Assembly: GCF_900215205.1 (NCBI RefSeq)
Contig: NZ_OBDY01000003.1
Location: 234,993 to 298,992, forward strand
DNA: 64,000 nt
DNA from: Paractinoplanes atraurantiacus
GTDB lineage: Bacteria > Actinomycetota > Actinomycetes > Mycobacteriales > Micromonosporaceae
Direction: 5' to 3'
Numbering within the stretch: position 1 is the first letter of the stretch; each line of letters begins with the position of its first letter. The notes under the pieces were generated by a model. The model was not told the DNA's origin, did not search any database, and worked only from the letters and a program-made list of their open reading frames with translations. This document shows, one piece after another, positions 1-64,000 of this stretch. A program made the position numbers and the translations under genes.

Positions 1-172
1 GCCCGCGCCTGCTGCGCCCGCGCCTGCTGCGCCCGCGCCTGCTGCGCCCGCGCCTGCTGCGCCCGCGCCTGCTGCGCCCGCGCCCGCGCCTGCGCCTGTG
101 TCTGCCGCGCCCGCGCCCGCCGCGCCCGCGCCCGCCGCGCCCGCGCCTGCCGCGCCCGCGCCCGCCGCGCGC
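1..172. repeat. Tandem 15-bp GC-rich repeat
   Basis: The 15-base unit GCCCGCGCCTGCTGC is repeated head to tail about five times from base 1 and then continues in degenerate 12-15 base forms to about base 172. It contains no spacers. It reads AAGAG on the minus strand and PAPAA in one plus frame. The array continues beyond the window edge. Confidence 0.85.
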
Positions 173-528
173 GGGTGCTGCTCGTCAGGCGAGGGATAGG
201 CAGAGGCGGCGGGAGCTGGGGGAGGCCCGCTGTCGGCAAGGGCTGGGGTAGCCGCGGGGTCGGCGAGGGCTGAGGGAGTCGCGGGGCTGGTGGGAGCTGA
301 GGAAGGCAGGGGGTTGGTGGGAGCGGAGGGATATGCGGGGTTAGGAGGAGGAGCTGAGGGTTGTGCTGGGTTGGTGGGAGCTGCGGGATGCGCGGCGTCA
401 ATAAGAGCCGGGGGATCCGCTGGGTCGGCGGAAGGTGAGGCAGGGTCTTCGGGAGCGGGAGCGGGAGCGGGAGCGGGAGCGGGAACGGGAACGGAGGGAC
501 TCGGTTGGTTGGCGGGAGGGAAGGTCAA
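1..528 (-). CDS. Partial Pro/Ala-rich low-complexity protein (runs off left edge)
   Basis: One minus-strand frame stays open from about base 528 to the window edge. It reads a Pro/Ala/Ser/Asn-rich stretch with motifs such as PAPAPAPAP and SAPTNP, then near the edge repeats the 5-residue unit AAGAG. A possible TTG start overlaps the stop of the SMR gene (TTGA), so it could be translationally coupled. Pro and Ala codons vary freely in the third position, as expected if the amino-acid composition rather than the DNA is kept. No domain is recognisable and no start is certain. The alternative is plain non-coding repeat DNA: a short Pro/Ala frame on the other strand also reads through bases 2-199. 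Confidence 0.4.
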   Translation of the reverse strand, partial: MTFPPANQPSPSVPVPAPAPAPAPAPEDPASPSADPADPPALIDAAHPAAPTNPAQPSAPPPNPAYPSAPTNPLPSSAPTSPATPSALADPAATPALADSGPPPAPAASAYPSPDEQHPRAAGAGAAGAGAAGAGAAGAGAADTGAGAGAGAAGAGAAGAGAAGAGAAGAGAAGAG

Positions 529-845
529 TGGGCACCGCCCAGGTTGACGATGACCACGCCGGCGATGATGAGGCTCACGCCGATTACTTTGGGCAATGTC
601 AAAGGCTCGCCCAGGAATGCCGCGCCGATGGCGACGATGGCGGCTGTGCCGACGGCTGACCAGACGGCGTAGACGACGCCCACCGGCAGGTCGCGGACGG
701 TCAAGGCCAGCATCAGGAATGAGACGGCGTAGCCGGACAGGCAGGCGAGGGTGGGCCACAGCCTGGTGAAGCCGTCGGTCGTCTTGAGCATGCTCGTGGC
801 GGCGACCTCGGAGGAGATGGCGAGCAGCAGGAACAGATACGGCAC
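525..845 (-). CDS. Small multidrug resistance (SMR) efflux protein
   Basis: Encodes a 106-residue, four-helix membrane protein of the EmrE/QacE/SugE family, which works as an antiparallel dimer exchanging protons for cationic lipophilic compounds. The membrane-embedded glutamate needed for transport is visible in helix 1 (ISSEVAATSMLK), and the family motifs GFTRLWP and VVYAVWSAVG follow. The start chosen is GTG at 845, six bases after GGGAGA, because it gives the usual family length of about 107 residues. A longer frame reaches 890 but would translate through the upstream palindromes. The gene lies downstream of the MFS gene on the same strand, 93 bases away, with its own operator-like sequence. 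Confidence 0.9.
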   Translation of the reverse strand: MPYLFLLLAISSEVAATSMLKTTDGFTRLWPTLACLSGYAVSFLMLALTVRDLPVGVVYAVWSAVGTAAIVAIGAAFLGEPLTLPKVIGVSLIIAGVVIVNLGGAH

Positions 846-859
846 GACGACTCTCCCGA

Positions 860-891
860 CTTGTACGTCTGTACAAGAGCGAACGTACAAG
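860..891 (-). promoter_or_regulatory. Palindromic operator ahead of the SMR gene
   Basis: Bases 860-877 read CTTGTACGTCTGTACAAG, a perfect inverted repeat with 7-base arms and a 4-base centre. A third copy of the half site, GTACAAG, lies at 885-891. The block sits just upstream of the SMR ribosome-binding site, where a TetR- or MerR-type repressor of an efflux gene would bind. No regulator gene is adjacent. Confidence 0.6.
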
Positions 892-938
892 AAAAGTCTT
901 CACGAGTCACTGCCGTCAATTCGGCCCCAACTGACCCG

Positions 939-2171
939 CTAAGGGGTGGCGCCGGCCGTCGCGGGGGTGGGGAGGTCATCCGGCTGGGGGGAGACCGTCG
1001 ACGTGCGCCGATGACGGAGCTCGGCCGGGAGGACCAGGAGGGCGATCAGAATGCCCACGCCGCCGACGGCTACGAAGCCCCACGGTGGGGAGAGCGTGTC
1101 GGCGGCCAGGCCGGCCAGCGGGCCGCCCAGGGCCACGCCCACCGTCAGGGCCGAGTTGTGCAAGCCCATCGCCTCGCCCCGGGCGGCGGCGGGGGTCATG
1201 CGGCTGACCGCGTCGGCGCTGGAGGTGATCAGCGGGGCGCACAGGGCGCCCGCCGGCAGCAGGAGCAGGGCGATCAGCCACCAGTGGGACGAGCCCAGGC
1301 TGACCGCCGCGGTGGCCAGCGCCATGGGGGCCAGCAGGACGATCGGTGGCAGGCCCCGGCGGATCGTGCCGTAGGCGAAGCCGCCGAGCAGGGAGAAGAA
1401 CGCCCACAACGTCATGACCAGGCCGGTCCAGCCGAGTTCGCCGTTTTCGCGCAGCACGGCCACGACCGCGACGTCTGTGCCGGCCAGGACGACCGTGGCG
1501 GCCGACGTGATGGCCAGGATGGCGACGAAGCGCGGGGTCAGCCAGCTGCGGCGGGGGACCCTCTCGCCCGACTCGATGGAGGCCTCGTGTGCGCCCCGGA
1601 CCGGCGGGTTGAGCAGCCACAGGCCGATGCCGGAGACCAGGATGCCGCTGCCGATGGCCAGCATGGCCCAGCGCGGGCCGGCGCTCGTGGCGATCAGCAC
1701 GCCCAGGGCGGGACCGGTCATGAAGCTGAGCTCGGTGGTGATCGAGTCGAGCGCGAAGGCCGGCAGGCGCTGCGACTCGGGTGTCATCGCCGCGATGGCC
1801 TGGCGGGCCACCGAGAACGCCGGCAGCGCCAGGAAACCGCCGACCAGCGCGATGGCCAGCAGCACCGGGAACGGCACGGCCTGGGCCAGCGACCAGAACA
1901 GCACCTCGGCGACCGTGGTCAGCACCAGCACCAGCCGCAGGCCCCGCCGGTCGATGAGGCGGCCCATCACCGGGGCGCCGACCGAGCCGCCGATGGTGAA
2001 GGCGGCGCCGATCAGCCCGGCGGCGCCGTAACCCCGCCCGAGGTCGTTCACCACGTGCAGGGTGAGCGTCACCGCGCCGGCGGCGATGGGAATGCGCGCG
2101 AGCGTCGCGACCACCAGCAACGACTTGATGCCGGGCAGGGCGAGCGTCTCGCGGTAAGGCTTGAGCAGCAT
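939..2171 (-). CDS. MFS transporter
   Basis: A 410-residue major facilitator superfamily protein with about twelve hydrophobic helices and a central cytoplasmic loop near residues 190-215. The loop between helices 2 and 3 carries a motif-A-like stretch (GAPVMGRLIDRRGLR, about residues 64-78), typical of proton-coupled drug or metabolite exporters. The C-terminus is a hydrophilic tail. Start is ATG at 2171. No substrate can be read from the sequence. The gene lies upstream of the SMR pump, so the pair could be an export island, but each has its own leader. Confidence 0.85.
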   Translation of the reverse strand: MLLKPYRETLALPGIKSLLVVATLARIPIAAGAVTLTLHVVNDLGRGYGAAGLIGAAFTIGGSVGAPVMGRLIDRRGLRLVLVLTTVAEVLFWSLAQAVPFPVLLAIALVGGFLALPAFSVARQAIAAMTPESQRLPAFALDSITTELSFMTGPALGVLIATSAGPRWAMLAIGSGILVSGIGLWLLNPPVRGAHEASIESGERVPRRSWLTPRFVAILAITSAATVVLAGTDVAVVAVLRENGELGWTGLVMTLWAFFSLLGGFAYGTIRRGLPPIVLLAPMALATAAVSLGSSHWWLIALLLLPAGALCAPLITSSADAVSRMTPAAARGEAMGLHNSALTVGVALGGPLAGLAADTLSPPWGFVAVGGVGILIALLVLPAELRHRRTSTVSPQPDDLPTPATAGATP

Positions 2172-2231
2172 GTGGATCCTGACCTCCGGGACACATCCTG
2201 CCCCGGAGGTACGACAGAAAACCAGCGGAGA

Positions 2232-2810
2232 TCAGGCCGAGACGACCGGTGTGCCCGTCGTCTCAATCTGCGCCGACCGCATCTCTTCCAGCGCCGACGC
2301 CGTGGTGCCCTCGGCCACGCCGGCGGTCAGCTCGAGCAGCACCGTCGTCGCGAAACCCTCCGCCTTGGCGTCGAGTGCTGTAGCCCGTACGCAATGGTCC
2401 GTTGCGATGCCGACCAGCTCGACCTCCGTAACGCCCCGTGAGCGCAACCAGTCCGCCAAGGTCTCCCCGCCGTCGGTGTGGCCCTCGAAGCCGGAGTACG
2501 CCGCCTTGTGCTCACCCTTGTGGAAGACCGCCTCGATGCGGTCGGTGCTCAGCTCCGGGTGGAACTCGGCCCCGTCCGAGCCGACCACGCAGTGTGCCGG
2601 CCAGGTGTCGTGGTAGTCGGGGTGGTCGCTGAAGTGGTTGCCGGGGTCGATGTGCCAGTCCTTGGTGGCGACCACGTGGTCCCAGCGGGCGCCCGCCTTG
2701 CGCAGGACCAGCGAGATGCCCTTGGCCACGGCGGCGCCGCCGCCGACGGCCAGGGAGCCGCCCTCGCAGAAGTCGTTCTGGACGTCGACGATGATCAGCG
2801 CGCGTGTCAC
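2232..2810 (-). CDS. pncA: Nicotinamidase
   Basis: Hydrolyses nicotinamide to nicotinate for NAD salvage in the cytoplasm. The 192-residue product has the catalytic triad of the cysteine-hydrolase family: Asp9 (IIVDVQNDF), Lys98 (FHKGEHKAAYSGF) and Cys140 (IATDHCVRATA). The metal-binding set Asp51, His53, His59 and probably His73 lies in KDWHIDPGNHF and PAHC. The start is GTG at 2810, whose GTGA overlaps the stop of pncB; this ties translation of the two genes. A longer upstream frame lies inside pncB and is not needed for the fold. The gene order puts the amidase directly behind the enzyme that uses its product. Confidence 0.95.
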   Translation of the reverse strand: MTRALIIVDVQNDFCEGGSLAVGGGAAVAKGISLVLRKAGARWDHVVATKDWHIDPGNHFSDHPDYHDTWPAHCVVGSDGAEFHPELSTDRIEAVFHKGEHKAAYSGFEGHTDGGETLADWLRSRGVTEVELVGIATDHCVRATALDAKAEGFATTVLLELTAGVAEGTTASALEEMRSAQIETTGTPVVSA

Positions 2811-4093
2811 GGGACCCCCACGATGGTGACCGGAATGGCCGGGTCGCCGGCCGACAGCTTCAGACCCTCCCACGGTATCGAGATCAGGCACTGGCGCAGA
2901 TGTTCACGGGATTCCCGCAACGCCGGCTGTTCGACGATCTCGCCCGCGGCGACGATCGGGCGCTGGAGAAGCCGGTCGTTCGGCTCGTGATCGGGCACGC
3001 CCTGGGACACGATGATCTCTTCGGTGGCCGTGCCGGTGGGCTTGTGCCGGCGGACCGCCGTCTTGCGGCCGCCGACGGTCGCTTTGTTCTCCGAGCGCTT
3101 CACCACCGGGCGGCCCTCGACCTCGACCAGCTTGTAGACCAGGCCCGCGGTCGGCGCGCCGGAACCGGTGACCACCGCCGTGCCGGCGCCGTACATGTCG
3201 ACGGGCTCGGCCGCGAGGGCGGCGATCGCGTATTCGTCCATGTCGCCCGAAACGACGATCTTGGTCTCGGTGGCGCCCAGCGAGTCGAGAAGCTCGCGCG
3301 AGTGCTGCGCGAGCACCGACAGGTCGCCCGAGTCGATCCGGACCGCCCGCAGGTCGGGGCCGGCCACCGCGATCGCGTTCCGGATGCCCTGGGCGATGTC
3401 GTACGTGTCGACCAGCAGTGTCGTGTTCTTGCCGAGGGCGGCAACCTGTGAGGCGAAGGCGGCCGGCTCGTCGTCGTGCAGCAGCGTGAACGCGTGGGCC
3501 GACGTGCCAGTGGTCGGGATGCCGTAGCGGGCGCCGGCCGCGAGGTTGGACGTCGAGGCGAAACCCGCCAGGTAGGCCGCGCGGGCCGCGGCCACGGCGC
3601 TGTCCTCGTGCGTACGCCTCGAACCCATCTCGATGATCGGGCGGCCCCGGGCCGCCGTGACCATGCGCGCGGCCGCCGAGGCGATGGCCGAGTCGTGGTT
3701 GAGCACCGAGAGGATGAGCGTCTCGAGGACCACGCACTCGGCGAACGTGCCCGAGACGGTCATGATCGGCGAACCGGGGAAGAAGAGCTCGCCCTCCGCG
3801 TAGCCGTCGATGTCGCCACTGAAGCGGTAGTCGCGCAGCCAGGCCGCCGTGGTCTCGTCGACGATGCCCGCCTCACGCAGGAAGCCGACCTCGGCCTCGC
3901 TGAAGCGGAAGTCGCGGATCAGCTCGACCAGGCGGCCGGTGCCGGCGACCACGCCGTACCTCCGCCCGCCCGGCAGCCGCCGCGCGAAGACCTCGAAGAC
4001 GCACGGCCGGCCGGCGGTGCCGTCCTTGAGCGCGGCGCTGACCATGGTCAGCTCGTACTGATCGGTGAGCAGCGCGGGGGCGAAGGAGTTCAC
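2807..4093 (-). CDS. pncB: Nicotinate phosphoribosyltransferase
   Basis: Converts nicotinate, PRPP and ATP to nicotinate mononucleotide, the entry step of NAD salvage (Preiss-Handler route). The 428-residue protein matches bacterial PncB: N-terminal [10 protein letters not shown], the MGSRRTHE active-site region, the phosphate-binding stretch GTSAHAF and the later DSGDL motif. The start is GTG at 4093, six bases after a TAGGGT box, which suggests a leaderless transcript. It is the first gene of a two-gene operon with pncA and is divergent from clpS, as in M. tuberculosis (Rv1330c beside Rv1331). Confidence 0.96.
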
Positions 4094-4099
4094 AACCCC

Positions 4100-4105
4100 A
4101 CCCTA
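4100..4105 (-). promoter_or_regulatory. -10 box of a probable leaderless pncB promoter
   Basis: Minus-strand TAGGGT ends six bases before the GTG start of pncB. That spacing puts the transcription start on the start codon itself, and no Shine-Dalgarno sequence lies between. This is inferred from geometry only. Confidence 0.55.
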
Positions 4106-4189
4106 TTGCGCCGGACGGCCCCTTACGAACTGCCCGCTGACCTGCGGTTCGGCGTTCCGGTTCACCGATGCGGCAAATCCGGTGGCAAC

Positions 4190-4489
4190 ATGGGGGGCAT
4201 GGCGTTGCCTCAGGTTGCTCCCGTCGAGACGCCGGAGATCCAAGAAGCACCGGAAGACGACCGGCCGTGGGTGACCATCGTCTGGGACGATCCGGTCAAC
4301 CTCATGTCGTACGTGACCTGGGTTTTTCAAAAGCTCTTCGGTTACAGCAAGGAGAAGGCCGAGGCCCTGATGCTGGACGTGCACACGAAGGGCAAGGCGG
4401 TGGTCAGCATCGGTGCGCGCGAGCGCATGGAGATGGACGCCAACCAGCTGCACGGTTACGGCCTCTGGGCCACGGTCGACCGGTCCTGA
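4190..4489 (+). CDS. clpS: ClpS adaptor of the Clp protease
   Basis: A 99-residue adaptor that delivers N-degron substrates to ClpAP/ClpCP. The core is clear: [20 protein letters not shown] near residues 30-49, then the helix [19 protein letters not shown] and the C-terminal [19 protein letters not shown]. The DDPVNLM loop supplies the substrate-binding pocket known from the family. ATG at 4190 has a weak GGTGG four bases upstream; ATG at 4199 is the alternative. It is followed 19 bases later by a DUF2017 gene, the usual actinobacterial pair. Confidence 0.95.
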
Positions 4490-4508
4490 ACACCGCGGGA
4501 GAGGGCAG

Positions 4509-5009
4509 ATGTTCCGACGCAACGGCAGCCAGTGTGTGGCCACCTTCGCGATCGACGAGGTGCGTGTGTTGCGCAAAGTCGCCGGTGAGGTGGTCGGTCT
4601 GCTGACCGACGGCATGGATCACGGCGATCCCGTGGTCTCGCGCCTGTTCCCCGACATCTATCCGGATCGCCCGGACGACTCGGCCGAGTTCCGCCTCTAC
4701 ACCGAGGGCGAGCTGAAAACCGGCAAGATCGACCAGGCCGGTGCGATTCTCGCGGCTCTGCCGGACGAGGGCGAGGGGGAGGTACGCCTCGACGGTGAGG
4801 CCGCCGAGGCCTGGCTCCGTGCCATCAACGACGCGCGGCTGGCCATGGGCACCAGGCTCGACATCAGGGCCGACACCGATCTGAGCGAAGAGCTGGAGAC
4901 GGCGGTCGTCCGCGATCCCGGCTCCAGCCGCGTCTTCCAGCTCAGCGTCTACGCGTACCTGGGCTATCTCCAGGAGTCGCTGCTGAACGCCCTGCCCGAG
5001 ATAGAGTGA
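4509..5009 (+). CDS. DUF2017 family protein
   Basis: A 166-residue soluble protein of a family confined mainly to actinobacteria and nearly always found between clpS and the mec-cysO-cysM genes. Its function is not established. The sequence begins MFRRNGSQCVATFAIDEVRVL, is acidic in the middle and ends YLGYLQESLLNALPEIE. The ATG at 4509 has a good purine-rich leader (GGGAGAGGG). Context suggests a role with ClpS in protein turnover or with the cysteine pathway, but nothing in the sequence decides between them. Confidence 0.85.
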   Translation: MFRRNGSQCVATFAIDEVRVLRKVAGEVVGLLTDGMDHGDPVVSRLFPDIYPDRPDDSAEFRLYTEGELKTGKIDQAGAILAALPDEGEGEVRLDGEAAEAWLRAINDARLAMGTRLDIRADTDLSEELETAVVRDPGSSRVFQLSVYAYLGYLQESLLNALPEIE

Positions 5010-5043
5010 GCCCCGCCACGCTCGGGGTGGGGAAATCTCACGG

Positions 5044-5049
5044 TAATGT
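5044..5049 (+). promoter_or_regulatory. -10 box of a probable leaderless mec promoter
   Basis: TAATGT ends seven bases before the GTG at 5057 that aligns with the start of Mec homologues. It lies 35 bases beyond the DUF2017 stop, so the cysteine operon may have its own promoter. Confidence 0.5.
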
Positions 5050-5056
5050 GAACAAC

Positions 5057-5479
5057 GTGCTGACCATCGACAGCGCGATCGTCGACGCGATCGTCGCCCA
5101 CGCCCGCCGGGACCACCCCGACGAGGCCTGTGGCGTGGTCGCGGGCCCGATCGGCAGCGACCGGCCGGCCCGGCTCATCCCGATGGACAACGCGGCCCGC
5201 TCGATGACGTTCTACGAGTTCGACTCCATGGAGCAGCTGCGCGTCTGGCGCGAGATGGACGACAACGACGAGGAGCCGGTGGTCATCTACCACTCCCACA
5301 CGGCGACCGAGGCCTATCCGTCACGGACGGACATCTCCTTCGCCGGCGAGCCCGGTGCGCATTATCTTCTGGTCTCCACCCGCGAGCCGGATTCCGAAGA
5401 GATCCGGTCGTTCCGCATAGTGGACGGCGTGGTGACCGAGGAAGAGATCAACATCGTGGATGCGACGGTAGACGCGTGA
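5057..5479 (+). CDS. mec: JAMM/MPN+ metallopeptidase of the CysO pathway
   Basis: A 140-residue zinc peptidase homologous to M. tuberculosis Mec (Rv1334), which cleaves cysteine from the C-terminus of the CysO-cysteine adduct. The JAMM signature is complete: an upstream Glu, then HSHTATEAYPSRTD with the two His and the Asp that bind zinc. The shared stretch AHARRDHPDEACGV is almost identical to the Rv1334 sequence as I recall it. Three starts are possible: GTG 5006 (overlapping the DUF2017 stop), 5048 and 5057; 5057 is chosen because of the leaderless -10 box. Next come cysO and cysM. Confidence 0.93.
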   Translation: MLTIDSAIVDAIVAHARRDHPDEACGVVAGPIGSDRPARLIPMDNAARSMTFYEFDSMEQLRVWREMDDNDEEPVVIYHSHTATEAYPSRTDISFAGEPGAHYLLVSTREPDSEEIRSFRIVDGVVTEEEINIVDATVDA

Positions 5480-5547
5480 TGGCGAGCGCTGTGCAGTCGT
5501 ACATGTTCGGGCAGAGCCCGGTGTCGGTCTTCTACGAGTGTCGCTGA
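5479..5547 (+). CDS. Possible 22-residue small ORF between mec and cysO
   Basis: An ATG overlaps the mec stop codon (TGATG) and opens a 22-codon frame, starting MASAVQSY and ending in Cys-Arg just before TGA. The 60 bases that follow up to cysO contain no gene. Actinobacterial cysteine operons are known to use short cysteine-containing upstream ORFs for attenuation, but here there is only one Cys codon and no clear hairpin, so this may be chance. Confidence 0.25.
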   Translation: MASAVQSYMFGQSPVSVFYECR

Positions 5548-5606
5548 CGACCTCGTACAGAAGACCCTGCCCACAGTTCGTTCTTCCTTTTGGAGCATTC
5601 ACCGTC

Positions 5607-7299
<1,693 letters not shown>

Positions 7300-7414
7300 G
7301 TGTTGCCTCCGCCTGTTGCGTCCGTCAAAGTCGTCACTTCGTGCAACGCGAACGACTCACCGGACGTAACGGGAATTGCGTTAATGGCCGAGGTCACGGG
7401 CGGTGTGATGTACG

Positions 7415-7432
7415 TTGTCGATTTAGCGACAA
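7415..7432. promoter_or_regulatory. Inverted repeat in the 7300-7562 intergenic region
   Basis: TTGTCGATTTAGCGACAA has perfect 6-base arms around ATTTAG and overlaps a second, shorter inverted repeat (GATTT...AAATC). It lies 131 bases before the phosphodiesterase gene and 116 bases before the divergent membrane-protein gene, in the only AT-richer part of the spacer. The rest of 7300-7562 shows nothing further. Confidence 0.35.
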
Positions 7433-7562
7433 ATCGATCAGACGTTTACATGGCGCGCAGGTCCCGGCGTACGCTTCGCTCCGTGATTGACTGGTCTGAC
7501 GACTCCAGCACGGACCGGTCGGGCGGGGCGTGTACGACCCAGTGTGAGCCAGAGGGACCCGC

Positions 7563-8309
7563 ATGCGACTGACCGTTCTCGGCTGTGCCGGCAGTTTTCC
7601 CGGCCCCGAGTCGGCTTGTTCCGCCTATCTCGTCGAGGCTGAGGGCTTCCGGCTTCTGGTCGATTTCGGCTCGGGCTCGTTGTCCGCTCTTCAGCGCTAC
7701 TCGGACATGAACAAGATCGACGCCATCGTCCTGACGCATCTGCATTGCGATCACGTCCTGGACGCTTGTACGTACATCGTGGTGCGCCGCTACGACCCGT
7801 CCGGCGCGCTGCCGCCGGTGCCGGTCTACGCGCCGCTCGGTGCGGCGGAGCGGATCTCCTCGGCCTACAGCCAGGAGAACGAGGCCATCGACGACGTGTA
7901 CACCTTCTACGGTCTGCAGCCCGGGACGTTCCCCATCGGCCCGTTCTCGGTCACTGTCGATCGGGTCAATCATCCGGTCGAGACGTACGGGGTGAGGATC
8001 GAGCACGGAGGGCGTGTGCTCGCCTACTCTTCGGACACGGCGCCCTGTGAACCGCTGCTGCGACTCGCCGCCGGCGCAGATCTTTTTCTTTGTGAGGCGA
8101 GTTACGCCGACGGGGTCGAGAACCCTCCCGGCCTGCACCTCACCGGCCGCGAGGCGGGCGAGGCGGCGACCAAGGCGGACGTCGGGCGACTGTTGCTGAC
8201 CCATCTGGTGCCCGCATGGGTCTCGGAGGCATCTATTGTGGATGCCGCCGTGGCCGCATTTGCGGGACCGGTTGAGGTCGTGCGCCCCGGTGCCCGTTAC
8301 GATCTCTGA
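7563..8309 (+). CDS. Metallo-beta-lactamase-fold hydrolase, Rv1339-like phosphodiesterase
   Basis: A 248-residue MBL-fold enzyme with the metal motif THLHCDH (His59, His61, Asp63, His64), later DTAPC and a C-terminal His in LLTHL. It resembles M. tuberculosis Rv1339, reported as an atypical class II cAMP phosphodiesterase, and like Rv1339 sits upstream of rph and rdgB. The fold is shared with RNase Z, so an RNA substrate is not excluded, but the RNase Z exosite is absent. GAGGGA lies before ATG 7563. In M. tuberculosis murI precedes this gene; it is absent here. Confidence 0.88.
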   Translation: MRLTVLGCAGSFPGPESACSAYLVEAEGFRLLVDFGSGSLSALQRYSDMNKIDAIVLTHLHCDHVLDACTYIVVRRYDPSGALPPVPVYAPLGAAERISSAYSQENEAIDDVYTFYGLQPGTFPIGPFSVTVDRVNHPVETYGVRIEHGGRVLAYSSDTAPCEPLLRLAAGADLFLCEASYADGVENPPGLHLTGREAGEAATKADVGRLLLTHLVPAWVSEASIVDAAVAAFAGPVEVVRPGARYDL

Positions 8310-8355
8310 GCCGGGGGACTGAAGCACCAGCGGATCGTGATCTTGGAGTTGTTGC

Positions 8356-9561
8356 ATGCGCATCGTTCGCCTGGCCAACTTCGTGACCCCTCATACGGGT
8401 GGCCTGCGGACCGCACTTCGGAACCTCGGCGAGGGCTATCAGCGCGCCGGCCATGAGGCCGTGCTCGTGGTGCCCGGTCGCGAGCGCTCCGACAAGATGA
8501 CCAGCCAGGGCCGCGTCATCACGCTGCCCAGCGCGCCACTGCCGCGCACCGGCGGGTACCGCGTCATGACCGGCCGCCGCGACCTGGCCAAGCTCCTCGA
8601 CTCCCTCGAGCCCGACCGCATCGAGGTCTCCGACCGCACCACGCTGCGCTGGACCGGCAGCTGGGCCCGGCAGCGCGGGGTCGGCTCCATCATGGTGTCG
8701 CACGAGAGCCTGGCCGGCCTGCTCGGCGTCTGGGGCATGCCCAAACGTGAGCAGCTCGCCGACAAATACAACCTGCGCACCTCCGAGTTCTTCGACCAGA
8801 TCGTCTGCACCACCTCCTTCGCGGCCGCCGAGTTCCGCCGCATCGGCGCGCCCAACCTCATCGAGGTGCCGCTCGGCGTCGACCTCGACGCCTTCCACCC
8901 GTCCCGGGCCGACGGGGCCGTCCGCGCCCGCTACGCCCGCCCGGACGAGGTGCTGGTGGCGTTCTGCAGCCGTCTCTCCGGCGTGAAAAAGCCCGAGCTG
9001 GCCGTGGACGCGCTCGCCGTGCTGCGCAACGACAAGGTGCCGGCCGTGCTCGCGGTGGCCGGAGACGGCGTACGGCGGGCCGCCCTGGCCTATCGCGCGG
9101 CTCGCCTCCCGGTGCGCTTCGCCGGGCACATCAGCGACCGCTCGACGATGGCCGCCCTGCTCGCCAGCGCCGACGTGGTGGTGGCGCCGGGGCCGGTCGA
9201 GACCTTCGGGCTGGCCGCGCTCGAGGCGCTCGCCTGCGGCACACCGGTCGTGGTCAACGAGTCGAGCGCGCTGCCCGAGGTGGTCGGCGACGCCGGCGTC
9301 GCGGTTCCGGGCACGGCCGAGGCCTTCGCCCAAGGTGTACGCACGCTGCTGGAGCGCCCCGAAGCCGAGCGGCGGGCCGCGGCCCGCGCCCGCGCCGAGC
9401 AGTTCGGATGGCAGACCGCCGTGGACGGCTTCCTGCGCGCCCACCGGGCCCTGCCCGAGGTCGCGGTGGCCGGCGTGCCGGCGGCCCGTCAGCGCCCGGC
9501 CGCGGTGCTGCGCCCGGCCGTTCCCCGGCCCGACCAAGCTTTCACCGGCTGGTTCGGCTGA
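8356..9561 (+). CDS. Glycosyltransferase family 4
   Basis: A 401-residue GT-B retaining glycosyltransferase. The N-terminal acceptor half has the glycine-rich loop TPHTGGLRTALRNLGEGY near residues 12-29. The C-terminal nucleotide-sugar half carries the EX7E motif ETFGLAALE and the following ACGTPVV. The closest functional comparison is to transferases of the mannosyl/glucosyl type (MgtA, PimB); donor and acceptor are unknown. It starts at ATG 8356 after GGAG. It sits between the phosphodiesterase and rph, where M. tuberculosis has no such gene. Confidence 0.9.
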   Translation: MRIVRLANFVTPHTGGLRTALRNLGEGYQRAGHEAVLVVPGRERSDKMTSQGRVITLPSAPLPRTGGYRVMTGRRDLAKLLDSLEPDRIEVSDRTTLRWTGSWARQRGVGSIMVSHESLAGLLGVWGMPKREQLADKYNLRTSEFFDQIVCTTSFAAAEFRRIGAPNLIEVPLGVDLDAFHPSRADGAVRARYARPDEVLVAFCSRLSGVKKPELAVDALAVLRNDKVPAVLAVAGDGVRRAALAYRAARLPVRFAGHISDRSTMAALLASADVVVAPGPVETFGLAALEALACGTPVVVNESSALPEVVGDAGVAVPGTAEAFAQGVRTLLERPEAERRAAARARAEQFGWQTAVDGFLRAHRALPEVAVAGVPAARQRPAAVLRPAVPRPDQAFTGWFG

Positions 9562-9610
9562 GTTATCCACAGGAGCCGGGGCGGCTGAGGCGCGCCGGGC
9601 CCACTGCGCA

Positions 9611-9616
9611 TAAGGT
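9611..9616 (+). promoter_or_regulatory. -10 box of a probable leaderless rph promoter
   Basis: TAAGGT is followed by six bases and then the ATG of rph at 9623. There is no Shine-Dalgarno sequence. Confidence 0.55.
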
Positions 9617-9622
9617 TTGGGC

Positions 9623-10351
9623 ATGGCACGACCCGACGGCCGAGCGGCCGACCAGCTGCGACCGGTGACTCTCACCCGTAAATGGAGCATCCACCCCGAG
9701 GGGTCGGTGCTCGTCGAGTTCGGCGACACCCGGGTGCTCTGCACGGCCAGTGTCACCGAGGGCGTTCCCCGGTGGCGCAAAGGCTCCGGCCTCGGCTGGG
9801 TCACCGCGGAATACGCGATGCTGCCCCGCGCGACGAACACCCGCGGCGACCGCGAGAGCCTCAAGGGCAAGGTCGGCGGGCGTACGCATGAGATCTCCCG
9901 CCTGATCGGCCGCAGCCTCCGCGCCAGCATCGATCTGAAGGCCCTGGGCGAGAACTCGATCGTCCTCGATTGTGACGTCCTGCAGGCCGACGGCGGCACC
10001 CGCACGGCCGCGATCACGGGGGCCTATGTGGCCCTGCACGACGCGGTCAACTGGCTGGCCGACCGCAAGTCCCTGGCCGGCAAGGTGGAGAACGTGATGC
10101 ACCGCTCGATCCAGGCGGTCAGCGTCGGCATCATCGACGGCGAGCCCCGGCTCGACCTGATGTATCTCGAAGACGTGGCGGCCGAGGTCGACATGAACGT
10201 GGTCGCCACCGGCGACGGCGACTTCGTCGAGGTGCAGGGCACGGGGGAGAACGGCGTGTTCCGCCGCGACCAGATGGACGCCCTGCTCGACCTGGCCCTG
10301 GCCGGCTGCGCCGATCTGGCGGCCGCCCAGCAGAAGGCGCTCGCCTCGTGA
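9623..10351 (+). CDS. rph: Ribonuclease PH
   Basis: Phosphorolytic 3'-5' exoribonuclease that trims the 3' ends of tRNA precursors. The 242-residue protein has the family landmarks: [13 protein letters not shown] at the start, [11 protein letters not shown], the phosphate-binding [18 protein letters not shown] region, and [19 protein letters not shown]. The length is typical. The start is ATG 9623; TTG 9617 is an in-frame alternative but would lie in the promoter spacer. The last codons overlap the GTG of rdgB by four bases. Confidence 0.97.
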
Positions 10352-10962
10352 GCGCCAAGCTGCTGCTCGCCACGGCGAACAAGAAGAAGCTGGTGGAGCT
10401 CCAGCGCATCCTCGACCAGTCGCTGGGCACCAACCGCATCCAGCTGGTCGGCCTGGCCGACTTCGAGGGCTACCCCGACGTCCCCGAGACGGGCCTGACG
10501 TTCGGCGAGAACGCGCTGATCAAGGCCCGCGAGGGCGCCAAGCGCACCGGCCTGCCCACGGTGGCCGATGACTCGGGCATCGCGGTCGACGCGCTCAACG
10601 GCATGCCCGGCGTCTTCAGCGCCCGCTGGTCCGGCACCCACGGCAACGACGACGCCAACCTCGACCTGCTGCTGGCCCAGATCGGCGACGTGACCGACGA
10701 GCAGCGCGGCGGCGCCTTCGTGTGCGCGGCCGCCCTGGTCCTCCCCAACGGCCGCGAACACCTGGTCGAGGGCCGCCAGCAGGGTAAAATCCTCCGCGCC
10801 CGCCGAGGCGACGGCGGTTTCGGCTACGACCCCATCTTCCTGGGCGACGGCCAGTCAAAAACGAACGCCGAGCTGACCCCAGCCGAAAAAGACGCGATCA
10901 GCCACCGCGGCAAGGCTTTCCGCGAGCTCTCCAAGGTGATCGCCAAAGAAGTACCGGCCTAG
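10348..10962 (+). CDS. rdgB: XTP/dITP pyrophosphatase (Ham1/RdgB)
   Basis: House-cleaning nucleotidase that removes non-canonical purine triphosphates (ITP, XTP, dITP). The 204-residue product shows the family motifs ATANKKKL (residues 8-15), [22 protein letters not shown] and GFGYDPIF. The GTG start lies inside the rph stop (GTGA), so the two are co-translated. The pair rph-rdgB is widely conserved in actinobacteria. Confidence 0.97.
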
Positions 10963-10973
10963 GCGAGCCACCC

Positions 10974-11005
10974 GCCACCTACCGGGAACTTCTCAGGTAG
11001 GTGGC
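10974..11005 (+). terminator. Hairpin after rdgB
   Basis: A perfect 10-base inverted repeat GCCACCTACC / GGTAGGTGGC surrounds a 12-base loop, 11 bases after the rdgB stop. There is no T-run, which is usual for high-GC actinobacterial terminators. The right arm also lies close ahead of the next gene and could serve as its leader. Confidence 0.6.
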
Positions 11006-11015
11006 CGGCCGGTCG

Positions 11016-11504
11016 ATGGCGTTTGGCGTGAATCCGCCCCACCGTTTCGCCGTCGGTAGGCCCGGGCCCGAGGGGTCGCTCGTGCGGATGGCGATCGGCG
11101 GGGCGACCGTCGTGGTGCTGGCGATTGGTGTCGTGGTCGTGACCAAACCACCGGACGGCGCCTCTGACCGGCTGGTGGCGCCGCACATGGTGATGACCCG
11201 CAGCCCGGGCCCGCACGGCATGTACAAGCAGGTGGCCGTGCCCGGCCCGGTCAGCCGAGATCAGCGGGTGGCCCTGACCGGCGACACTGGCGTCCGCGTC
11301 GAGGTCGGCCAAAGCCACCAGGGCGACCACATGCGCTCGGAGATGGTCGACATGACCGCGGAACCACCTCAGCTGGAACCGGGCTGGGAGGTCGACCTGA
11401 CAGCAGGTTTCCCTGTCCCCGAGGACGCCGAGTTGACCCGGCTGCACATCGCGCTCCCGATCGGCGGCGACACGCCCTACGCCGAGTGGAACCTGCGGCG
11501 ATGA
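11016..11504 (+). CDS. Hypothetical single-pass membrane protein
   Basis: A 162-residue frame with one hydrophobic helix (AIGGATVVVLAIGVVVV, about residues 26-42) after a short basic N-terminus, followed by a hydrophilic, probably extracellular part ending in DTPYAEWNLRR. No family is recognised. ATG 11016 is preceded by GGTAGGTGG; GTG 11001 is an alternative. An overlapping minus-strand frame has a poorer composition. Confidence 0.6.
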   Translation: MAFGVNPPHRFAVGRPGPEGSLVRMAIGGATVVVLAIGVVVVTKPPDGASDRLVAPHMVMTRSPGPHGMYKQVAVPGPVSRDQRVALTGDTGVRVEVGQSHQGDHMRSEMVDMTAEPPQLEPGWEVDLTAGFPVPEDAELTRLHIALPIGGDTPYAEWNLRR

Positions 11505-11607
11505 GACCTTCGGAGGCCACCCAGGCCATTGAACGCCACCGTGAAACGTATTCCGCGGCGCCGGCCCGCCGGTGAAGTGCTGGCCGGCGCTGGATGCCGG
11601 GTGAGCC

Positions 11608-13143
11608 TCAGCGGAGCGGGCCGGTGCTCTGCTCGATCTCGTTGCGCAAAGCGCGGTCGGCCACGACTCGGCGGGACTCCTCCATGACCGGGGCCAGGAA
11701 GAGGTCGGGGCCAGGGGTGCCGGCGGTGGGGGCCAGGGCCGCGACGGCGGCTGTGCCGGCCGGGGACGGGGTGAGCGGGGCGCGGAGCTGGAGGCCACGG
11801 ACGGCCGACAGCAGTTCCACGGCCAGCAGGCTTGTCAGGTTGTCCAGGACTGTTCGCAGCTTCTTGGTTGCGGCCCAGCCCATCGAGACATGATCCTCCT
11901 GCATGCCGCTCGTCGGGAGGGAGTCCACCGAGGCGGGTGCGGCCAGGCGGCGGTTCTCCGCGACGATGCCGGCCGCCGTGTACTGGGCGATCATCAGGCC
12001 CGAGTTGACGCCGGCGTCCGGCGACAGGAACGGGGGCAGGTCGCGGTTGCGGGTCACGTCCAGCAGGCGGTCCACGCGGCGTTCGGCGATCGCTCCCACC
12101 TCGGCGGCGGCGATGGCCAGGAAGTCGGCGGCGAAGCCGAGCGGGGCGCCGTGGAAGTTGCCGGTCGACTCGACCCGGCCGTCGGGCAGGACCACCGGGT
12201 TGTCGACGACCGAGACCAGCTCGCGGGCGGCCACCTGGCGTACGAAATCGAGGGTGTCCCGGGCCGCGCCCGCCACCTGGGGGGCGCAGCGCATCGAGTA
12301 GGCGTCCTGGACCGCGTGCGCGAGGTCGTCGCGGTGTGAGTCCATGATCGGGGAGTTCTGGAGCAGCTTGAGAATGTTCGCGGCCGAGGCCGTCTGACCC
12401 GGATGAGGGCGGATCTCGTGCAGTTCGGGCAGGAACGGGCGTTCCGAGCCGAGCATCGCCTCGATGGCCAGGGCCGCCGTCACGTCGGCCATGGTGAACA
12501 GGTGGGCCGCGTCGTCGATGGCCAGCAGCAGCATGCCGAGCATGCCGTCGGTGCCGTTGATCAGGGCCAGGCCCTCCTTGGCGGCCAGCTCCAGCGGCTT
12601 CAGCCCGGCCGCGTGCAGCGCCTCGGCCGCGGAGTGGCGGGCGCCGTCCTTGCCGATCACCCAGCCCTCGCCGAGCAGCACGATCGCGCAGTGGGCCAGC
12701 GGGGCCAGGTCGCCCGAGGCGCCCAGCGAGCCGTGCTCCGGCACCCAGGGGGTGATGTCGTGGTTGAGCAGGTCGGCCAGGCCCTGTGCGAGCACCGGCC
12801 GTACACCCGAACGCCCCAAAGCCAAAGACCGCAAGCGAAGCAACATCATTGCCCGTACGACTTCGCGGGCCATCGGCGCGCCGACACCGGCCGCGTGCGA
12901 GCGGATCAGCGCGTGCTGGAGCTCGGCCCGGCGGGACGGCTCGATGCGGGTGTTGGCGAGCGCGCCGAAACCGGTCGACACGCCGTAGACGGGCTTGCCG
13001 GACGCCTCGATCCGGTCGACGATCGCGCGGCTCGCCTCCATCGCGGCGACGGTCTCGGCGGCGATCTCGACGCGGGCGTCGTGGCGGGCCACGGCGATGA
13101 CGTCGGCGGGGGTGACCCCAGTAGGTTGAACGATGACGGTCAT
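11608..13143 (-). CDS. hutH: Histidine ammonia-lyase
   Basis: Deaminates L-histidine to urocanate, the first step of histidine degradation. The 511-residue protein contains the Ala-Ser-Gly triad that cyclises to the MIO electrophile ([14 protein letters not shown]) and the downstream NGTDGMLGM. The N-terminal [10 protein letters not shown] and the later QEDHVSMG motif are also typical. It is the last gene of a minus-strand operon, and its ATG overlaps the hutI stop by four bases. Confidence 0.97.
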
Positions 13144-14291
13144 TGCGCCACTCCGTTGTGCAGAACGGTTCTGATCAGGGGTACGCCGGGCCGGTAGGCC
13201 AGGTGCAGGTGGGACGGCGCGTCGAGCACCGTCAGGTCGGCCTTGGCGCCGGGTCGCAGCCGGCCGACGTCGTCGCGGCGCAGGGCGAGCGCACCACCGG
13301 CGGTCGCCGCGTGCACCGCCTCGGCCGGGGTCATCCGCATGTCGCGGACGGCCAGGGCGATGCAGAAAGGCATTGAGGTGGTGTACGACGATCCGGGGTT
13401 GCAGTCGGTGGCCAGGGCGACCCGGACACCCGCGTCGATCAGCCGCCGAGCGTCGGGATAGGGCGACCGGGTCGAGAACTCGGCGCCGGGCAGCAGCGTG
13501 GCGACGGTCTGCGACCCGGCGAGGGCGGCCACGTCGGCGTCGCTCAGGTGCGTGCAGTGGTCGGCGCTCGCGGCGCCCACCTCGACGGCAAGTTGCACGC
13601 CCGGCCCTTCGGTCAGCTGGTTCGCGTGCAGGCGGGGCAGCAGCCCCCGCTTGATGCCGGCGGTGAGGATCTCCCGCGCCTGGTCACCGTCGAAGGCGCC
13701 GCGGTCACAGAAGACATCGACCCATTTGCTGTACGGGGCACAGGCGTCCAGCATCTCGCCGGTGACCAGTGCGACGTAGTCGTCCGGGTCGTGCCCGGCC
13801 GGAACGACGTGTGCGCCCAGGAAAGTGGTCTCGCTGGTCAGTTCCCGGGCGAGGCGCAGCGAACGGGCTTCGTCGGCCACGTTCAACCCGTAGCCGCTCT
13901 TGATCTCGACGGTCGTGGTGCCCTGCCGCCGCATCTCGGCGACCAGCCGCGCCGCGTTGCCGAGAAGCTCGTCGTCGGCGGCGGCCCGGGTCGCGGCCAT
14001 GGTCGTGCGGATGCCGCCGCCGGTATAAGGCTCACCGGCCATCCGGGCGCCGAACTCCTCGGCCCGGTCACCGGCGAAGACCAGATGCGCGTGACTGTCC
14101 ACAAAGCCCGGTAGAACGGCCGCGCCACCCGCATCGATCCGCGCGTCGGCGGCCGGGGCGTGTCGGCGCGGCCCGATCCAGGCGACGCGATCCCCGTCGG
14201 CGACGAGAGCGACGTCGCGCCGAAGCCCGAGCAGCCCGTCCCCGTCGTCGTTGGTGACGAGCTCCCCGATGTTGTCGATCAGCAGGCTCAT
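13140..14291 (-). CDS. hutI: Imidazolonepropionase
   Basis: Hydrolyses 4-imidazolone-5-propanoate to N-formimidoyl-L-glutamate. A 383-residue amidohydrolase with the metal motif [20 protein letters not shown], the substrate-binding GYGLNVADE, then HANQLTEGP and ATDCNPGSS with the metal Asp. The start ATG 14291 overlaps the hutF stop (ATGA); a much longer frame upstream is hutF read out of frame. It is the third enzyme of the hut pathway. Confidence 0.96.
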
Positions 14292-15700
14292 GAGTCGGCC
14301 CCCTCGATCGCGGCGGAGGAAGACGCGGCGGGCGGGGACAGGGTGGGGGAAGGCCGCGCGGTGCAGGGGGTGTGAGCCAGGACGGCGGAGATGGCCGTGG
14401 ACAGGGCGGTCGGGACGTCGATGGTGACGTGGCGGCCGTCGGCGACGATCAGGCGGCCGTCGGCTATCACGTGGGTGATGTCGGCGGCGGTGGCGGCCAG
14501 CAGCGCCTGGGCCGGGTCGGTGCCCGCGGTGCGGACGCTGTCGAGGCGGACGCAGACGAGGTCGGCGCGCTGGCCGACGGCGATGCTGCCGGCGTCGGTC
14601 CAGCCCAGCGAGGTGTGAGCGGTGGCCGCGGTCATCAGCTCGGCCGGGGAGAAACGGCCGCGCTGGAGACGGGACACGCGCTCGTTCATCTCCAGGCCGC
14701 GGATCTCCTCGAACATGTCGATCACGGCGTGGCCGTCGCTGCCGAGGCTCAGTGGGGAGCCGTGGGCGGCCAGCTCGCCGGCCGGTCCGATGCCGTCGGC
14801 CAGGTCGCGCTCGGTGGTCGGGCACATGCACACCCCGGTGCCGCTGCCGCCCAGCGCCTTCACGTCGCGGCCGGTGAGGTGGGTGGCGTGCACCGCGGTG
14901 ACGTTCGGGCCGAGCAGCCCGTGCCGATCCAGCAGCTCGGTCGGCGTGCACCCGTGGACCGCCCGGCATTGCTCGTTCTCCGCGGGCTGCTCCGACAGGT
15001 GAACGTGGACCGGCCGCCGTGCCGCGTCCACAGCGGCGTGCGCGGCCGAACTGCTCGCCCACGTGGCCATCTCGCTCATCGCGGGGGCCGGCACCGCCCG
15101 TACGGAATGAACTGCCGCTCCGATCCGAGCGTGCGGGGCCGCAGCCAGCCCGGCCACCCGCGAAGCCCAGCCGTCGAAGTCGGTGTCGCCGAAGCGGCGC
15201 TGCACTCCGGTCAGGGGCGCGCCGTCGACGCCGGCCGTCAGGTAGAGCGTGTCCAGCAGCGTGATCCGGATGCCGGCCTCGGCCGCGGCGGCGATGAGCG
15301 CGTGGCCCATGGCGTTCGGGTCGGCATACCGGACACCGTCGGGAGCATGGTGCAGATAGTGGAACTCTCCCACGGCCGTGATGCCGGCCAGCGCCATCTC
15401 GGCGTAGACCGCGCGGGCCAGCTCCAGGTAGGAGGAGGGGTCCAGGCGCGCCGCGACCTCGTACATCTTGTCGCGCCAGGTCCAGAAGCTGCCGCCGTCA
15501 CCATGCGTACGACCTCGCAATGCTCTATGAAAAGCGTGCGAGTGAGCGTTGGCGAATCCCGGCAGCACGAGTCCAGGCAGGACGACGTCGGGCTTTTTGT
15601 CCGAGTCCAAAGACGCGAAACGGCCGTCCACGACTTCGATGTGGACATCTCGCGCCAGGCGGTCGCCCAGCCAGGCGTACGACGCGAAATAGACCGTCAT
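14288..15700 (-). CDS. hutF: Formimidoylglutamate deiminase
   Basis: Converts N-formimidoyl-L-glutamate to N-formyl-L-glutamate and ammonia, marking the five-step hut route. The 470-residue amidohydrolase has [20 protein letters not shown] (metal His pair), [22 protein letters not shown], and [17 protein letters not shown] with the metal Asp. The C-terminal 30 residues are a Ser/Pro/Ala-rich tail not needed for the fold. Both ends overlap neighbours by four bases. Confidence 0.95.
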
Positions 15701-16865
15701 GTCAGATCCAGCAGGACCCGGGCCAGAGCCTGGATCCCCTCGACGCAGTCCGCCTCCTCGGCGTGCTCGGCCGGCGAGTGCGAGACGCCGGTCGGGTTGC
15801 GCACGAAGAGCATCGCCGTCGGCACGTGCGCCGACAGCACACCCGCGTCGTGGCCGGCGCCCGTCGGCAGGATCGGCGCGTGGCCCAGCAGCTCGGAGAT
15901 GCGCGCGGCCAGCGACGTCTCGAAGGACACCTCCTGGCTGAACGACTCGTTCGTCACCGACACCTCGACGCCGTCGCGGGCCGCCCGGTCGTAGGCTCGC
16001 TTGATCACGGCCTCGACCAGGCCGTCCAGCGTGTTCGTCTCGGCCGCCCGCGCGTCCAGCCAGCCGCGCACGAGCGACGGGATGGCGTTGGTGGCGTTCG
16101 GCTCCACCTCGACCCGGGCCACCGTCGCGTGCGCGCCGGCCAGCCGGGCCTCCTTGTTGGCCGCCAGCACCGTGTAGGCGAAGGTCAGCATCGGGTCGCG
16201 CCGGTCGGCCATCCGGGTCGTGCCCGCGTGGTCGCCGTGGCCGGTGAAGTCGAAGCGCCAGCGGCCGTGCGGCCAGATCGCGCTCGCGACGCCGACCGGC
16301 ACCTCCAGGGCCCGGCCCTGCTCGATGTGCAACTCGATCAGCGCGCCGATCCGGCTGGTCAGCCCGGGCAGCCGGCCGGCCGGGGTGGTGCCGAGGGCCT
16401 CGCCGAACGTGACGCCCTCACGGTCGGTCAGCGCGGCCGCCGTCTCCGGCTCGATCGCGCCGGTGAGCAGGCGCGACCCGAGGCAGGGCAGGCCGAAACG
16501 GCCGCCCTCCTCGTCGACGAAGGCGACCACGGCGATCGGCCGGCGCGGCACGTGGCCGCGGCGGCGCAGCTCGTCGACGGCCAGGAAGCCGCTGACGATG
16601 CCGAGCGGGCCGTCGTAGCCGCCGCCGTGCGGCACCGAGTCGAAGTGCGATCCGGTCAGTACGGCGTCGTGGCCCCACTGCCCGCCCCACCAGGCGAACA
16701 GGTTGCCGTTGCCGTCGTCGGTGACCGGCATGTCGCGCCGGGCCGCCTGGTTGCGGAACCAGTCCCGCAGGACCAGCTCCGGCTCCTGGAGGGCGTAACG
16801 CTCGTAGCCGTTGGCCACCCGGCCGATCGGGGCGATCTCGGCCCAGAGCTCCGCGAAAGTCGCGC

Positions 16866-16869
<4 letters not shown>
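15697..16869 (-). CDS. M20-family amidohydrolase (allantoate amidohydrolase-like) of the hut operon
   Basis: A 390-residue zinc amidohydrolase with the M20 motifs [18 protein letters not shown] and DEEGGRFG and the dimerisation/lid segment [11 protein letters not shown]. By sequence it is in the allantoate amidohydrolase / N-carbamoyl-amino-acid hydrolase group. Its place between hutU and hutF in a tightly overlapping operon, and the lack of an N-formylglutamate deformylase gene (hutG) here, suggest that it hydrolyses N-formyl-L-glutamate to glutamate. The start GTG 16869 overlaps the hutU stop (GTGA). The substrate is inferred from context only. Confidence 0.88.
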
Positions 16870-18506
<1,637 letters not shown>

Positions 18507-18518
18507 TGGTCTTCCCCT

Positions 18519-19343
18519 CTACCCCTGAAAAAGTTGCCGCCGAGCCGCGGCCGCCTCGAACTCCTCGAGCCGGCGCTGAACCGGCTCCGGGTCCGCGTCA
18601 CACATCGCCTGCAGAAGCACCATGGCCATGGCCATCGGCCCGGTGTGCAGGTCGAACACGAGCCGCGTGCCCACCGCGGCCGGAAGCACGACCGCGGCGT
18701 CCTCGGCGACCGGGCTCACCGCCGAATCGGTGATCGCGACCACCGCGTACCCCATGGCCCTGGCCTCTTTGACCACCTCGAGCGACTCCCGCGGATAGCG
18801 CGGCAACACCAAGGCCAGCATGGCACCGGCACCCGCCACCCGGGCCTGATCGAGCCGGTCGAGCAGCGACGTCCCACCCGTGTCCCACACCCGCACATCC
18901 GGATGCACCTTGCTAGCGAAATACCCGAAATATCCCGCCAGAGGAGCGGCTGCCCTGAGCCCCAGAACCGGCAGAGGCCGACTGGCAACGAGCAAATTCG
19001 CCGCTTTCTGTACGGCGTCAAGACTGCCCAACTGCTCTTTCAACCGTTGCAGATGCTCGGCTTCAGCCTTGATCGCCACCTGCATGGCGTTGTCCTCACC
19101 GCCGTCATCGGCGGGCCCACCACCGACGTCCCGCAGAGCCCGCCGCAGGGCGGGATATCCGGGATACCCGAGCGCGATGGCAAACCGCGTCACCGACGGC
19201 TGACTGACCCCCGCCAGCTCAGCCACCTCAGCCGACGACAGAGCAGCCGCCGTCCCGGCCCGCTCCACCAGGCAGTGCGCAATCCGCCGCTGCGTGGGAG
19301 TGAGCCGAGCCCCAGCGAACAGGTCAAGCACTCCGCCATTCAC
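18519..19343 (-). CDS. RpiR/MurR-type transcriptional regulator
   Basis: A 274-residue protein with an N-terminal HTH_6 domain (about residues 15-75, recognition region SSAEVAELAGVSQPSVTRF) and a C-terminal SIS sugar-phosphate-binding fold (about residues 110-250). Members usually sense phosphosugars. Being the first gene of the hut operon, it probably controls histidine use, which is unusual for an RpiR protein; HutC is the common hut repressor elsewhere. The start chosen is GTG 19343, six bases after TAGTCT; GTG 19346 is adjacent. Confidence 0.88.
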   Translation of the reverse strand: MNGGVLDLFAGARLTPTQRRIAHCLVERAGTAAALSSAEVAELAGVSQPSVTRFAIALGYPGYPALRRALRDVGGGPADDGGEDNAMQVAIKAEAEHLQRLKEQLGSLDAVQKAANLLVASRPLPVLGLRAAAPLAGYFGYFASKVHPDVRVWDTGGTSLLDRLDQARVAGAGAMLALVLPRYPRESLEVVKEARAMGYAVVAITDSAVSPVAEDAAVVLPAAVGTRLVFDLHTGPMAMAMVLLQAMCDADPEPVQRRLEEFEAAAARRQLFQG

Positions 19344-19349
19344 CACTGC

Positions 19350-19375
19350 AGACTATGCATAAAAACTTTCAGAAG
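19350..19375 (-). promoter_or_regulatory. Promoter region of the regulator-hut operon
   Basis: The minus-strand -10 box TAGTCT (19350-19355) ends six bases before the GTG of the RpiR-type gene, giving leaderless geometry. Just upstream is TGAAAGTTTTTATGCA, an AT-rich, partly palindromic block of the kind RpiR proteins bind. The remaining bases to 19555 hold no recognisable signal. Confidence 0.45.
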
Positions 19376-19555
19376 CCAGGGCTCGTCCAGTGATACGGCG
19401 GCTGCCCCGCTGTGGGTTCTCAGCGAAACCAATGCACTCGTGAGCAACATCCGGCCGACAGTCGCCGGGGCGGCAGCGGGTGACGAGCTAGCCGGCGGCT
19501 ATCTTCGTCACCGGATTCGAGGCGCCGCAATGACCCGGTGGCGGGAGAGGAACCA

Positions 19556-20172
19556 GTGGCGAAATCAAAACGCGGCGGCGGACGACCCGACGGCATCCGG
19601 GCGCTGAACCGTGACCAGCGAGCGGCAGTGCTGAGTCGCGCCGCCCGACTGGTCGCCGAAGTGAACGCCGGCCAGGCCCGATGCGTGCACAACGGCGCGC
19701 TGATGGAACGAGGCGCGAACTTGATCCGAGTCAAGCTTGAGCCGATCCCCGTTGCCGTCGCTGTGCAAGGTCCTCTCGGAAGTTGCCTGCTCGCGCCGCC
19801 GCCGATGGGATCATTCCACTCGCCGACGGCGGCACTATGCAGCGCAGCGCCGGACTCGCCCAATGGAACGGCGCTGGGCATTTGCTGATGTTCTCGCGGG
19901 AGTTGCAACACTTCTATGACCCGACCCTTGACCAGGTCGCCGCGAGGACCGGCATCGGGCGCGGGGCGCTGATCATGCGGGCCGTCGCCGACGACTTCGA
20001 CCACGACCTGCCGATCGAACTCGACTCCGGCTTGCTGCTGTACCGGCCGGTTCTGTCCGACCAGTCATGGCGCAGCGGATACAACGGCGAGTACGTGAAA
20101 TGCGGTCCGTTGGCCCGAGAGATGATGCAGCGAGCCTTGGAGCTCGAGGGCCTCGACGAGAACCTTATCTGA
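19556..20172 (+). pseudogene. Hypothetical gene, probably frameshifted
   Basis: A well-placed GTG start at 19556, five bases after GGGAGAGG, opens a basic N-terminal frame (MAKSKRGGGRPDGIRALN...) that runs to about 19770 and then turns into unlikely sequence, ending at 19888. A second frame, good from about 19790 (GIIPLADGGTMQRSAGLAQW) to the stop at 20172, continues the gene-like composition to GLDENLI. One single-base shift near 19765-19790 would join them into a protein of about 205 residues. I recognise no family. Two overlapping genes are the alternative. Confidence 0.5.
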
Positions 20173-20418
20173 CCAGCCGAACCCCGAGACTTGGTCCGCC
20201 GTCGTCCCAGTTACCTTGCCAGCCGGAATCTCCGGATCCGGGAGAACGTCTCGACCTGCGAATCACTGGCCGCGCTGGCCGGCCTCGTGACCAGCGCGAT
20301 CTCGCCAAACGCCGCAGAAAGGGCGAGTAGTGCCATGTCGTCTCGCGTCTGTTCGAGCGATGCCGAAGTTGGCTTCGGAGCGTTGCCTAATCCGCCGTCG
20401 CCGGCGTCTTTCGCTACA
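20173..20418. other. Intergenic stretch without clear genes
   Basis: No convincing gene, repeat or terminator was seen. A 75-codon minus-strand frame (20211-20438) overlaps the end of the MerR gene but lacks a ribosome-binding site or any recognisable motif. Confidence 0.5.
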
Positions 20419-21135
20419 TCAAGGCCGAGGATCGGCAATAGGAAGCCGCAGGTACGAATCGAGGGCGGCCGCCCCGGCCAGCATGGCTCGGCTTCGGGAC
20501 GTCAGGCGGTCGTGCCAGCCCCGCAAAGCTGACTCCAGAGGCTCTATCCCGCCGGCCGAGCGGACCTGGGCGATGAACGGGGCTATCTGCTCCAGCAGGT
20601 AGCCGCCTCGGCGTAGCTGGTGGATGAGCTGGGCGTCTCTGGTGTCGGCGGGGGAGTAGACGCGGTAGCCCGTTTGCGGGTCTCGTCGTGGGTGGACCAA
20701 GCCGGCTCGTTCCCACTTGCGCAAGGTGGCCGGGCGTAGGCCGAGCCTGCGGGCCAGCGGGCCGACGAAAGTCTCGGCCTGCGAGGGCTCCACCGGGCCC
20801 AAGTCGCGCAGCGCGGCCTCGACCGCCCGCAACGTTTGGCGGTCACTCAAGAGTTGGACGTGGCTTTCGTCGATGAGGCGGAGCGCATCAGAAAGAGCGT
20901 CCCGGTTCAGCGCCTGCATGATGGCGGCCGCTGTTCGGTGGCCGTGGCCGGGCTGAAGGGCCAGGAATGCCCGCAGTGCCAGCGCGTGCCGGGGCGTGTA
21001 GGTGCGGTAGCCGAACTCGGTGCGCTCGGCTTCGGGCAGGATGCCCAGCGCCTCGTAGTTTCGGATCGCCTGGGTCGACAAGCCGTGCTCGCGGGCCAGG
21101 TCGACCGGGCGCAGCGTTTGAGGGTTTTGGGTCAC
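20419..21135 (-). CDS. MerR-family regulator with two HTH domains (TioE-like)
   Basis: A 238-residue protein with two separate MerR-type winged helices. The first is at residues 8-60 (LRPVDLAREHGLSTQAIRNY ... FGYRTYTPRHA), the second at about 122-195 (VGPLARRLGLRPATLRKWE ... TGYRVYSPADT). The linker is helical, as in the MerR dimerisation helix. Two HTH units in one chain suggest that a monomer can cover a palindromic operator. The start GTG 21135 is chosen because the frame upstream crosses the divergent promoter. It is divergent from an erythromycin-esterase homologue and probably controls it. Confidence 0.88.
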   Translation of the reverse strand: MTQNPQTLRPVDLAREHGLSTQAIRNYEALGILPEAERTEFGYRTYTPRHALALRAFLALQPGHGHRTAAAIMQALNRDALSDALRLIDESHVQLLSDRQTLRAVEAALRDLGPVEPSQAETFVGPLARRLGLRPATLRKWERAGLVHPRRDPQTGYRVYSPADTRDAQLIHQLRRGGYLLEQIAPFIAQVRSAGGIEPLESALRGWHDRLTSRSRAMLAGAAALDSYLRLPIADPRP

Positions 21136-21194
21136 TGGCCTGCCAAGGAAGCGGGAAAGTCTCAACCGACGGTTCAACGATACTGTTGAGAGGC
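21136..21194. promoter_or_regulatory. Divergent MerR/esterase promoter region
   Basis: The 59-base gap holds CTCAAC and GTTGAG as inverted half sites 18 bases apart, enclosing the perfect palindrome AACCGACGGTT and a GATACT -10-like hexamer. Such a layout, an operator inside the spacer of the target promoter, is typical for MerR activators. Confidence 0.45.
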
Positions 21195-22313
21195 ATGACT
21201 GACGATGTGATGGCACTGCTTCCTGAGCGGCCCCGCCTGCTGGCTCTTGGGGAGCCCACCCACTTCGAGGACTCGCTTCTTCGCGTGCGCAACGACCTCT
21301 TCCGGCGGCTTGTCGAGCGGGAGGGGTTCCGGGCCATCGCCATCGAGAGCGACTGCCTGATGGGGCTGCTAGTCGACGACTATGTCGTGCACGGTGCCGG
21401 CACGCTGGACGATGTCATGCGGCGGGGCTTCAGCCACGAGTTCGGCACGATGGCGGGGAATCGTGAGCTTGTGCGCTGGCTGCATGCGTACAACCGAAGC
21501 CGCCCTTTGCCCGAGAGAGTGCACTTCGCGGGCTTCGACGGACCGCTGGAGATCACCGGCGGCGCGAGTCCGCGGGAGGCCCTTCTCGGGCTGCACGGCC
21601 TGCTCGGCGACAAGCCCTGCACGGTGGCGGAGCTCGACCGGCTGATCGGCGACGACGAGCGGTGGCCCAATCCGGACGCGATGATGGATCCGTCGCAGTC
21701 GGTGGGCCGGACGCCCGAGGCCCGGCAATTGCGGCTGCTGGCCGATGAAATGGTCGCCCTGCTCGAGGCGGAGAGTCCGGCAAAGGACGAAATGGACCGG
21801 GGGCGGTTGTACGGGCGTACGGCAACCGGCCTTTTGCTTTATCACCACTGGATGGCCGATCCGTCGCCGGCGCGGCTGACCCGGGTGCTCGGCCAGCGGG
21901 CCGCGATGATGGCGGCCAATCTGCTTGCCCTCACACAACAGCACGGCCCGATCATGGCCTTCGCGCAGAACAGCCACCTCCAGCGCGCGAAAAGCAGCAT
22001 CCGCCTGGGTGGCCCGCTGCTGCATTGGTGGAGCGCCGGCGCGATCGTCGCCGCCCAATTGGGCTCGGACTACGCATTCGTGGCCACGGCGCTCGGCACG
22101 ATCCGCCATCGCGGCGTCGAAACACCGCCGATCAACACCATTGAGGGCTTGCTGTACGTCCGGACCGGCGACCATTTCATCGTCGACCCCCGAAAGCTGC
22201 CGGCCGACGCGGAAAAGCGGGAGTCCCCCTGGTTCGGCTATGCCCCGCTCGACCCGGCCCACCTGCCGGAAATCGACGCGATCGTCTACGTGAAGGACGC
22301 CATAGTGGAGTGA
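21195..22313 (+). CDS. Erythromycin esterase-family protein
   Basis: A 372-residue member of the EreA/EreB-like hydrolase family (PF05139). It begins with the active-site region ALGEPTHFEDS, holding the Glu and His that activate water in Ere enzymes, then AIAIESD, HFAGFDGP and AQNSHLQ. Ere enzymes open macrolide lactones, but many family members in actinomycetes have unknown substrates. Control by the divergent tandem-HTH MerR gene fits a resistance role. The stop TGA overlaps the ATG of a short downstream frame (TGATG). Confidence 0.88.
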   Translation: MTDDVMALLPERPRLLALGEPTHFEDSLLRVRNDLFRRLVEREGFRAIAIESDCLMGLLVDDYVVHGAGTLDDVMRRGFSHEFGTMAGNRELVRWLHAYNRSRPLPERVHFAGFDGPLEITGGASPREALLGLHGLLGDKPCTVAELDRLIGDDERWPNPDAMMDPSQSVGRTPEARQLRLLADEMVALLEAESPAKDEMDRGRLYGRTATGLLLYHHWMADPSPARLTRVLGQRAAMMAANLLALTQQHGPIMAFAQNSHLQRAKSSIRLGGPLLHWWSAGAIVAAQLGSDYAFVATALGTIRHRGVETPPINTIEGLLYVRTGDHFIVDPRKLPADAEKRESPWFGYAPLDPAHLPEIDAIVYVKDAIVE

Positions 22314-22480
22314 TGATCGGGGACAACGTCTTTGTCGAGCGGTTCCGCGCGGCGTCCGGCGGCCTTCTCCCCACGACCCTGATCGCCTCGTGGGAGCAGG
22401 TCGTGGGGTGGTGTGAAGAGGGCTTCTACGACGACGAGGAACCGGACGAGTATTTCAATGACATCAGTGCCCGCAGATGG
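22313..22480 (+). pseudogene. 5' fragment of a gene cut by an IS relic
   Basis: An ATG overlapping the esterase stop starts a well-composed acidic frame, MIGDNVFVERFRAASGG ... WCEEGFYDDEEPDEYF, of about 55 residues. After NDISAR the sequence becomes unlike protein, and the frame continues into transposase-derived DNA until 22642. The family of the lost gene is not recognised. It was probably co-translated with the esterase before the insertion. Confidence 0.5.
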
Positions 22481-22539
22481 GCTGGGTCCGGAAGCGGGTG
22501 GCAGCCCTCGACGCCCGCTTCGCGGCGACCGGTAGGGCT

Positions 22540-22926
22540 TTGCCAGGTGCAGGGTGATGTTGGTGTCGTCGCGCGGGTTGATGCTCGATGGGCGGCGTAC
22601 GTCGATCCAGCCGTTGGCCGCACGGTTGCCGGGGCCGCATGAGCAGGCGCTGAGCCATTTCGTCAGCAACCCGCGCCCACGATCCGTGATCTGCTGCTGA
22701 CAGCGGGCCGTAGGCCGCGTGGCGGATGACCTGGCGCGACAGCTCCGCCACCACACCCAAGCGCACCCTGATCCGGCTCGCGAGGCTGCGCTGGCACATC
22801 GAACATGACTACCGCGAAGTCAAACCGGAGGCCGCACCTGGCAAGGCTGGCACCACCCTGCAACGCCTGGGCCCAAACCCCAGCGCCGCAATGGCTCTCG
22901 ACGCCGTACTTGTTCGAGTCGGATGA
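22540..22926 (+). mobile_element. IS701-type transposase relic
   Basis: Two separated pieces of an IS701-family DDE transposase remain, in different frames. Around 22569-22670 the sequence reads RGLMLDGRRTSIQPLAARLP and EQALSHFVSN, the N-terminal region of these transposases. Around 22760-22926 it reads LIRLARLRWHIEHDYREVK, the block with the catalytic Glu, then LQRLGPNPSAA at the C-terminus. The middle with the catalytic Asp residues is deleted, and a stop and frame changes interrupt the rest, so it is inactive. I could not define terminal inverted repeats. Confidence 0.8.
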
Positions 22927-23075
22927 TGCGGCGTTCCGAAGCAACAGCGGCCCGATCACCGCCCGCGCTTCATCTGTCAGCTCGCCACGCCACCACCCGA
23001 CACATCAACCAGAACTGATCAACCGATCGGCGGTACGCGAACTAATCATTCAGATTGAGAATCATCTTTGACCGC

Positions 23076-23081
23076 TATGGT
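23076..23081 (+). promoter_or_regulatory. -10 box of a probable leaderless marR promoter
   Basis: TATGGT is followed by six bases and the ATG at 23088. The AT-richer bases 23040-23070 (ATCATTCAGATTGAGAATC) lie where a MarR dimer could bind. The spacer 22927-23040 holds nothing else. Confidence 0.5.
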
Positions 23082-23087
23082 GGCGCC

Positions 23088-23540
23088 ATGGCAAGTGACA
23101 GGCCGCGGACGCCGGTGGGGAGCGTCTCGTTCCGGCTCGGGGTTCTCGGGGTCTCCCAGGAGGCGCAGTTCGCGGCGGGGCTGGCCGGGCTCGAGCTCAA
23201 ACCGAAGCATGTGGCCGTGCTCAGCGTGCTGCGGCTCAAAGGCGCCGAGTCGCAATTGGAGCTGTCGCAGGTCATGCGGGTCGCGCCGAGCCTCGTCGTG
23301 CTGCTCGTCGACCAGCTGGAGATCCGCGGGGCGGTGCGGCGGGTTCGTGATCCGGCCGACCGGCGCAAGCAGCAGGTGCACCTCACCGTCGAGGGCGCGC
23401 GCCTGCTCGAGGCGGCCACCGAGGTGTCGGCCCGTCTCGACGAGGAGCTGATCGCCTCGCTCAGCGCCGACGACCGGGCTGCCCTCGCTCGCGTGCTCGA
23501 CCGGCTCGCCGCCGGCGACGGACTGTTGTCGGGGACGTAG
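23088..23540 (+). CDS. MarR-family transcriptional regulator
   Basis: A 150-residue winged-helix protein. The recognition helix region is QLELSQVMRVAPSLVVLLVDQLE (about residues 57-79), and the wing carries RVRDPADRRKQQVHLTVEG, the usual MarR DxRxxxVxLT signature. The dimer helices occupy both ends. Start is ATG 23088, aligned with the leaderless -10 box. It is followed 35 bases later by a large ATPase gene with its own promoter; the two may be functionally linked. Confidence 0.9.
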   Translation: MASDRPRTPVGSVSFRLGVLGVSQEAQFAAGLAGLELKPKHVAVLSVLRLKGAESQLELSQVMRVAPSLVVLLVDQLEIRGAVRRVRDPADRRKQQVHLTVEGARLLEAATEVSARLDEELIASLSADDRAALARVLDRLAAGDGLLSGT

Positions 23541-23562
23541 AAGGGACATAGAAGAGCACCGC

Positions 23563-23568
23563 TACCGT
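23563..23568 (+). promoter_or_regulatory. -10 box of a probable leaderless ATPase-gene promoter
   Basis: TACCGT ends seven bases before the GTG start at 23576. Confidence 0.45.
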
Positions 23569-23575
23569 GTGCAGG

Positions 23576-25771
23576 GTGACCGACACGCTGCCGATCCGCC
23601 GCCGTGAGCTGACCGAGATCCTGGCCGACCTCGAGAACGGTCGTTCGGCCGGCGTGCTGGTGCTCGGCATCGACGGTTCGGGCAAGACGGTGTTGCTGCG
23701 CATGCTCGGCGACGACCTGCGCCAGCGGGGCCGGCTCGTCTTCCACGTCGACCTGTCCGGGGTGCGCCGGGCGGCCGAGGTGGGCAGCCGGGCGCTGGAG
23801 GCGGTGGCCGGGGCGCCGACGCTGCAGTCCTCTTCGGGCGCCCCGCCGGTGTCCGAGGTGATCGAGGTGTTGCGCGCCGCGGAGCCCGGGGTTCTGCTTT
23901 TCGACAGCCTCGACTCGGCGGTCGATCCGGCGGGCACGGCGTCCGCCATCGCCGAGCTCAGCGCCGCGCTGCCGCGCTGGCAGTTCGTGGTCGGCTCGCG
24001 GCCGCCCGTGACCGGTGGGCTGGAGCAGTTCGCCGCGTACACATTGGCCCCGCTCAGCCGGGACGAGGCGGCGCTGTTGTTCCGCCGCCTGATCCAGGGA
24101 GTCGACGGCGTGGAGACCGCCGGCGAGGCGTCGATCCGCGACTACATCGAGCGGATCATCGAGCGCGTCGTCGACGGCACCCCGGATCCCGCCAAGACCC
24201 GGTCCCTGCTCGACCGGCTCGCCCTGACCGGCGGGAGCGAGCGCATCGACGTGCTGGCCGCCCAGTCGGGGGTCCTCCCGGACGAGGCGGTCCGCCTGTT
24301 TCTGAACGGGCCGGCCGGTTCGGCGTCGGGCCCGACCGTGGTCCTGCCCGACCTGGTCCGCGACGTCTACCTGGCCTGGCGGCTCGCGGGCAGCCCGTTC
24401 GAGCTGGCCGACCTGCGGTTCGGCGCCGAGGACGCCGAGCGCGACGACCTGCTGGAGGAGAGCTTCGTGCTCTGGCAGAACGTCGGGTCGATCCTCAGCC
24501 AGCGCCGCTCGATCGTCGTCGGCGACCGCGGCGCCGGCAAGAGCGCCATCTTCCACAAGCTCTCCGCCGGTCAGGACAACGTCGAGGTCTTCCCGGTGGC
24601 CAACCCGAGCGACCTGCTCCAGCGCATCGCCGGGCCGAACACCCACGACGCCGACACGCTGCGCGCCGCCTGGCTGGTGGTGGTCGCGGCCGTGGTGGCC
24701 GCGGCGCTGCCCGAGGACGCTCCCCGCAAACTGCTTCAGGAGGGCGCCGAGCTGCGTACGGCCGTGGGACTGCCCAGCCGGGCGATCGGCCGCACCAAGC
24801 GGGCGTTGCGGGCCATGGCCCGCCCGTTCGGCGGCACCACGCTGCGGTTCGCCGTCGGGCCGGTCAACCTGGAGGCCGAGCTGCCGGTGGGCAGCGCGCC
24901 CAGCACCAGCACGGTCGACGTCGAGGCGTTCCTGAACGTCACCGACAAGATCCTGCGGGCCGAGAAGCGCCGGGCCGTGGTGCTCTTCGACCGGATCGAC
25001 GAGCTTTTCAAGTACGACCGCGCCCGTCAGGAGGCCGTCGTGCAGGGCTTGCTGCAGGTGGAGGGGCGGATCAGCCTGCTCGACGGCCTCGACCTGGTCG
25101 TCTTCCTGCGCACCGACCTGTTCGAGCTCTATGACATCCAGGAGAAGAACAAGCTGGTCTCGCGCCGCCTGGTGCTCGACTGGACCGAGGAGGACTGGCT
25201 TCAGGTGCTGGTCCGCCGGGTGCTGGCCAACGCGCCGCTGGGCTGGGTGGCCGAGCGGCTGCGGCTGCCGGCCGGCGGCTTCGAGACCCGTCCGGCGCTC
25301 AGTGTGCTCTTCCCGGCCACGGTCGAGGGCCGTCCGATCGATCGATGGCTTTCCGATTCCGTACGCAATGGAAATGGTGACGTTTCGCCGCGTCTGGCGG
25401 TGCTCCTGCTTCACCTGGCGCGCGAATATTCGGCCCGTCCCCGCGAGACCGTGAGCGCGTTGCCGCTCTTCTCGGCGGCGGCGGTCGCGCGGGCCATGAC
25501 CGAGGTGTCGGAGCTGAGCTTCTCCGAGGTCGTCAACGACTTCAAGGTCGCGTCGTCGTTCGTCCTGAACTGTCGCGCCGGCAAACGCACCCTGTTCAGC
25601 CTGGCCGACGTCGAGGGGCTCTTCGAGCCTTCGGAAGGACCGGTCAGTGAGCAGGTACGCCTTCTGGAGCGGCTCGGCTTCCTCGAGCGGGTGGTCCGCG
25701 ACAACGGCGACGGCGCCCGCTCGATGTTCCGGATCCCGGAGCTCTACACCCGCTGCTGGGGAGCCTCTTAG
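23576..25771 (+). CDS. Large ATPase with two P-loop domains
   Basis: A 731-residue cytoplasmic protein containing two NTPase units. The first has Walker A GIDGSGKT at residues 31-38, Walker B VLLFDSLDS near 106-114 and a sensor-like VVGSRPP near 138-144. The second has Walker A VGDRGAGKS at 315-323 and a Walker B-like VVLFDRIDELF about 150 residues later, followed by FLRTDLFELYD; this resembles P-loop ATPases of the Sll1717 type. The C-terminus, with LFSLADVEGLFE and VRLLERLGFLERVV, looks like a winged helix. No transmembrane part or fused effector is seen. Function unknown; STAND-like signalling or defence is one possibility. Confidence 0.85.
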   Translation: MTDTLPIRRRELTEILADLENGRSAGVLVLGIDGSGKTVLLRMLGDDLRQRGRLVFHVDLSGVRRAAEVGSRALEAVAGAPTLQSSSGAPPVSEVIEVLRAAEPGVLLFDSLDSAVDPAGTASAIAELSAALPRWQFVVGSRPPVTGGLEQFAAYTLAPLSRDEAALLFRRLIQGVDGVETAGEASIRDYIERIIERVVDGTPDPAKTRSLLDRLALTGGSERIDVLAAQSGVLPDEAVRLFLNGPAGSASGPTVVLPDLVRDVYLAWRLAGSPFELADLRFGAEDAERDDLLEESFVLWQNVGSILSQRRSIVVGDRGAGKSAIFHKLSAGQDNVEVFPVANPSDLLQRIAGPNTHDADTLRAAWLVVVAAVVAAALPEDAPRKLLQEGAELRTAVGLPSRAIGRTKRALRAMARPFGGTTLRFAVGPVNLEAELPVGSAPSTSTVDVEAFLNVTDKILRAEKRRAVVLFDRIDELFKYDRARQEAVVQGLLQVEGRISLLDGLDLVVFLRTDLFELYDIQEKNKLVSRRLVLDWTEEDWLQVLVRRVLANAPLGWVAERLRLPAGGFETRPALSVLFPATVEGRPIDRWLSDSVRNGNGDVSPRLAVLLLHLAREYSARPRETVSALPLFSAAAVARAMTEVSELSFSEVVNDFKVASSFVLNCRAGKRTLFSLADVEGLFEPSEGPVSEQVRLLERLGFLERVVRDNGDGARSMFRIPELYTRCWGAS

Positions 25772-25794
25772 ACGGGCGTGAAAGGCTGGCCGGC

Positions 25795-26595
25795 ATGCAC
25801 ATCACGGCCCTGTACTCGTACCCCGTCAAGGGTTGCCACCGCATCGAGCACGACGTGGCGGAGGTGGAGCCGTGGGGCCTGGCCGGTGACCGGCGGTGGC
25901 TGATGGTCGACCCCGACGGCGTCGGCATCACGCAGCGCGACACGCCTCGCCTCACCCAACTACGGGTTCGTCACCGCCCGGGCGGTCTGGTGCTGAGCGC
26001 CCCCGGCCTGCCCGACCTCGACGTCGACGAGCCGGCAGACGGGCCGATTGAGGGTGTACGGGTGTTCCGGCGCAAGCAAGAGGTGCCCGGCCGCGTCGCC
26101 GAGAAGGAGTGGAGCAGCCGTTTCCTCGAACGCGACGCGCGGCTCGTGTGGCAGCACGACACCCGGGGCCGGTCGATCGAGTCGCACGCGCGGGCGGACG
26201 ACCGGGTCAGCTTCGCCGACGGCTTCCCGGTGCTGCTCGCCAACGAGGGGTCGCTGGCCGCGCTCAACGACTGGCTTCCCGAGCCCGTGCCCATGACGCG
26301 GTTCCGGCCCAACCTGGTCGTCGGGGGCGCGGCCGCCTGGGCCGAGGACGGGTGGCTGGGGCGGCGGCTGCGGGTCGGGGAGGCGACGTTCCGGGCGGCC
26401 AAGTCGTGTGCGCGCTGCCTGGTGACGACGATCGATCAGGAGACGGGGGAGAAGGGGCGGGAGCCGCTGCGGATGCTCGCCCAGCACCGGCGCTTCGACG
26501 ACGGATTACTCTTTGCTATCAACCTCATTCCCGACATTTCCGGTGTGTCCATTAGGGTGGGCGATCCGGTCGACGTACTCGGACCTAATGGGTGA
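25795..26595 (+). CDS. MOSC domain protein
   Basis: A 266-residue protein with an N-terminal MOSC beta-barrel (ITALYSYPVKGC ... WGLAGDRRWLMVD) and a C-terminal MOSC core with the conserved cysteine in AAKSCARCLVTTID. Related proteins are the C-terminal part of molybdenum-cofactor sulfurase and mARC/YcbX oxidoreductases, which bind sulfurated molybdenum cofactor. Family members act on N-hydroxylated compounds or carry sulfur. The ATG at 25795 has no strong leader. It is 23 bases from the ATPase stop but appears unrelated. Confidence 0.9.
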   Translation: MHITALYSYPVKGCHRIEHDVAEVEPWGLAGDRRWLMVDPDGVGITQRDTPRLTQLRVRHRPGGLVLSAPGLPDLDVDEPADGPIEGVRVFRRKQEVPGRVAEKEWSSRFLERDARLVWQHDTRGRSIESHARADDRVSFADGFPVLLANEGSLAALNDWLPEPVPMTRFRPNLVVGGAAAWAEDGWLGRRLRVGEATFRAAKSCARCLVTTIDQETGEKGREPLRMLAQHRRFDDGLLFAINLIPDISGVSIRVGDPVDVLGPNG

Positions 26596-26599
26596 CGCA

Positions 26600-26619
26600 G
26601 TCTTAGGAGTGTCTTAGGA
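26600..26619 (+). promoter_or_regulatory. Direct repeat upstream of the expansin-like gene
   Basis: GTCTTAGGA occurs twice with an 11-base period (26600-26608 and 26611-26619), 40 bases before the expansin-like gene. Tandem direct repeats with one-helical-turn spacing are typical of OmpR/PhoB-type response-regulator sites. Confidence 0.4.
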
Positions 26620-26659
26620 AAGTTGCCGCTGCCCCGGCGAGCGTGCAGGGTCGGACGGC

Positions 26660-27625
26660 GTGACCGGAAGATTTCGCCTGCTGACGCCCCGCTGGCTCGC
26701 CGCCGGAGGCGCCGCCGTCCTCGCCGCCGTGCTGGGTCTGGCCCTCGTGTTCCAGAACAGCGGCGCGGCGTGCGCGGCCCCGCCGTCCACGAGCGCGAGC
26801 AAGGGCAAGGCGACGTACTTCTCCCTCGACGGGACGCTGGGTAACTGCTCGTTCCCGTCGGCGCCGGCGGACGACCTGTTCGTGGCGCTGGGGCAGACGA
26901 ACCAGTATTCGGAGGGTGCCGCCTGCGGCACGTACATCGACGTGAAGGGGCCGAAGGGCTCCACCCGCGTCAAGGTGATCGACTCCTGTCCCGAATGCCC
27001 GGTGGGCCATCTTGATCTGAGCCTCACGGCGTTCAAGAAGATCGGCGTGCAGTCGGACGGGATCATCCCCATCACGTACAAGACGGTGCCGAACGCCGCC
27101 GTGCCGGGCCCCATCTCCGTACGAGTGAAGGAAGGCTCGTCGCAGTACTGGCTGAGCGTGCTGATCGACAATCACTCGAACCAGCTGGCCTCAGTCAAGA
27201 TCGCCGGTTCGGGCGGCACGTTCAAGTCGGCGGAGCACGAGGACTTCAACTACTGGACGCTGCCGAGCGGCGCCGGCAACGGCCCCTTCAAAATCAAGAT
27301 CACCGACATCTACGGCAACTCGGTGACCGTCCCCAACATCAAGCTGGCCGAGGGCAAGACCCAGAAGACGGGCGCCAAGCTGGCGTCCACCACTTCCTCC
27401 TCGGTGAAATCCTCCCCGGCGAAGAAGAAGGCCCCGGCCACCAAGAAGGCCACCCCGTCGCCCACCTCGTCGAAGAAGCCGGCGGCACCCAAGGCCGCGC
27501 CTTCGTCGGCGGCGCCCCTTGTGGAATCGACGGCGACCTCCTTGGCGACCGCCGAGCCCACGGTCACCCCGCCGGCGCAGGCGGCCGTCGACCTGGCCGC
27601 CGGCACGCCGTCGAAGTGCGGCTGA
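26660..27625 (+). CDS. Secreted expansin-like protein with Lys/Ala/Pro-rich tail
   Basis: A 321-residue protein with a signal or anchor helix (WLAAGGAAVLAAVLGLALVF, residues 10-29). Two expansin-type domains follow: a double-psi beta-barrel (about 48-140, with the catalytic Asp region VKVIDSCPECPVGHLDLS) and a beta-sandwich (about 150-232, with YWLSVLIDNHS and PFKIKITDIYGN). Bacterial expansins (EXLX1) loosen plant cellulose or bind peptidoglycan. A 90-residue low-complexity tail rich in Lys, Ala, Ser, Pro and Thr ends in a lone Cys-Gly. The stop lies one base from the convergent GNAT gene. Confidence 0.87.
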   Translation: MTGRFRLLTPRWLAAGGAAVLAAVLGLALVFQNSGAACAAPPSTSASKGKATYFSLDGTLGNCSFPSAPADDLFVALGQTNQYSEGAACGTYIDVKGPKGSTRVKVIDSCPECPVGHLDLSLTAFKKIGVQSDGIIPITYKTVPNAAVPGPISVRVKEGSSQYWLSVLIDNHSNQLASVKIAGSGGTFKSAEHEDFNYWTLPSGAGNGPFKIKITDIYGNSVTVPNIKLAEGKTQKTGAKLASTTSSSVKSSPAKKKAPATKKATPSPTSSKKPAAPKAAPSSAAPLVESTATSLATAEPTVTPPAQAAVDLAAGTPSKCG

Positions 27626-27626
27626 C

Positions 27627-28145
27627 CTACGCCAGGCCGAGCCACATGTAGGTCTCGTCGCGATCATCCCCGGGCGCCAGTCGCAGGGCGCCCGGGATGC
27701 GCCCCACCTCGCGATAGCCGAGCCCCAGATAGAACCGCTCGATGCCCAGCCCGCCGCGCACGGTGACCTGCAGCGCGGCCAGCCCCATCCGCCGCCCGAG
27801 GGCTTCGGCCTCCCGCATGAGCGCGGCCCCGTATCCCTTCCCCTGGCTCTTGGGCGTGACCATCACCCGCTTGAGCACACGCCAGTGGTCCTTCAGCGCG
27901 AACCGGTTGCTGACCACGAAGAGCAGCGCCACCAGCTCGTCCCCGTCGAGCCCCACCAGCAGCCGGTCATACCCGTCCGCGACCCCCTGAAAGGCGGCCT
28001 CAGCCACCGGCCGCACCGCACTGGCCTCGACCGGCGCCACAAAGCCCACGGCCCCACCGGCGTTGGTGACGTCGACCCACAGAGCAACCGCCCGCTCCTT
28101 GAGGTCTTCGGTGAGCGGCGGATCCACGACGAACTCGATTCCCAT
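27627..28145 (-). CDS. GNAT-family N-acetyltransferase
   Basis: A 172-residue acetyl-CoA-dependent acetyltransferase. The pyrophosphate-binding loop is visible as KSQGKGYGAALMREAE (about residues 99-114), preceded by the beta-strand VLKRVMVTP and followed by LQVTVRGGLGIERFYLGLGY. The start ATG 28145 is preferred over a longer frame to 28505 because the fold begins here and the upstream part overlaps the next gene antiparallel. Substrate unknown. Confidence 0.87.
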   Translation of the reverse strand: MGIEFVVDPPLTEDLKERAVALWVDVTNAGGAVGFVAPVEASAVRPVAEAAFQGVADGYDRLLVGLDGDELVALLFVVSNRFALKDHWRVLKRVMVTPKSQGKGYGAALMREAEALGRRMGLAALQVTVRGGLGIERFYLGLGYREVGRIPGALRLAPGDDRDETYMWLGLA

Positions 28146-28204
28146 GCCCTCATCTTCACGGCATTCCATCCGTACGCCCGTGTGCCTTCCGTCTCGCCGA
28201 GCTC

Positions 28205-29311
28205 TTACGGCGTTTCGGCGGCCGGGTCCGGCGCGGGGCGCCTGGCAAGGGCGGCCGCGATGAGCGCGACGGCGAAGGCGGCGATTCCCGCGAGGGCGCA
28301 GCCATATCCGTACGTCATGGTCAGTGACCAGAAGGGCTTGATCGGCGGGCCGCCGGAAATCGTGTCGGAGACGAGGATGGCCAGCCCGAGGAGCGCCTGC
28401 GGCACCAGGAACACGAGGGCGACCACGGACGAGAGAAGGGTGGTCGTGCGAGGCGCCGTCCGCGCGAACTCGGTGCGGCGGCTCGCCCAGCCGGTGACCA
28501 GCCACCCGATCAGCGCCCCGGCGAGCATCCCCAGGACCGTGGCCGCGTCGACGAAGCCGGGCGTGAGCCGGTCGAGCCGCACGCTGGCGTAGAACGACCC
28601 GGCCGGCGTGTCGACGACATCGGTCATGGACTCGACCTTGATCGCGAGACCGTCGCGGGTGGCACTGAACGTACGCCCGCTGTCATCGATCTCGCCGGTG
28701 GCGATCCAGGTCGCCCCGGTGACCTCGGCGTCCCCGACCTGCCACCCCTCTCTGACCAGCCGTTCCTGCGCCTCAGTGGTCCAGGAACGATAGTCGCCCG
28801 GTATGAACCACTTGTCCGGGGTAATCGTCACCGCGGAGAACTCGAAGTCCTCATCGTGACCCCGCAGGAGCACCTCGGCCGTGCTGCGCTCCGACACATC
28901 GTGGAACAGTTCGTCGCCGGCCGGCTCGGCATGGGCCCGCACCCCCGGGAAGATCGTCCCCGAGATGGCTTCCAGTGCCTTCCCGCTCGGATGGTCGAGC
29001 GCGAACTCCCAGGCCGCCCGCGCGCTGACGGCCGCGCCGAGAAAGCCACCGATCAGAGCGACCAGAGCGGCCAGCACAACCACGCCTTTGCTGGCCGGCC
29101 GCCCGAGCCGAGCCCGCATCCCGTGCCGGACAAGGTTGACCCCTTCCCGCACGGTGGGCCGCCGCCGATCCGAAGGCGCCGCCTCGAGAAGCGTGTCGAG
29201 CAGTTCGTCTCGACGCCGCCCCTTCGGATACGCCTTCAGGACCATCCGATAGCGAGCCCCAAGGCCGCCCCGCTCGATTTCGCCGGTGGCGCCGGCACGG
29301 TCGCGGGTCAT
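28205..29311 (-). CDS. Membrane protein paired with a PadR regulator
   Basis: A 368-residue protein with a cytoplasmic N-terminus of about 75 residues (containing YRMVLKAYPKGRRRDELLDTL, common in PadR-associated membrane proteins). A first helix lies at about 75-98, a large extracytoplasmic domain spans about 100-250, and three helices fill the C-terminus. No catalytic motif is seen. Its ATG overlaps the PadR stop (ATGA). Such pairs in actinomycetes usually encode a self-regulated membrane-stress system; the function here is unknown. Confidence 0.8.
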   Translation of the reverse strand: MTRDRAGATGEIERGGLGARYRMVLKAYPKGRRRDELLDTLLEAAPSDRRRPTVREGVNLVRHGMRARLGRPASKGVVVLAALVALIGGFLGAAVSARAAWEFALDHPSGKALEAISGTIFPGVRAHAEPAGDELFHDVSERSTAEVLLRGHDEDFEFSAVTITPDKWFIPGDYRSWTTEAQERLVREGWQVGDAEVTGATWIATGEIDDSGRTFSATRDGLAIKVESMTDVVDTPAGSFYASVRLDRLTPGFVDAATVLGMLAGALIGWLVTGWASRRTEFARTAPRTTTLLSSVVALVFLVPQALLGLAILVSDTISGGPPIKPFWSLTMTYGYGCALAGIAAFAVALIAAALARRPAPDPAAETP

Positions 29312-29697
29312 GCGGTGACCGGGCCGAGGTCGGGCGCGGCGGCGCTGCCGAGGCCGGGAGTGATGGCGTTGCCGCGGCCGGGGCGGGCGGCCAGTTGACG
29401 GCCGGCGGTGCGCGCGTTCTGGGCCAGGCGGGCGATCTCGGCATCAAGCGCGGTGACGCCGCCGGCGGTGAGGCGGTAGTAGCGGCGGTCGCGACCGTCC
29501 ACTTTCTCATCGTGGTCGACCTCGACGAGCCCTTCGGCGTGCAGCCGGTCAAGGGCCGCGTACAGCGTGCCGGCCTGCAACTTCACCTGCCCTTCGGAAA
29601 GCGAGGCAACCGCCTGGATGATCCCGTAGCCGTGCCGCGCTTGCTGCGCGAGCGCCGTCAGGATCCAAAACGTGGGTTCACGCATAGCCTTGGCCAT
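29308..29697 (-). CDS. PadR-family transcriptional regulator
   Basis: A 129-residue regulator: the N-terminal PadR winged helix begins REPTFWILTALAQQARHGYGI, continues VKLQAGTLYAALDRLHAEGLVE and has the wing DGRDRRYYRLTAGG. The start is ATG 29697, seven bases after a TATATT box; ATG/GTG codons upstream to 29706 would lie in the spacer. It probably controls itself and the overlapping membrane-protein gene. Confidence 0.9.
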   Translation of the reverse strand: MAKAMREPTFWILTALAQQARHGYGIIQAVASLSEGQVKLQAGTLYAALDRLHAEGLVEVDHDEKVDGRDRRYYRLTAGGVTALDAEIARLAQNARTAGRQLAARPGRGNAITPGLGSAAAPDLGPVTA

Positions 29698-29704
29698 GCG
29701 AGGC

Positions 29705-29734
29705 AATATAAAGATGATCTGACTATCGGGTCAA
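29705..29734 (-). promoter_or_regulatory. Promoter of padR
   Basis: Minus-strand TTGACC (29729-29734), an 18-base spacer and TATATT (29705-29710), which ends seven bases before the ATG. This is one of the best vegetative sigma promoters in the window. Confidence 0.7.
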
Positions 29735-29989
29735 CCCCTCAGCACGAGGCCGCAAGGCCCGGCTCTGCTCGCGTCGACCTCAGCTGCCCGCAGGGTGTGC
29801 GGCTCAGGCTCAGCCGCCATGCCGAGCTGGACCTCGACGCCCCAGTCCGGCCCGTGCGGCGATTCGGTCTGGGCCTGACCGTCCATGCCGAGCCTGGTTC
29901 GGGTGGCAACGCGGCCTGGCTTGACCTGTGTGTGCCGCTCTGGCTGCCGGCGTGAGGCGGCTCTGCGCGGTGACCGTATCCACGATGGG

Positions 29990-30073
29990 TGCGGAAGGGG
30001 GGACTTGAACCCCCACGCCCTTTCGGGCACGGGCACCTAAAACCCGCGCGGCTGCCTATTACGCCACTCCCGC
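29990..30073 (-). tRNA. tRNA-Leu (anticodon UAG)
   Basis: The minus strand folds into a class II tRNA: acceptor GCGGGAG / CTTCCGC, anticodon loop TTTAGGT with TAG at positions 34-36, a long variable arm (CCCGAAAGGGC) and the T-arm GGGGGTTCAAGTCCCCC. The CCA end is not encoded. Bases 30113-30118 (TAGAAT on the minus strand) are a likely -10 box. Confidence 0.95.
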
Positions 30074-30154
30074 TCGAACCGGCCCGGATGATCGGACCAG
30101 CGCGTTGAAGAGATTCTAGACGGTCCGGTCACGGATCAGGGGCCCGGTATTGCC

Positions 30155-30184
30155 TTGACGGAGTGAGTACTCACTCCGTAGCGT
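30155..30184 (+). promoter_or_regulatory. tetR promoter with internal operator
   Basis: TTGACG (30155-30160), an 18-base spacer and TAGCGT (30179-30184). The spacer contains the perfect 16-base palindrome GAGTGAGTACTCACTC at 30161-30176. The -10 box ends seven bases before the ATG at 30192. A repressor bound here would block RNA polymerase, so autoregulation by the adjacent TetR protein is very likely. Confidence 0.8.
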
Positions 30185-30191
30185 GGAACGC

Positions 30192-30857
30192 ATGACATCC
30201 TCACCTTCCGCCCGGCGCCGCGCGCCGGGTATGACACCCGAGCAGCGGCGCGAAACCATCGTCAGCGCCGCCCTGCCCCTGGTCGCCGAGCGAGGTGCCG
30301 CCGTGACCACAGCCCAGATTGCCCGTGCCGCGGGCATCGGCGAGGCGACGATCTTCCGCGTCTTCGACGACAAAGACGCCCTGCTCCAGGCCTGCATCCT
30401 GCGGGCGCTCGATCCGGCCAACGTCCTGTCGCAGCTCCACTCGATCTCGCTGGACCAGCCCTTGGCCGACCGCTTGGTCGAGGCCCTGGAAGCCCTGGAC
30501 GCCCACGGCGCCCGCATCGGCGCGGTGATCGGCGCCCTGCACGCCTCCGGCATGCCCCACCGCCGCCCCCGCCCAGGCGACGACGCCTTGCCCCACCGCC
30601 GTTCCGGCACGGGCGATGGCGACGGCGACCGTGGCGGCGACCTGTCCGCTCTGTCTGCCTCGCGGGACGAGTCCCAGGCCGCCACCCGCCGAGCCGTACT
30701 GGACCTCATCGAACCCGACCGGGAAACCCTGCGCCTCCCCGCCGAGGCCGTGACCGATGCCTTCCTGGGCATCATCACCGGCCGGGGCCGAGGTCCCCAA
30801 CTTCCGGCCGCCGAGTTGGTCGACCTTTTCCTGTACGGGGCCCTCGCCCGCCCTTAA
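30192..30857 (+). CDS. TetR-family transcriptional regulator
   Basis: A 221-residue regulator with an N-terminal TetR HTH: TPEQRRETIVSAALPLVAERG, then TTAQIARAAGIGEATIFRVFDDKDALL (about residues 14-65). The ligand-binding half contains an unusual basic/Gly-rich insert (about residues 115-150, HRRPRPGDDALPHRRSGTGD) likely to be a disordered loop. ATG 30192 is preferred to GTG 30183 because it fits a leaderless transcript. Its stop overlaps that of the convergent transporter gene (TTAA). The target beyond itself is unknown. Confidence 0.9.
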   Translation: MTSSPSARRRAPGMTPEQRRETIVSAALPLVAERGAAVTTAQIARAAGIGEATIFRVFDDKDALLQACILRALDPANVLSQLHSISLDQPLADRLVEALEALDAHGARIGAVIGALHASGMPHRRPRPGDDALPHRRSGTGDGDGDRGGDLSALSASRDESQAATRRAVLDLIEPDRETLRLPAEAVTDAFLGIITGRGRGPQLPAAELVDLFLYGALARP

Positions 30858-31690
30858 CTCACCGTTGTCAGGTGGACGGCGGCGATGGTCACCAAGCCGG
30901 CGCCGAAAAGGGTGATGCCGGCGGCGGCCAGGACGGGAGTCACCCTGGTGGCCCTCGTCAGCAGGGCGAATGACCGCGAGCTTCGGGTGATCAGGGAGCT
31001 GCCGGCGACCGCCAGGACGCCGACGCCGAAGAGGACCACCGCCATGCCGGCGCCGAAGGTCAGCACCAGCAGCAGGGCGAAGCCGGCGCGGCCCAGGAAC
31101 AGGCCGGTGGCCAGCACCAGGAAGGCGGCGGGCGAGGGAGTCAGCCCGCCCGAGATGCCCAGCAACAGGAGGCCGGGGCGGCGCGAGTGGTCATGGCCGT
31201 GGGAGTGGCCCGCGGAGGGGCCGTGGGCGTGATCATCGGAGTGGTCGTGTGACGGGCCGCCGGGGTGGTCGTGTGAATGGCCGTGGGAATGGTCGTGTGA
31301 GTGACCGTGGTGGTGGTGATGATGGCCGCTGAGATGGCGGCGCAGCATCCAGATGCCGGTGGCCACGATGAGGGCTCCGGCGGCTACTTGGAGCCACGTA
31401 GTCAACTGCTCCATGCGTACGAAATCGGAGAGTGACAAGAACGTCCAGGCTATGCCGATGACCAGCACCGAGAAGGTGTGCATCGCCGCCACCGAACCGC
31501 CGAGCCAGGCCGCGTCGCGGATGCGGCCCTTCGAACCCGCCAGGTAGGCGGCCGCCAGCGTCTTGCCGTGACCGGGGGCGACCGCATGACCCGCCCCGGC
31601 CAGGAAGGCGATGAGGAACGCCAGCGGCGTCACTCCCGGCGTGTGGATGAGGTCCTGCATCCGCTCGGACAGGACAGTCCCGTCGATCAT
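30854..31690 (-). CDS. NicO-type nickel/cobalt transporter
   Basis: A 278-residue membrane protein of the NicO/RcnA group. The signature GAGHAVAPGHGKTLAAAYLAGSKG lies near residues 31-54. Between helices 3 and 4 is a metal-binding loop of about 60 residues dominated by His, Asp and Gly, including six His in a row followed by GHSHDH repeats. This loop resembles that of RcnA, which exports Ni and Co. About six helices are predicted. The start ATG 31690 overlaps the stop of a secreted-domain partner (ATGA). Confidence 0.87.
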   Translation of the reverse strand: MIDGTVLSERMQDLIHTPGVTPLAFLIAFLAGAGHAVAPGHGKTLAAAYLAGSKGRIRDAAWLGGSVAAMHTFSVLVIGIAWTFLSLSDFVRMEQLTTWLQVAAGALIVATGIWMLRRHLSGHHHHHHGHSHDHSHGHSHDHPGGPSHDHSDDHAHGPSAGHSHGHDHSRRPGLLLLGISGGLTPSPAAFLVLATGLFLGRAGFALLLVLTFGAGMAVVLFGVGVLAVAGSSLITRSSRSFALLTRATRVTPVLAAAGITLFGAGLVTIAAVHLTTVS

Positions 31691-32367
31691 GCCGGCACCG
31701 CCCGGCGACGGCGCTTCAGCCACAGAAATGCCACCGCCACGAGGGGCACGATGATGACCGCCGCCAGCTGGCCGAAGGCGCTGTTCGTGGCCGGCGCGCC
31801 CACCACCGTCCAGGAATGCGACTCGTTGCCGTCCTCGTAGACGTACCGCTGCCCCTCCGGCCCGGTCGCCAGCGTCCGGTAAGCCGGGTTGAGGTCGGTC
31901 AGCATCCGCACCGCGACCGTCGCCGACGTGACCGGCGACGGGCAGGCGAACTCGGCCGTAGCGCCCTTCAGTGCGAGCGCCTCGATCGGCCCCCGCACCT
32001 GCCCAGCACACTCCCGCGCACCGTCCGTGACCTCAATCCGTCGCAGGAAGTAGTCGGCGAACTGGGACGACGCCCCCACGATCCCCGGGTCGGTGTAGCG
32101 GTAGTCGACGTTCCCGTCCGCCTTCACCCGCTGTTTCGGCAGCAGCCCGAGCGCCACTCCGAGCAGGGTCAGATCGTCCGGGCCGCCGACCCGCCACTTC
32201 ACGTGGATCACCGAGGGCCGCTGTTCGTCGAACGAGATCGCCACCGTCTGCGGATCACCGAACGGATGCGCCTGCGCCGGTGACGGCGCTGCGATCGCGA
32301 TCCCGGCCACCACCAGGGTCAGCAGGGCGCGTGAGCTGTGCAAAACCACGGAACGCAGTCTGGCCAT
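31687..32367 (-). CDS. Secreted, C-terminally anchored partner of the NicO transporter
   Basis: A 226-residue protein with a signal peptide (cleavage expected after PSPAQA, leaving HPFGDPQTVAI as the mature N-terminus), an extracellular domain of about 155 residues with one cysteine pair, and a C-terminal helix followed by RRRRR. Proteins starting with His-Pro after the signal often accompany NicO exporters and may bind the metal. It is co-translated with the transporter. The domain itself has no named function. Confidence 0.75.
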   Translation of the reverse strand: MARLRSVVLHSSRALLTLVVAGIAIAAPSPAQAHPFGDPQTVAISFDEQRPSVIHVKWRVGGPDDLTLLGVALGLLPKQRVKADGNVDYRYTDPGIVGASSQFADYFLRRIEVTDGARECAGQVRGPIEALALKGATAEFACPSPVTSATVAVRMLTDLNPAYRTLATGPEGQRYVYEDGNESHSWTVVGAPATNSAFGQLAAVIIVPLVAVAFLWLKRRRRAVPA

Positions 32368-32484
32368 TCTTGGTGATCTTGGTCTGGACCGAACATGAAC
32401 ACTGCGAACTCATCCCTCACGGAGGAGGCGACACACGAGTATCAATCGGACCTTCTAGGTGACGCTGCCGCCCTAGGAGGGGCC

Positions 32485-33885
32485 ATGGTTGAGCTCAAGA
32501 AGACGGGATCGAAACCGGAGGCCGGCGCCGGGCTGGGCCTTCCGCAGGCCACGGCACTGATCCTGGGAAGCATCATCGGGGTCGGCATCTTCAACCTGCC
32601 GTACTCGCTGGCCTCGATCGGGCCGATCAGCATCATCGCGATGGCCCTGACCACGGTGGGCGCGGTCGCGCTGGCGCTGATGTTCGCCGCCCTGTCGCGG
32701 CGGCTTCCGGCCGACGGTGGCCCGTACGCCTATGCCCGGGCCGCGTTCGGCAACGGCATGGGCTTCACCAACGCCTGGTCCTACTGGATCACGGCCTGGG
32801 CCGGTAACGCGGCCATCGTCACCGGCTGGGTCTTCTACGTCGAGAAGTTCCTCAACAAGGGTCACCTGGCCGGCTGGTCGGTGCTGATCGCCCTGGTCGG
32901 CCTCTGGATCCCGGCCGCGGTCAACCTCACCGGCGTGAAGAACATGGGCGCGGTCCAGCTCTGGACCTCGATCATCAAGTACGTCCCGCTGGTTCTCATG
33001 TCGACGGTCGGCCTGCTCGCCATCAGCACCGGCAACTTCACGCCGTGGAACGTCAGCGGCGACTCGAACGTGGCCGCGATCGGCAGCGCCATGGCCATCT
33101 GCCTGTTCAGCTATCTGGGCGTGGAGACGGCCGCGGTCGCCGCCGCGAAGGTGCGCGACCCCGAGCGCAACATTCCCCGGGCGACCGTGCTCGGCACTCT
33201 CGCCGCCTCCGTCGTCTACCTGCTGTCGATGGTCGCCGTCTTCGGCACCGTGCCCACGACCGAGCTGGCCCTCGACGAGAACAAAGCGTCGTACTCGGTG
33301 GCCGCGGACGCGATGGTCGGCGGCGGGTCCTGGGCCGGCACGCTGGTCGCCATCGCCGTGATCATCTCGGGGTTCGGCGCACTCAACGGCTGGACCATGA
33401 TCTGTGCCGAGATGCCCCTCGCGGCGGCCAAGGACGGCCTGTTCCCGGCCGTGTTCGGGCGGCTGTCGCGGCGCGGCGTCCCGGCCGCCGGCATCATCGC
33501 GTCGACAGTGCTGGCCAGCATCGCCATGGCGGTCAGCTTCATGGGCACCAGCGGCGCCGCCGTCTTCAACACCTTGGTGCTGATGACAGGCATAACCGCG
33601 GCCATTCCGTACGCCTTCTCGGCGCTGGCCCAGCTCAAATGGCGGCTGCGCGACAGGCGAGAGCTGCACACGCCCCGCTTCGCCCGCGACGCCACGGTGG
33701 CGATCCTCTCGCTGGTCTTCTCGATTTTGTTCATCTGGTACTCGCGCAACACCGGCCAGGACCACTGGTACCAGGTCTGGGGCCCGTTCCTGATGGCCGG
33801 CGTGGCCTTGCTCATCGGCATCCCGGTCTACCTCCACATGCGCACCCGCATGTCCGCGCCTCCGCCCGTTCCGCCCTATCACTGA
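32485..33885 (+). CDS. arcD: APC-family amino-acid antiporter, probable arginine/ornithine exchanger
   Basis: A 466-residue protein with about twelve helices. It has the APA substrate-backbone motif GSIIGVGIFNLP in helix 1 and a well-formed helix-6 region (FSYLGVETAAVAAAKVRDPERNIPRA). A strong leader AGGAGG precedes ATG 32485; an earlier ATG at 32395 lacks one. As the first gene before arcC, arcA and arcB it most likely exchanges external arginine for ornithine. Substrate inferred from context. Confidence 0.87.
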   Translation: MVELKKTGSKPEAGAGLGLPQATALILGSIIGVGIFNLPYSLASIGPISIIAMALTTVGAVALALMFAALSRRLPADGGPYAYARAAFGNGMGFTNAWSYWITAWAGNAAIVTGWVFYVEKFLNKGHLAGWSVLIALVGLWIPAAVNLTGVKNMGAVQLWTSIIKYVPLVLMSTVGLLAISTGNFTPWNVSGDSNVAAIGSAMAICLFSYLGVETAAVAAAKVRDPERNIPRATVLGTLAASVVYLLSMVAVFGTVPTTELALDENKASYSVAADAMVGGGSWAGTLVAIAVIISGFGALNGWTMICAEMPLAAAKDGLFPAVFGRLSRRGVPAAGIIASTVLASIAMAVSFMGTSGAAVFNTLVLMTGITAAIPYAFSALAQLKWRLRDRRELHTPRFARDATVAILSLVFSILFIWYSRNTGQDHWYQVWGPFLMAGVALLIGIPVYLHMRTRMSAPPPVPPYH

Positions 33886-33908
33886 TCCTGAGAGGAACAC
33901 CACGGACC

Positions 33909-34835
33909 ATGCGCATCGTGATCGCCATCGGCGGTAACGCGCTGCTCGAGCGCGGGCAGAAGCCCGACGCCTCAGTGCAGCAGGAGAACATCCGGCGGGC
34001 GGTGGAGGCGCTCGCGCCGCTGGCCGTCCACAACGAAGTGGTCGTCACCCACGGCAACGGCCCCCAGGTCGGAATGCTCGCGCTGGAGAGTGCCAACGAT
34101 CCGGACCTCACCCGCCCGTACCCGCTGGACGTGCTGGGCGCACAGACCCAGGGCATGATCGGATATTGGCTGCTCCAGGGGCTGCAGAACGCGCTGCCCG
34201 GCCGCCAGGTCGCGGCCGTGGTCAACCAGACCCTGGTCTCGGCGGCCGACCCGGCGTTCGCCGCGCCGGCCAAGTTCGTCGGCCAGGTCTACGACGAGCA
34301 GACGGCCCGGCGGCTGGCCGCCGAACGCGACTGGGACGTCAAGCCGGACGGCAAGCACTGGCGTCGCGTCGTGCCGTCCCCGGCGCCGAAGCGGATCGTC
34401 GAGACCCGCGTCATCCGGCAGCTGCTGACCTCCGGGGCGGTGGTGGTGTGCGCCGGTGGCGGCGGCGTGCCGGTGATCCGCAACGAGGCCGGCCGTCTGG
34501 AGGGTGTGGAGGCCGTCGTCGACAAGGATCTCGCCACCGCCGTACTCGCCGAATCTCTCGACGCGGACGCGCTGCTCCTGCTCACCGATGTGCCGGCGGT
34601 GCTGCGCGGCTTCGGCACCGACAGGCAGGAGCCGATCTCGCGGGCCACCCCGGCCGAGCTGCGCCGCGAGGACTTCCCGGCCGGGTCGATGGGTCCCAAG
34701 GTCGACGCCGTCTGCCGGTTCGTGGAGCTCACCGGCGACATGGCCGCGATCGGCGCGCTGACCGACGCCGAGCAGATCGTCGCCGGCAAGGCGGGCACCG
34801 TCGTGACGCCGCGCGGCGACTACGGCGCGGTCTAG
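33909..34835 (+). CDS. arcC: Carbamate kinase
   Basis: Transfers phosphate from carbamoyl phosphate to ADP, the ATP-yielding last step of the arginine deiminase pathway. The 308-residue protein has AIGGNALL at the N-terminus, VVTHGNGPQVG, and the C-terminal SMGPKVDAVCRFVE with the lysine that contacts the phosphate. The start is ATG 33909, 23 bases after the antiporter stop. Confidence 0.96.
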   Translation: MRIVIAIGGNALLERGQKPDASVQQENIRRAVEALAPLAVHNEVVVTHGNGPQVGMLALESANDPDLTRPYPLDVLGAQTQGMIGYWLLQGLQNALPGRQVAAVVNQTLVSAADPAFAAPAKFVGQVYDEQTARRLAAERDWDVKPDGKHWRRVVPSPAPKRIVETRVIRQLLTSGAVVVCAGGGGVPVIRNEAGRLEGVEAVVDKDLATAVLAESLDADALLLLTDVPAVLRGFGTDRQEPISRATPAELRREDFPAGSMGPKVDAVCRFVELTGDMAAIGALTDAEQIVAGKAGTVVTPRGDYGAV

Positions 34836-34845
34836 GGCGGCCGGA

Positions 34846-37536
34846 ATGGCGATCACGCAGGAGGCGCGGGGCACCGAGTGGCACGCCATGGCGGTCGACG
34901 AGGTGGAGCGGGCGCTGACGGTCGACACCGGCCAGGGCCTGTCCGCGGCCGAGGTCACCGCCCGGCAGGCCCGCTATGGGCCCAACGCCCTGAGCTCGGC
35001 GCCGCCGCCGCCCTGGTGGCGGCTGCTGCTGGGGCAGTTCACCGACGGCCTGATCCTGATCCTGTTCGGCGCCGCGGTGCTGTCGCTGGTCATCGGCGAG
35101 ATCGAGGAGGCCGTCTTCATCGCCGTGCTGCTGGCGTTCAACGGCATCCTCGGCTTCTGGCAGGAACGGCAGGCGCAGCAGTCGCTGGCCGCGATCGAGG
35201 CGCTCGTCGTGCCGCAGGCCCGGGTGCGCCGTGATGGCGGCGTGCACCAGATCCCGGCCGATCAGATCGTGCCCGGCGACGTCGTGCTGCTGGAGGCGGG
35301 TGACACCGTTCCGGCCGACGGCCGGTTGGCGGCGGCGTTCCGGCTCGCGGTGGCCGAGGCCGCCCTCACCGGCGAGGCGGTGCCGGTCGACAAGAGCATC
35401 GCCCCGGTCGGCCCGGACACCGGGCTGGCCGACCGCACCGACATGGCGTTCACCCACACCGCGATCACCGCCGGGCGAGCCGAGTTGCTGGTCACCGCGA
35501 CCGGCATGGACACCGAGATCGGCAAGCTGGCCACGCTGATGTCCGAAGTGGAGTCGGAGCCGACGCCGCTGCAACGGCAGACGGCCCAGCTCGGTCACCG
35601 GCTGGCCCTGATCGCCGGCGTCGCCGTGGTGGTGCTCCTGATCATCGGGCTGGCCCAGGGCGAGGAGTTCCAGGAGCTGATCGTCGGCGCGATCGCGCTC
35701 GCCGTCGCGGCCATCCCGGAGGCGCTGCCGGCCACGGTCACGGTGACGCTCGCGGTCGGCATGAGCCGGCTCGCCAAACGCCGGGCGGTGGTCAAACGCC
35801 TGCACGCGGTGGAGACGCTGGGCTCCACCTCGGTCATCTGCAGCGACAAGACCGGCACCCTGACCCTCAATCAGATGACCGTGAGCAGCATCGTCCGCGG
35901 CGACGAGGAGCTGACGGTCAGCGGGCAGGGCTATTCGCCGGACGGGCGGATCGGCGGCGCCCACATCGACGGCCGGCCGCCCGAGCTGCGCCAGCTCACC
36001 GCGGCGCTGGCCCTCTGCAACGACGCCGTCATCCGCGACGGCGCCTGCATCGGCGACCCGACCGAGGGCGCGCTGGTGGTGCTGGCGGCCAAGGCCGACA
36101 TCGACGTGGCCGGGGCGCGGCAGCGTTTTCCCCGGATGGGCGAGGTGCCGTTCGACTCCACCACCAAATACATGGCCACCCTGCACGAGGACCGCTCCGG
36201 CGGTCATCCGGGCGAGATCGTCATCTGCGTCAAGGGCGCCGTCGAGTCGGTGCTCGAACGGGTCGACCACGTGGCCGACCGGGACGGTGAGCCGCGCCCG
36301 CTCGACGACGCCGGGCGGGCCGCGATCCGCGAGGCGGCCGACCGGCTGGCCGCCCGCGGCCGGCGGGTGCTGGCGGCGGCCGGCCGCTGGGTGCCCCGCG
36401 ACAGCGTCGACCTCGACGGCGACCTGGCCCGGGCCGCCACCGACCTGACCTTCCTGGGCCTGGTCGGCATCGTGGACCCACCGCGCACCGAGGCCGGCGA
36501 GGCGATCGCGGCCGCGCACCGGTCCGGCATCGGGATCAAGATGATCACCGGGGACCATCCGGTGACGGCGCACGCCATCGCGGACGCCCTGGGCATCACC
36601 GGCGACGTGGTCCGCGGGGCCGACCTCGAGGACATGGACGACGAGGAGCTGGCCCGGCGGGTGCGCGAGATCGGCGTGTTCGCGCGGGTCGCGCCCGAGC
36701 ACAAGCTGCGCATCGTCCGGGCGCTGCAATCGCACGACCTGGTCGTGTCGATGACCGGCGACGGCGTGAACGACGCGCCCGCGCTGGAGCAGGCCGACAT
36801 CGGCGTGGCCATGGGGATCACCGGCACCGAGGTGACCAAGGAAGCCGCCGACATGATCCTGTTGGACGACAACTTCGCCACGATCGTCACCGCGGTCCGC
36901 GAGGGCCGCACGATCTACGACAACATCGTGAAGTTCGTCCGCTTCCAGCTGGCGACCAACCTCAGCGCCATCATGACGGTGCTGACCAGCGCGCTGTTCG
37001 GGCTGGCCTCGCCGTTCACGACGATCCAGATCCTGTGGGTGAACCTCATCTGCGACGGGCCGCCGGCGCTGGCGCTCGGTGTCGACAAGCCCCGGGACGG
37101 GGTGATGGACGATCCGCCCCGCCCCAAGAAGGCCCAGATCCTGCCCGGTTCCCGGTTGCGGGTGCTGCTCTGGCTCGCGGTGATCATGGGCGCCGCGACG
37201 CTGGGCGTGGCCGCTTGGGCCGATCAGATGTACGGCGCGGCGGTCGCGGCCACGATGGGCTGGACCACCTTCGTGCTCGCCCAGTTGTTCAACGTCTTCA
37301 ACGCCCGTACGGAACGCGCGTCCGCCCTGGGCGCCGGCTTCTTCACCAACCGCTATCTGTGGGCGTCGGTGATCGTCGTGGCCTTCGCCCAGCTCGCCAT
37401 CGTCAAGGTCGACTGGCTGGGTGACTTCTTCGACGCCGCCCATCTGACCGGCGCCCAGTTCGCGATCTGTTTGGCGGCCGGCTCGGCCGTCCTGTGGATC
37501 GAGGAGCTACGCAAGCTATTCATTCGTCACAGATGA
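34846..37536 (+). CDS. P-type cation ATPase (P2A, Ca2+/Mn2+-type)
   Basis: An 896-residue ion pump with all P-type signatures: phosphorylated Asp334 in [14 protein letters not shown] in the actuator domain, [10 protein letters not shown], and [17 protein letters not shown]. The helix-4 site [15 protein letters not shown] and helix-6 [13 protein letters not shown] resemble SERCA/PMR1 pumps, with the conserved Asn and Asp for Ca2+; the Gln that yeast PMR1 needs for Mn2+ is Leu here. The N-terminal cation-ATPase domain spans residues 10-80. It sits between arcC and arcA, ten bases after the first and 11 before the second, so it belongs to the arc transcript. Confidence 0.93.
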
Positions 37537-37547
37537 GGAGCGACCTC

Positions 37548-38792
37548 GTGTCTACGCCGAAACTGACCGGCATGTCGCTAGGAGTGCATTCCGAGGTTGG
37601 CAAGCTACGAAAGGTGATGGTGCACCGGCCCGGGCTGGAGCACACGCGGCTCACACCGTCGAACGCGGAGGAGCTCCTGTTCGACGACGTGCTGTGGGTC
37701 GACCGGGCCAAGGCAGAGCACGACGCGTTCTGCGCCGTGATGCGCGACCGCGGCGTCGAGGTCTTCGAGGCCGAGACCCTGCTGGCCGAGGCGCTGGCCG
37801 AGCCCGCGGCCAAGGACTGGGTCAGCGGCCACATCCTGAACGAGCGCGAGGTCGGCATCACGGCCGCCGCGCGCGCCCGCGAATGGGTCGGCGAGGCCGC
37901 GCCCAAGCTGGTCGCGGACTTCCTGATCGGCGGGATCACCAAGGCCGACGTGGCCCAGCCGCTGGGCCTGGTGTGGGAGTCGGCCGCGTCGACGACGATG
38001 TTGCTGCCCCCGCTGCCGAACTTCCTGTTCCAGCGTGACCCGTCCTGCTGGATCTACGACGGCGTCACCCTCAACCCCATGACCAAGCCGGCCCGCAAGC
38101 CGGAAACCATGATCATGGAGACGATCTACCGCTTCCACCCGATGTTCACCGCCGAGAAGTTCTCGACCTGGCTGGGCGGCGCCGACGAGGACTGGGGCCG
38201 GTCCCATGTCGAGGGCGGCGACGTCCAGCCGATCGGCAACGGGGCCGTGATGATCGGTATGGGCGAACGCACCACCCCGCAGGCCGTGCTCTGGATCGCC
38301 CGTTCGCTGTTCCGGGCTGGCTCGGCCCAAGTCGTGCTGGCGGTGCTGCTGCCGAAGTCGCGCAGCTACATGCACCTCGACACGGTCATCACCATGTGCG
38401 ACCGCGACGTCGTGACCGCCTTCCCGCAGGTGGTGAACGGTGCCAAGATCTGGGCCATCCGGCCCGGCGACAACCCCGACGACCTGGTCGTCGAGCGCCG
38501 GGACGGCTCGCTGCCCCAGGTCATGGCGTCGGTCCTCGGCGTCGGCGACATGCGGGTCATCGAGACCGGCGGCGACACCTTCGGCGCCGAGCGCGAGCAG
38601 TGGGACGACGGCAACAACGTGGTCGCCCTGGAACCGGGCGTCGTCGTCGGCTACGAGCGCAACACCAGCACCAACGCCGCGCTGCGCAAGGCCGGCATCG
38701 AGGTGATCCCCATCGAGGGGTTCGAACTGGGCCGCGGTCGTGGCGGCTCGCACTGCATGACCTGTCCCCTCCAGCGGGACCCCGCGTTCTGA
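37548..38792 (+). CDS. arcA: Arginine deiminase
   Basis: Converts arginine to citrulline and ammonia. The 414-residue protein has the catalytic cysteine (Cys403 in GGSHCMTCP), the catalytic His region MHLDTVITM, the Arg/Asp-binding FQRDPSCWI and HVEGGDV. GTG 37548 is preceded by GAGGAG with a good spacer; the frame upstream overlaps the ATPase. Length and motifs are normal for ArcA. Confidence 0.97.
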
Positions 38793-38811
38793 TCCGATCG
38801 GGAGCTGTTCC

Positions 38812-39813
38812 ATGGCGTTCAACCTGAAGAACCGCAACTTCCTCAAGGAGATCGACTTCGAGCCGGCCGAGCTCCGCTACCTGCTGAAGCTCGCCGAGGC
38901 GCTCAAGCTGGCGAAATACGCCGGCACCGAGGTCAAGCGGCTCGAGGGCAAGGAGATCGCACTCATCTTCGAGAAGTCGTCCACCCGTACCCGGTCCTCC
39001 TTCGAGGTCTCCGCGTACGACCAGGGCGCGCACGTGACCTATCTCGACCCCTCCGGGTCGCAGCTGGGCCACAAGGAGTCCATCGCCGACACCGCGGCCG
39101 TGCTCGGCCGCATCTACGACGCCATCGAGTTCCGCGGCAACGCGCAGACCGACGTCGAGGCGCTGGCCGAGCACGCCGGCGTCCCGGTCTACAATGGACT
39201 GACGAACGAGTGGCACCCCACCCAGATGCTGGCCGACTTCCTGACCATGCACGAGGCGAGCAACAAGCCGTACGACGCGCTGCGCTACGCGTACGTCGGC
39301 GACTGCCGCTTCAACATGGGCCGCTCCCTGCTGGTCATGGGCGCGCTCATGGGCAGCGACGTGCGGCTCGCCGGCCCGGCCGACCTGCACCCGCCCAAGG
39401 ACGTGGTCGACCTGGCCGAGGACATCGCCCGCACCACCGGGGCCCGGATCAGCGTCACCGACGACGTGTCGGGCGCGGTCAACGGCGTCGACTTCATCCA
39501 CACCGACGTCTGGGTCTCGATGGGCGAGTCCAAGGACGTCTGGACCGACCGGGTCCGGCAGCTCGCGCCCTACCAGGTGAACGCCGGCCTGCTCCAGCGC
39601 ACCGGCAACCCGGCGGTCAAGTTCATGCACTGCCTGCCCGCGTACCACGACACCAACACGATCGTCGGCGCCGAGATCATGGAACACACGGGCATGACCT
39701 CCGGCCTCGAGGTGACCGACGAGGTCTTCCAGTCGGCCGCCAGCATCGTCTTCGATCAGGCGGAGAACCGCCTGCACACCATCAAGGCCATCCTGGTGGC
39801 CACCCTCGCTTGA
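38812..39813 (+). CDS. arcB: Ornithine carbamoyltransferase (catabolic, arc operon)
   Basis: In this setting it splits citrulline to carbamoyl phosphate and ornithine. The 333-residue protein has the carbamoyl-phosphate site STRTR (residues 57-61), [11 protein letters not shown], the ornithine loop SMGES and the catalytic HCLPAYHD. It starts 19 bases after arcA. The anabolic argF family is very similar; the catabolic role is inferred from the operon. Confidence 0.95.
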
Positions 39814-39842
39814 CCCCTCACGGCCGGGAGGAGGCGGCAGCA

Positions 39843-41126
39843 ATGACGTCCACGGAGACGAAGTATCTGAGCGTGCGGCAGGCGGCGTTCATCGGCGTCG
39901 GCGCGATGGTCGGCGCCGGCATCTTCGCTCTCCTGGGCGCCGCCGGCGAAGTGGCCGGCGCGGCCGTCTGGCTGTCCTTCCTCCTGGCCGGCGTCATCGC
40001 GGCCCTGCAGGGCTACTCGTTCGCGAAGCTCGGCGCCCGCTACCCGTCGGCCGGTGGTCTGCTCGAGTACGTGACCAAGGGCTTCGGCCCGGGCCACGTC
40101 ACCGGGGTCACCGCCTGGCTCACGTACGCGGCCAACGCCATCGTGACCGCGATGGTGGCCGTCTCCTTCGGCGGTTACGCGAGCGCGATGTTCGCCGACG
40201 AGAACGCCACCTGGGCCAAGGTCTTCGCCGTCCTGATCATCGTGATCATGACCGCGGTCAACATCGTCGGATCGGCGCTGGTGGCCCGGGCGCAGACCGT
40301 CATCGTCTACGTGGTGCTGGGCATCCTGGTCGTCTTCGCCGTGGTCACGCTCGTCAACATGGACCCGTCGCTGCTGGCCTTCTCCGGCTATCCGTCGTTC
40401 CGGGACATCGTCTCCAGCGTCGCCCTCACGTTCTTCGCGTTCCTCGGCTTCGGCATCATCACCTTCACCGCCAAGGACCTGCAACGGCCGGAGCGGCAAC
40501 TGCCCAAGGCCATGTATCTCGCCCTGACCATCGCGACGGTCATCTACGTCGCCATCGCGCTGGGCGTCTTCGGCACGCTGACGGTGAACGAGGTGATCGA
40601 CTCGGGCGGCACCGCGCTGGCCGTCGCCGCCCAGCCGTCGCTCGGCGACGCCGGCTACTGGCTGATGGCCGTCACCGCCCTGTTCGCCACGGCCGGCGCC
40701 ACCAACGCGGGCCTCTACCCGGCGTCCGGTCTGTCCGCCCGGCTCGCCGAGACCGGGCTCTTCCCCGGCCTGATGGCGCGCATGGTCGGCGGCCGGGCCT
40801 CGGCCGGCCTCCTGATCGAGGCCGCGGCCTGCATCCTGCTGGCCGCCTTCTTCGACCTCGACGCGATCGCCTCCATCGGCAGCGCGGTCGCCCTGCTCAT
40901 CTTCTCGTTCATCACCGCCGCCCATTTCCGGGTGCGGCACGAGACGGGCGCCAACGCCGGCGTGCTCGCCCTCGCCATCGGCTCGTCGCTCGTGGTGTTG
41001 CTGACCTTCATCTTCACCACGCTCATCCACGAACCGGCCTCGATCATCACCCTGGCCGGCGTGCTCGTGCTGAGCATCGTCATCGACCTGAGCTGGCGCC
41101 GTAGATCCGCACCTCAGCCCTTGTGA
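39843..41126 (+). CDS. APC-family amino-acid permease
   Basis: A 427-residue transporter of about twelve helices with the APC motif GVGAMVGAGIFALLGAAGE in helix 1 and FLGFGIITFTAKDL in helix 6. It differs clearly from the first permease of the cluster, so it probably has another substrate or direction. GGGAGGAGG lies before ATG 39843, 29 bases after arcB, hence the last gene of the arc operon. Confidence 0.88.
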   Translation: MTSTETKYLSVRQAAFIGVGAMVGAGIFALLGAAGEVAGAAVWLSFLLAGVIAALQGYSFAKLGARYPSAGGLLEYVTKGFGPGHVTGVTAWLTYAANAIVTAMVAVSFGGYASAMFADENATWAKVFAVLIIVIMTAVNIVGSALVARAQTVIVYVVLGILVVFAVVTLVNMDPSLLAFSGYPSFRDIVSSVALTFFAFLGFGIITFTAKDLQRPERQLPKAMYLALTIATVIYVAIALGVFGTLTVNEVIDSGGTALAVAAQPSLGDAGYWLMAVTALFATAGATNAGLYPASGLSARLAETGLFPGLMARMVGGRASAGLLIEAAACILLAAFFDLDAIASIGSAVALLIFSFITAAHFRVRHETGANAGVLALAIGSSLVVLLTFIFTTLIHEPASIITLAGVLVLSIVIDLSWRRRSAPQPL

Positions 41127-41135
41127 CAGATACAG

Positions 41136-41180
41136 CACGGCGGCCGCCTCGCGAATCAAAGCCGCGTGACAGCCGCCGTG
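41136..41180. terminator. Hairpin between the arc operon and bcp
   Basis: A perfect 9-base inverted repeat CACGGCGGC / GCCGCCGTG with a 27-base loop lies between the two converging operons and could stop transcription from both sides. Confidence 0.4.
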
Positions 41181-41245
41181 GGACAGGGGACCTCAGGCCG
41201 GTCGCCCTCAAGCATCGGCAAGAAGTTGCAAGACTGAAGGATTTC

Positions 41246-41716
41246 TCAGTCGATGCCGAGATCGCGGCGGAGCTTGGCGACGTGGCCTGTGGCCTTCACG
41301 TTGTAGAGCGCGCGCTCGATCTTGCCGTCCTCGTCGATCACGAACGTGGAGCGGATCACGCCCATGACCTTCTTGCCGTAGTTCATCTTCTCGCCGAAAG
41401 CGCCGTACGCGGTCAGAACGCTCTTGTCCTCGTCGCTGATCAGCGGAAAAGTGATCGCGTCGCGCTCGCGGAACTTGGCCAGCTTCTCGGGCTTGTCGGG
41501 GGAGATGCCGACGACCTCGTAGCCGGCCGCCTGCAGCGAGCCCAGCGAGTCGCGGAAATCGCACGCCTGCGTGGTGCAGCCGGGGGTCATGGCGGCCGGG
41601 TAGACATACAGGATGACCTTGCGCCCGCGCAGGTCGGACAGGGTCAGCCGGTCGCCGTTGTCGGTCGGCAGCGAGAACTCGGGTGCGGCGTCGCCGGCGG
41701 AGAGTCGGTCAGTCAT
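41246..41716 (-). CDS. bcp: Thioredoxin-dependent peroxiredoxin (Bcp/PrxQ)
   Basis: Reduces hydroperoxides in the cytoplasm. The 156-residue protein has the peroxidatic Cys47 in TPGCTTQACDFRD and Cys52 five residues later as resolving cysteine, the arrangement of E. coli Bcp. The later RSTFVIDEDGKI motif is typical. The ATG 41716 overlaps the stop of the preceding membrane protein (ATGA); last gene of the thiol operon. Confidence 0.95.
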   Translation of the reverse strand: MTDRLSAGDAAPEFSLPTDNGDRLTLSDLRGRKVILYVYPAAMTPGCTTQACDFRDSLGSLQAAGYEVVGISPDKPEKLAKFRERDAITFPLISDEDKSVLTAYGAFGEKMNYGKKVMGVIRSTFVIDEDGKIERALYNVKATGHVAKLRRDLGID

Positions 41717-42699
41717 GCTGCGACGATAGTCCGGTCGGGTTGCGCCGCCGGCAAGGCGGCACGCAGCCGCAGAACGCCGGTGAGGGCCAGTCCCGCCCCG
41801 GCGCCGATCGCCACGGCCACGGCGGCGCGTGAGAGGAAACCCGGCCCGGCCGCCGGCAACACGGCCGCGTCGAACACCCCGGTCGAGTTGAAGCCGCCGA
41901 ACAGCGCCACCACCGCCCCGGCCAGGGCCAGGAAGAAGGGCGGATGGCGATAGGCGGCGGCCACCCCGATGAGCCCGGCCAGCACCAGGACCGGCGACGG
42001 GCTGCCGCCGTCGAGCGCGGTCGTCGAGGCGTACACCAAAGGACTCAAACCCGCGATCAGCGCGAGTGGCCGCACGGACCCGGACCAGCGACGGGCCAGG
42101 GCCACCGTGGCCAGGCCCACGAGGCCGGCGCCGAGCCACCAGAGCCAGGCCCGCGGCGGCGGCTCCCAGTCGAGGGTGCCGCGCAGCTCGAACGGGCGGA
42201 CCTGCTCGCGCAGCGGCACCACCCAGTCGCGCAGGCGATGGGCGCGGGAGGGATCGGCCTGCGCCTGCGGCGGCAGACCGGGGCTGAGCCAATGGGTGCG
42301 CTGATCGTGCCAGCGCACGGTGGTCGAATTGGAGATCTTGCGCCAGGTGGGGGCCGAGGCGGGATTGGCGTACGCCGGGACGGGCGTGTCGCCGGTGACG
42401 GTCTCATTGATGTACGAGGCGGGGGAGCTCGTGTTCTGGTACGTCCCGTCGGGGCGGACGTCGAGGTACGGCTCGCCCGAGTAGCCCAGCACCTCGACCG
42501 AGTGGCCGGTCTCGTTGCTCAGCTCGAGCCGGGCCCCGGCCTCGACCGTACGGACGCTCAGGCCCTTCTCCGGTGTGCTGATCTCCGTGATCGCCGTCCG
42601 GTAGGCCGTGGCGTCGGGCGTGTCGCCGGCATGCGCGAACGCGGGCGTGGCCGGCGTCAGGAGAAAGACGCCGGCCACGAGCAACGCGAGTCTTTTCAC
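41713..42699 (-). CDS. Secreted/membrane protein of the thiol operon
   Basis: A 328-residue protein with a signal peptide (KRLALLVAGVFLLTPATPAFA), an extracytoplasmic domain of about 170 residues and four to five C-terminal helices from about residue 190. No named domain is recognised with certainty; such proteins are common next to DsbA-like genes in actinomycetes. GTG 42699 overlaps the DsbA-like stop (GTGA) and its own stop overlaps bcp. Confidence 0.8.
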   Translation of the reverse strand: MKRLALLVAGVFLLTPATPAFAHAGDTPDATAYRTAITEISTPEKGLSVRTVEAGARLELSNETGHSVEVLGYSGEPYLDVRPDGTYQNTSSPASYINETVTGDTPVPAYANPASAPTWRKISNSTTVRWHDQRTHWLSPGLPPQAQADPSRAHRLRDWVVPLREQVRPFELRGTLDWEPPPRAWLWWLGAGLVGLATVALARRWSGSVRPLALIAGLSPLVYASTTALDGGSPSPVLVLAGLIGVAAAYRHPPFFLALAGAVVALFGGFNSTGVFDAAVLPAAGPGFLSRAAVAVAIGAGAGLALTGVLRLRAALPAAQPDRTIVAA

Positions 42700-43448
42700 C
42701 CCTCGGCGGCCTGCACGGCCTGCTCGAAGACGGCCGTCGTGGGCAGCGTGTTGTTCGGGCCCTCGACCTGCTTGCCGTTCACGACGATCGTCGGCGTGCC
42801 GTTGAAGCCGCGCGACGCGAACGTGTCGGTCACCTTGGTCATCCAGTTGTCGTACGTCTTGTCGTTCACGGCGGTCTCGAAGCTCGCGCCGAGACCGACC
42901 GACTTGCCCAGCTCGATCAGCTTGGCGTCGGTGAGGCCGGAGCTGCCCTCCTCGGGCTGGTTCGCGTAGAGCACGTCGTGGTACTCGGTGAACTTGCCGT
43001 CCACGGCGGCCGCGGCGGCGGCGCCACCGGAGCGGGTCGAATATTTGGTGCCGTTCGACGCCTCGTCGAGGATGGCCACCGGGTGGTAGCGCACGGTCAC
43101 CCGCTTGTCGGTCACCATCTGCTTGATCGTGGGGCCGGTCTGCTGCTCGAACTGGTTGCAGATCGGGCACATGAAGTCCTCGTACAGGTCCACGGTGACC
43201 GGGCCCGTGCCGACGGCGAAGGCCGTGCCCTCGTCGACCGCGACGCTCGGCGTGGTCACCTGCGAGGCCTCGGTCTTCTTGTTCTGGCTGGCCAGCACGC
43301 CCCAGCCGATGCCACCGGCGATCACCAGCACCGCGACGACCGCGACGGTCGTCCAGATGGTGACCTTGCGGCGCCGCTCGGCCGCCTTCTGCGCCTCGAC
43401 GATCTTGCGCGCCTGCGCGCTCTTCCGGTCTCTGTCGCCCTTGCTCAT
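42696..43448 (-). CDS. Membrane-anchored DsbA-like thioredoxin-fold protein
   Basis: A 250-residue protein with a basic cytoplasmic N-terminus (about residues 1-29), one helix (about 30-52) and an extracytoplasmic DsbA-type thioredoxin domain with the active site CPIC at 94-97 (YEDFMCPICNQFE) and the cis-proline loop GTPTIVVNG. It probably forms disulfides in exported proteins. Its ATG overlaps the DoxX stop and its stop overlaps the next gene. Confidence 0.93.
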   Translation of the reverse strand: MSKGDRDRKSAQARKIVEAQKAAERRRKVTIWTTVAVVAVLVIAGGIGWGVLASQNKKTEASQVTTPSVAVDEGTAFAVGTGPVTVDLYEDFMCPICNQFEQQTGPTIKQMVTDKRVTVRYHPVAILDEASNGTKYSTRSGGAAAAAAVDGKFTEYHDVLYANQPEEGSSGLTDAKLIELGKSVGLGASFETAVNDKTYDNWMTKVTDTFASRGFNGTPTIVVNGKQVEGPNNTLPTTAVFEQAVQAAEG

Positions 43449-43954
43449 CTCTCTCCCAACAGAAGGCCGTCGACCGAGAACTTGGAGCGCGGTTTCCACA
43501 GCAGGATCCCGGCCAGGACGAGGAAACCCACGTCGCGCAGGATGTCCAGGCCGTACTCCGCGGTCCGCCCTCCGGTCAGCTCCCCGCCCTTGCTGAAGCA
43601 ACCACAGTCGATCTGCAGCCCCCGCGCCCAGGCGGAGATGATGCCGCCGATGAAGATCACCAGCAGGACGGCGGCGATGGCCGCGCTCAGCCGGGTGGCT
43701 ATGCCGATCAACAGCAACAAGCCCACTGCGATCTCCAGGAACGGCTGCACGGCACCGACCACCTTGGCGGTTTCCCAAGACATCAGGTCGTACGCGTTCA
43801 CGGCGCGGCCGGAGGCGGCCAGGTCGGTCACCTTGAGCCCACCGGAGATCAGGAAGACCGCCGCCAGGCCGAGTCGCGCGAGGGTGGAGATCCAGGGCCA
43901 TGCCGCCGTCAGCCGTGTCGACTGCTGCTGCTTCAAGTCCATGGTCACGCCCAC
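43445..43954 (-). CDS. DoxX/MauE-type membrane protein
   Basis: A 169-residue protein with four helices (about residues 22-42, 66-86, 90-110, 136-155). Between helices 3 and 4 is DCGCFSK, the cysteine motif seen in MauE-like proteins that feed electrons or disulfides to periplasmic thiol enzymes. The start may be GTG 43954 or ATG 43942. It is the first gene of an operon of four overlapping genes for extracytoplasmic thiol chemistry. Confidence 0.88.
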   Translation of the reverse strand: MGVTMDLKQQQSTRLTAAWPWISTLARLGLAAVFLISGGLKVTDLAASGRAVNAYDLMSWETAKVVGAVQPFLEIAVGLLLLIGIATRLSAAIAAVLLVIFIGGIISAWARGLQIDCGCFSKGGELTGGRTAEYGLDILRDVGFLVLAGILLWKPRSKFSVDGLLLGER

Positions 43955-44019
43955 TTAGTCGATGCCACTGTCCCGCCGGTTCCCCTCATTCTGCTGGGGT
44001 TTCGCTGGGAAAAGGCTGA

Positions 44020-44547
44020 CTAGACGGCGCGAGCCTCGGCCACAGCGGTCACGAGCTCGTCCCGGGCCCGGGCCACCCGGGAGCGGATCGTGCCCACCGG
44101 AACATCCTCCACCTGCGCGGCTTCGGCGTAGGAGAGTCCAAGGACCTGTGTGAGCACGAACGCGGTGCGGCGCTCGTCACTCAGGCGGCTGAGAAGGTCG
44201 GCCGTGCTCAGCCGGTGGGCCGGATCGGGCGACGGCTGGTCGGTCCAGGCCTGCGCGGCCAGCCGCACGTCGAGGCGGCGCCGGCGCACGACCGCGCGCA
44301 GATGGTCGGCGCAGGTGCGGCGGGCGATGCCGAGCAGCCAGGTGCGGACGCTGGAGCGGCCCTCGAACGCGGGGAGGGCCTTGAAGGCCCGCAGGAACGT
44401 CTCCTGGGTGAGGTCGTCGGCGGCGCCGGGATCGACGAGGGCCGCGCAGAACCGCCACACCTCGGCCTGGGTGGCGCGGACGAACGCCGCCTGGGCGGCG
44501 GGATCGCCGGCGCGGGCCAGCTCGGTCGTCTCCTCCAGGCCGTCCAT
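44020..44547 (-). CDS. ECF-type RNA polymerase sigma factor (SigC-like)
   Basis: A 175-residue sigma-70 family protein with region 2 (about residues 20-90, DDLTQETFLRAFKALPAF) and region 4 (about 115-170, ERRTAFVLTQVLGLSYAEAA ... VPVGTIRSRVARARDEL). No anti-sigma gene is adjacent, as for SigC of mycobacteria. ATG 44547 follows TACGAT by seven bases, so the transcript is probably leaderless; a longer frame begins at 44577. It is divergent from a CopC-CopD gene, which may point to copper. Confidence 0.92.
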   Translation of the reverse strand: MDGLEETTELARAGDPAAQAAFVRATQAEVWRFCAALVDPGAADDLTQETFLRAFKALPAFEGRSSVRTWLLGIARRTCADHLRAVVRRRRLDVRLAAQAWTDQPSPDPAHRLSTADLLSRLSDERRTAFVLTQVLGLSYAEAAQVEDVPVGTIRSRVARARDELVTAVAEARAV

Positions 44548-44554
44548 GGCGGTC

Positions 44555-44560
44555 ATCGTA
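44555..44560 (-). promoter_or_regulatory. -10 box of a probable leaderless sigma-factor promoter
   Basis: Minus-strand TACGAT is followed by seven bases and the ATG of the sigma-factor gene. Confidence 0.5.
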
Positions 44561-44659
44561 CGCGGAAAGGCGCTCATCGATGTGTGCCGACTGCCGCCTG
44601 TTCGCCGTTTTCGCCACCTCCCAGTGGGCGTTCAGGTGGAGATCGGGCAGCATGTCGGG

Positions 44660-46315
44660 GTGACTAATCGGCGGCGCATGCGCGTGTACGGGGCTCTAGC
44701 CGGTCTGCTGGTCGGGTTCTTCGCGGTTCTGCTGGGGCCGGCCGCGCCCGCGAGCGCGCACGCGGCCCTGGTCAACAGCGATCCCGCCAACGGCACGATC
44801 GTGCCCGACGCGCCGAACAAGGTGACGCTGACCTTCAGCGAGTCCGTCCAGCTGCTCTCCGGCAAGATCCAGGTGCTGGCGCCGGACAGCAGCCGGGCCG
44901 ACCAGGGTGAGCCGACCGTCGACGGCGGTACGGTGACGATCCCGCTGCGCTCGGGCGGCAGCCGCGGCACGTACCTGGTCAGTTATCGCGTCATCTCGGC
45001 CGACAGCCACCCGGTCGGCGGCAGCATCACCTTCTCGGTCGGCGCTGCCTCGGCGCCGCCCTCGGCCACGGTCGACGAGACCAAGGTCAACCCGGTCGTC
45101 CGCGCCCTCATCCCGGTCGGCAAATACCTCGGGTACGCCGGTCTGGTGCTGCTCGTGGGTCCCGTGCTGGTGCTGGCGCTGCTCTGGCCGCACCGGCTCA
45201 GCCGCCGCGGCCCGGCCCGGGTGATCTGGACCGGCGTCGGGCTGATCACCGTGAGCACGCTGATGGCGCTCTGGCTCCAGGCGCCGTACTCGACCGGCTC
45301 CACGCTCTTCGACGTGCGCGTCGGCGACCTGCGCGACGTGCTCGGCAGCACCTTCGGCGCGGTCATGCTGGTGCGCCTCGGCGTCGTCTGCGCGGCCGCC
45401 CTGCTGCTCAGACCGCTGCTGAAGGGCCGGGGCAACGAGTCCAAGGCCGACCTGGCCCTGCTCGGGGTGCTCGGCGTGGCCGCGCTGGCCACCTGGCCGC
45501 TGACCGGCCACCCGACCGCCTCCCCGGTGGCCGGCGTGTCGGTCGTGGTCGACGCGATCCACCTGGCCGCGATGGCCGTCTGGCTCGGCGGGCTGGTCAT
45601 GCTCGTCGCCTTCCTGCTGCCGCAGGCCGACGAGCGGGAGCTCGGCGCGATCCTGCCGATCTGGTCGCGCTGGGCCGCCACCGCGGTGAGCGCGCTGATC
45701 ATCGCGGGCGTCGTCCAGGCGCTGATCGAGGTGGCATCGCTGAAGGGGTTGGTCGACAGCACGTACGGCCAATTGATTCTGGTCAAGGTGGGCCTCGCGG
45801 CCGTGGTGCTCGGTGTGGCCTGGTGGTCCCGTCGACTCGTACGGTCGAAATCAGCCGAAACCGAACCGCGCGGCCTCCGCAAAATCGTGATCGCCGAGCT
45901 GGCGATCACCGCGGTGATCCTCGGCGTCACCTCGGCCCTGGTGCAGATCTCGCCGCCGCGCACGGCCGAGGCGGCGTCGTCGGCCGACACGAACACGACG
46001 GTGACCAAGACCCTCACCGATCCGAAGATGGCCGTGCAGATCGACATCTTCCCGGCTCAGGTCGGCAACAATTCGATTCACCTGTACGCCTTCACGCCCG
46101 ACAACAAGCCGCTGACGGTCGTCGAGTGGAAGGCGACGGCGGCGCTCCCGGCGAAGGGCATCGAGGCGATCGAGATCCCGCTGCTGCGCATCACCGACTT
46201 CCACGCGGTCGGCGACATCGCCCTGCCCCAGCCCGGTGAGTGGACCTTCAAGATCACGGCCCGGACCAGCGACATCGACCAGTCGACACTGACCACCACG
46301 GCCACCATCAACTGA
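44660..46315 (+). CDS. CopC-CopD fusion copper protein (YcnJ-like)
   Basis: A 551-residue protein with a signal peptide (n-region NRRRMR, cleavage near PASA), the copper-binding CopC domain starting at the mature N-terminal HAALVNSDPANG and extending to about residue 130 (ADSHPVGGSITFSV), then eight or nine helices of the CopD type, and a C-terminal extracytoplasmic YtkA-like domain (about 440-551). Such fusions take up or handle copper at the membrane. GTG 44660 is chosen to include the basic n-region; ATG 44678 also works. Confidence 0.9.
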   Translation: MTNRRRMRVYGALAGLLVGFFAVLLGPAAPASAHAALVNSDPANGTIVPDAPNKVTLTFSESVQLLSGKIQVLAPDSSRADQGEPTVDGGTVTIPLRSGGSRGTYLVSYRVISADSHPVGGSITFSVGAASAPPSATVDETKVNPVVRALIPVGKYLGYAGLVLLVGPVLVLALLWPHRLSRRGPARVIWTGVGLITVSTLMALWLQAPYSTGSTLFDVRVGDLRDVLGSTFGAVMLVRLGVVCAAALLLRPLLKGRGNESKADLALLGVLGVAALATWPLTGHPTASPVAGVSVVVDAIHLAAMAVWLGGLVMLVAFLLPQADERELGAILPIWSRWAATAVSALIIAGVVQALIEVASLKGLVDSTYGQLILVKVGLAAVVLGVAWWSRRLVRSKSAETEPRGLRKIVIAELAITAVILGVTSALVQISPPRTAEAASSADTNTTVTKTLTDPKMAVQIDIFPAQVGNNSIHLYAFTPDNKPLTVVEWKATAALPAKGIEAIEIPLLRITDFHAVGDIALPQPGEWTFKITARTSDIDQSTLTTTATIN

Positions 46316-46326
46316 AGTTTTCCCAG

Positions 46327-46362
46327 GCCCGGTTCCCGCTTTTGCCGGGGGCCGGGCTTTTT
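46327..46362 (+). terminator. Intrinsic terminator after the copC-copD gene
   Basis: GCCCGG and CCGGGC pair around an inner CCCG / CGGG stem, followed directly by five T residues. It starts 11 bases beyond the stop codon. Confidence 0.75.
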
Positions 46363-46453
46363 CGTGCTAGTGATTCGCGGCTGTTTGACCACTTTAGGGG
46401 TATTTGGATCTGTATGGTCGGCGCAGTTAGTGCTGATACAGGGGGAGAAGCTG

Positions 46454-49400
46454 ATGCGGGTGTTCCGCACCATCCTCGGGATGCTGCTGCTGGCCATCGG
46501 CCTGCCGTCGCTGCTCGCCGGCGCCGGCCTCTGGGCCGCCATGCAACACCGCGACCCCGGCGGCGCCTTCAGCGGCGAACTGCAGCGGCTGTCCACACCC
46601 GGCTACGCGTTCGTCGTCCCCGACGTCGACCGCCTGCTGCGCGCGGACGCGTCCTTCACCCGCATCGGCGACACACAACTGCGCCTGCGGGCCGACACCC
46701 AGGCCGGCCCGGCGTTCGTCGGCCTGGCGCCCACGGCCGAGGTGCAGCGCTACCTGGGCGGCGTGCCGTTCTCGGTCGTCCGCACGGTCGACATCGGCAC
46801 CGGAGCCCTTCCGGTGGCGACGACCTTCAACCGCGGCCGTACGGCCCCGGCCACGCCCCCCACGCGCAACGACTTCTGGACCAGGAGCGGCCTGGGCCAG
46901 GTCTCCTGGACACCCGGCGACGTGACCGGCGGCCCGTACAGCCTGGTCGTGATGACACCGACGGCCCAGCCCGGCCTGCAGTTGACGGCCACGGCCGAGA
47001 TCCGCCCCGGCTGGCTCAACTCGAGCACGTGGGGCCTGCTGACCTTGGGCACCCTGCTGCTGATGGTCGGCCTGATCACCGTGGCCTGGCCGTCCCGCCG
47101 CCGCGAAATCGTCTACGTGGTGGAGCCCAGCCAGGTCCCGGCCCTGATGGCGGCGATCGGCGCCCCCATGCCCACGGCCGCCCTGACCCCACCCCGCCAC
47201 GGCGGCGCCCACCGCCCCCGCACCTTGGCCGACGCCCAGAAGCGCCACCCGGCGGCCCTGCCCCCGGCCCTCGACTGGCCCCCCTCCGGCGAGCCGGCCA
47301 TGGCCGGCGCCCGGCCGGCGCTCGGCCCCGCCGCCTCCGGCTCCCCACTCTCCCCGGCGGGCCCCTCGGCGTCGTCCCTTTCCCCGTCGTCCATATCTCC
47401 AGCCGGCACGTCAGCTTCGACCCTTTCCTCGGCTTCAGCCGCCGCGCCTGTCTCTCCGACCGGCCCGTCGGCGTCGTCCCTTTCCTCCCACTCCGGCACG
47501 ACAGCTTCCAGCGCTTCGCCTGAAGGACCTCTTGCCGCCGGACCGGGCGTCGACCGTGCGGCGTCTTCGGCCGGTGCTTCGTCCTTGGCCACGGGATCGC
47601 TTTCACCTTCCGATGGCGCCGCTGCGACGGCTTCACCCTCGGCCGGTGCGCCGCTTTCGTCCTCGGCCGGTGTGCCGCTTTCGTCCTCGGCCGGTGTGCC
47701 GGCTTCGCTCTCGGCCGGTGCTCCGGCGCAGGCGGGGCCCGGGTCGGCGCCGCAGGGACGTCAGCCGGACGGTCCGCCTTCGGCCGCCGAGTACGCGGCC
47801 GCCACGGCGATTCCCGGGCGTTCCCCGCGACCGAACGGTCAGCGAACACCCGCCCCCGGCGAACCGCTGAGCTACATCGGCGCGCACTCCGCCGCCGGCC
47901 CGGTCTCGCTCCCGATGGGCGACGCCCCCAGCATGCCCGACCCACTGTTCGGCGGTCGCCCCGAGCGAGCCGCCCGCCGCCACGCGGCCGCCCCCACCGA
48001 CATCCCGATGTTCCGGGCCTCCGCGGTAGGAGCCTGGGTCGCCGAAACCGCCCCCGCCCGGGCCCGCCAGGCCGAGGCCCAGGCCGCCGCCCGGGTGGCC
48101 GAAGCCGCCCGCCGCCGAGCCGCCGCCATGGAGAACGCACCCTCCAACCTGGCGCCCGCACCGGACACCACCTCGCCGGCCCCGGCCCCCGAAGCACCGG
48201 CCACGGCCACCCCGGAACCGGCCGGTTCCCGCTTGATGACCAGCGCCGACCTTCCCACCGCGCCCCCGTCGGCGGACTCCGGCCCACGTCCGGCTACGCC
48301 GCCTCGCCGCCCCGCCGGAACAAAGCCGTCCCCGCGCCCAACCCGAAACCCGGCCGAAGCCGCTCCCACACCCGACACCTCCATCACCCCGACCGAGTCA
48401 CCGGCGCAGCAGGCGCCTGACGTTGCGTCCGTGGCGGACGGTTCCGTCGCGTCGGCCGAGTCGGTGGCCGACCGCGGCGATCGCGCGCCGGGCGAGGCCG
48501 TTGGGCCGGTCACTCATGGACGAGCGAACGTCGGTTCGGCCGAGCGGGACGATCTCGAGTCGGCAACCGGTTCGGCGCGGGCGGACGAGACGATCGACGT
48601 CGATGCTGTGGCGGCCGCCTACGCGGCGGGCGCGGCGGATGCTCGGGCATTCCGCGGTGAGGCGGCGGGCTCGGCGGGCGAAGCTCCGTCGGAGGTCGAT
48701 GCGGGCATGGCCGGGTCCGTCGGCGATCGGGACCTTGCGGCCAGCTCCGCCCGCGCCGCCAGTGGGAGCTCGGAGGCGTCACGTGATCCGCGCATGGCGG
48801 GTCAGCGGGTTTCCATGGTTACCGGGCCCAAGGCCACCGACTGGGCCGCGACCGGCCTGCGGCGGTCCCAGCCGCCGCGGGTTGGCCGGCAGTCCCCGTC
48901 GAACGGCCGGCCCTCTCCGAACGGTCGCCCTTCGCCCTCGCCCGCCGGGTTCGTGGCCAACGGCTCGGGTCCTGACGTGGAGGCGCCGGCTGGGTTCGTG
49001 GCCAGCGGCTCGGGTCGCGACGTGGAGGCGCCGGCTGGGTTCGTGGCCAGCGGCTCGGGTCGCGACGTGGAGGCGCCGGCTGGGTTCGTGGCCAGCGGCT
49101 CGGGTCGCGACGTGGAGCCGCCCGCCGGACTCGCGGCGAACGGGTCCATCTCTTCGTCCGGCGGGTTCGGGGCTGACGGCTCCGCCCCGGACGTGGCACC
49201 GACCGCGGACCGAAGCCGTCGTTCGGCTGGGGCGCCCTCACCCGCTGACGTGGCTCGGTCGCTTCACCGTGATGGGGTGGGAAGCCGCGGAGTGAACGGT
49301 GGTTCAGCGGTCGGTGGCGGGGCTCACCACGGCAGTGATGTTGATCGCGGAGAGGGTGTCGATTCTGGCGTTCGGGGCGATTCGGCCGTACATGTTGAAT

Positions 49401-50869
49401 CGGTCGTCGCGGTTGACCCGGCTTCGCTGGGGAAGGTGACGACTTCGGGTGAGTACGCGGAGAGCTTCCGCGCGGAGCCCGGAACGGCTGTGTCAGGCAG
49501 CGCTGGCGGAACGGCTCGCGACGACGAGCAGGCCGCCGAGCCGATGCGGGGGCAGCCCACGAAGCTTTACCCGGAGTCGGCCACCCCATCCGCCAGTGGG
49601 GGCCGGCCGGCCGTGGAGGCCGGCACCGAGGCCACCGGCGAAAGCCAGGGCCCGGTGCCGGTTTTCCCGCCCCGCGCGGAGAACCGCGCGGAGAACCGCG
49701 CGGAGAACCGCGCGGAAAGCGGTGCAGAGAGCGGCGCGGAGAACGGCATCGACGAGCAGCAGCCCGAGAACGGGCGCCGCGAGGGCGTGTCCGAGGGGAA
49801 GCCTGCCGCAACCACAGCGCCGGCGCCGCCGAGGCCTGCCGTGCCCCAGCCGCCCGCACCGTCGCGGCCGATCGTTCCTTCACCGGCCCGTCCGTCGCCG
49901 GAAGCATCGGCCCGTCCGTCGCCGGAAGCGAATGCCACCGAGGCCGCGGCACCCGCCGAACCGGCCGCGCAGTCCACGGACGGTGCGGTCACGAAACCGG
50001 CCGCCGAGCCGCTGGCGGAGTCCGGTGCCGGGTCGGTGCCCGAGCCGGTCGGGGACTCGAGTGCTGCGGCGGCTGGTGGTGCTGAAAGTGCAGCGTCCGG
50101 TGAGGAAGCCGCTGAAGGTGCGGCGGCAGAGGGAGCAGAGATGCGGGGTTTGGGGCGGCGGCAGGTCGAGGGTGGTCTGCTTGCTCAGGCGCAAGGGCGT
50201 GTCGAAGGTGGGATGCCTTCCACCTTTGCCGGGCGGCTGCCGGGCAACGGGTCGGGCCGCCCGGCGCCGGTTGCCTGGCGGCGGGCCGCGGAGAGTGTGG
50301 CGGCGCGGGCGGCGGCCGCAGCCGAGAACGCCGGGGATGAGGCCGAGCAGCCAGGGGTGACCGGGCGGCCGGGACGGGCTTCGGGGAAGACGGCGCGGAG
50401 CCGCGCCGTTCGGGCGAAAGCGCCGGAGCTGGAGCCGTCGGTGGCCGCTGATGTCGAAGAGGAGCCGGTCGCCAACGGTAAGGCGGCGCCGGCACGGGTC
50501 GCCAAGTCGTCGGCCAAGCCTGCCGTGAAGGCAGCGGCTCCGGCCAAGAGCACGTCGGCCCGGTCGAGTGGGGCCGCGAAACCGGCGGCGCCGGCCAAGA
50601 CGCCGGGGCAGGCGAAGGCGGCGAAGGCGGCCAAGGCCAAGCCGGCCCGGCAGCCGGATGTTCCGGTGCGGACCAGCACGGGCACCATTCCGGCTCGCAG
50701 CGGCACCCCGACCGGCTGGCTGGCCGCCTATCAGAAGGAAGCCGCGGAGCTGCTCGCCGCCTCTGGTCAGCGCCGCCGGCGCCGGACCACGGCGACCACC
50801 GACGAGCAGCCGGCGGAGAATACGGAGTCGACCCGTCGACGGCGTCCGGCTCCGCCCGCCAAGGACTGA
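46454..50869 (+). CDS. Very long, mostly disordered membrane-anchored protein
   Basis: A 1,471-residue protein in one unbroken frame. A membrane helix at about residues 5-27 ([17 protein letters not shown]), a folded outside domain of about 160 residues and a second helix at about 193-213 ([19 protein letters not shown]) place the remaining 1,250 residues in the cytoplasm. That part is low-complexity Ser/Pro/Ala/Gly sequence with tandem repeats, then a Lys/Ala/Pro-rich histone-H1-like segment near 1340-1405. It ends with a more ordered [19 protein letters not shown] and an Arg-rich tail. GGGGGAG precedes ATG 46454. Function unknown; scaffold or nucleoid-to-membrane tether are guesses. Confidence 0.8.
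48949..49134 (+). repeat. Four tandem 45-bp repeats inside the long disordered protein
   Basis: The 45-base unit encodes [15 protein letters not shown]. The two central copies are identical at the DNA level and the outer two differ by a few bases, so the expansion is recent. Shorter in-frame repeats occur at about 47640-47725 (24 bases) and 49674-49740 (12 bases, AENR). Confidence 0.9.
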
Positions 50870-50880
50870 CGCACCGCCAC

Positions 50881-50909
50881 GAAGGCCGCTCCGCGCTGGA
50901 GCGGCCTTC
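50881..50909 (+). terminator. Hairpin after the long disordered protein gene
   Basis: A perfect 12-base inverted repeat GAAGGCCGCTCC / GGAGCGGCCTTC with a 5-base loop starts 11 bases after the stop. A second hairpin (AAAGGGCC / GGCCCTTT, about 50935-50972) follows. The rest of the gap to 51146 shows only the orn promoter. Confidence 0.75.
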
Positions 50910-51134
50910 GGCGCGTCTGGGCCCCGTACGGCCGAAAGGGCCCTCCACGCTGCCGACGCGGAAGGCCCTTTACCGGGGGAACGGAGTAACCGAAGGGGGG
51001 CTTCGTCCGTTAAGACCAGTTTAGCCCTTGGTGCGGCGATGTGGGAAGTCATCGCCCGAAAGCGGGCAATCGTGCCTGTCGTGCCCGGACGGGTGGCTCG
51101 GAAACACGTCGCAGCGGTTCGGGGGGTTGCGGCG

Positions 51135-51140
51135 TACGCT
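51135..51140 (+). promoter_or_regulatory. -10 box of a probable leaderless orn promoter
   Basis: TACGCT is followed by six bases and the GTG start of orn at 51147. Confidence 0.55.
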
Positions 51141-51146
51141 GTGCGG

Positions 51147-51737
51147 GTGGCGGATCTTCTGGTGTGGATCGACTGTGAGATGACGGGCCTCGATCTGGGC
51201 AAGGACAAGCTCATCGAGGTGGCGGCGCTGGTCACCGATCCCGACCTCAACGTGCTCGGCGACGGCGTCGACCTGGTCATTCACGCCGACGACGCGGCGC
51301 TCGACGCGATGCCGCCGGTGGTGCGCGACATGCACGCCAAGTCGGGGCTCACCGATGAGGTGCGGGCGTCGGCGATCACGATGGCGGAGGCCGAGGAGGC
51401 CGTGCTGGCGTACGTGCGTCAATTCGTGCCGAACCCCCGCACGGCACCCCTTTGCGGCAACTCGATCGCGACCGACCGCGGCTTCCTGGCCCGCGACATG
51501 CCGGCGCTCGACGACTTCCTGCACTACCGCATGATCGACGTCTCCTCGATCAAGGAACTGTGCCGCCGGTGGTACCCGCGGGTGTACTTCGGGCAGCCGG
51601 CCAAGGGCCTGGCCCACCGGGCGCTCGCCGACATCCGGGAGAGCATCCGCGAGCTGGAGTACTACCGCCGGACCATCTTCGTGCCGCTGCCGGGGCCGGA
51701 CGTGGAGACGGCGAAGTCGATCGCGGCCGAGCTGTAA
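51147..51737 (+). CDS. orn: Oligoribonuclease
   Basis: DEDDh 3'-5' exoribonuclease that degrades di- to pentanucleotides, including pGpG from cyclic-di-GMP breakdown. The 196-residue protein has the Exo I motif [12 protein letters not shown], Exo [13 protein letters not shown] and Exo [14 protein letters not shown]. Start is GTG 51147; a long upstream frame crosses the hairpins and is not coding. In actinomycetes orn often precedes tRNA-His, as here. Confidence 0.96.
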
Positions 51738-51794
51738 GAGGTGTCACCCGGGCGTGCGCGGTAACCCACTCGACGGGGCCCCGAAGGATTCGGC

Positions 51795-51800
51795 TATGAT
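51795..51800 (+). promoter_or_regulatory. -10 box of the tRNA-His promoter
   Basis: TATGAT lies 36 bases before the tRNA. The precursor leader contains a small hairpin (ACGGGGAACGCTCCCGT). Confidence 0.5.
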
Positions 51801-51835
51801 TGCTCGGCACCACGGGGAACGCTCCCGTGCGCGAT

Positions 51836-51912
51836 GGTGGTCGTAGCTCAGCTGGTAGAGCACCGGGTTGTGGTCCCGGGGGTCGCGGGTTCAAGTCCCG
51901 TCGATCACCCCA
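51836..51912 (+). tRNA. tRNA-His (anticodon GUG)
   Basis: Full cloverleaf: acceptor GTGGTCG / CGATCAC, D-arm GCTCAGCTGGTAGAGC, anticodon loop TTGTGGT with GTG, T-arm GCGGGTTCAAGTCCCGT. The extra G at -1 (51836) faces the discriminator C, the identity element of tRNA-His. CCA is encoded. Confidence 0.97.
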
Positions 51913-51915
51913 TTG

Positions 51916-51954
51916 AAAAAGGCGCGGTCATGGCGACCGCGCCTTTTGCTTTTC
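51916..51954. terminator. Bidirectional intrinsic terminator
   Basis: AAAAGGCGCGGTC / GACCGCGCCTTTT form a perfect 13-base stem with a 5-base loop, with an A-run on the left and a T-run on the right. It ends the tRNA-His transcript and, from the other strand, the sigma/beta-helix gene. Confidence 0.9.
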
Positions 51955-51960
51955 CCGAGC

Positions 51961-54174
51961 TCAGCCGCCCATCGAGGCGCCCACGCCGTTGCCGGTGGTC
52001 AGGAAGATGGTCTTCGGCAGGGTGCCCGACGGTGGGCGTGGGGCCTCGGCTGTGGTCGGGTCGACGGAGCGGAAGCTGGCGGCGGACCAGTCGTCCTCCT
52101 GCCAGCTGTTGCGGGTCTCGGAGGAGCCCTCGGCCAGGCCGGCGGGCTCGATCCGGTTGTCCACGGCGGCGTTCGTTCGCAAGGTGGCGGGGCCTCCGGG
52201 GAGGGCGAATCCGGAGCCGCCGTTGCCGTAGGCGGTGTTGTTGGTCAGAGTCAGGCCGGTGACCTGGCCGGCGTCGTCGGTGAAGCCGTGGTTGCCGTTG
52301 GTCCACGCCGCGTTGTGACGCAGGGTGTGTGGGGCGCCGCCGGTCAGGACGAAGCCGTTGCCGCCGTTGTCGTAGGACCAGTTGTATTCGACGGTCACCG
52401 GGTCGGCGAAGTTGAGGTCCAGGCCGGACTGGGCGTTGTGGGCGAAGCGGTTGCCGCGGACGCGGTTGCCGGTGCCGTCGCCGAACATGAAGCCCAGGCC
52501 GATGCCGTTGCCGTCGGTGAAGTCGCTGTCGAGGACCTGGTTGCCGGTGGTGCCGGGGTCGCGCAGCAGCAGGCCCGAGCGGGCGTTGTTCCGCATCAGC
52601 AGGTGGCGGAAGACGGTCGATCGGCAAGAAGAGCAGACGTACGCGTGGCCAGCCGAATTGATCACCGAGAGGCCCTGGACCGTCCAGCTCACGGTCTGTT
52701 GCGTCACGGCCCATTCGGTGTCGGGCAGTGACGACGCATCGATCACAGGCCGTTCGTCGCGGTAGTTGCTCAACGTGACGCCGGTGGCCTTCGACGAGAT
52801 CGTGAGGCCGGACGACAGGCGATAGGTCCCTCCGCGCAGCGCGATCGTCTGGCCGGTCCGGGCCGTCGAGACGGCCTTCTGGATCGAGACGTACGGGCGG
52901 GCGAGCGACCCGTCGCCGGAGTCCGACCCGTTCGGCGCCACGAAGACGTCGGCCCGCTGCACGCCGAGGCCCGCGACCGGCAAAGCCGAGGGGGACGCGG
53001 TGGTTGACGAGGCATTGGGTGTACGGCTGCGGACCGCCGCCCCCGGAGCAAGCGGTCGCACCGCGCCGGACGGTGGAGCGACGGCCACCGGCGGCGGAGC
53101 CGTGGACGGGGTCTCGTAGACGGCATAGACGAACCCGCCACCGGCCACGGCCGCCGCGGTCGCCGTGACGGCCGCGATCTTGGCCTTGAAACCGAGCCAT
53201 CCGGAGGCCGCGCCGGGCCCCGACAGGGCACCGGTGCCCGAGCCCGACAGCGCGCCGGCGGCTGACCCCGACGCGGCGCCGGCGGCAGACCCGGACACGG
53301 CGCCGGCGGCAGACCCGGACACGGCGCCGGCGGCCGGCCCCGACAGCGCGCCGAGCGCCCCCGCGGCCGACGCCGACAATGCCGCGGCGGCTGGGGGTGA
53401 CAGCACCGCGGCGGCCACCGCGAGCGGGACCGGCAGGGCGGCGACGCCCAGCAGCAGTTCCTCCGGGGCGACCAGGCCGTGCCGGGCCAGGACGCATTGG
53501 GGGCAGTTTCGAACATGGCGCACGAGCCGCTTGCGCCACAGTGGATCGGCGACCCCGTTCCACCGGCGCACTTGTTCCTGCAATGACGGGCAGCGCGGCC
53601 GGGACCGCAGCGCCCGGACCACCGAGCGGGCCGCGTCGAGCTGGGCCTTCATCCGCTGCACCCGCACGGCCGCGTGTTTGGGCTGCACCTCCAGGGCCGC
53701 CGCCAGCTCCGGCCGGCTCAGCTCGCCCGCCGCCTCCTGCCACCACAGGCCGAGCAGTCGTCGGTCGCCGTCGTCGAGCCAGTGGGTCGCCTCGATCAGT
53801 TCGCGCCGCTGTTCGGCCACCACCAGCTCGGCCGTCGTGCGCTCGGCGAAGTCGCCCACCGGGTCGGGCACGTCGAACGACAGCGTGAGCCGCGGCGCCG
53901 ACTTCTGCGAGCGGAAGTGCATCTGGATCTGCCGGTACGCGATCGCGATCAGCCACGACCGGAACCGGGCGGGCTCGCGTAGCGTCGGCAGGCCGCGCAG
54001 GGCCCGCAGCATCGTGTCCTGCACCAGGTCGTCGACGTCGGGATGACCGTCCAGCGCCCGCCCGACGATGTTGTAGATCAGCGGCAGGTGCTCGGCGATC
54101 AGCTCGTCGCGGGCCGCCGCGTCCCCGGCCTGCGCGTCGAGCACCAGGGAGGGCGCGATCTGACTCTGAGTCAC
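51961..54174 (-). CDS. Transmembrane ECF sigma factor fused to a pectate-lyase-like beta-helix
   Basis: A 737-residue single frame. Residues 25-95 and 125-180 are ECF sigma regions 2 and 4 (PDVDDLVQDTMLRALRGLP; RMKAQLDAARSVVRALR). Residues 220-227 are HVRNCPQC, the HxxxCxxC pattern of zinc anti-sigma domains. Then follow a hydrophobic stretch (240-262), an Ala/Gly/Ser repeat linker (262-325), a clear membrane helix (332-352), a Pro/Thr linker, and from about 425 a right-handed parallel beta-helix starting FVAPNGSDSGDGSLARPY, like PL9 pectate lyases. With one membrane crossing the beta-helix lies outside. GTG 54174 has GGGAGG upstream. Divergent from pectinase genes; probably a one-protein pectin sensor. 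ECF sigma factors with fused zinc-finger, membrane and carbohydrate-binding parts are known in actinobacteria; this beta-helix version I cannot place. Confidence 0.9.
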   Translation of the reverse strand: MTQSQIAPSLVLDAQAGDAAARDELIAEHLPLIYNIVGRALDGHPDVDDLVQDTMLRALRGLPTLREPARFRSWLIAIAYRQIQMHFRSQKSAPRLTLSFDVPDPVGDFAERTTAELVVAEQRRELIEATHWLDDGDRRLLGLWWQEAAGELSRPELAAALEVQPKHAAVRVQRMKAQLDAARSVVRALRSRPRCPSLQEQVRRWNGVADPLWRKRLVRHVRNCPQCVLARHGLVAPEELLLGVAALPVPLAVAAAVLSPPAAAALSASAAGALGALSGPAAGAVSGSAAGAVSGSAAGAASGSAAGALSGSGTGALSGPGAASGWLGFKAKIAAVTATAAAVAGGGFVYAVYETPSTAPPPVAVAPPSGAVRPLAPGAAVRSRTPNASSTTASPSALPVAGLGVQRADVFVAPNGSDSGDGSLARPYVSIQKAVSTARTGQTIALRGGTYRLSSGLTISSKATGVTLSNYRDERPVIDASSLPDTEWAVTQQTVSWTVQGLSVINSAGHAYVCSSCRSTVFRHLLMRNNARSGLLLRDPGTTGNQVLDSDFTDGNGIGLGFMFGDGTGNRVRGNRFAHNAQSGLDLNFADPVTVEYNWSYDNGGNGFVLTGGAPHTLRHNAAWTNGNHGFTDDAGQVTGLTLTNNTAYGNGGSGFALPGGPATLRTNAAVDNRIEPAGLAEGSSETRNSWQEDDWSAASFRSVDPTTAEAPRPPSGTLPKTIFLTTGNGVGASMGG
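53215..53350 (-). repeat. 24-bp tandem repeats in the linker of the sigma fusion
   Basis: Consecutive 24-base units encode variations of GSAAGAVS (minus strand), with at least two nearly identical copies. They lengthen the segment between the anti-sigma-like motif and the membrane helix. Confidence 0.8.
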
Positions 54175-54269
54175 GACACCTCCCGGCAACACATCGAACA
54201 TCATCAAGCGCGAAAAGCGTGACACAGCAGGTGGCGATAGGCCAGCAAACAACTTCGGCAAGTTTTTGT

Positions 54270-54284
54270 TGTCGCCCGGCGACA
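54270..54284. promoter_or_regulatory. Palindrome in the divergent pectin-locus promoter region
   Basis: TGTCGCCCGGCGACA has perfect 7-base arms around one base. It lies 96 bases upstream of the sigma-fusion start and 90 bases before the pectinesterase start, where a shared regulator could act on both. Confidence 0.4.
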
Positions 54285-54341
54285 CCAGCATCTACCAGGA
54301 TGCCGCGTCCCCCAGCGCGGTCACAGCGCAGCGTAACCGAA

Positions 54342-54355
54342 TGGGAGCGCTCCCG
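54342..54355 (+). promoter_or_regulatory. CebR/LacI-type operator before the pectinesterase
   Basis: TGGGAGCGCTCCCG contains the perfect 12-base palindrome GGGAGCGCTCCC (54343-54354), matching the CebR box known from Streptomyces cellulase genes. It lies just before the ribosome-binding site GAGAGGA, where a bound repressor would block transcription. No LacI gene is in the window. Confidence 0.75.
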
Positions 54356-54373
54356 AAATGTGAGAGGACCATC

Positions 54374-55774
54374 GTGAGACGTCTCGTCGTGGCCGCCTTG
54401 GCGGTCGCCGTCCCCACCGCCGCGATCGTCTACAGCGTCCTGCCCGCGGCGGCGGCCACCCTGCCCGCCACCAACGGCATCTATCAGCTCAAGGTCACCA
54501 AGAGCGCCAAGTGCATCGACGTCCCGGGCGCGTCGAGCGCGAACGGCGCCCTGCTCCAGCAGTGGGGCTGCACGACCGGCGCCGCCTGGCAGCAGTTCAA
54601 GTTGCTGCCAAATGGCGCAAATTACTCACTGCAGAATGTCAGCAGCGGCAAATGCATCGATGTCCCTGGAGCGAGCACGACGAGCGGCGTCCAGCTTCAG
54701 CAATGGGGCTGCGCGAGCAGCCAGGCGAATCAGCAGTGGCGCCTGAACCCCAGCGGCACCAACACGTTCCAGATCATCAACGTGGGCAACGGTCTCTGCA
54801 TCAGCGACAAGGACGCCTCCACCGCGTCCGGCGCCGCGATCATCCAGGAGACGTGCACCGCCAACAGCAACAAGCAGTGGGCTTTCGTCACCGAAGCGAC
54901 CCAAGCGGCCACGGTGGCGAAGGACGGCACGGGTCAGTACACGACCGTCCAGGCCGCCATCGACGCCGTCCCGGCCAACAACACGACCCGCCGCGTGATC
55001 ACCATCAAGGCCGGGACCTATCGCGAGATCGTCACCGTCCCGTCCAACAAGCCGTACGTCACCCTTCAAGGCCTCGGCGGCAGCGCGAGCCAGACGCTGA
55101 TCGTCAACAACCACAGCAGCGCCGGCGGCTACGGCACCTCGGGCAGCGCGACCGCCTTCCTCGACGGCCACGACTTCGCCGCGACCAACCTGACCTTCTC
55201 CAACGACTACGGCGAGGGCAGCCAGGCGGTCGCGGTCAACCTCAACGCCGACCGCTCGGTCTTCACCAACGTGCGCTTCCTCGGCAATCAGGACACGTTC
55301 CTGGTCAACAACAACCGGTCGTACGTCAAGAATTCGTACGTCGAAGGCACCGTCGACTTCATTTTCGGCGGCGCGACCACCGTCTTCCACGGCAGCACGA
55401 TCCACGAGAAGCGCACCAGCGGCGGCCCGATCACCGCGGCCAGCACCGACGCCGCCAAGACGTACGGCCTGCTCTTCTACCAGTGCACGATCACCGGCGC
55501 CACCAGCAACGTGACCCAGCTCGGCCGCCCGTGGCGCCCGAACGCGCAGGTTCTGTACCGCGAGTCGAACCTCAGCGCCACGATCAAGAACGCCCAGCCC
55601 TGGACCGACATGTCCGGCAACACGTGGCAGAACGCCCGGTTCCTCGAATACAAGAACACCGGCTCCGGTGCCACCGTCAACGGCAACCGGCCGCAGCTCA
55701 GCGACGCGCAGGCCGCCAACTACACCCCGCAGAAATATCTGGCCGGCACTGATGGCTGGAACCCGGTCGGTTGA
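54374..55774 (+). CDS. Secreted pectinesterase with ricin-type lectin domain
   Basis: A 466-residue exported enzyme: signal peptide (residues 1-28, RRLVVAALAVAVPTAAIV ... AAAA), ricin B-type beta-trefoil (about 32-168, with three QxW-like units such as QQWGC and NKQWAF), and a CE8 pectin methylesterase domain (about 172-462). Catalytic motifs are GNQDTFLVN, VDFIFGGATTVF and LGRPWRP. It demethylates pectin, preparing it for the lyase encoded next. GTG 54374 follows GAGAGGA. The gene is under the CebR-type palindrome. Confidence 0.95.
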   Translation: MRRLVVAALAVAVPTAAIVYSVLPAAAATLPATNGIYQLKVTKSAKCIDVPGASSANGALLQQWGCTTGAAWQQFKLLPNGANYSLQNVSSGKCIDVPGASTTSGVQLQQWGCASSQANQQWRLNPSGTNTFQIINVGNGLCISDKDASTASGAAIIQETCTANSNKQWAFVTEATQAATVAKDGTGQYTTVQAAIDAVPANNTTRRVITIKAGTYREIVTVPSNKPYVTLQGLGGSASQTLIVNNHSSAGGYGTSGSATAFLDGHDFAATNLTFSNDYGEGSQAVAVNLNADRSVFTNVRFLGNQDTFLVNNNRSYVKNSYVEGTVDFIFGGATTVFHGSTIHEKRTSGGPITAASTDAAKTYGLLFYQCTITGATSNVTQLGRPWRPNAQVLYRESNLSATIKNAQPWTDMSGNTWQNARFLEYKNTGSGATVNGNRPQLSDAQAANYTPQKYLAGTDGWNPVG

Positions 55775-55788
55775 GAGGGATCAAAACC

Positions 55789-57219
55789 ATGAAAAAGCCG
55801 ATTTTGTACGCCGCGGCGCTCGCCCCCGCGTTGATCATCGTCGCCACGAGCGTGCTCCCGTCGGAAGCCGCCGCCCTCCCCGCGACCGGTGGCACCTATC
55901 AACTGAAGGTCACCAAGAGCGGCAAGTGCATCGACGTGCCGAGCGCGTCGAGCGCGAACGGCGCCCTGCTCCAGCAGTGGGGTTGCACGACCGGCGCCGC
56001 CTGGCAGCAGTTCAAGTTGGTCGCCGCGGGCAGCAACTACCTCCTCCAGAACGTCAGCAGCGGCAAATGTGTCGACGTTCCCGGGGCGAGCGCGGCCAGC
56101 GGCGTACAACTGCAGCAATGGGGTTGTGCCTCTGGCCAGGCCAACCAGCAGTGGCGCCTGGCCGCCAGCGGCACGAACACGTTCCAGATCATCAACGTCG
56201 GTAACGGTCTGTGCATCAGCGACAAGGACGCCTCCACGGCGAGTGGTGCCGCCATCATCCAGGAGACGTGCACCGCCAACAGCAACAAGCAGTGGGCGTT
56301 CGAGGCTTCGAATCAAGGCCGCACCTGGCCGTCCACTCCGGACGGATTTGCCTCCACCGGCGGCGGCACCACGGGCGGCGCGGCCGGGCCGACGGTCACC
56401 GTCAGCACGATGGCCGACCTGCAGAAGTACGTCACGGCGACCACCCCGTACGTCATCAAGGTCAATGGGGCCATCACCATCACGCCCAAGGGCACCGAGC
56501 TCAAGGTGCAGTCGAACAAGACGATCGTGGGGGTCGGCACGAGCGGTCACATCGTCGGCGGCGGCTTCTTCCTCGGTACGGGGGTACGCAACGTCATCAT
56601 CCGCAACCTCACCATCCGTGACACCGCGATGCCGGACGACGACCCCGACGACAAGGTGTACGACTACGACGGCATCCAGATGGACACGGCCGACCACGTC
56701 TGGATCGACCACAACACCATCACGCGGATGAACGACGGCTCGATCGACAGCCGCAAGGACACCAGCTATCTGACCGTGTCGTGGAATGTGCTGTCGAGCA
56801 ACAACAAGGCGTTCGGCATCGGCTGGACCGACAACGTGACCGCGCGGATGACGATCCACCACAACTGGATCCACGACACCAATCAACGCAACCCCAGCGT
56901 CGACAATGTCGCCCTGGCTCACCTCTACAACAACTACCTGCAGAACATTTCGTCGTACGGCAATCTCTCGCGCGGCAGCACCAAGCTCGTGCTGGAGAAC
57001 AGCTACTTCGACAACGTGAAGAACCCCTACTACAACGACACGTCCGCCGCCCAGCTCAAGCAGAGCGGCAGCATCGTCGTCAACAGCTCCGGCAAGCAGC
57101 AGACGAACGGCTCCGCCTTCACACCCAGCAGCTACTACTCGTACACGCTGGACCCGGCGGCGGACATCCCCAGCCTGCTCAAGACCTACGCCGGCCCGCA
57201 GGCCACCATCGGCCAGTAA
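55789..57219 (+). CDS. Secreted pectate lyase (PL1) with ricin-type lectin domain
   Basis: A 476-residue exported enzyme: signal peptide (KKPILYAAALAPALIIVATS), a ricin-type lectin (about 34-168) almost identical to that of the upstream pectinesterase, and a family-1 pectate lyase beta-helix (about 190-470). Signature motifs are DHVWIDHNTI, LTVSWNVLSS and HHNWIHDTNQRNP with the catalytic Arg. It cleaves demethylated polygalacturonate by beta-elimination, normally with Ca2+. It starts 14 bases after the pectinesterase stop behind GAGAGGGA, so the two are one operon. Confidence 0.95.
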   Translation: MKKPILYAAALAPALIIVATSVLPSEAAALPATGGTYQLKVTKSGKCIDVPSASSANGALLQQWGCTTGAAWQQFKLVAAGSNYLLQNVSSGKCVDVPGASAASGVQLQQWGCASGQANQQWRLAASGTNTFQIINVGNGLCISDKDASTASGAAIIQETCTANSNKQWAFEASNQGRTWPSTPDGFASTGGGTTGGAAGPTVTVSTMADLQKYVTATTPYVIKVNGAITITPKGTELKVQSNKTIVGVGTSGHIVGGGFFLGTGVRNVIIRNLTIRDTAMPDDDPDDKVYDYDGIQMDTADHVWIDHNTITRMNDGSIDSRKDTSYLTVSWNVLSSNNKAFGIGWTDNVTARMTIHHNWIHDTNQRNPSVDNVALAHLYNNYLQNISSYGNLSRGSTKLVLENSYFDNVKNPYYNDTSAAQLKQSGSIVVNSSGKQQTNGSAFTPSSYYSYTLDPAADIPSLLKTYAGPQATIGQ

Positions 57220-57242
57220 GCCTTACCGCGCGAGGGGAATGG

Positions 57243-57271
57243 CCGGCCGGGGCTCCAACGGCCCCGGCCGG
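57243..57271 (+). terminator. Hairpin after the pectate lyase gene
   Basis: A perfect 11-base inverted repeat CCGGCCGGGGC / GCCCCGGCCGG with a 7-base loop begins 23 bases after the stop codon. Confidence 0.75.
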
Positions 57272-57576
57272 TCAGGCTCAACGGCGCTCCCAGCAGCACG
57301 CGGCAACGGTCCGGCCGGTGATCGAGCCGGACCTGGCCGCTTTCGCAGCGGCGTTCGAGACGGACGAGGTCGCCATTCGATGCCTCCGACGTCTGCCTTG
57401 TGGCGTTCGGCCCCAGCGGCGGTTTCATGAAGGCCGTCCGGATCAGTGCCGATGACAAGACCCGCACAACCTCGGCCGAACTGATGCGTAAGGCGGCCGA
57501 GCTGCAGATGCCGCATCTCAGGAACCGGTCCATCGTCCAAGGCGTCGGTGTCTAACGTCTACCTGCCCGGACTCCC
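57272..57576. other. Gap with a possible gene fragment
   Basis: No complete gene. A plus-strand frame from about 57379 to 57555 reads FDASDVCLVAFGPSGGF and then MKAVRISADDKTRTT, ending at TAA; it has a normal composition but no start signal and no recognised family, so it may be the 3' end of a decayed gene. Confidence 0.35.
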
Positions 57577-58161
57577 TCAAGAAGCGTGATAGAAGAAGCG
57601 GCCCAGGCCGATGGTGAAGATCGTGATGCCGTAGAGGGCGTGCTCGATCGAGACCACCAGCAGTGAGCCGGTCCGCTGGTAGCGCCGGGCGAAGAGCCAC
57701 CCGCCGGCCAGCGTGGCGACCACCGCGAGCACGTTGCCGAAGAGCAGGTGGACGAAGCCGAACGCGACAGCGCTGGCGGCGGCGCCGTAGGGATATCGGT
57801 GCATCAGGAAGCCGCGATAGAGCAGCTCCTGCGGATAGACCGAGAGCAGCGGATAGCCGATGCAGATGGCGAGCCAGAGCCACGGCTGTTCGCGGGGCAG
57901 AATGAGTAGATTGTCGCGATCGAACAGGGCGACCGCACCGAGCGCGAATACCGACACCACGGCCCAGAGCCCGACGACACCGGGCAGAGCCGCGGGCAGG
58001 GCGGACGCCCGCAGAAGCGGCAGCGACGAGCGTCGCATGTAGACGATTACCAGCGCGGCCGCGACCAGCAACACCGGAATCGGGCCGCCGGGCACGTCCA
58101 GCACGATGTAGAGGCCGGCGACGCCGTAGAAGAGCAGCAGATGTTCGGCGAGTCGGCTCAT
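57577..58161 (-). CDS. CPBP-family intramembrane metalloprotease-like protein
   Basis: A 194-residue protein with about six helices and the CPBP/Abi motifs: YPQELLYRGFLMHRY (usual EExxxR, here Gln-Glu), GFVHLLFGN and SIEHALYG with the two histidines. The first Glu replaced by Gln is common in one branch of the family. ATG 58161 is used; GTG 58164 is adjacent. A much longer frame upstream is antisense-like reading of the kinase gene. Its substrate is unknown. Confidence 0.85.
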   Translation of the reverse strand: MSRLAEHLLLFYGVAGLYIVLDVPGGPIPVLLVAAALVIVYMRRSSLPLLRASALPAALPGVVGLWAVVSVFALGAVALFDRDNLLILPREQPWLWLAICIGYPLLSVYPQELLYRGFLMHRYPYGAAASAVAFGFVHLLFGNVLAVVATLAGGWLFARRYQRTGSLLVVSIEHALYGITIFTIGLGRFFYHAS

Positions 58162-58202
58162 CACCGGCGACGCTAGGCGGCGCAGATGTCGGGCGGGTGG
58201 AC

Positions 58203-60094
<1,892 letters not shown>

Positions 60095-60098
<4 letters not shown>

Positions 60099-61246
60099 CG
60101 GATCGTCCACCCGTCCGGGGCCGGGGAGAGGCTGAACGAGAAGGCCGCGCCCTGGCCCGGTTCGCCCGCGGCGCAGATCTGGCCGCCGTGCCGGGTGACG
60201 ATGCGGTGCACGATGGCCAGGCCGATGCCGGTGCCCTCGAACTCGCTCTGCGCGTGCAGGCGCTGGAACGGGTCGAACATCTTGTGCGCGTGCCGCATCT
60301 CGAAGCCGGCGCCGTTGTCGCGCACGGTGAAGACGGCGACGTCGTCCTTGAGGGAGACCGACATCGTGATGCGCGGCTCCGGCTCGTACGACGTGAATTT
60401 GTAAGCGTTTCCGAGCAGATTCTGCAGCACGAGCCGGATCAGGTGCGGATCACCCATCGCCTCCAGCCCGTCCGGGATGTCGAAGACGACCGTGCGCAGC
60501 GGGTCCGAGGCGAGCAGCTCCTCGGCCACCTCGCGGGCGAGACCGCTGAGGTCCGTACGCTCCCGGCGCAGCTCGCTGCGGGTGGCGCGGGACAGGTGCA
60601 GCAGGTCGTCGATCATCTGCGCCATGCGCTCGGCGTTGGCCTGGATGCGCGACAGGTAGCGCTGACCCTCGGCGTCGAGCACGCCGGCGTAGTCCTCCAG
60701 CAGCACCTGGCTGAAGCCCTCCAGGGAGCGCAGCGGCGCCCGCAGATCGTGCGAGACCGAGTACGCGAACGCGTCCAGTTCCCGGGTCGACGCCTCGAGC
60801 TGGGCCGTGCGCTGCTCGACCCGCAGCTCGAGCTCCTCGTTGAGCAGGCGCACCTCCTCCTCGGCCCGCTTGCGCTCGGTGATGTCGGTCGAGATGCCGC
60901 AGACCGCGTACGCCTTGCCCTCGCTGTCGGCCAGGGGGAACTTGACCGTGATGTACGTGTGCAGGCCGTCGTCGCCGGGAGCCTGCTCCTCCACCTTCAC
61001 CGGCTCGCCGCGGGCGAACGCCTCGAGGTCGTTGTGGCGGAACTCGTCGGCCAGTGGCTCGGGGAACAGGTCGTGGTCGGTGAGCCCGACGATGTCCTCG
61101 CGGCGCAGCCGGAACAGTCGCTCGTACTCCCGGTTGACCAGGAGATAGCGCCCCTCGGCGTCGCGCATGTAGATCACGGCCGAGGTGTGGTCGATCAGGG
61201 CCATGAGCTGCTCGGGGCCCACCTCGACCAAGGGCCGAGTGCTCAT
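60095..61246 (-). CDS. PAS-domain histidine kinase
   Basis: A 383-residue soluble kinase: PAS at residues 10-130 (SAVIYMRDAEGRYLLVNREY, ending DITERKRAEE), a coiled coil (130-155), HisKA with His166 in AYSVSHDLRAPLRSLEG, and HATPase with LLGNAYKFTSYE, DNGAGFEM and GTGIGLAIVHRIV. This is the phytochrome/light-or-redox type of kinase without a membrane part. ATG 61246 follows GAGAGG. It lies 11 bases after an unidentified 424-residue protein, suggesting one operon. Confidence 0.94.
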
Positions 61247-61257
61247 CTCGACCTCTC

Positions 61258-62532
61258 TCATCCCACCTGTGCGACGGAAACCGACGCTACCCGGGACGCC
61301 GGTATCCGGGGGGCTTTTATGGCTTTTTGCAGGCCGGACAGCAGATGGTCCTGGCGGGCGCGGGTGAGCCGCTCCAGGAACGTCTCGTTCATCCCGGTCG
61401 TCCCGCTGCGGTTGGAGACCAGCGGCCGGTCGCCGAGTCCGTTCGCGTCGCGCTGCCGCTGCGGCTTGAACAGGAACTTCTTGCTCAACATCAGATGGGC
61501 CCCGGCGGCCCGGGCGTGCTCGGTCAGCAGCCGGTACCAGTCGGCCAGCGCCGGATGCCGGCCGAGCAGCCGGTCGAGGTCGGCCGGATCGGCCACGGCC
61601 AGGTCGTCCGCCGCCACGTCGATCGCGCTCAGCAGCCGCTCCGGCAGGGTCGGCTGGGTCATCAGGTCGTCCAGCACCGCCCGTTCGCCGTCGAGCAGCG
61701 CCGGATAGATCCGCCGCACGTGCCGGTGGTAGTCGGGGATCGCGATGCCGAGCAGGAAGTCGCGCTTGAGCGCCTCCGGGTCGAGAGCGCCGCTGGGCGG
61801 GATGTCGTCCTCGGTCCAGTGCACCGCGAACTGCCGGAACACGTCCATGAAGAATTCGGCCGGCATGCTGGCCTCGGGCGGCGAGGCCGCGAAATCGAGG
61901 AACAACTGCCGAAGAGCGGTCAAGATCTCGGCGGCCAGCCGTACGCGCCCGACGGCGTCCTCGCAGACCAGCCCGGCCCCGTCGCGGGTGAGAGGGTCGA
62001 GCACCTCGTTGACCGCCAGCTCCAGCGCCTCGCCCTGCTTGACCAGCAGGAAGAACCGTTCCTCGCTGCCCGTGCCGGTGTAGCTGCGGATGCGCCCGTC
62101 GTCGAAGACCCCCGGCAGCTCGGCCAGGCACTCGTCGCCGCGGTGCACCTGGAGGGTGCCCACGTTCCAGCGGACCAGGGAGGCGTAGCTGTCCCGGCCG
62201 CAATGGCCCTTGCCGGTGTGCGTGGCCAGGGCGGCGAAGTAGTCGCGGAACGGCATCTCGCCGGCCCCGGCCAGCAGGCCGTCGAAGGCGCGCTCCGGAT
62301 GGTGGCGCCCGTTGGGCGTCCATTCCTGGTAATGCCGGGACACGGAGGCGCCGACGAAGCCGAGCCGGACCACGAGCCGCTGTGCCTCGAGCTGGTCGAG
62401 CCGGCAGACGGCCGGCAGGTGCGGGAGCAGGACCTCGCGGGCCTGCTCGGCCAGCAGGCCGGGCGGGGCGTCGCCGTCGAGGATGGCCCGGTTGAGGCGG
62501 GGCACCTCATCGTCCAGCCATGCGTCGATCAT
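61258..62532 (-). CDS. Unidentified 424-residue protein upstream of two kinases
   Basis: A soluble, mainly helical protein with no signal or membrane segment. Distinct stretches are FVGASVSRHYQEWTP, GKGHCGRDSYASLVRWN, RSYTGTGSEERFFLL and WTEDDIPPSGALDPEAL. The arrangement loosely recalls the PrnB/indoleamine-dioxygenase-like haem proteins, where an Arg/Ser-rich active site and a PPSGA-like loop occur, but I cannot confirm it. ATG 62532 has AAGGAA upstream. It is the first gene of an operon with a PAS kinase and a hybrid kinase, so it could make or bind the signal they read. Confidence 0.6.
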   Translation of the reverse strand: MIDAWLDDEVPRLNRAILDGDAPPGLLAEQAREVLLPHLPAVCRLDQLEAQRLVVRLGFVGASVSRHYQEWTPNGRHHPERAFDGLLAGAGEMPFRDYFAALATHTGKGHCGRDSYASLVRWNVGTLQVHRGDECLAELPGVFDDGRIRSYTGTGSEERFFLLVKQGEALELAVNEVLDPLTRDGAGLVCEDAVGRVRLAAEILTALRQLFLDFAASPPEASMPAEFFMDVFRQFAVHWTEDDIPPSGALDPEALKRDFLLGIAIPDYHRHVRRIYPALLDGERAVLDDLMTQPTLPERLLSAIDVAADDLAVADPADLDRLLGRHPALADWYRLLTEHARAAGAHLMLSKKFLFKPQRQRDANGLGDRPLVSNRSGTTGMNETFLERLTRARQDHLLSGLQKAIKAPRIPASRVASVSVAQVG

Positions 62533-62647
62533 GTTCCTTCTTTTCGACGTGATACCGCATTTCCTTAACCTCGAGATGCGCTTCGGCGACGATTCGGCGA
62601 CCATGGCGGTTCAACCAGGGAATATCGATAGCTCTGGATGGTGATCC

Positions 62648-64000
62648 ATGGATGAGACGTTCCGGATCGTGACCGACCCCGTGTCCGATTCCGTCGCGAT
62701 CTCCGCGATCTTCGCCGCCCTGCCCCTGCTGACGCTGTTCGTCCTGCTCGGCGCGCTGCGCATGAGAGCCTGGCTGGCCGGCGTGATCTCGCTCGTGGTG
62801 GCCCTGGTGGTCGCCGTCGCGATCTACTCCATGCCGGTCGGACTGGCGCTGCTGTCGGCGAGCGAGGGTGCGGCCTTCGGCTTCTTCCCCATCCTGTGGA
62901 TCGTCATCAACGCCATCTGGGTCTACAACCTGACCGTGGCCAGCGGCCACTTCGACGTGCTGCGGCGCTCGATGGAGCGGGTCAGTCCCGACATGCGCAT
63001 CCAGGCCGTGATCGTGGCGTTCTGCTTCGGGGCGCTGCTCGAGGCCCTGGCCGGCTTCGGCACGCCGGTCGCGGTGACCGTGGTGATGCTGATGGCGCTG
63101 GGCTTCCGGCCGATCAAGGCGGCGGCGGTCGCGCTGATCGCCAACACGGCGCCGGTCGCCTTCGGCGCCCTGGCCACACCCATCACCACCCTGGGTACGG
63201 TGACGTCGGGCGCCGCCGACGATCCGCGGCTCAACGCCGACACCCTCGGCGCGATGGTGGGCCGGCAGACCCCCGTACTCGCCGTGGTCGTGCCTCTGGT
63301 CCTGGTGGCCGTGATCGACGGCAGGCGGGGCGTGAAGCAGACGTGGCCGGCCGCCGTGATCGCCGGTGTGGTCTTCGCGGTGGCCCAGTTCGTCGCGTCC
63401 AACTACATCTCGGTGCCGCTGACCGACATCATCGCGTCGCTGGTGGCCGCGGCCGCCGTGATGCTGCTCCTGCGGGTGTGGCGCCCGGCGGAGTCGCCCG
63501 ACCTCTCGGCCCGCGCCGACGAGCCCTCGCCGTCGGCCCGCGCCGATGAGCCCTCGCCTGGACCGGAGCCCTCCCCTCTCGGCGGCCCGGTCAGGACCGC
63601 CGTCCAGCGGGACACCAACGCCGAGGTCCTCCGCGCCTACGCGCCGTACCTCATCATCATCGTCATTTTCGCCATCGCGAATCTGGGCCCGGTCAAGGAC
63701 GCGCTCGCGGTCCCGCCCTGGACGGTGAAATTCGCCTGGCCCGGGCTGGATGTGCTCGGCGAGAACGGCAAACCGCTCGCCTCGACCACCTTCACCCTCG
63801 GCTGGCTCCCGGCCGCGGGCACGCTCATGATCTTCGCCGGCATCATCACCGCGGCGGTTCTGCGCGTGCGCCCGCGTCGCGCCCTCGAGGCGTACGGGAA
63901 AACGTATGTCGAACTTCGCCACGCGATCGTGACGGTCATGGCGGTATTGGCGCTGGCCTATGTCCTCAATCAGTCGGGGCAGACCAACACGCTCGGCGAG
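62648..64000 (+). CDS. L-lactate permease (partial, 3' end outside)
   Basis: The first 451 codons of an LctP-family permease, still open at the window end. Helices begin ISAIFAALPLLTLFVLLGALR; the family core FCFGALLEALAGFGTPVAVT and NTAPVAFGALATPITTLG is clear. A charged loop with two copies of SARADEPSP lies near residues 285-305. These carriers import lactate or glycolate with protons. ATG 62648 is chosen from the alignment with the N-terminus; no strong leader is seen. Confidence 0.9.
   Translation, partial: MDETFRIVTDPVSDSVAISAIFAALPLLTLFVLLGALRMRAWLAGVISLVVALVVAVAIYSMPVGLALLSASEGAAFGFFPILWIVINAIWVYNLTVASGHFDVLRRSMERVSPDMRIQAVIVAFCFGALLEALAGFGTPVAVTVVMLMALGFRPIKAAAVALIANTAPVAFGALATPITTLGTVTSGAADDPRLNADTLGAMVGRQTPVLAVVVPLVLVAVIDGRRGVKQTWPAAVIAGVVFAVAQFVASNYISVPLTDIIASLVAAAAVMLLLRVWRPAESPDLSARADEPSPSARADEPSPGPEPSPLGGPVRTAVQRDTNAEVLRAYAPYLIIIVIFAIANLGPVKDALAVPPWTVKFAWPGLDVLGENGKPLASTTFTLGWLPAAGTLMIFAGIITAAVLRVRPRRALEAYGKTYVELRHAIVTVMAVLALAYVLNQSGQTNTLGE

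Follow-up and report, generated by a model that had tools for sequence, protein, structure and literature searches.

The minus strand of positions 51961..54174 in the window (the whole 64,000-nucleotide stretch that was analysed) is a single open frame of 737 codons, running from a GTG at 54174 to a stop at 51961 and joining an ECF sigma domain, an anti-sigma zinc motif, a membrane helix and a PL9-like beta-helix in one 737-aa chain. The first-pass annotation had described these four parts in one unbroken 737-codon frame, and all of them were located there: the coordinates are right, the strand is minus (the plus-strand translation of 51961..54174 contains five internal stops), and the GTG at 54174 gives exactly 737 aa. 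This GTG lies in-frame within a longer frame of 776 aa, has GGGAGG upstream and occupies a start position common to several homologues. Because the whole arrangement is full length in 59 homologues aligned with the window protein (our selection from 120 listed, giving an alignment of 60 proteins), a missed stop or frameshift near the linker, the error that the annotation had named beforehand as fatal to the fusion, is excluded. One listed homologue, P0101, comes from Actinoplanes missouriensis, a species for which deletion mutants have been constructed (PMC10733313).

The sigma domain spans residues 21-179 (53638..54114, minus strand), which match the NCBIfam sigma70-ECF model TIGR02937 at 66.6 bits against a cut-off of 42.9 and also match sigma structures in the PDB; sigma-2 (residues 25-91) is recognized by Pfam Sigma70_r2 above cut-off (E 1.5e-15). 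By its ECF profile match, the window protein is an ECF sigma factor of the sigma-70 family. No separate Pfam sigma-4 match was found in the protein, but since TIGR02937 covers residues 21-179, the earlier call of sigma-4 as well as sigma-2 is supported despite the silent Pfam sigma-4 models. Residues 195-227 (53494..53592, minus strand) hold the putative anti-sigma motif, C195-x24-H220-x3-C224-x2-C227, in which the HVRNCPQC string reported at first pass is completed by an upstream cysteine. It is invariant among the 60 aligned proteins and recurs as C-x(23-27)-H-x3-C-x2-C in all 141 fusions examined (see below). The segment fits what we take to be the class I zinc anti-sigma (ZAS) motif, H/C-x24-25-H-x3-C-x2-C downstream of sigma, and is predicted to bind zinc; no Pfam anti-sigma model matched the window protein.

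Hydropathy and charge predict a membrane helix at residues 333-351 (53122..53178, minus strand). The helix proposed in the first-pass annotation stands as a 19-residue uncharged stretch, IAAVTATAAAVAGGGFVYA, but its hydropathy is borderline (Kyte-Doolittle mean 1.60) and the AF2 helix at 331-343 is of low confidence. Hydropathy in this stretch reaches at least 1.6 in 31/40 beta-helix fusions, and the N side of the helix is the more positively charged in 40/40 of them versus 22/40 AbfB fusions. The predicted topology is N-in, C-out, with the beta-helix extracytoplasmic. The segment between the sigma domain and the beta-helix includes a Pro/Ser/Thr/Ala-rich linker; AlphaFold models residues 258-400 poorly (pLDDT mostly <50), while confidence is ~90 over the sigma part, except near 91-110, and ~97 over the beta-helix.

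The ectodomain (residues 408-737; 51964..52953, minus strand) begins, as had been noted, at FVAPNGSDSG, and Pfam Beta_helix matches residues 495-631 (E 3.5e-16). Its closest folds are PL9 enzymes, and it is kin in both fold and sequence to Pel9A (1RU4) and to the rhamnogalacturonan lyase 5OLQ/5OLR, which we take to be PL9; the lyase-like fold first suggested for it is thus a PL9-like one. It has the parallel beta-helix and Pel9A-like similarity of the family, but lacks the family's full catalytic set of Lys and Ca-binding Asp. The catalytic lysine of PL9 is Lys273 of Pel9A, and Asp residues serve as calcium ligands. The lysine position is V609 in the window protein and is Lys in 0/60 aligned proteins; at the four Ca-ligand positions, D551 and D586 are kept, and Q582 and S583 replace the other two (Asp in 60/60 aligned proteins at 551, 9/60 at 582, 16/60 at 583 and 48/60 at 586). 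Lys is also absent in 38/38 readable fetched beta-helix loci, a set that overlaps the 60 aligned proteins (of the 40 loci, L035 is masked and L046 is cut short in the catalytic region). Pel9A and 5OLQ/5OLR, which are not fused to sigma, retain the Lys and the Asp pair in alignments with the ectodomain. Since searching the own genome with PF22842 found nothing at 1e-5, control PL9 enzymes were taken from other genomes of the genus; these frames without fused sigma keep Lys and Asp-Asp in 13/13 (Lys was read from the GFK motif, as the aligner placed gaps beside it, and 3/13 fell outside the expression and were read separately). At L163, one of these 13 loci, the PL9 enzyme gene has beside it an unfused frame with a sigma-like match. 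The suggestion that the window protein might even cut pectin is not supported, because the catalytic Lys is replaced by V609 and is absent in 60/60. The ectodomain also carries a C514-x2-C517 pair, kept in 39/39 readable beta-helix loci; the 10 PL9 controls that were aligned lack it at these positions.

Divergent from the fusion gene, on the plus strand, lie a CBM13-pectinesterase gene (CE8; 54374..55774) and a CBM13-pectate lyase gene (PL1; 55771..57219) that overlaps the pectinesterase stop; both products have signal-like N termini. On its other side, a tRNA-His gene (51837-51912, plus strand) is directly downstream of the fusion gene; tRNA-His occurs within 1 kb of 5/40 beta-helix loci versus 0/48 GH128 and 0/40 AbfB loci. 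Further along, positions 46364-50869 (plus strand) hold a 1501-aa frame of Ala/Pro/Gly/Ser-rich composition that shows N-terminal hydrophobic segments by eye and no Pfam match.

A sigma/zinc query gave 210 matches in total, in 59/60 genomes of the genus. We examined 141 of these (the window and 140 stretches chosen down the score list, with some skipped and without regard to neighbour genes; 69 were left out), whose ectodomains were GH128 (48), beta-helix (40), AbfB (40), Lcl_C (7) and rarer or masked types (6, one of them carrying GH99). The own genome holds two paralogues with the same chassis: C23 with a Glyco_hydro_cc domain, which is presumably GH128, and C14 with an AbfB arabinofuranose-binding domain, the latter adjoining GH62 and GH10 genes. 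Sensor class tracks the sigma tree, with 8 label changes versus 71.8 in shuffles in a tree built by a quick method (GH128 support 92; the partly masked L098 left out); beta-helix, GH128 and Lcl_C contribute one change each and AbfB two.

The survey of actinomycete genomes for the same fusion that had been proposed at first pass yielded 40 beta-helix fusions in the genus set and seven new named loci. Chassis matches occur in at least 65/121 genomes and at least 21/44 genera of the family and, at a stricter cut-off, in at least 10/396 genomes of the phylum, where the nine besides the own genome belong to one other genus; these counts, like those of the other genome searches, are lower bounds, as the searches scored a limited set of candidates per genome. 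The best 80 of 356 named loci in a public scan are mostly from Streptomyces and Micromonosporaceae, and by clustering they comprise 45 AbfB, 14 beta-helix, 6 GH128 and 5 rarer types, with 10 unplaced. Of these 14 named beta-helix loci, seven repeat records counted above; the seven new ones come from Catellatospora (two), Micromonospora, Dactylosporangium, Streptomyces (two) and Actinoplanes xinjiangensis, and 6/7 have CE8 in their ~3-kb flanks. The catalytic Lys is retained in 2/13 readable named fusions (Catellatospora tritici and Streptomyces xylophagus). Loci L150-L161, from the other actinomycete genus, have the same chassis with an ectodomain that is CAP/SCP-type-looking (by eye) or unnamed; L124 and L136, which are similar to the L150-L161 proteins, received no Pfam ectodomain name, and in L158 the chassis bears a different beta-helix.

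Neighbouring enzymes differ by sensor class across all 141 loci. CE8 or PL1 lies within 6 kb of 23/40 beta-helix loci (17/40 are without), 0/40 AbfB, 0/48 GH128 and 1/13 others, and arabinoxylan-type genes (GH62/GH10/GH43/GH27/GH127/GH30) lie within 6 kb of 35/40 AbfB loci versus 0/101 others, counts that are not independent trials because the loci are related, and whose enzyme labels derive from single-sequence seeds taken from Pfam-labelled proteins rather than a Pfam scan of every protein. Enzymes beside the named loci and at the unlinked element sites described below were labelled likewise. The link between pectin and transcription proposed in the first-pass annotation gains further support from the pectinase neighbours and from a two-block element between the fusion and pectinesterase genes.

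This promoter-like element, TGTTGTC-N15-CATCTACC (54267..54296, plus strand), points at the pectinase genes. In aligned intergenic regions of beta-helix loci its blocks are conserved and its 15-base spacer is not, and it is non-palindromic. The short form, TGTTGTC-N15-CATCTAC, has two exact copies in the 10.9-Mb own genome, one at this locus and one upstream of a CBM13-PL11 rhamnogalacturonan lyase gene. With up to two mismatches the own genome has 17 sites versus 15 for the backwards control; therefore, only exact or nearly exact sites are informative. The 60 genomes contain 38 exact sites versus 3 for the pattern read backwards, of which 13 adjoin a fusion gene and 25 lie elsewhere. These unlinked sites provide an independent test because the pattern was derived from linked ones, and their neighbours are CE8 at 11, PL11 at 8, PL1 at 3, GH43 at one and neither at two (22 sites were fetched, two were judged by coordinates and one is the own PL11 site; the CE8 label at G046 and G052 rests on coordinates). 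Element sites without a pectin gene are L194 (G035) and L211 (G005). At the fetched unlinked sites checked, L194 excepted, 0-75 bp separate the element from the nearest candidate start on its downstream side.

The exact element is present in 25/33 genomes with a beta-helix fusion (8/33 are without it) versus 2/27 others, and both element-bearing genomes in which no beta-helix fusion was seen are those of the sites lacking a pectin gene; the 33 genomes come from the loci examined, and further matches could add to them. Among CE8-bearing genomes, the element occurs in 25/33 with and 1/17 without a beta-helix fusion. P values for such comparisons overstate independence because of kinship among the genomes and loci. 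Element copies that begin TGTTATC and are one mismatch off occur at one Streptomyces and one Dactylosporangium locus. Autoregulation of the fusion gene was considered and rejected: no element copy (up to two mismatches) is oriented towards the fusion gene at any of the 40 beta-helix loci, and with the element pointing away from this gene there is no sign of the usual ECF autoregulation. Our comparative sequence data suggest that the window protein activates pectin-degradation genes both beside its own gene and further away.

Between the two-block element and the pectinesterase start lies a palindrome, TGGGAGCGCTCCCG (54342..54355), one base off the CebR consensus TGGGAGCGCTCCCA given in the accessible part of PMC5332605. 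Its 12-base core (at most one mismatch) is found within 320 bp upstream in 15/40 beta-helix and 6/40 AbfB fusions, and in 0/48 GH128 and 0/7 Lcl_C fusions. This palindrome may add cello-oligosaccharide control to the pectinase genes.

The AbfB loci have an element of their own, TGTTAT-N17/18-GGTCG, with 23 sites spread over 15/40 AbfB loci and no site at the remaining 101. In the own genome, TGTTATS-N16/17-GGTCG has one exact site versus 0 for the control, lying between the AbfB fusion and the GH10 gene, though this site is not independent because its locus belonged to the set from which the pattern was derived. Two dyads were dropped as promoter candidates: CAACGGC-N14-GATGACC, which is also present at 13 GH128 loci and resembles coding sequence, and CTTGA-N15-CTGGCA, which looks like an operator because its spacer is conserved. 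The latter lies upstream of arabinoxylan-type genes in 22/40 AbfB loci (e.g. L087 14955, L122 10557). The reversed control of the dyad search mirrors the real set and is uninformative, and the backwards-pattern control in 60 genomes was used instead. Unlike the beta-helix class, GH128-type fusions (e.g. L009) keep in 48/48 the NEP and TE[FWLY] motifs, which are expected to hold the two catalytic Glu. Neighbouring gene clusters are common to 47/48 of these fusions (the clustering used 133/141 loci, 8 being dropped as the gene caller had missed the fusion).

The architecture, homology, loss of the catalytic lysine, neighbourhood, element and distribution described above are read directly from sequence. 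On this basis we propose, with a probability of roughly 0.7, that the window protein combines a pectin receptor and an ECF sigma factor in a single chain and drives the TGTTGTC-N15-CATCTAC promoters of secreted pectin enzymes. Outside the membrane, the degenerate PL9 beta-helix would bind pectin or rhamnogalacturonan fragments. When no ligand is bound, the zinc-type anti-sigma segment would restrain the sigma domain in cis at the membrane and keep it inactive, which we infer because the zinc motif is present and such inhibition has been proposed for ECF52/53. Ligand would cause the sigma domain to be released or exposed, probably via proteolysis at or near the membrane helix, and the freed domain would direct RNA polymerase to its candidate promoters. 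The predicted targets are the divergent CE8-PL1 pair, the distant PL11 rhamnogalacturonan lyase gene and similar genes, with the CebR-like operator near the pectinesterase start as a possible additional input from cello-oligosaccharides.

It is conceivable that the element serves a different pectin regulator that binds DNA as a repressor or activator, and that the fusion sigma governs something else. The CebR-like palindrome in the same intergenic region and the 8/33 beta-helix genomes without an exact element would fit such an arrangement. However, the element is non-palindromic with an unconserved 15-base spacer, points at a downstream gene 0-75 bp from the first candidate start at the sites checked (L194 excepted) and tracks the sigma among CE8-bearing genomes, and the AbfB sigma loci have a parallel element with the same TGTTRT block; we consider this explanation unlikely. 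A still active lyase, with the sigma answering its own cleavage products or substrate turnover, is very unlikely. Although PL9 enzymes are the closest folds, D551 (60/60) and D586 (48/60) are kept and 2/13 readable named fusions retain the lysine, this residue is missing from 60/60 aligned proteins and 38/38 readable loci (overlapping sets), two of the four Ca-ligand positions are mostly lost, and PL9 frames of the genus without fused sigma keep Lys and Asp-Asp in 13/13. The missing lysine weighs least against activity in the Catellatospora tritici and Streptomyces xylophagus proteins.

The sensor could also answer envelope or redox stress through its zinc motif, with the beta-helix as a wall anchor and the pectinase linkage as hitch-hiking. 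An anti-sigma-type zinc motif in 141/141 fusions and the conserved ectodomain Cys pair C514/C517 (39/39 readable loci) are compatible with this, but sensor class matches neighbour enzyme class for two different sensors, and the agreement extends to other genera and to unlinked element sites; we regard stress sensing as hardly credible here. A pectin receptor coupled to its own sigma domain remains our preferred reading.

The layout of the window protein matches that of ECF52, for which the accessible portions of PMC5826349 and PMC8999054 describe a sigma domain, zinc finger, membrane helix and carbohydrate-binding domain, and propose proteolytic release. According to the same portions, the ECF52 protein SCO4117 of Streptomyces coelicolor likewise combines in a single polypeptide a sigma domain, a zinc finger, a membrane region, a Pro-rich linker and an ectodomain related to carbohydrates, but its ectodomain is a carbohydrate-binding module (smart00776) rather than a PL9-like helix, it is pleiotropic in development, and its motif, CSGYN-17bps-SRHA, is unlike the element found here (PMC5826349, PMC8999054). 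Glycosyl hydrolase or carbohydrate-binding domains are predicted for some members of ECF52 and ECF53 and are described in the available text as not validated experimentally (PMC8999054, PMC10766802). ECF53 and ECF48 share C-terminal fusions to membrane anti-sigma regions, but their descriptions, as far as accessible, include no lyase-type ectodomain, matched regulon or promoter (PMC8999054, PMC10766802). IutY (ECF243) of Pseudomonas putida is likewise a sigma fused to a membrane anti-sigma region and proteolytically activated, as described in the accessible part of PMC8999054, but it serves iron-siderophore cell-surface signalling in another host. In the SigI/RsgI systems of Clostridium thermocellum and Pseudobacteroides cellulosolvens, an extracytoplasmic sensory module also controls a dedicated sigma, and genes for pectin degradation, rgl11A among them, are linked to SigI3 and SigI11; these systems differ, in the portions available, in using two proteins, a SigI structurally unlike ECF sigma factors and another promoter (PMC6056542, PMC12203970). 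The literature searched, with subscription papers outside its scope and sources accessible in part, contained no lyase-type ectodomain fusion with a matched regulon.

For one fusion of the ECF52/53 kind, the analysis supplies a candidate substrate (pectin), reasons from lost catalysis to see a receptor and not an enzyme, and a predicted promoter and regulon, all in one genome. As the predicted substrate, loss of catalysis, promoter and regulon fall in the same genome, each link is testable. We lean, somewhat above even odds, towards the broader view that actinomycetes hold modular one-protein polysaccharide channels, in which a shared chassis bears swappable ectodomains (dead PL9, AbfB, GH128, GH99, Lcl_C and others) whose main classes largely follow sigma clades, two of them each with a matching promoter code and set of enzyme genes, TGTTRTC-N15-CATCTACC for pectin and TGTTAT-N17/18-GGTCG for arabinoxylan. 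If our reading is true, it shows how an extracellular enzyme can become the sensing end of a one-chain transcription switch, and it provides parts for placing gene expression in actinomycetes under the control of pectin or arabinoxylan.
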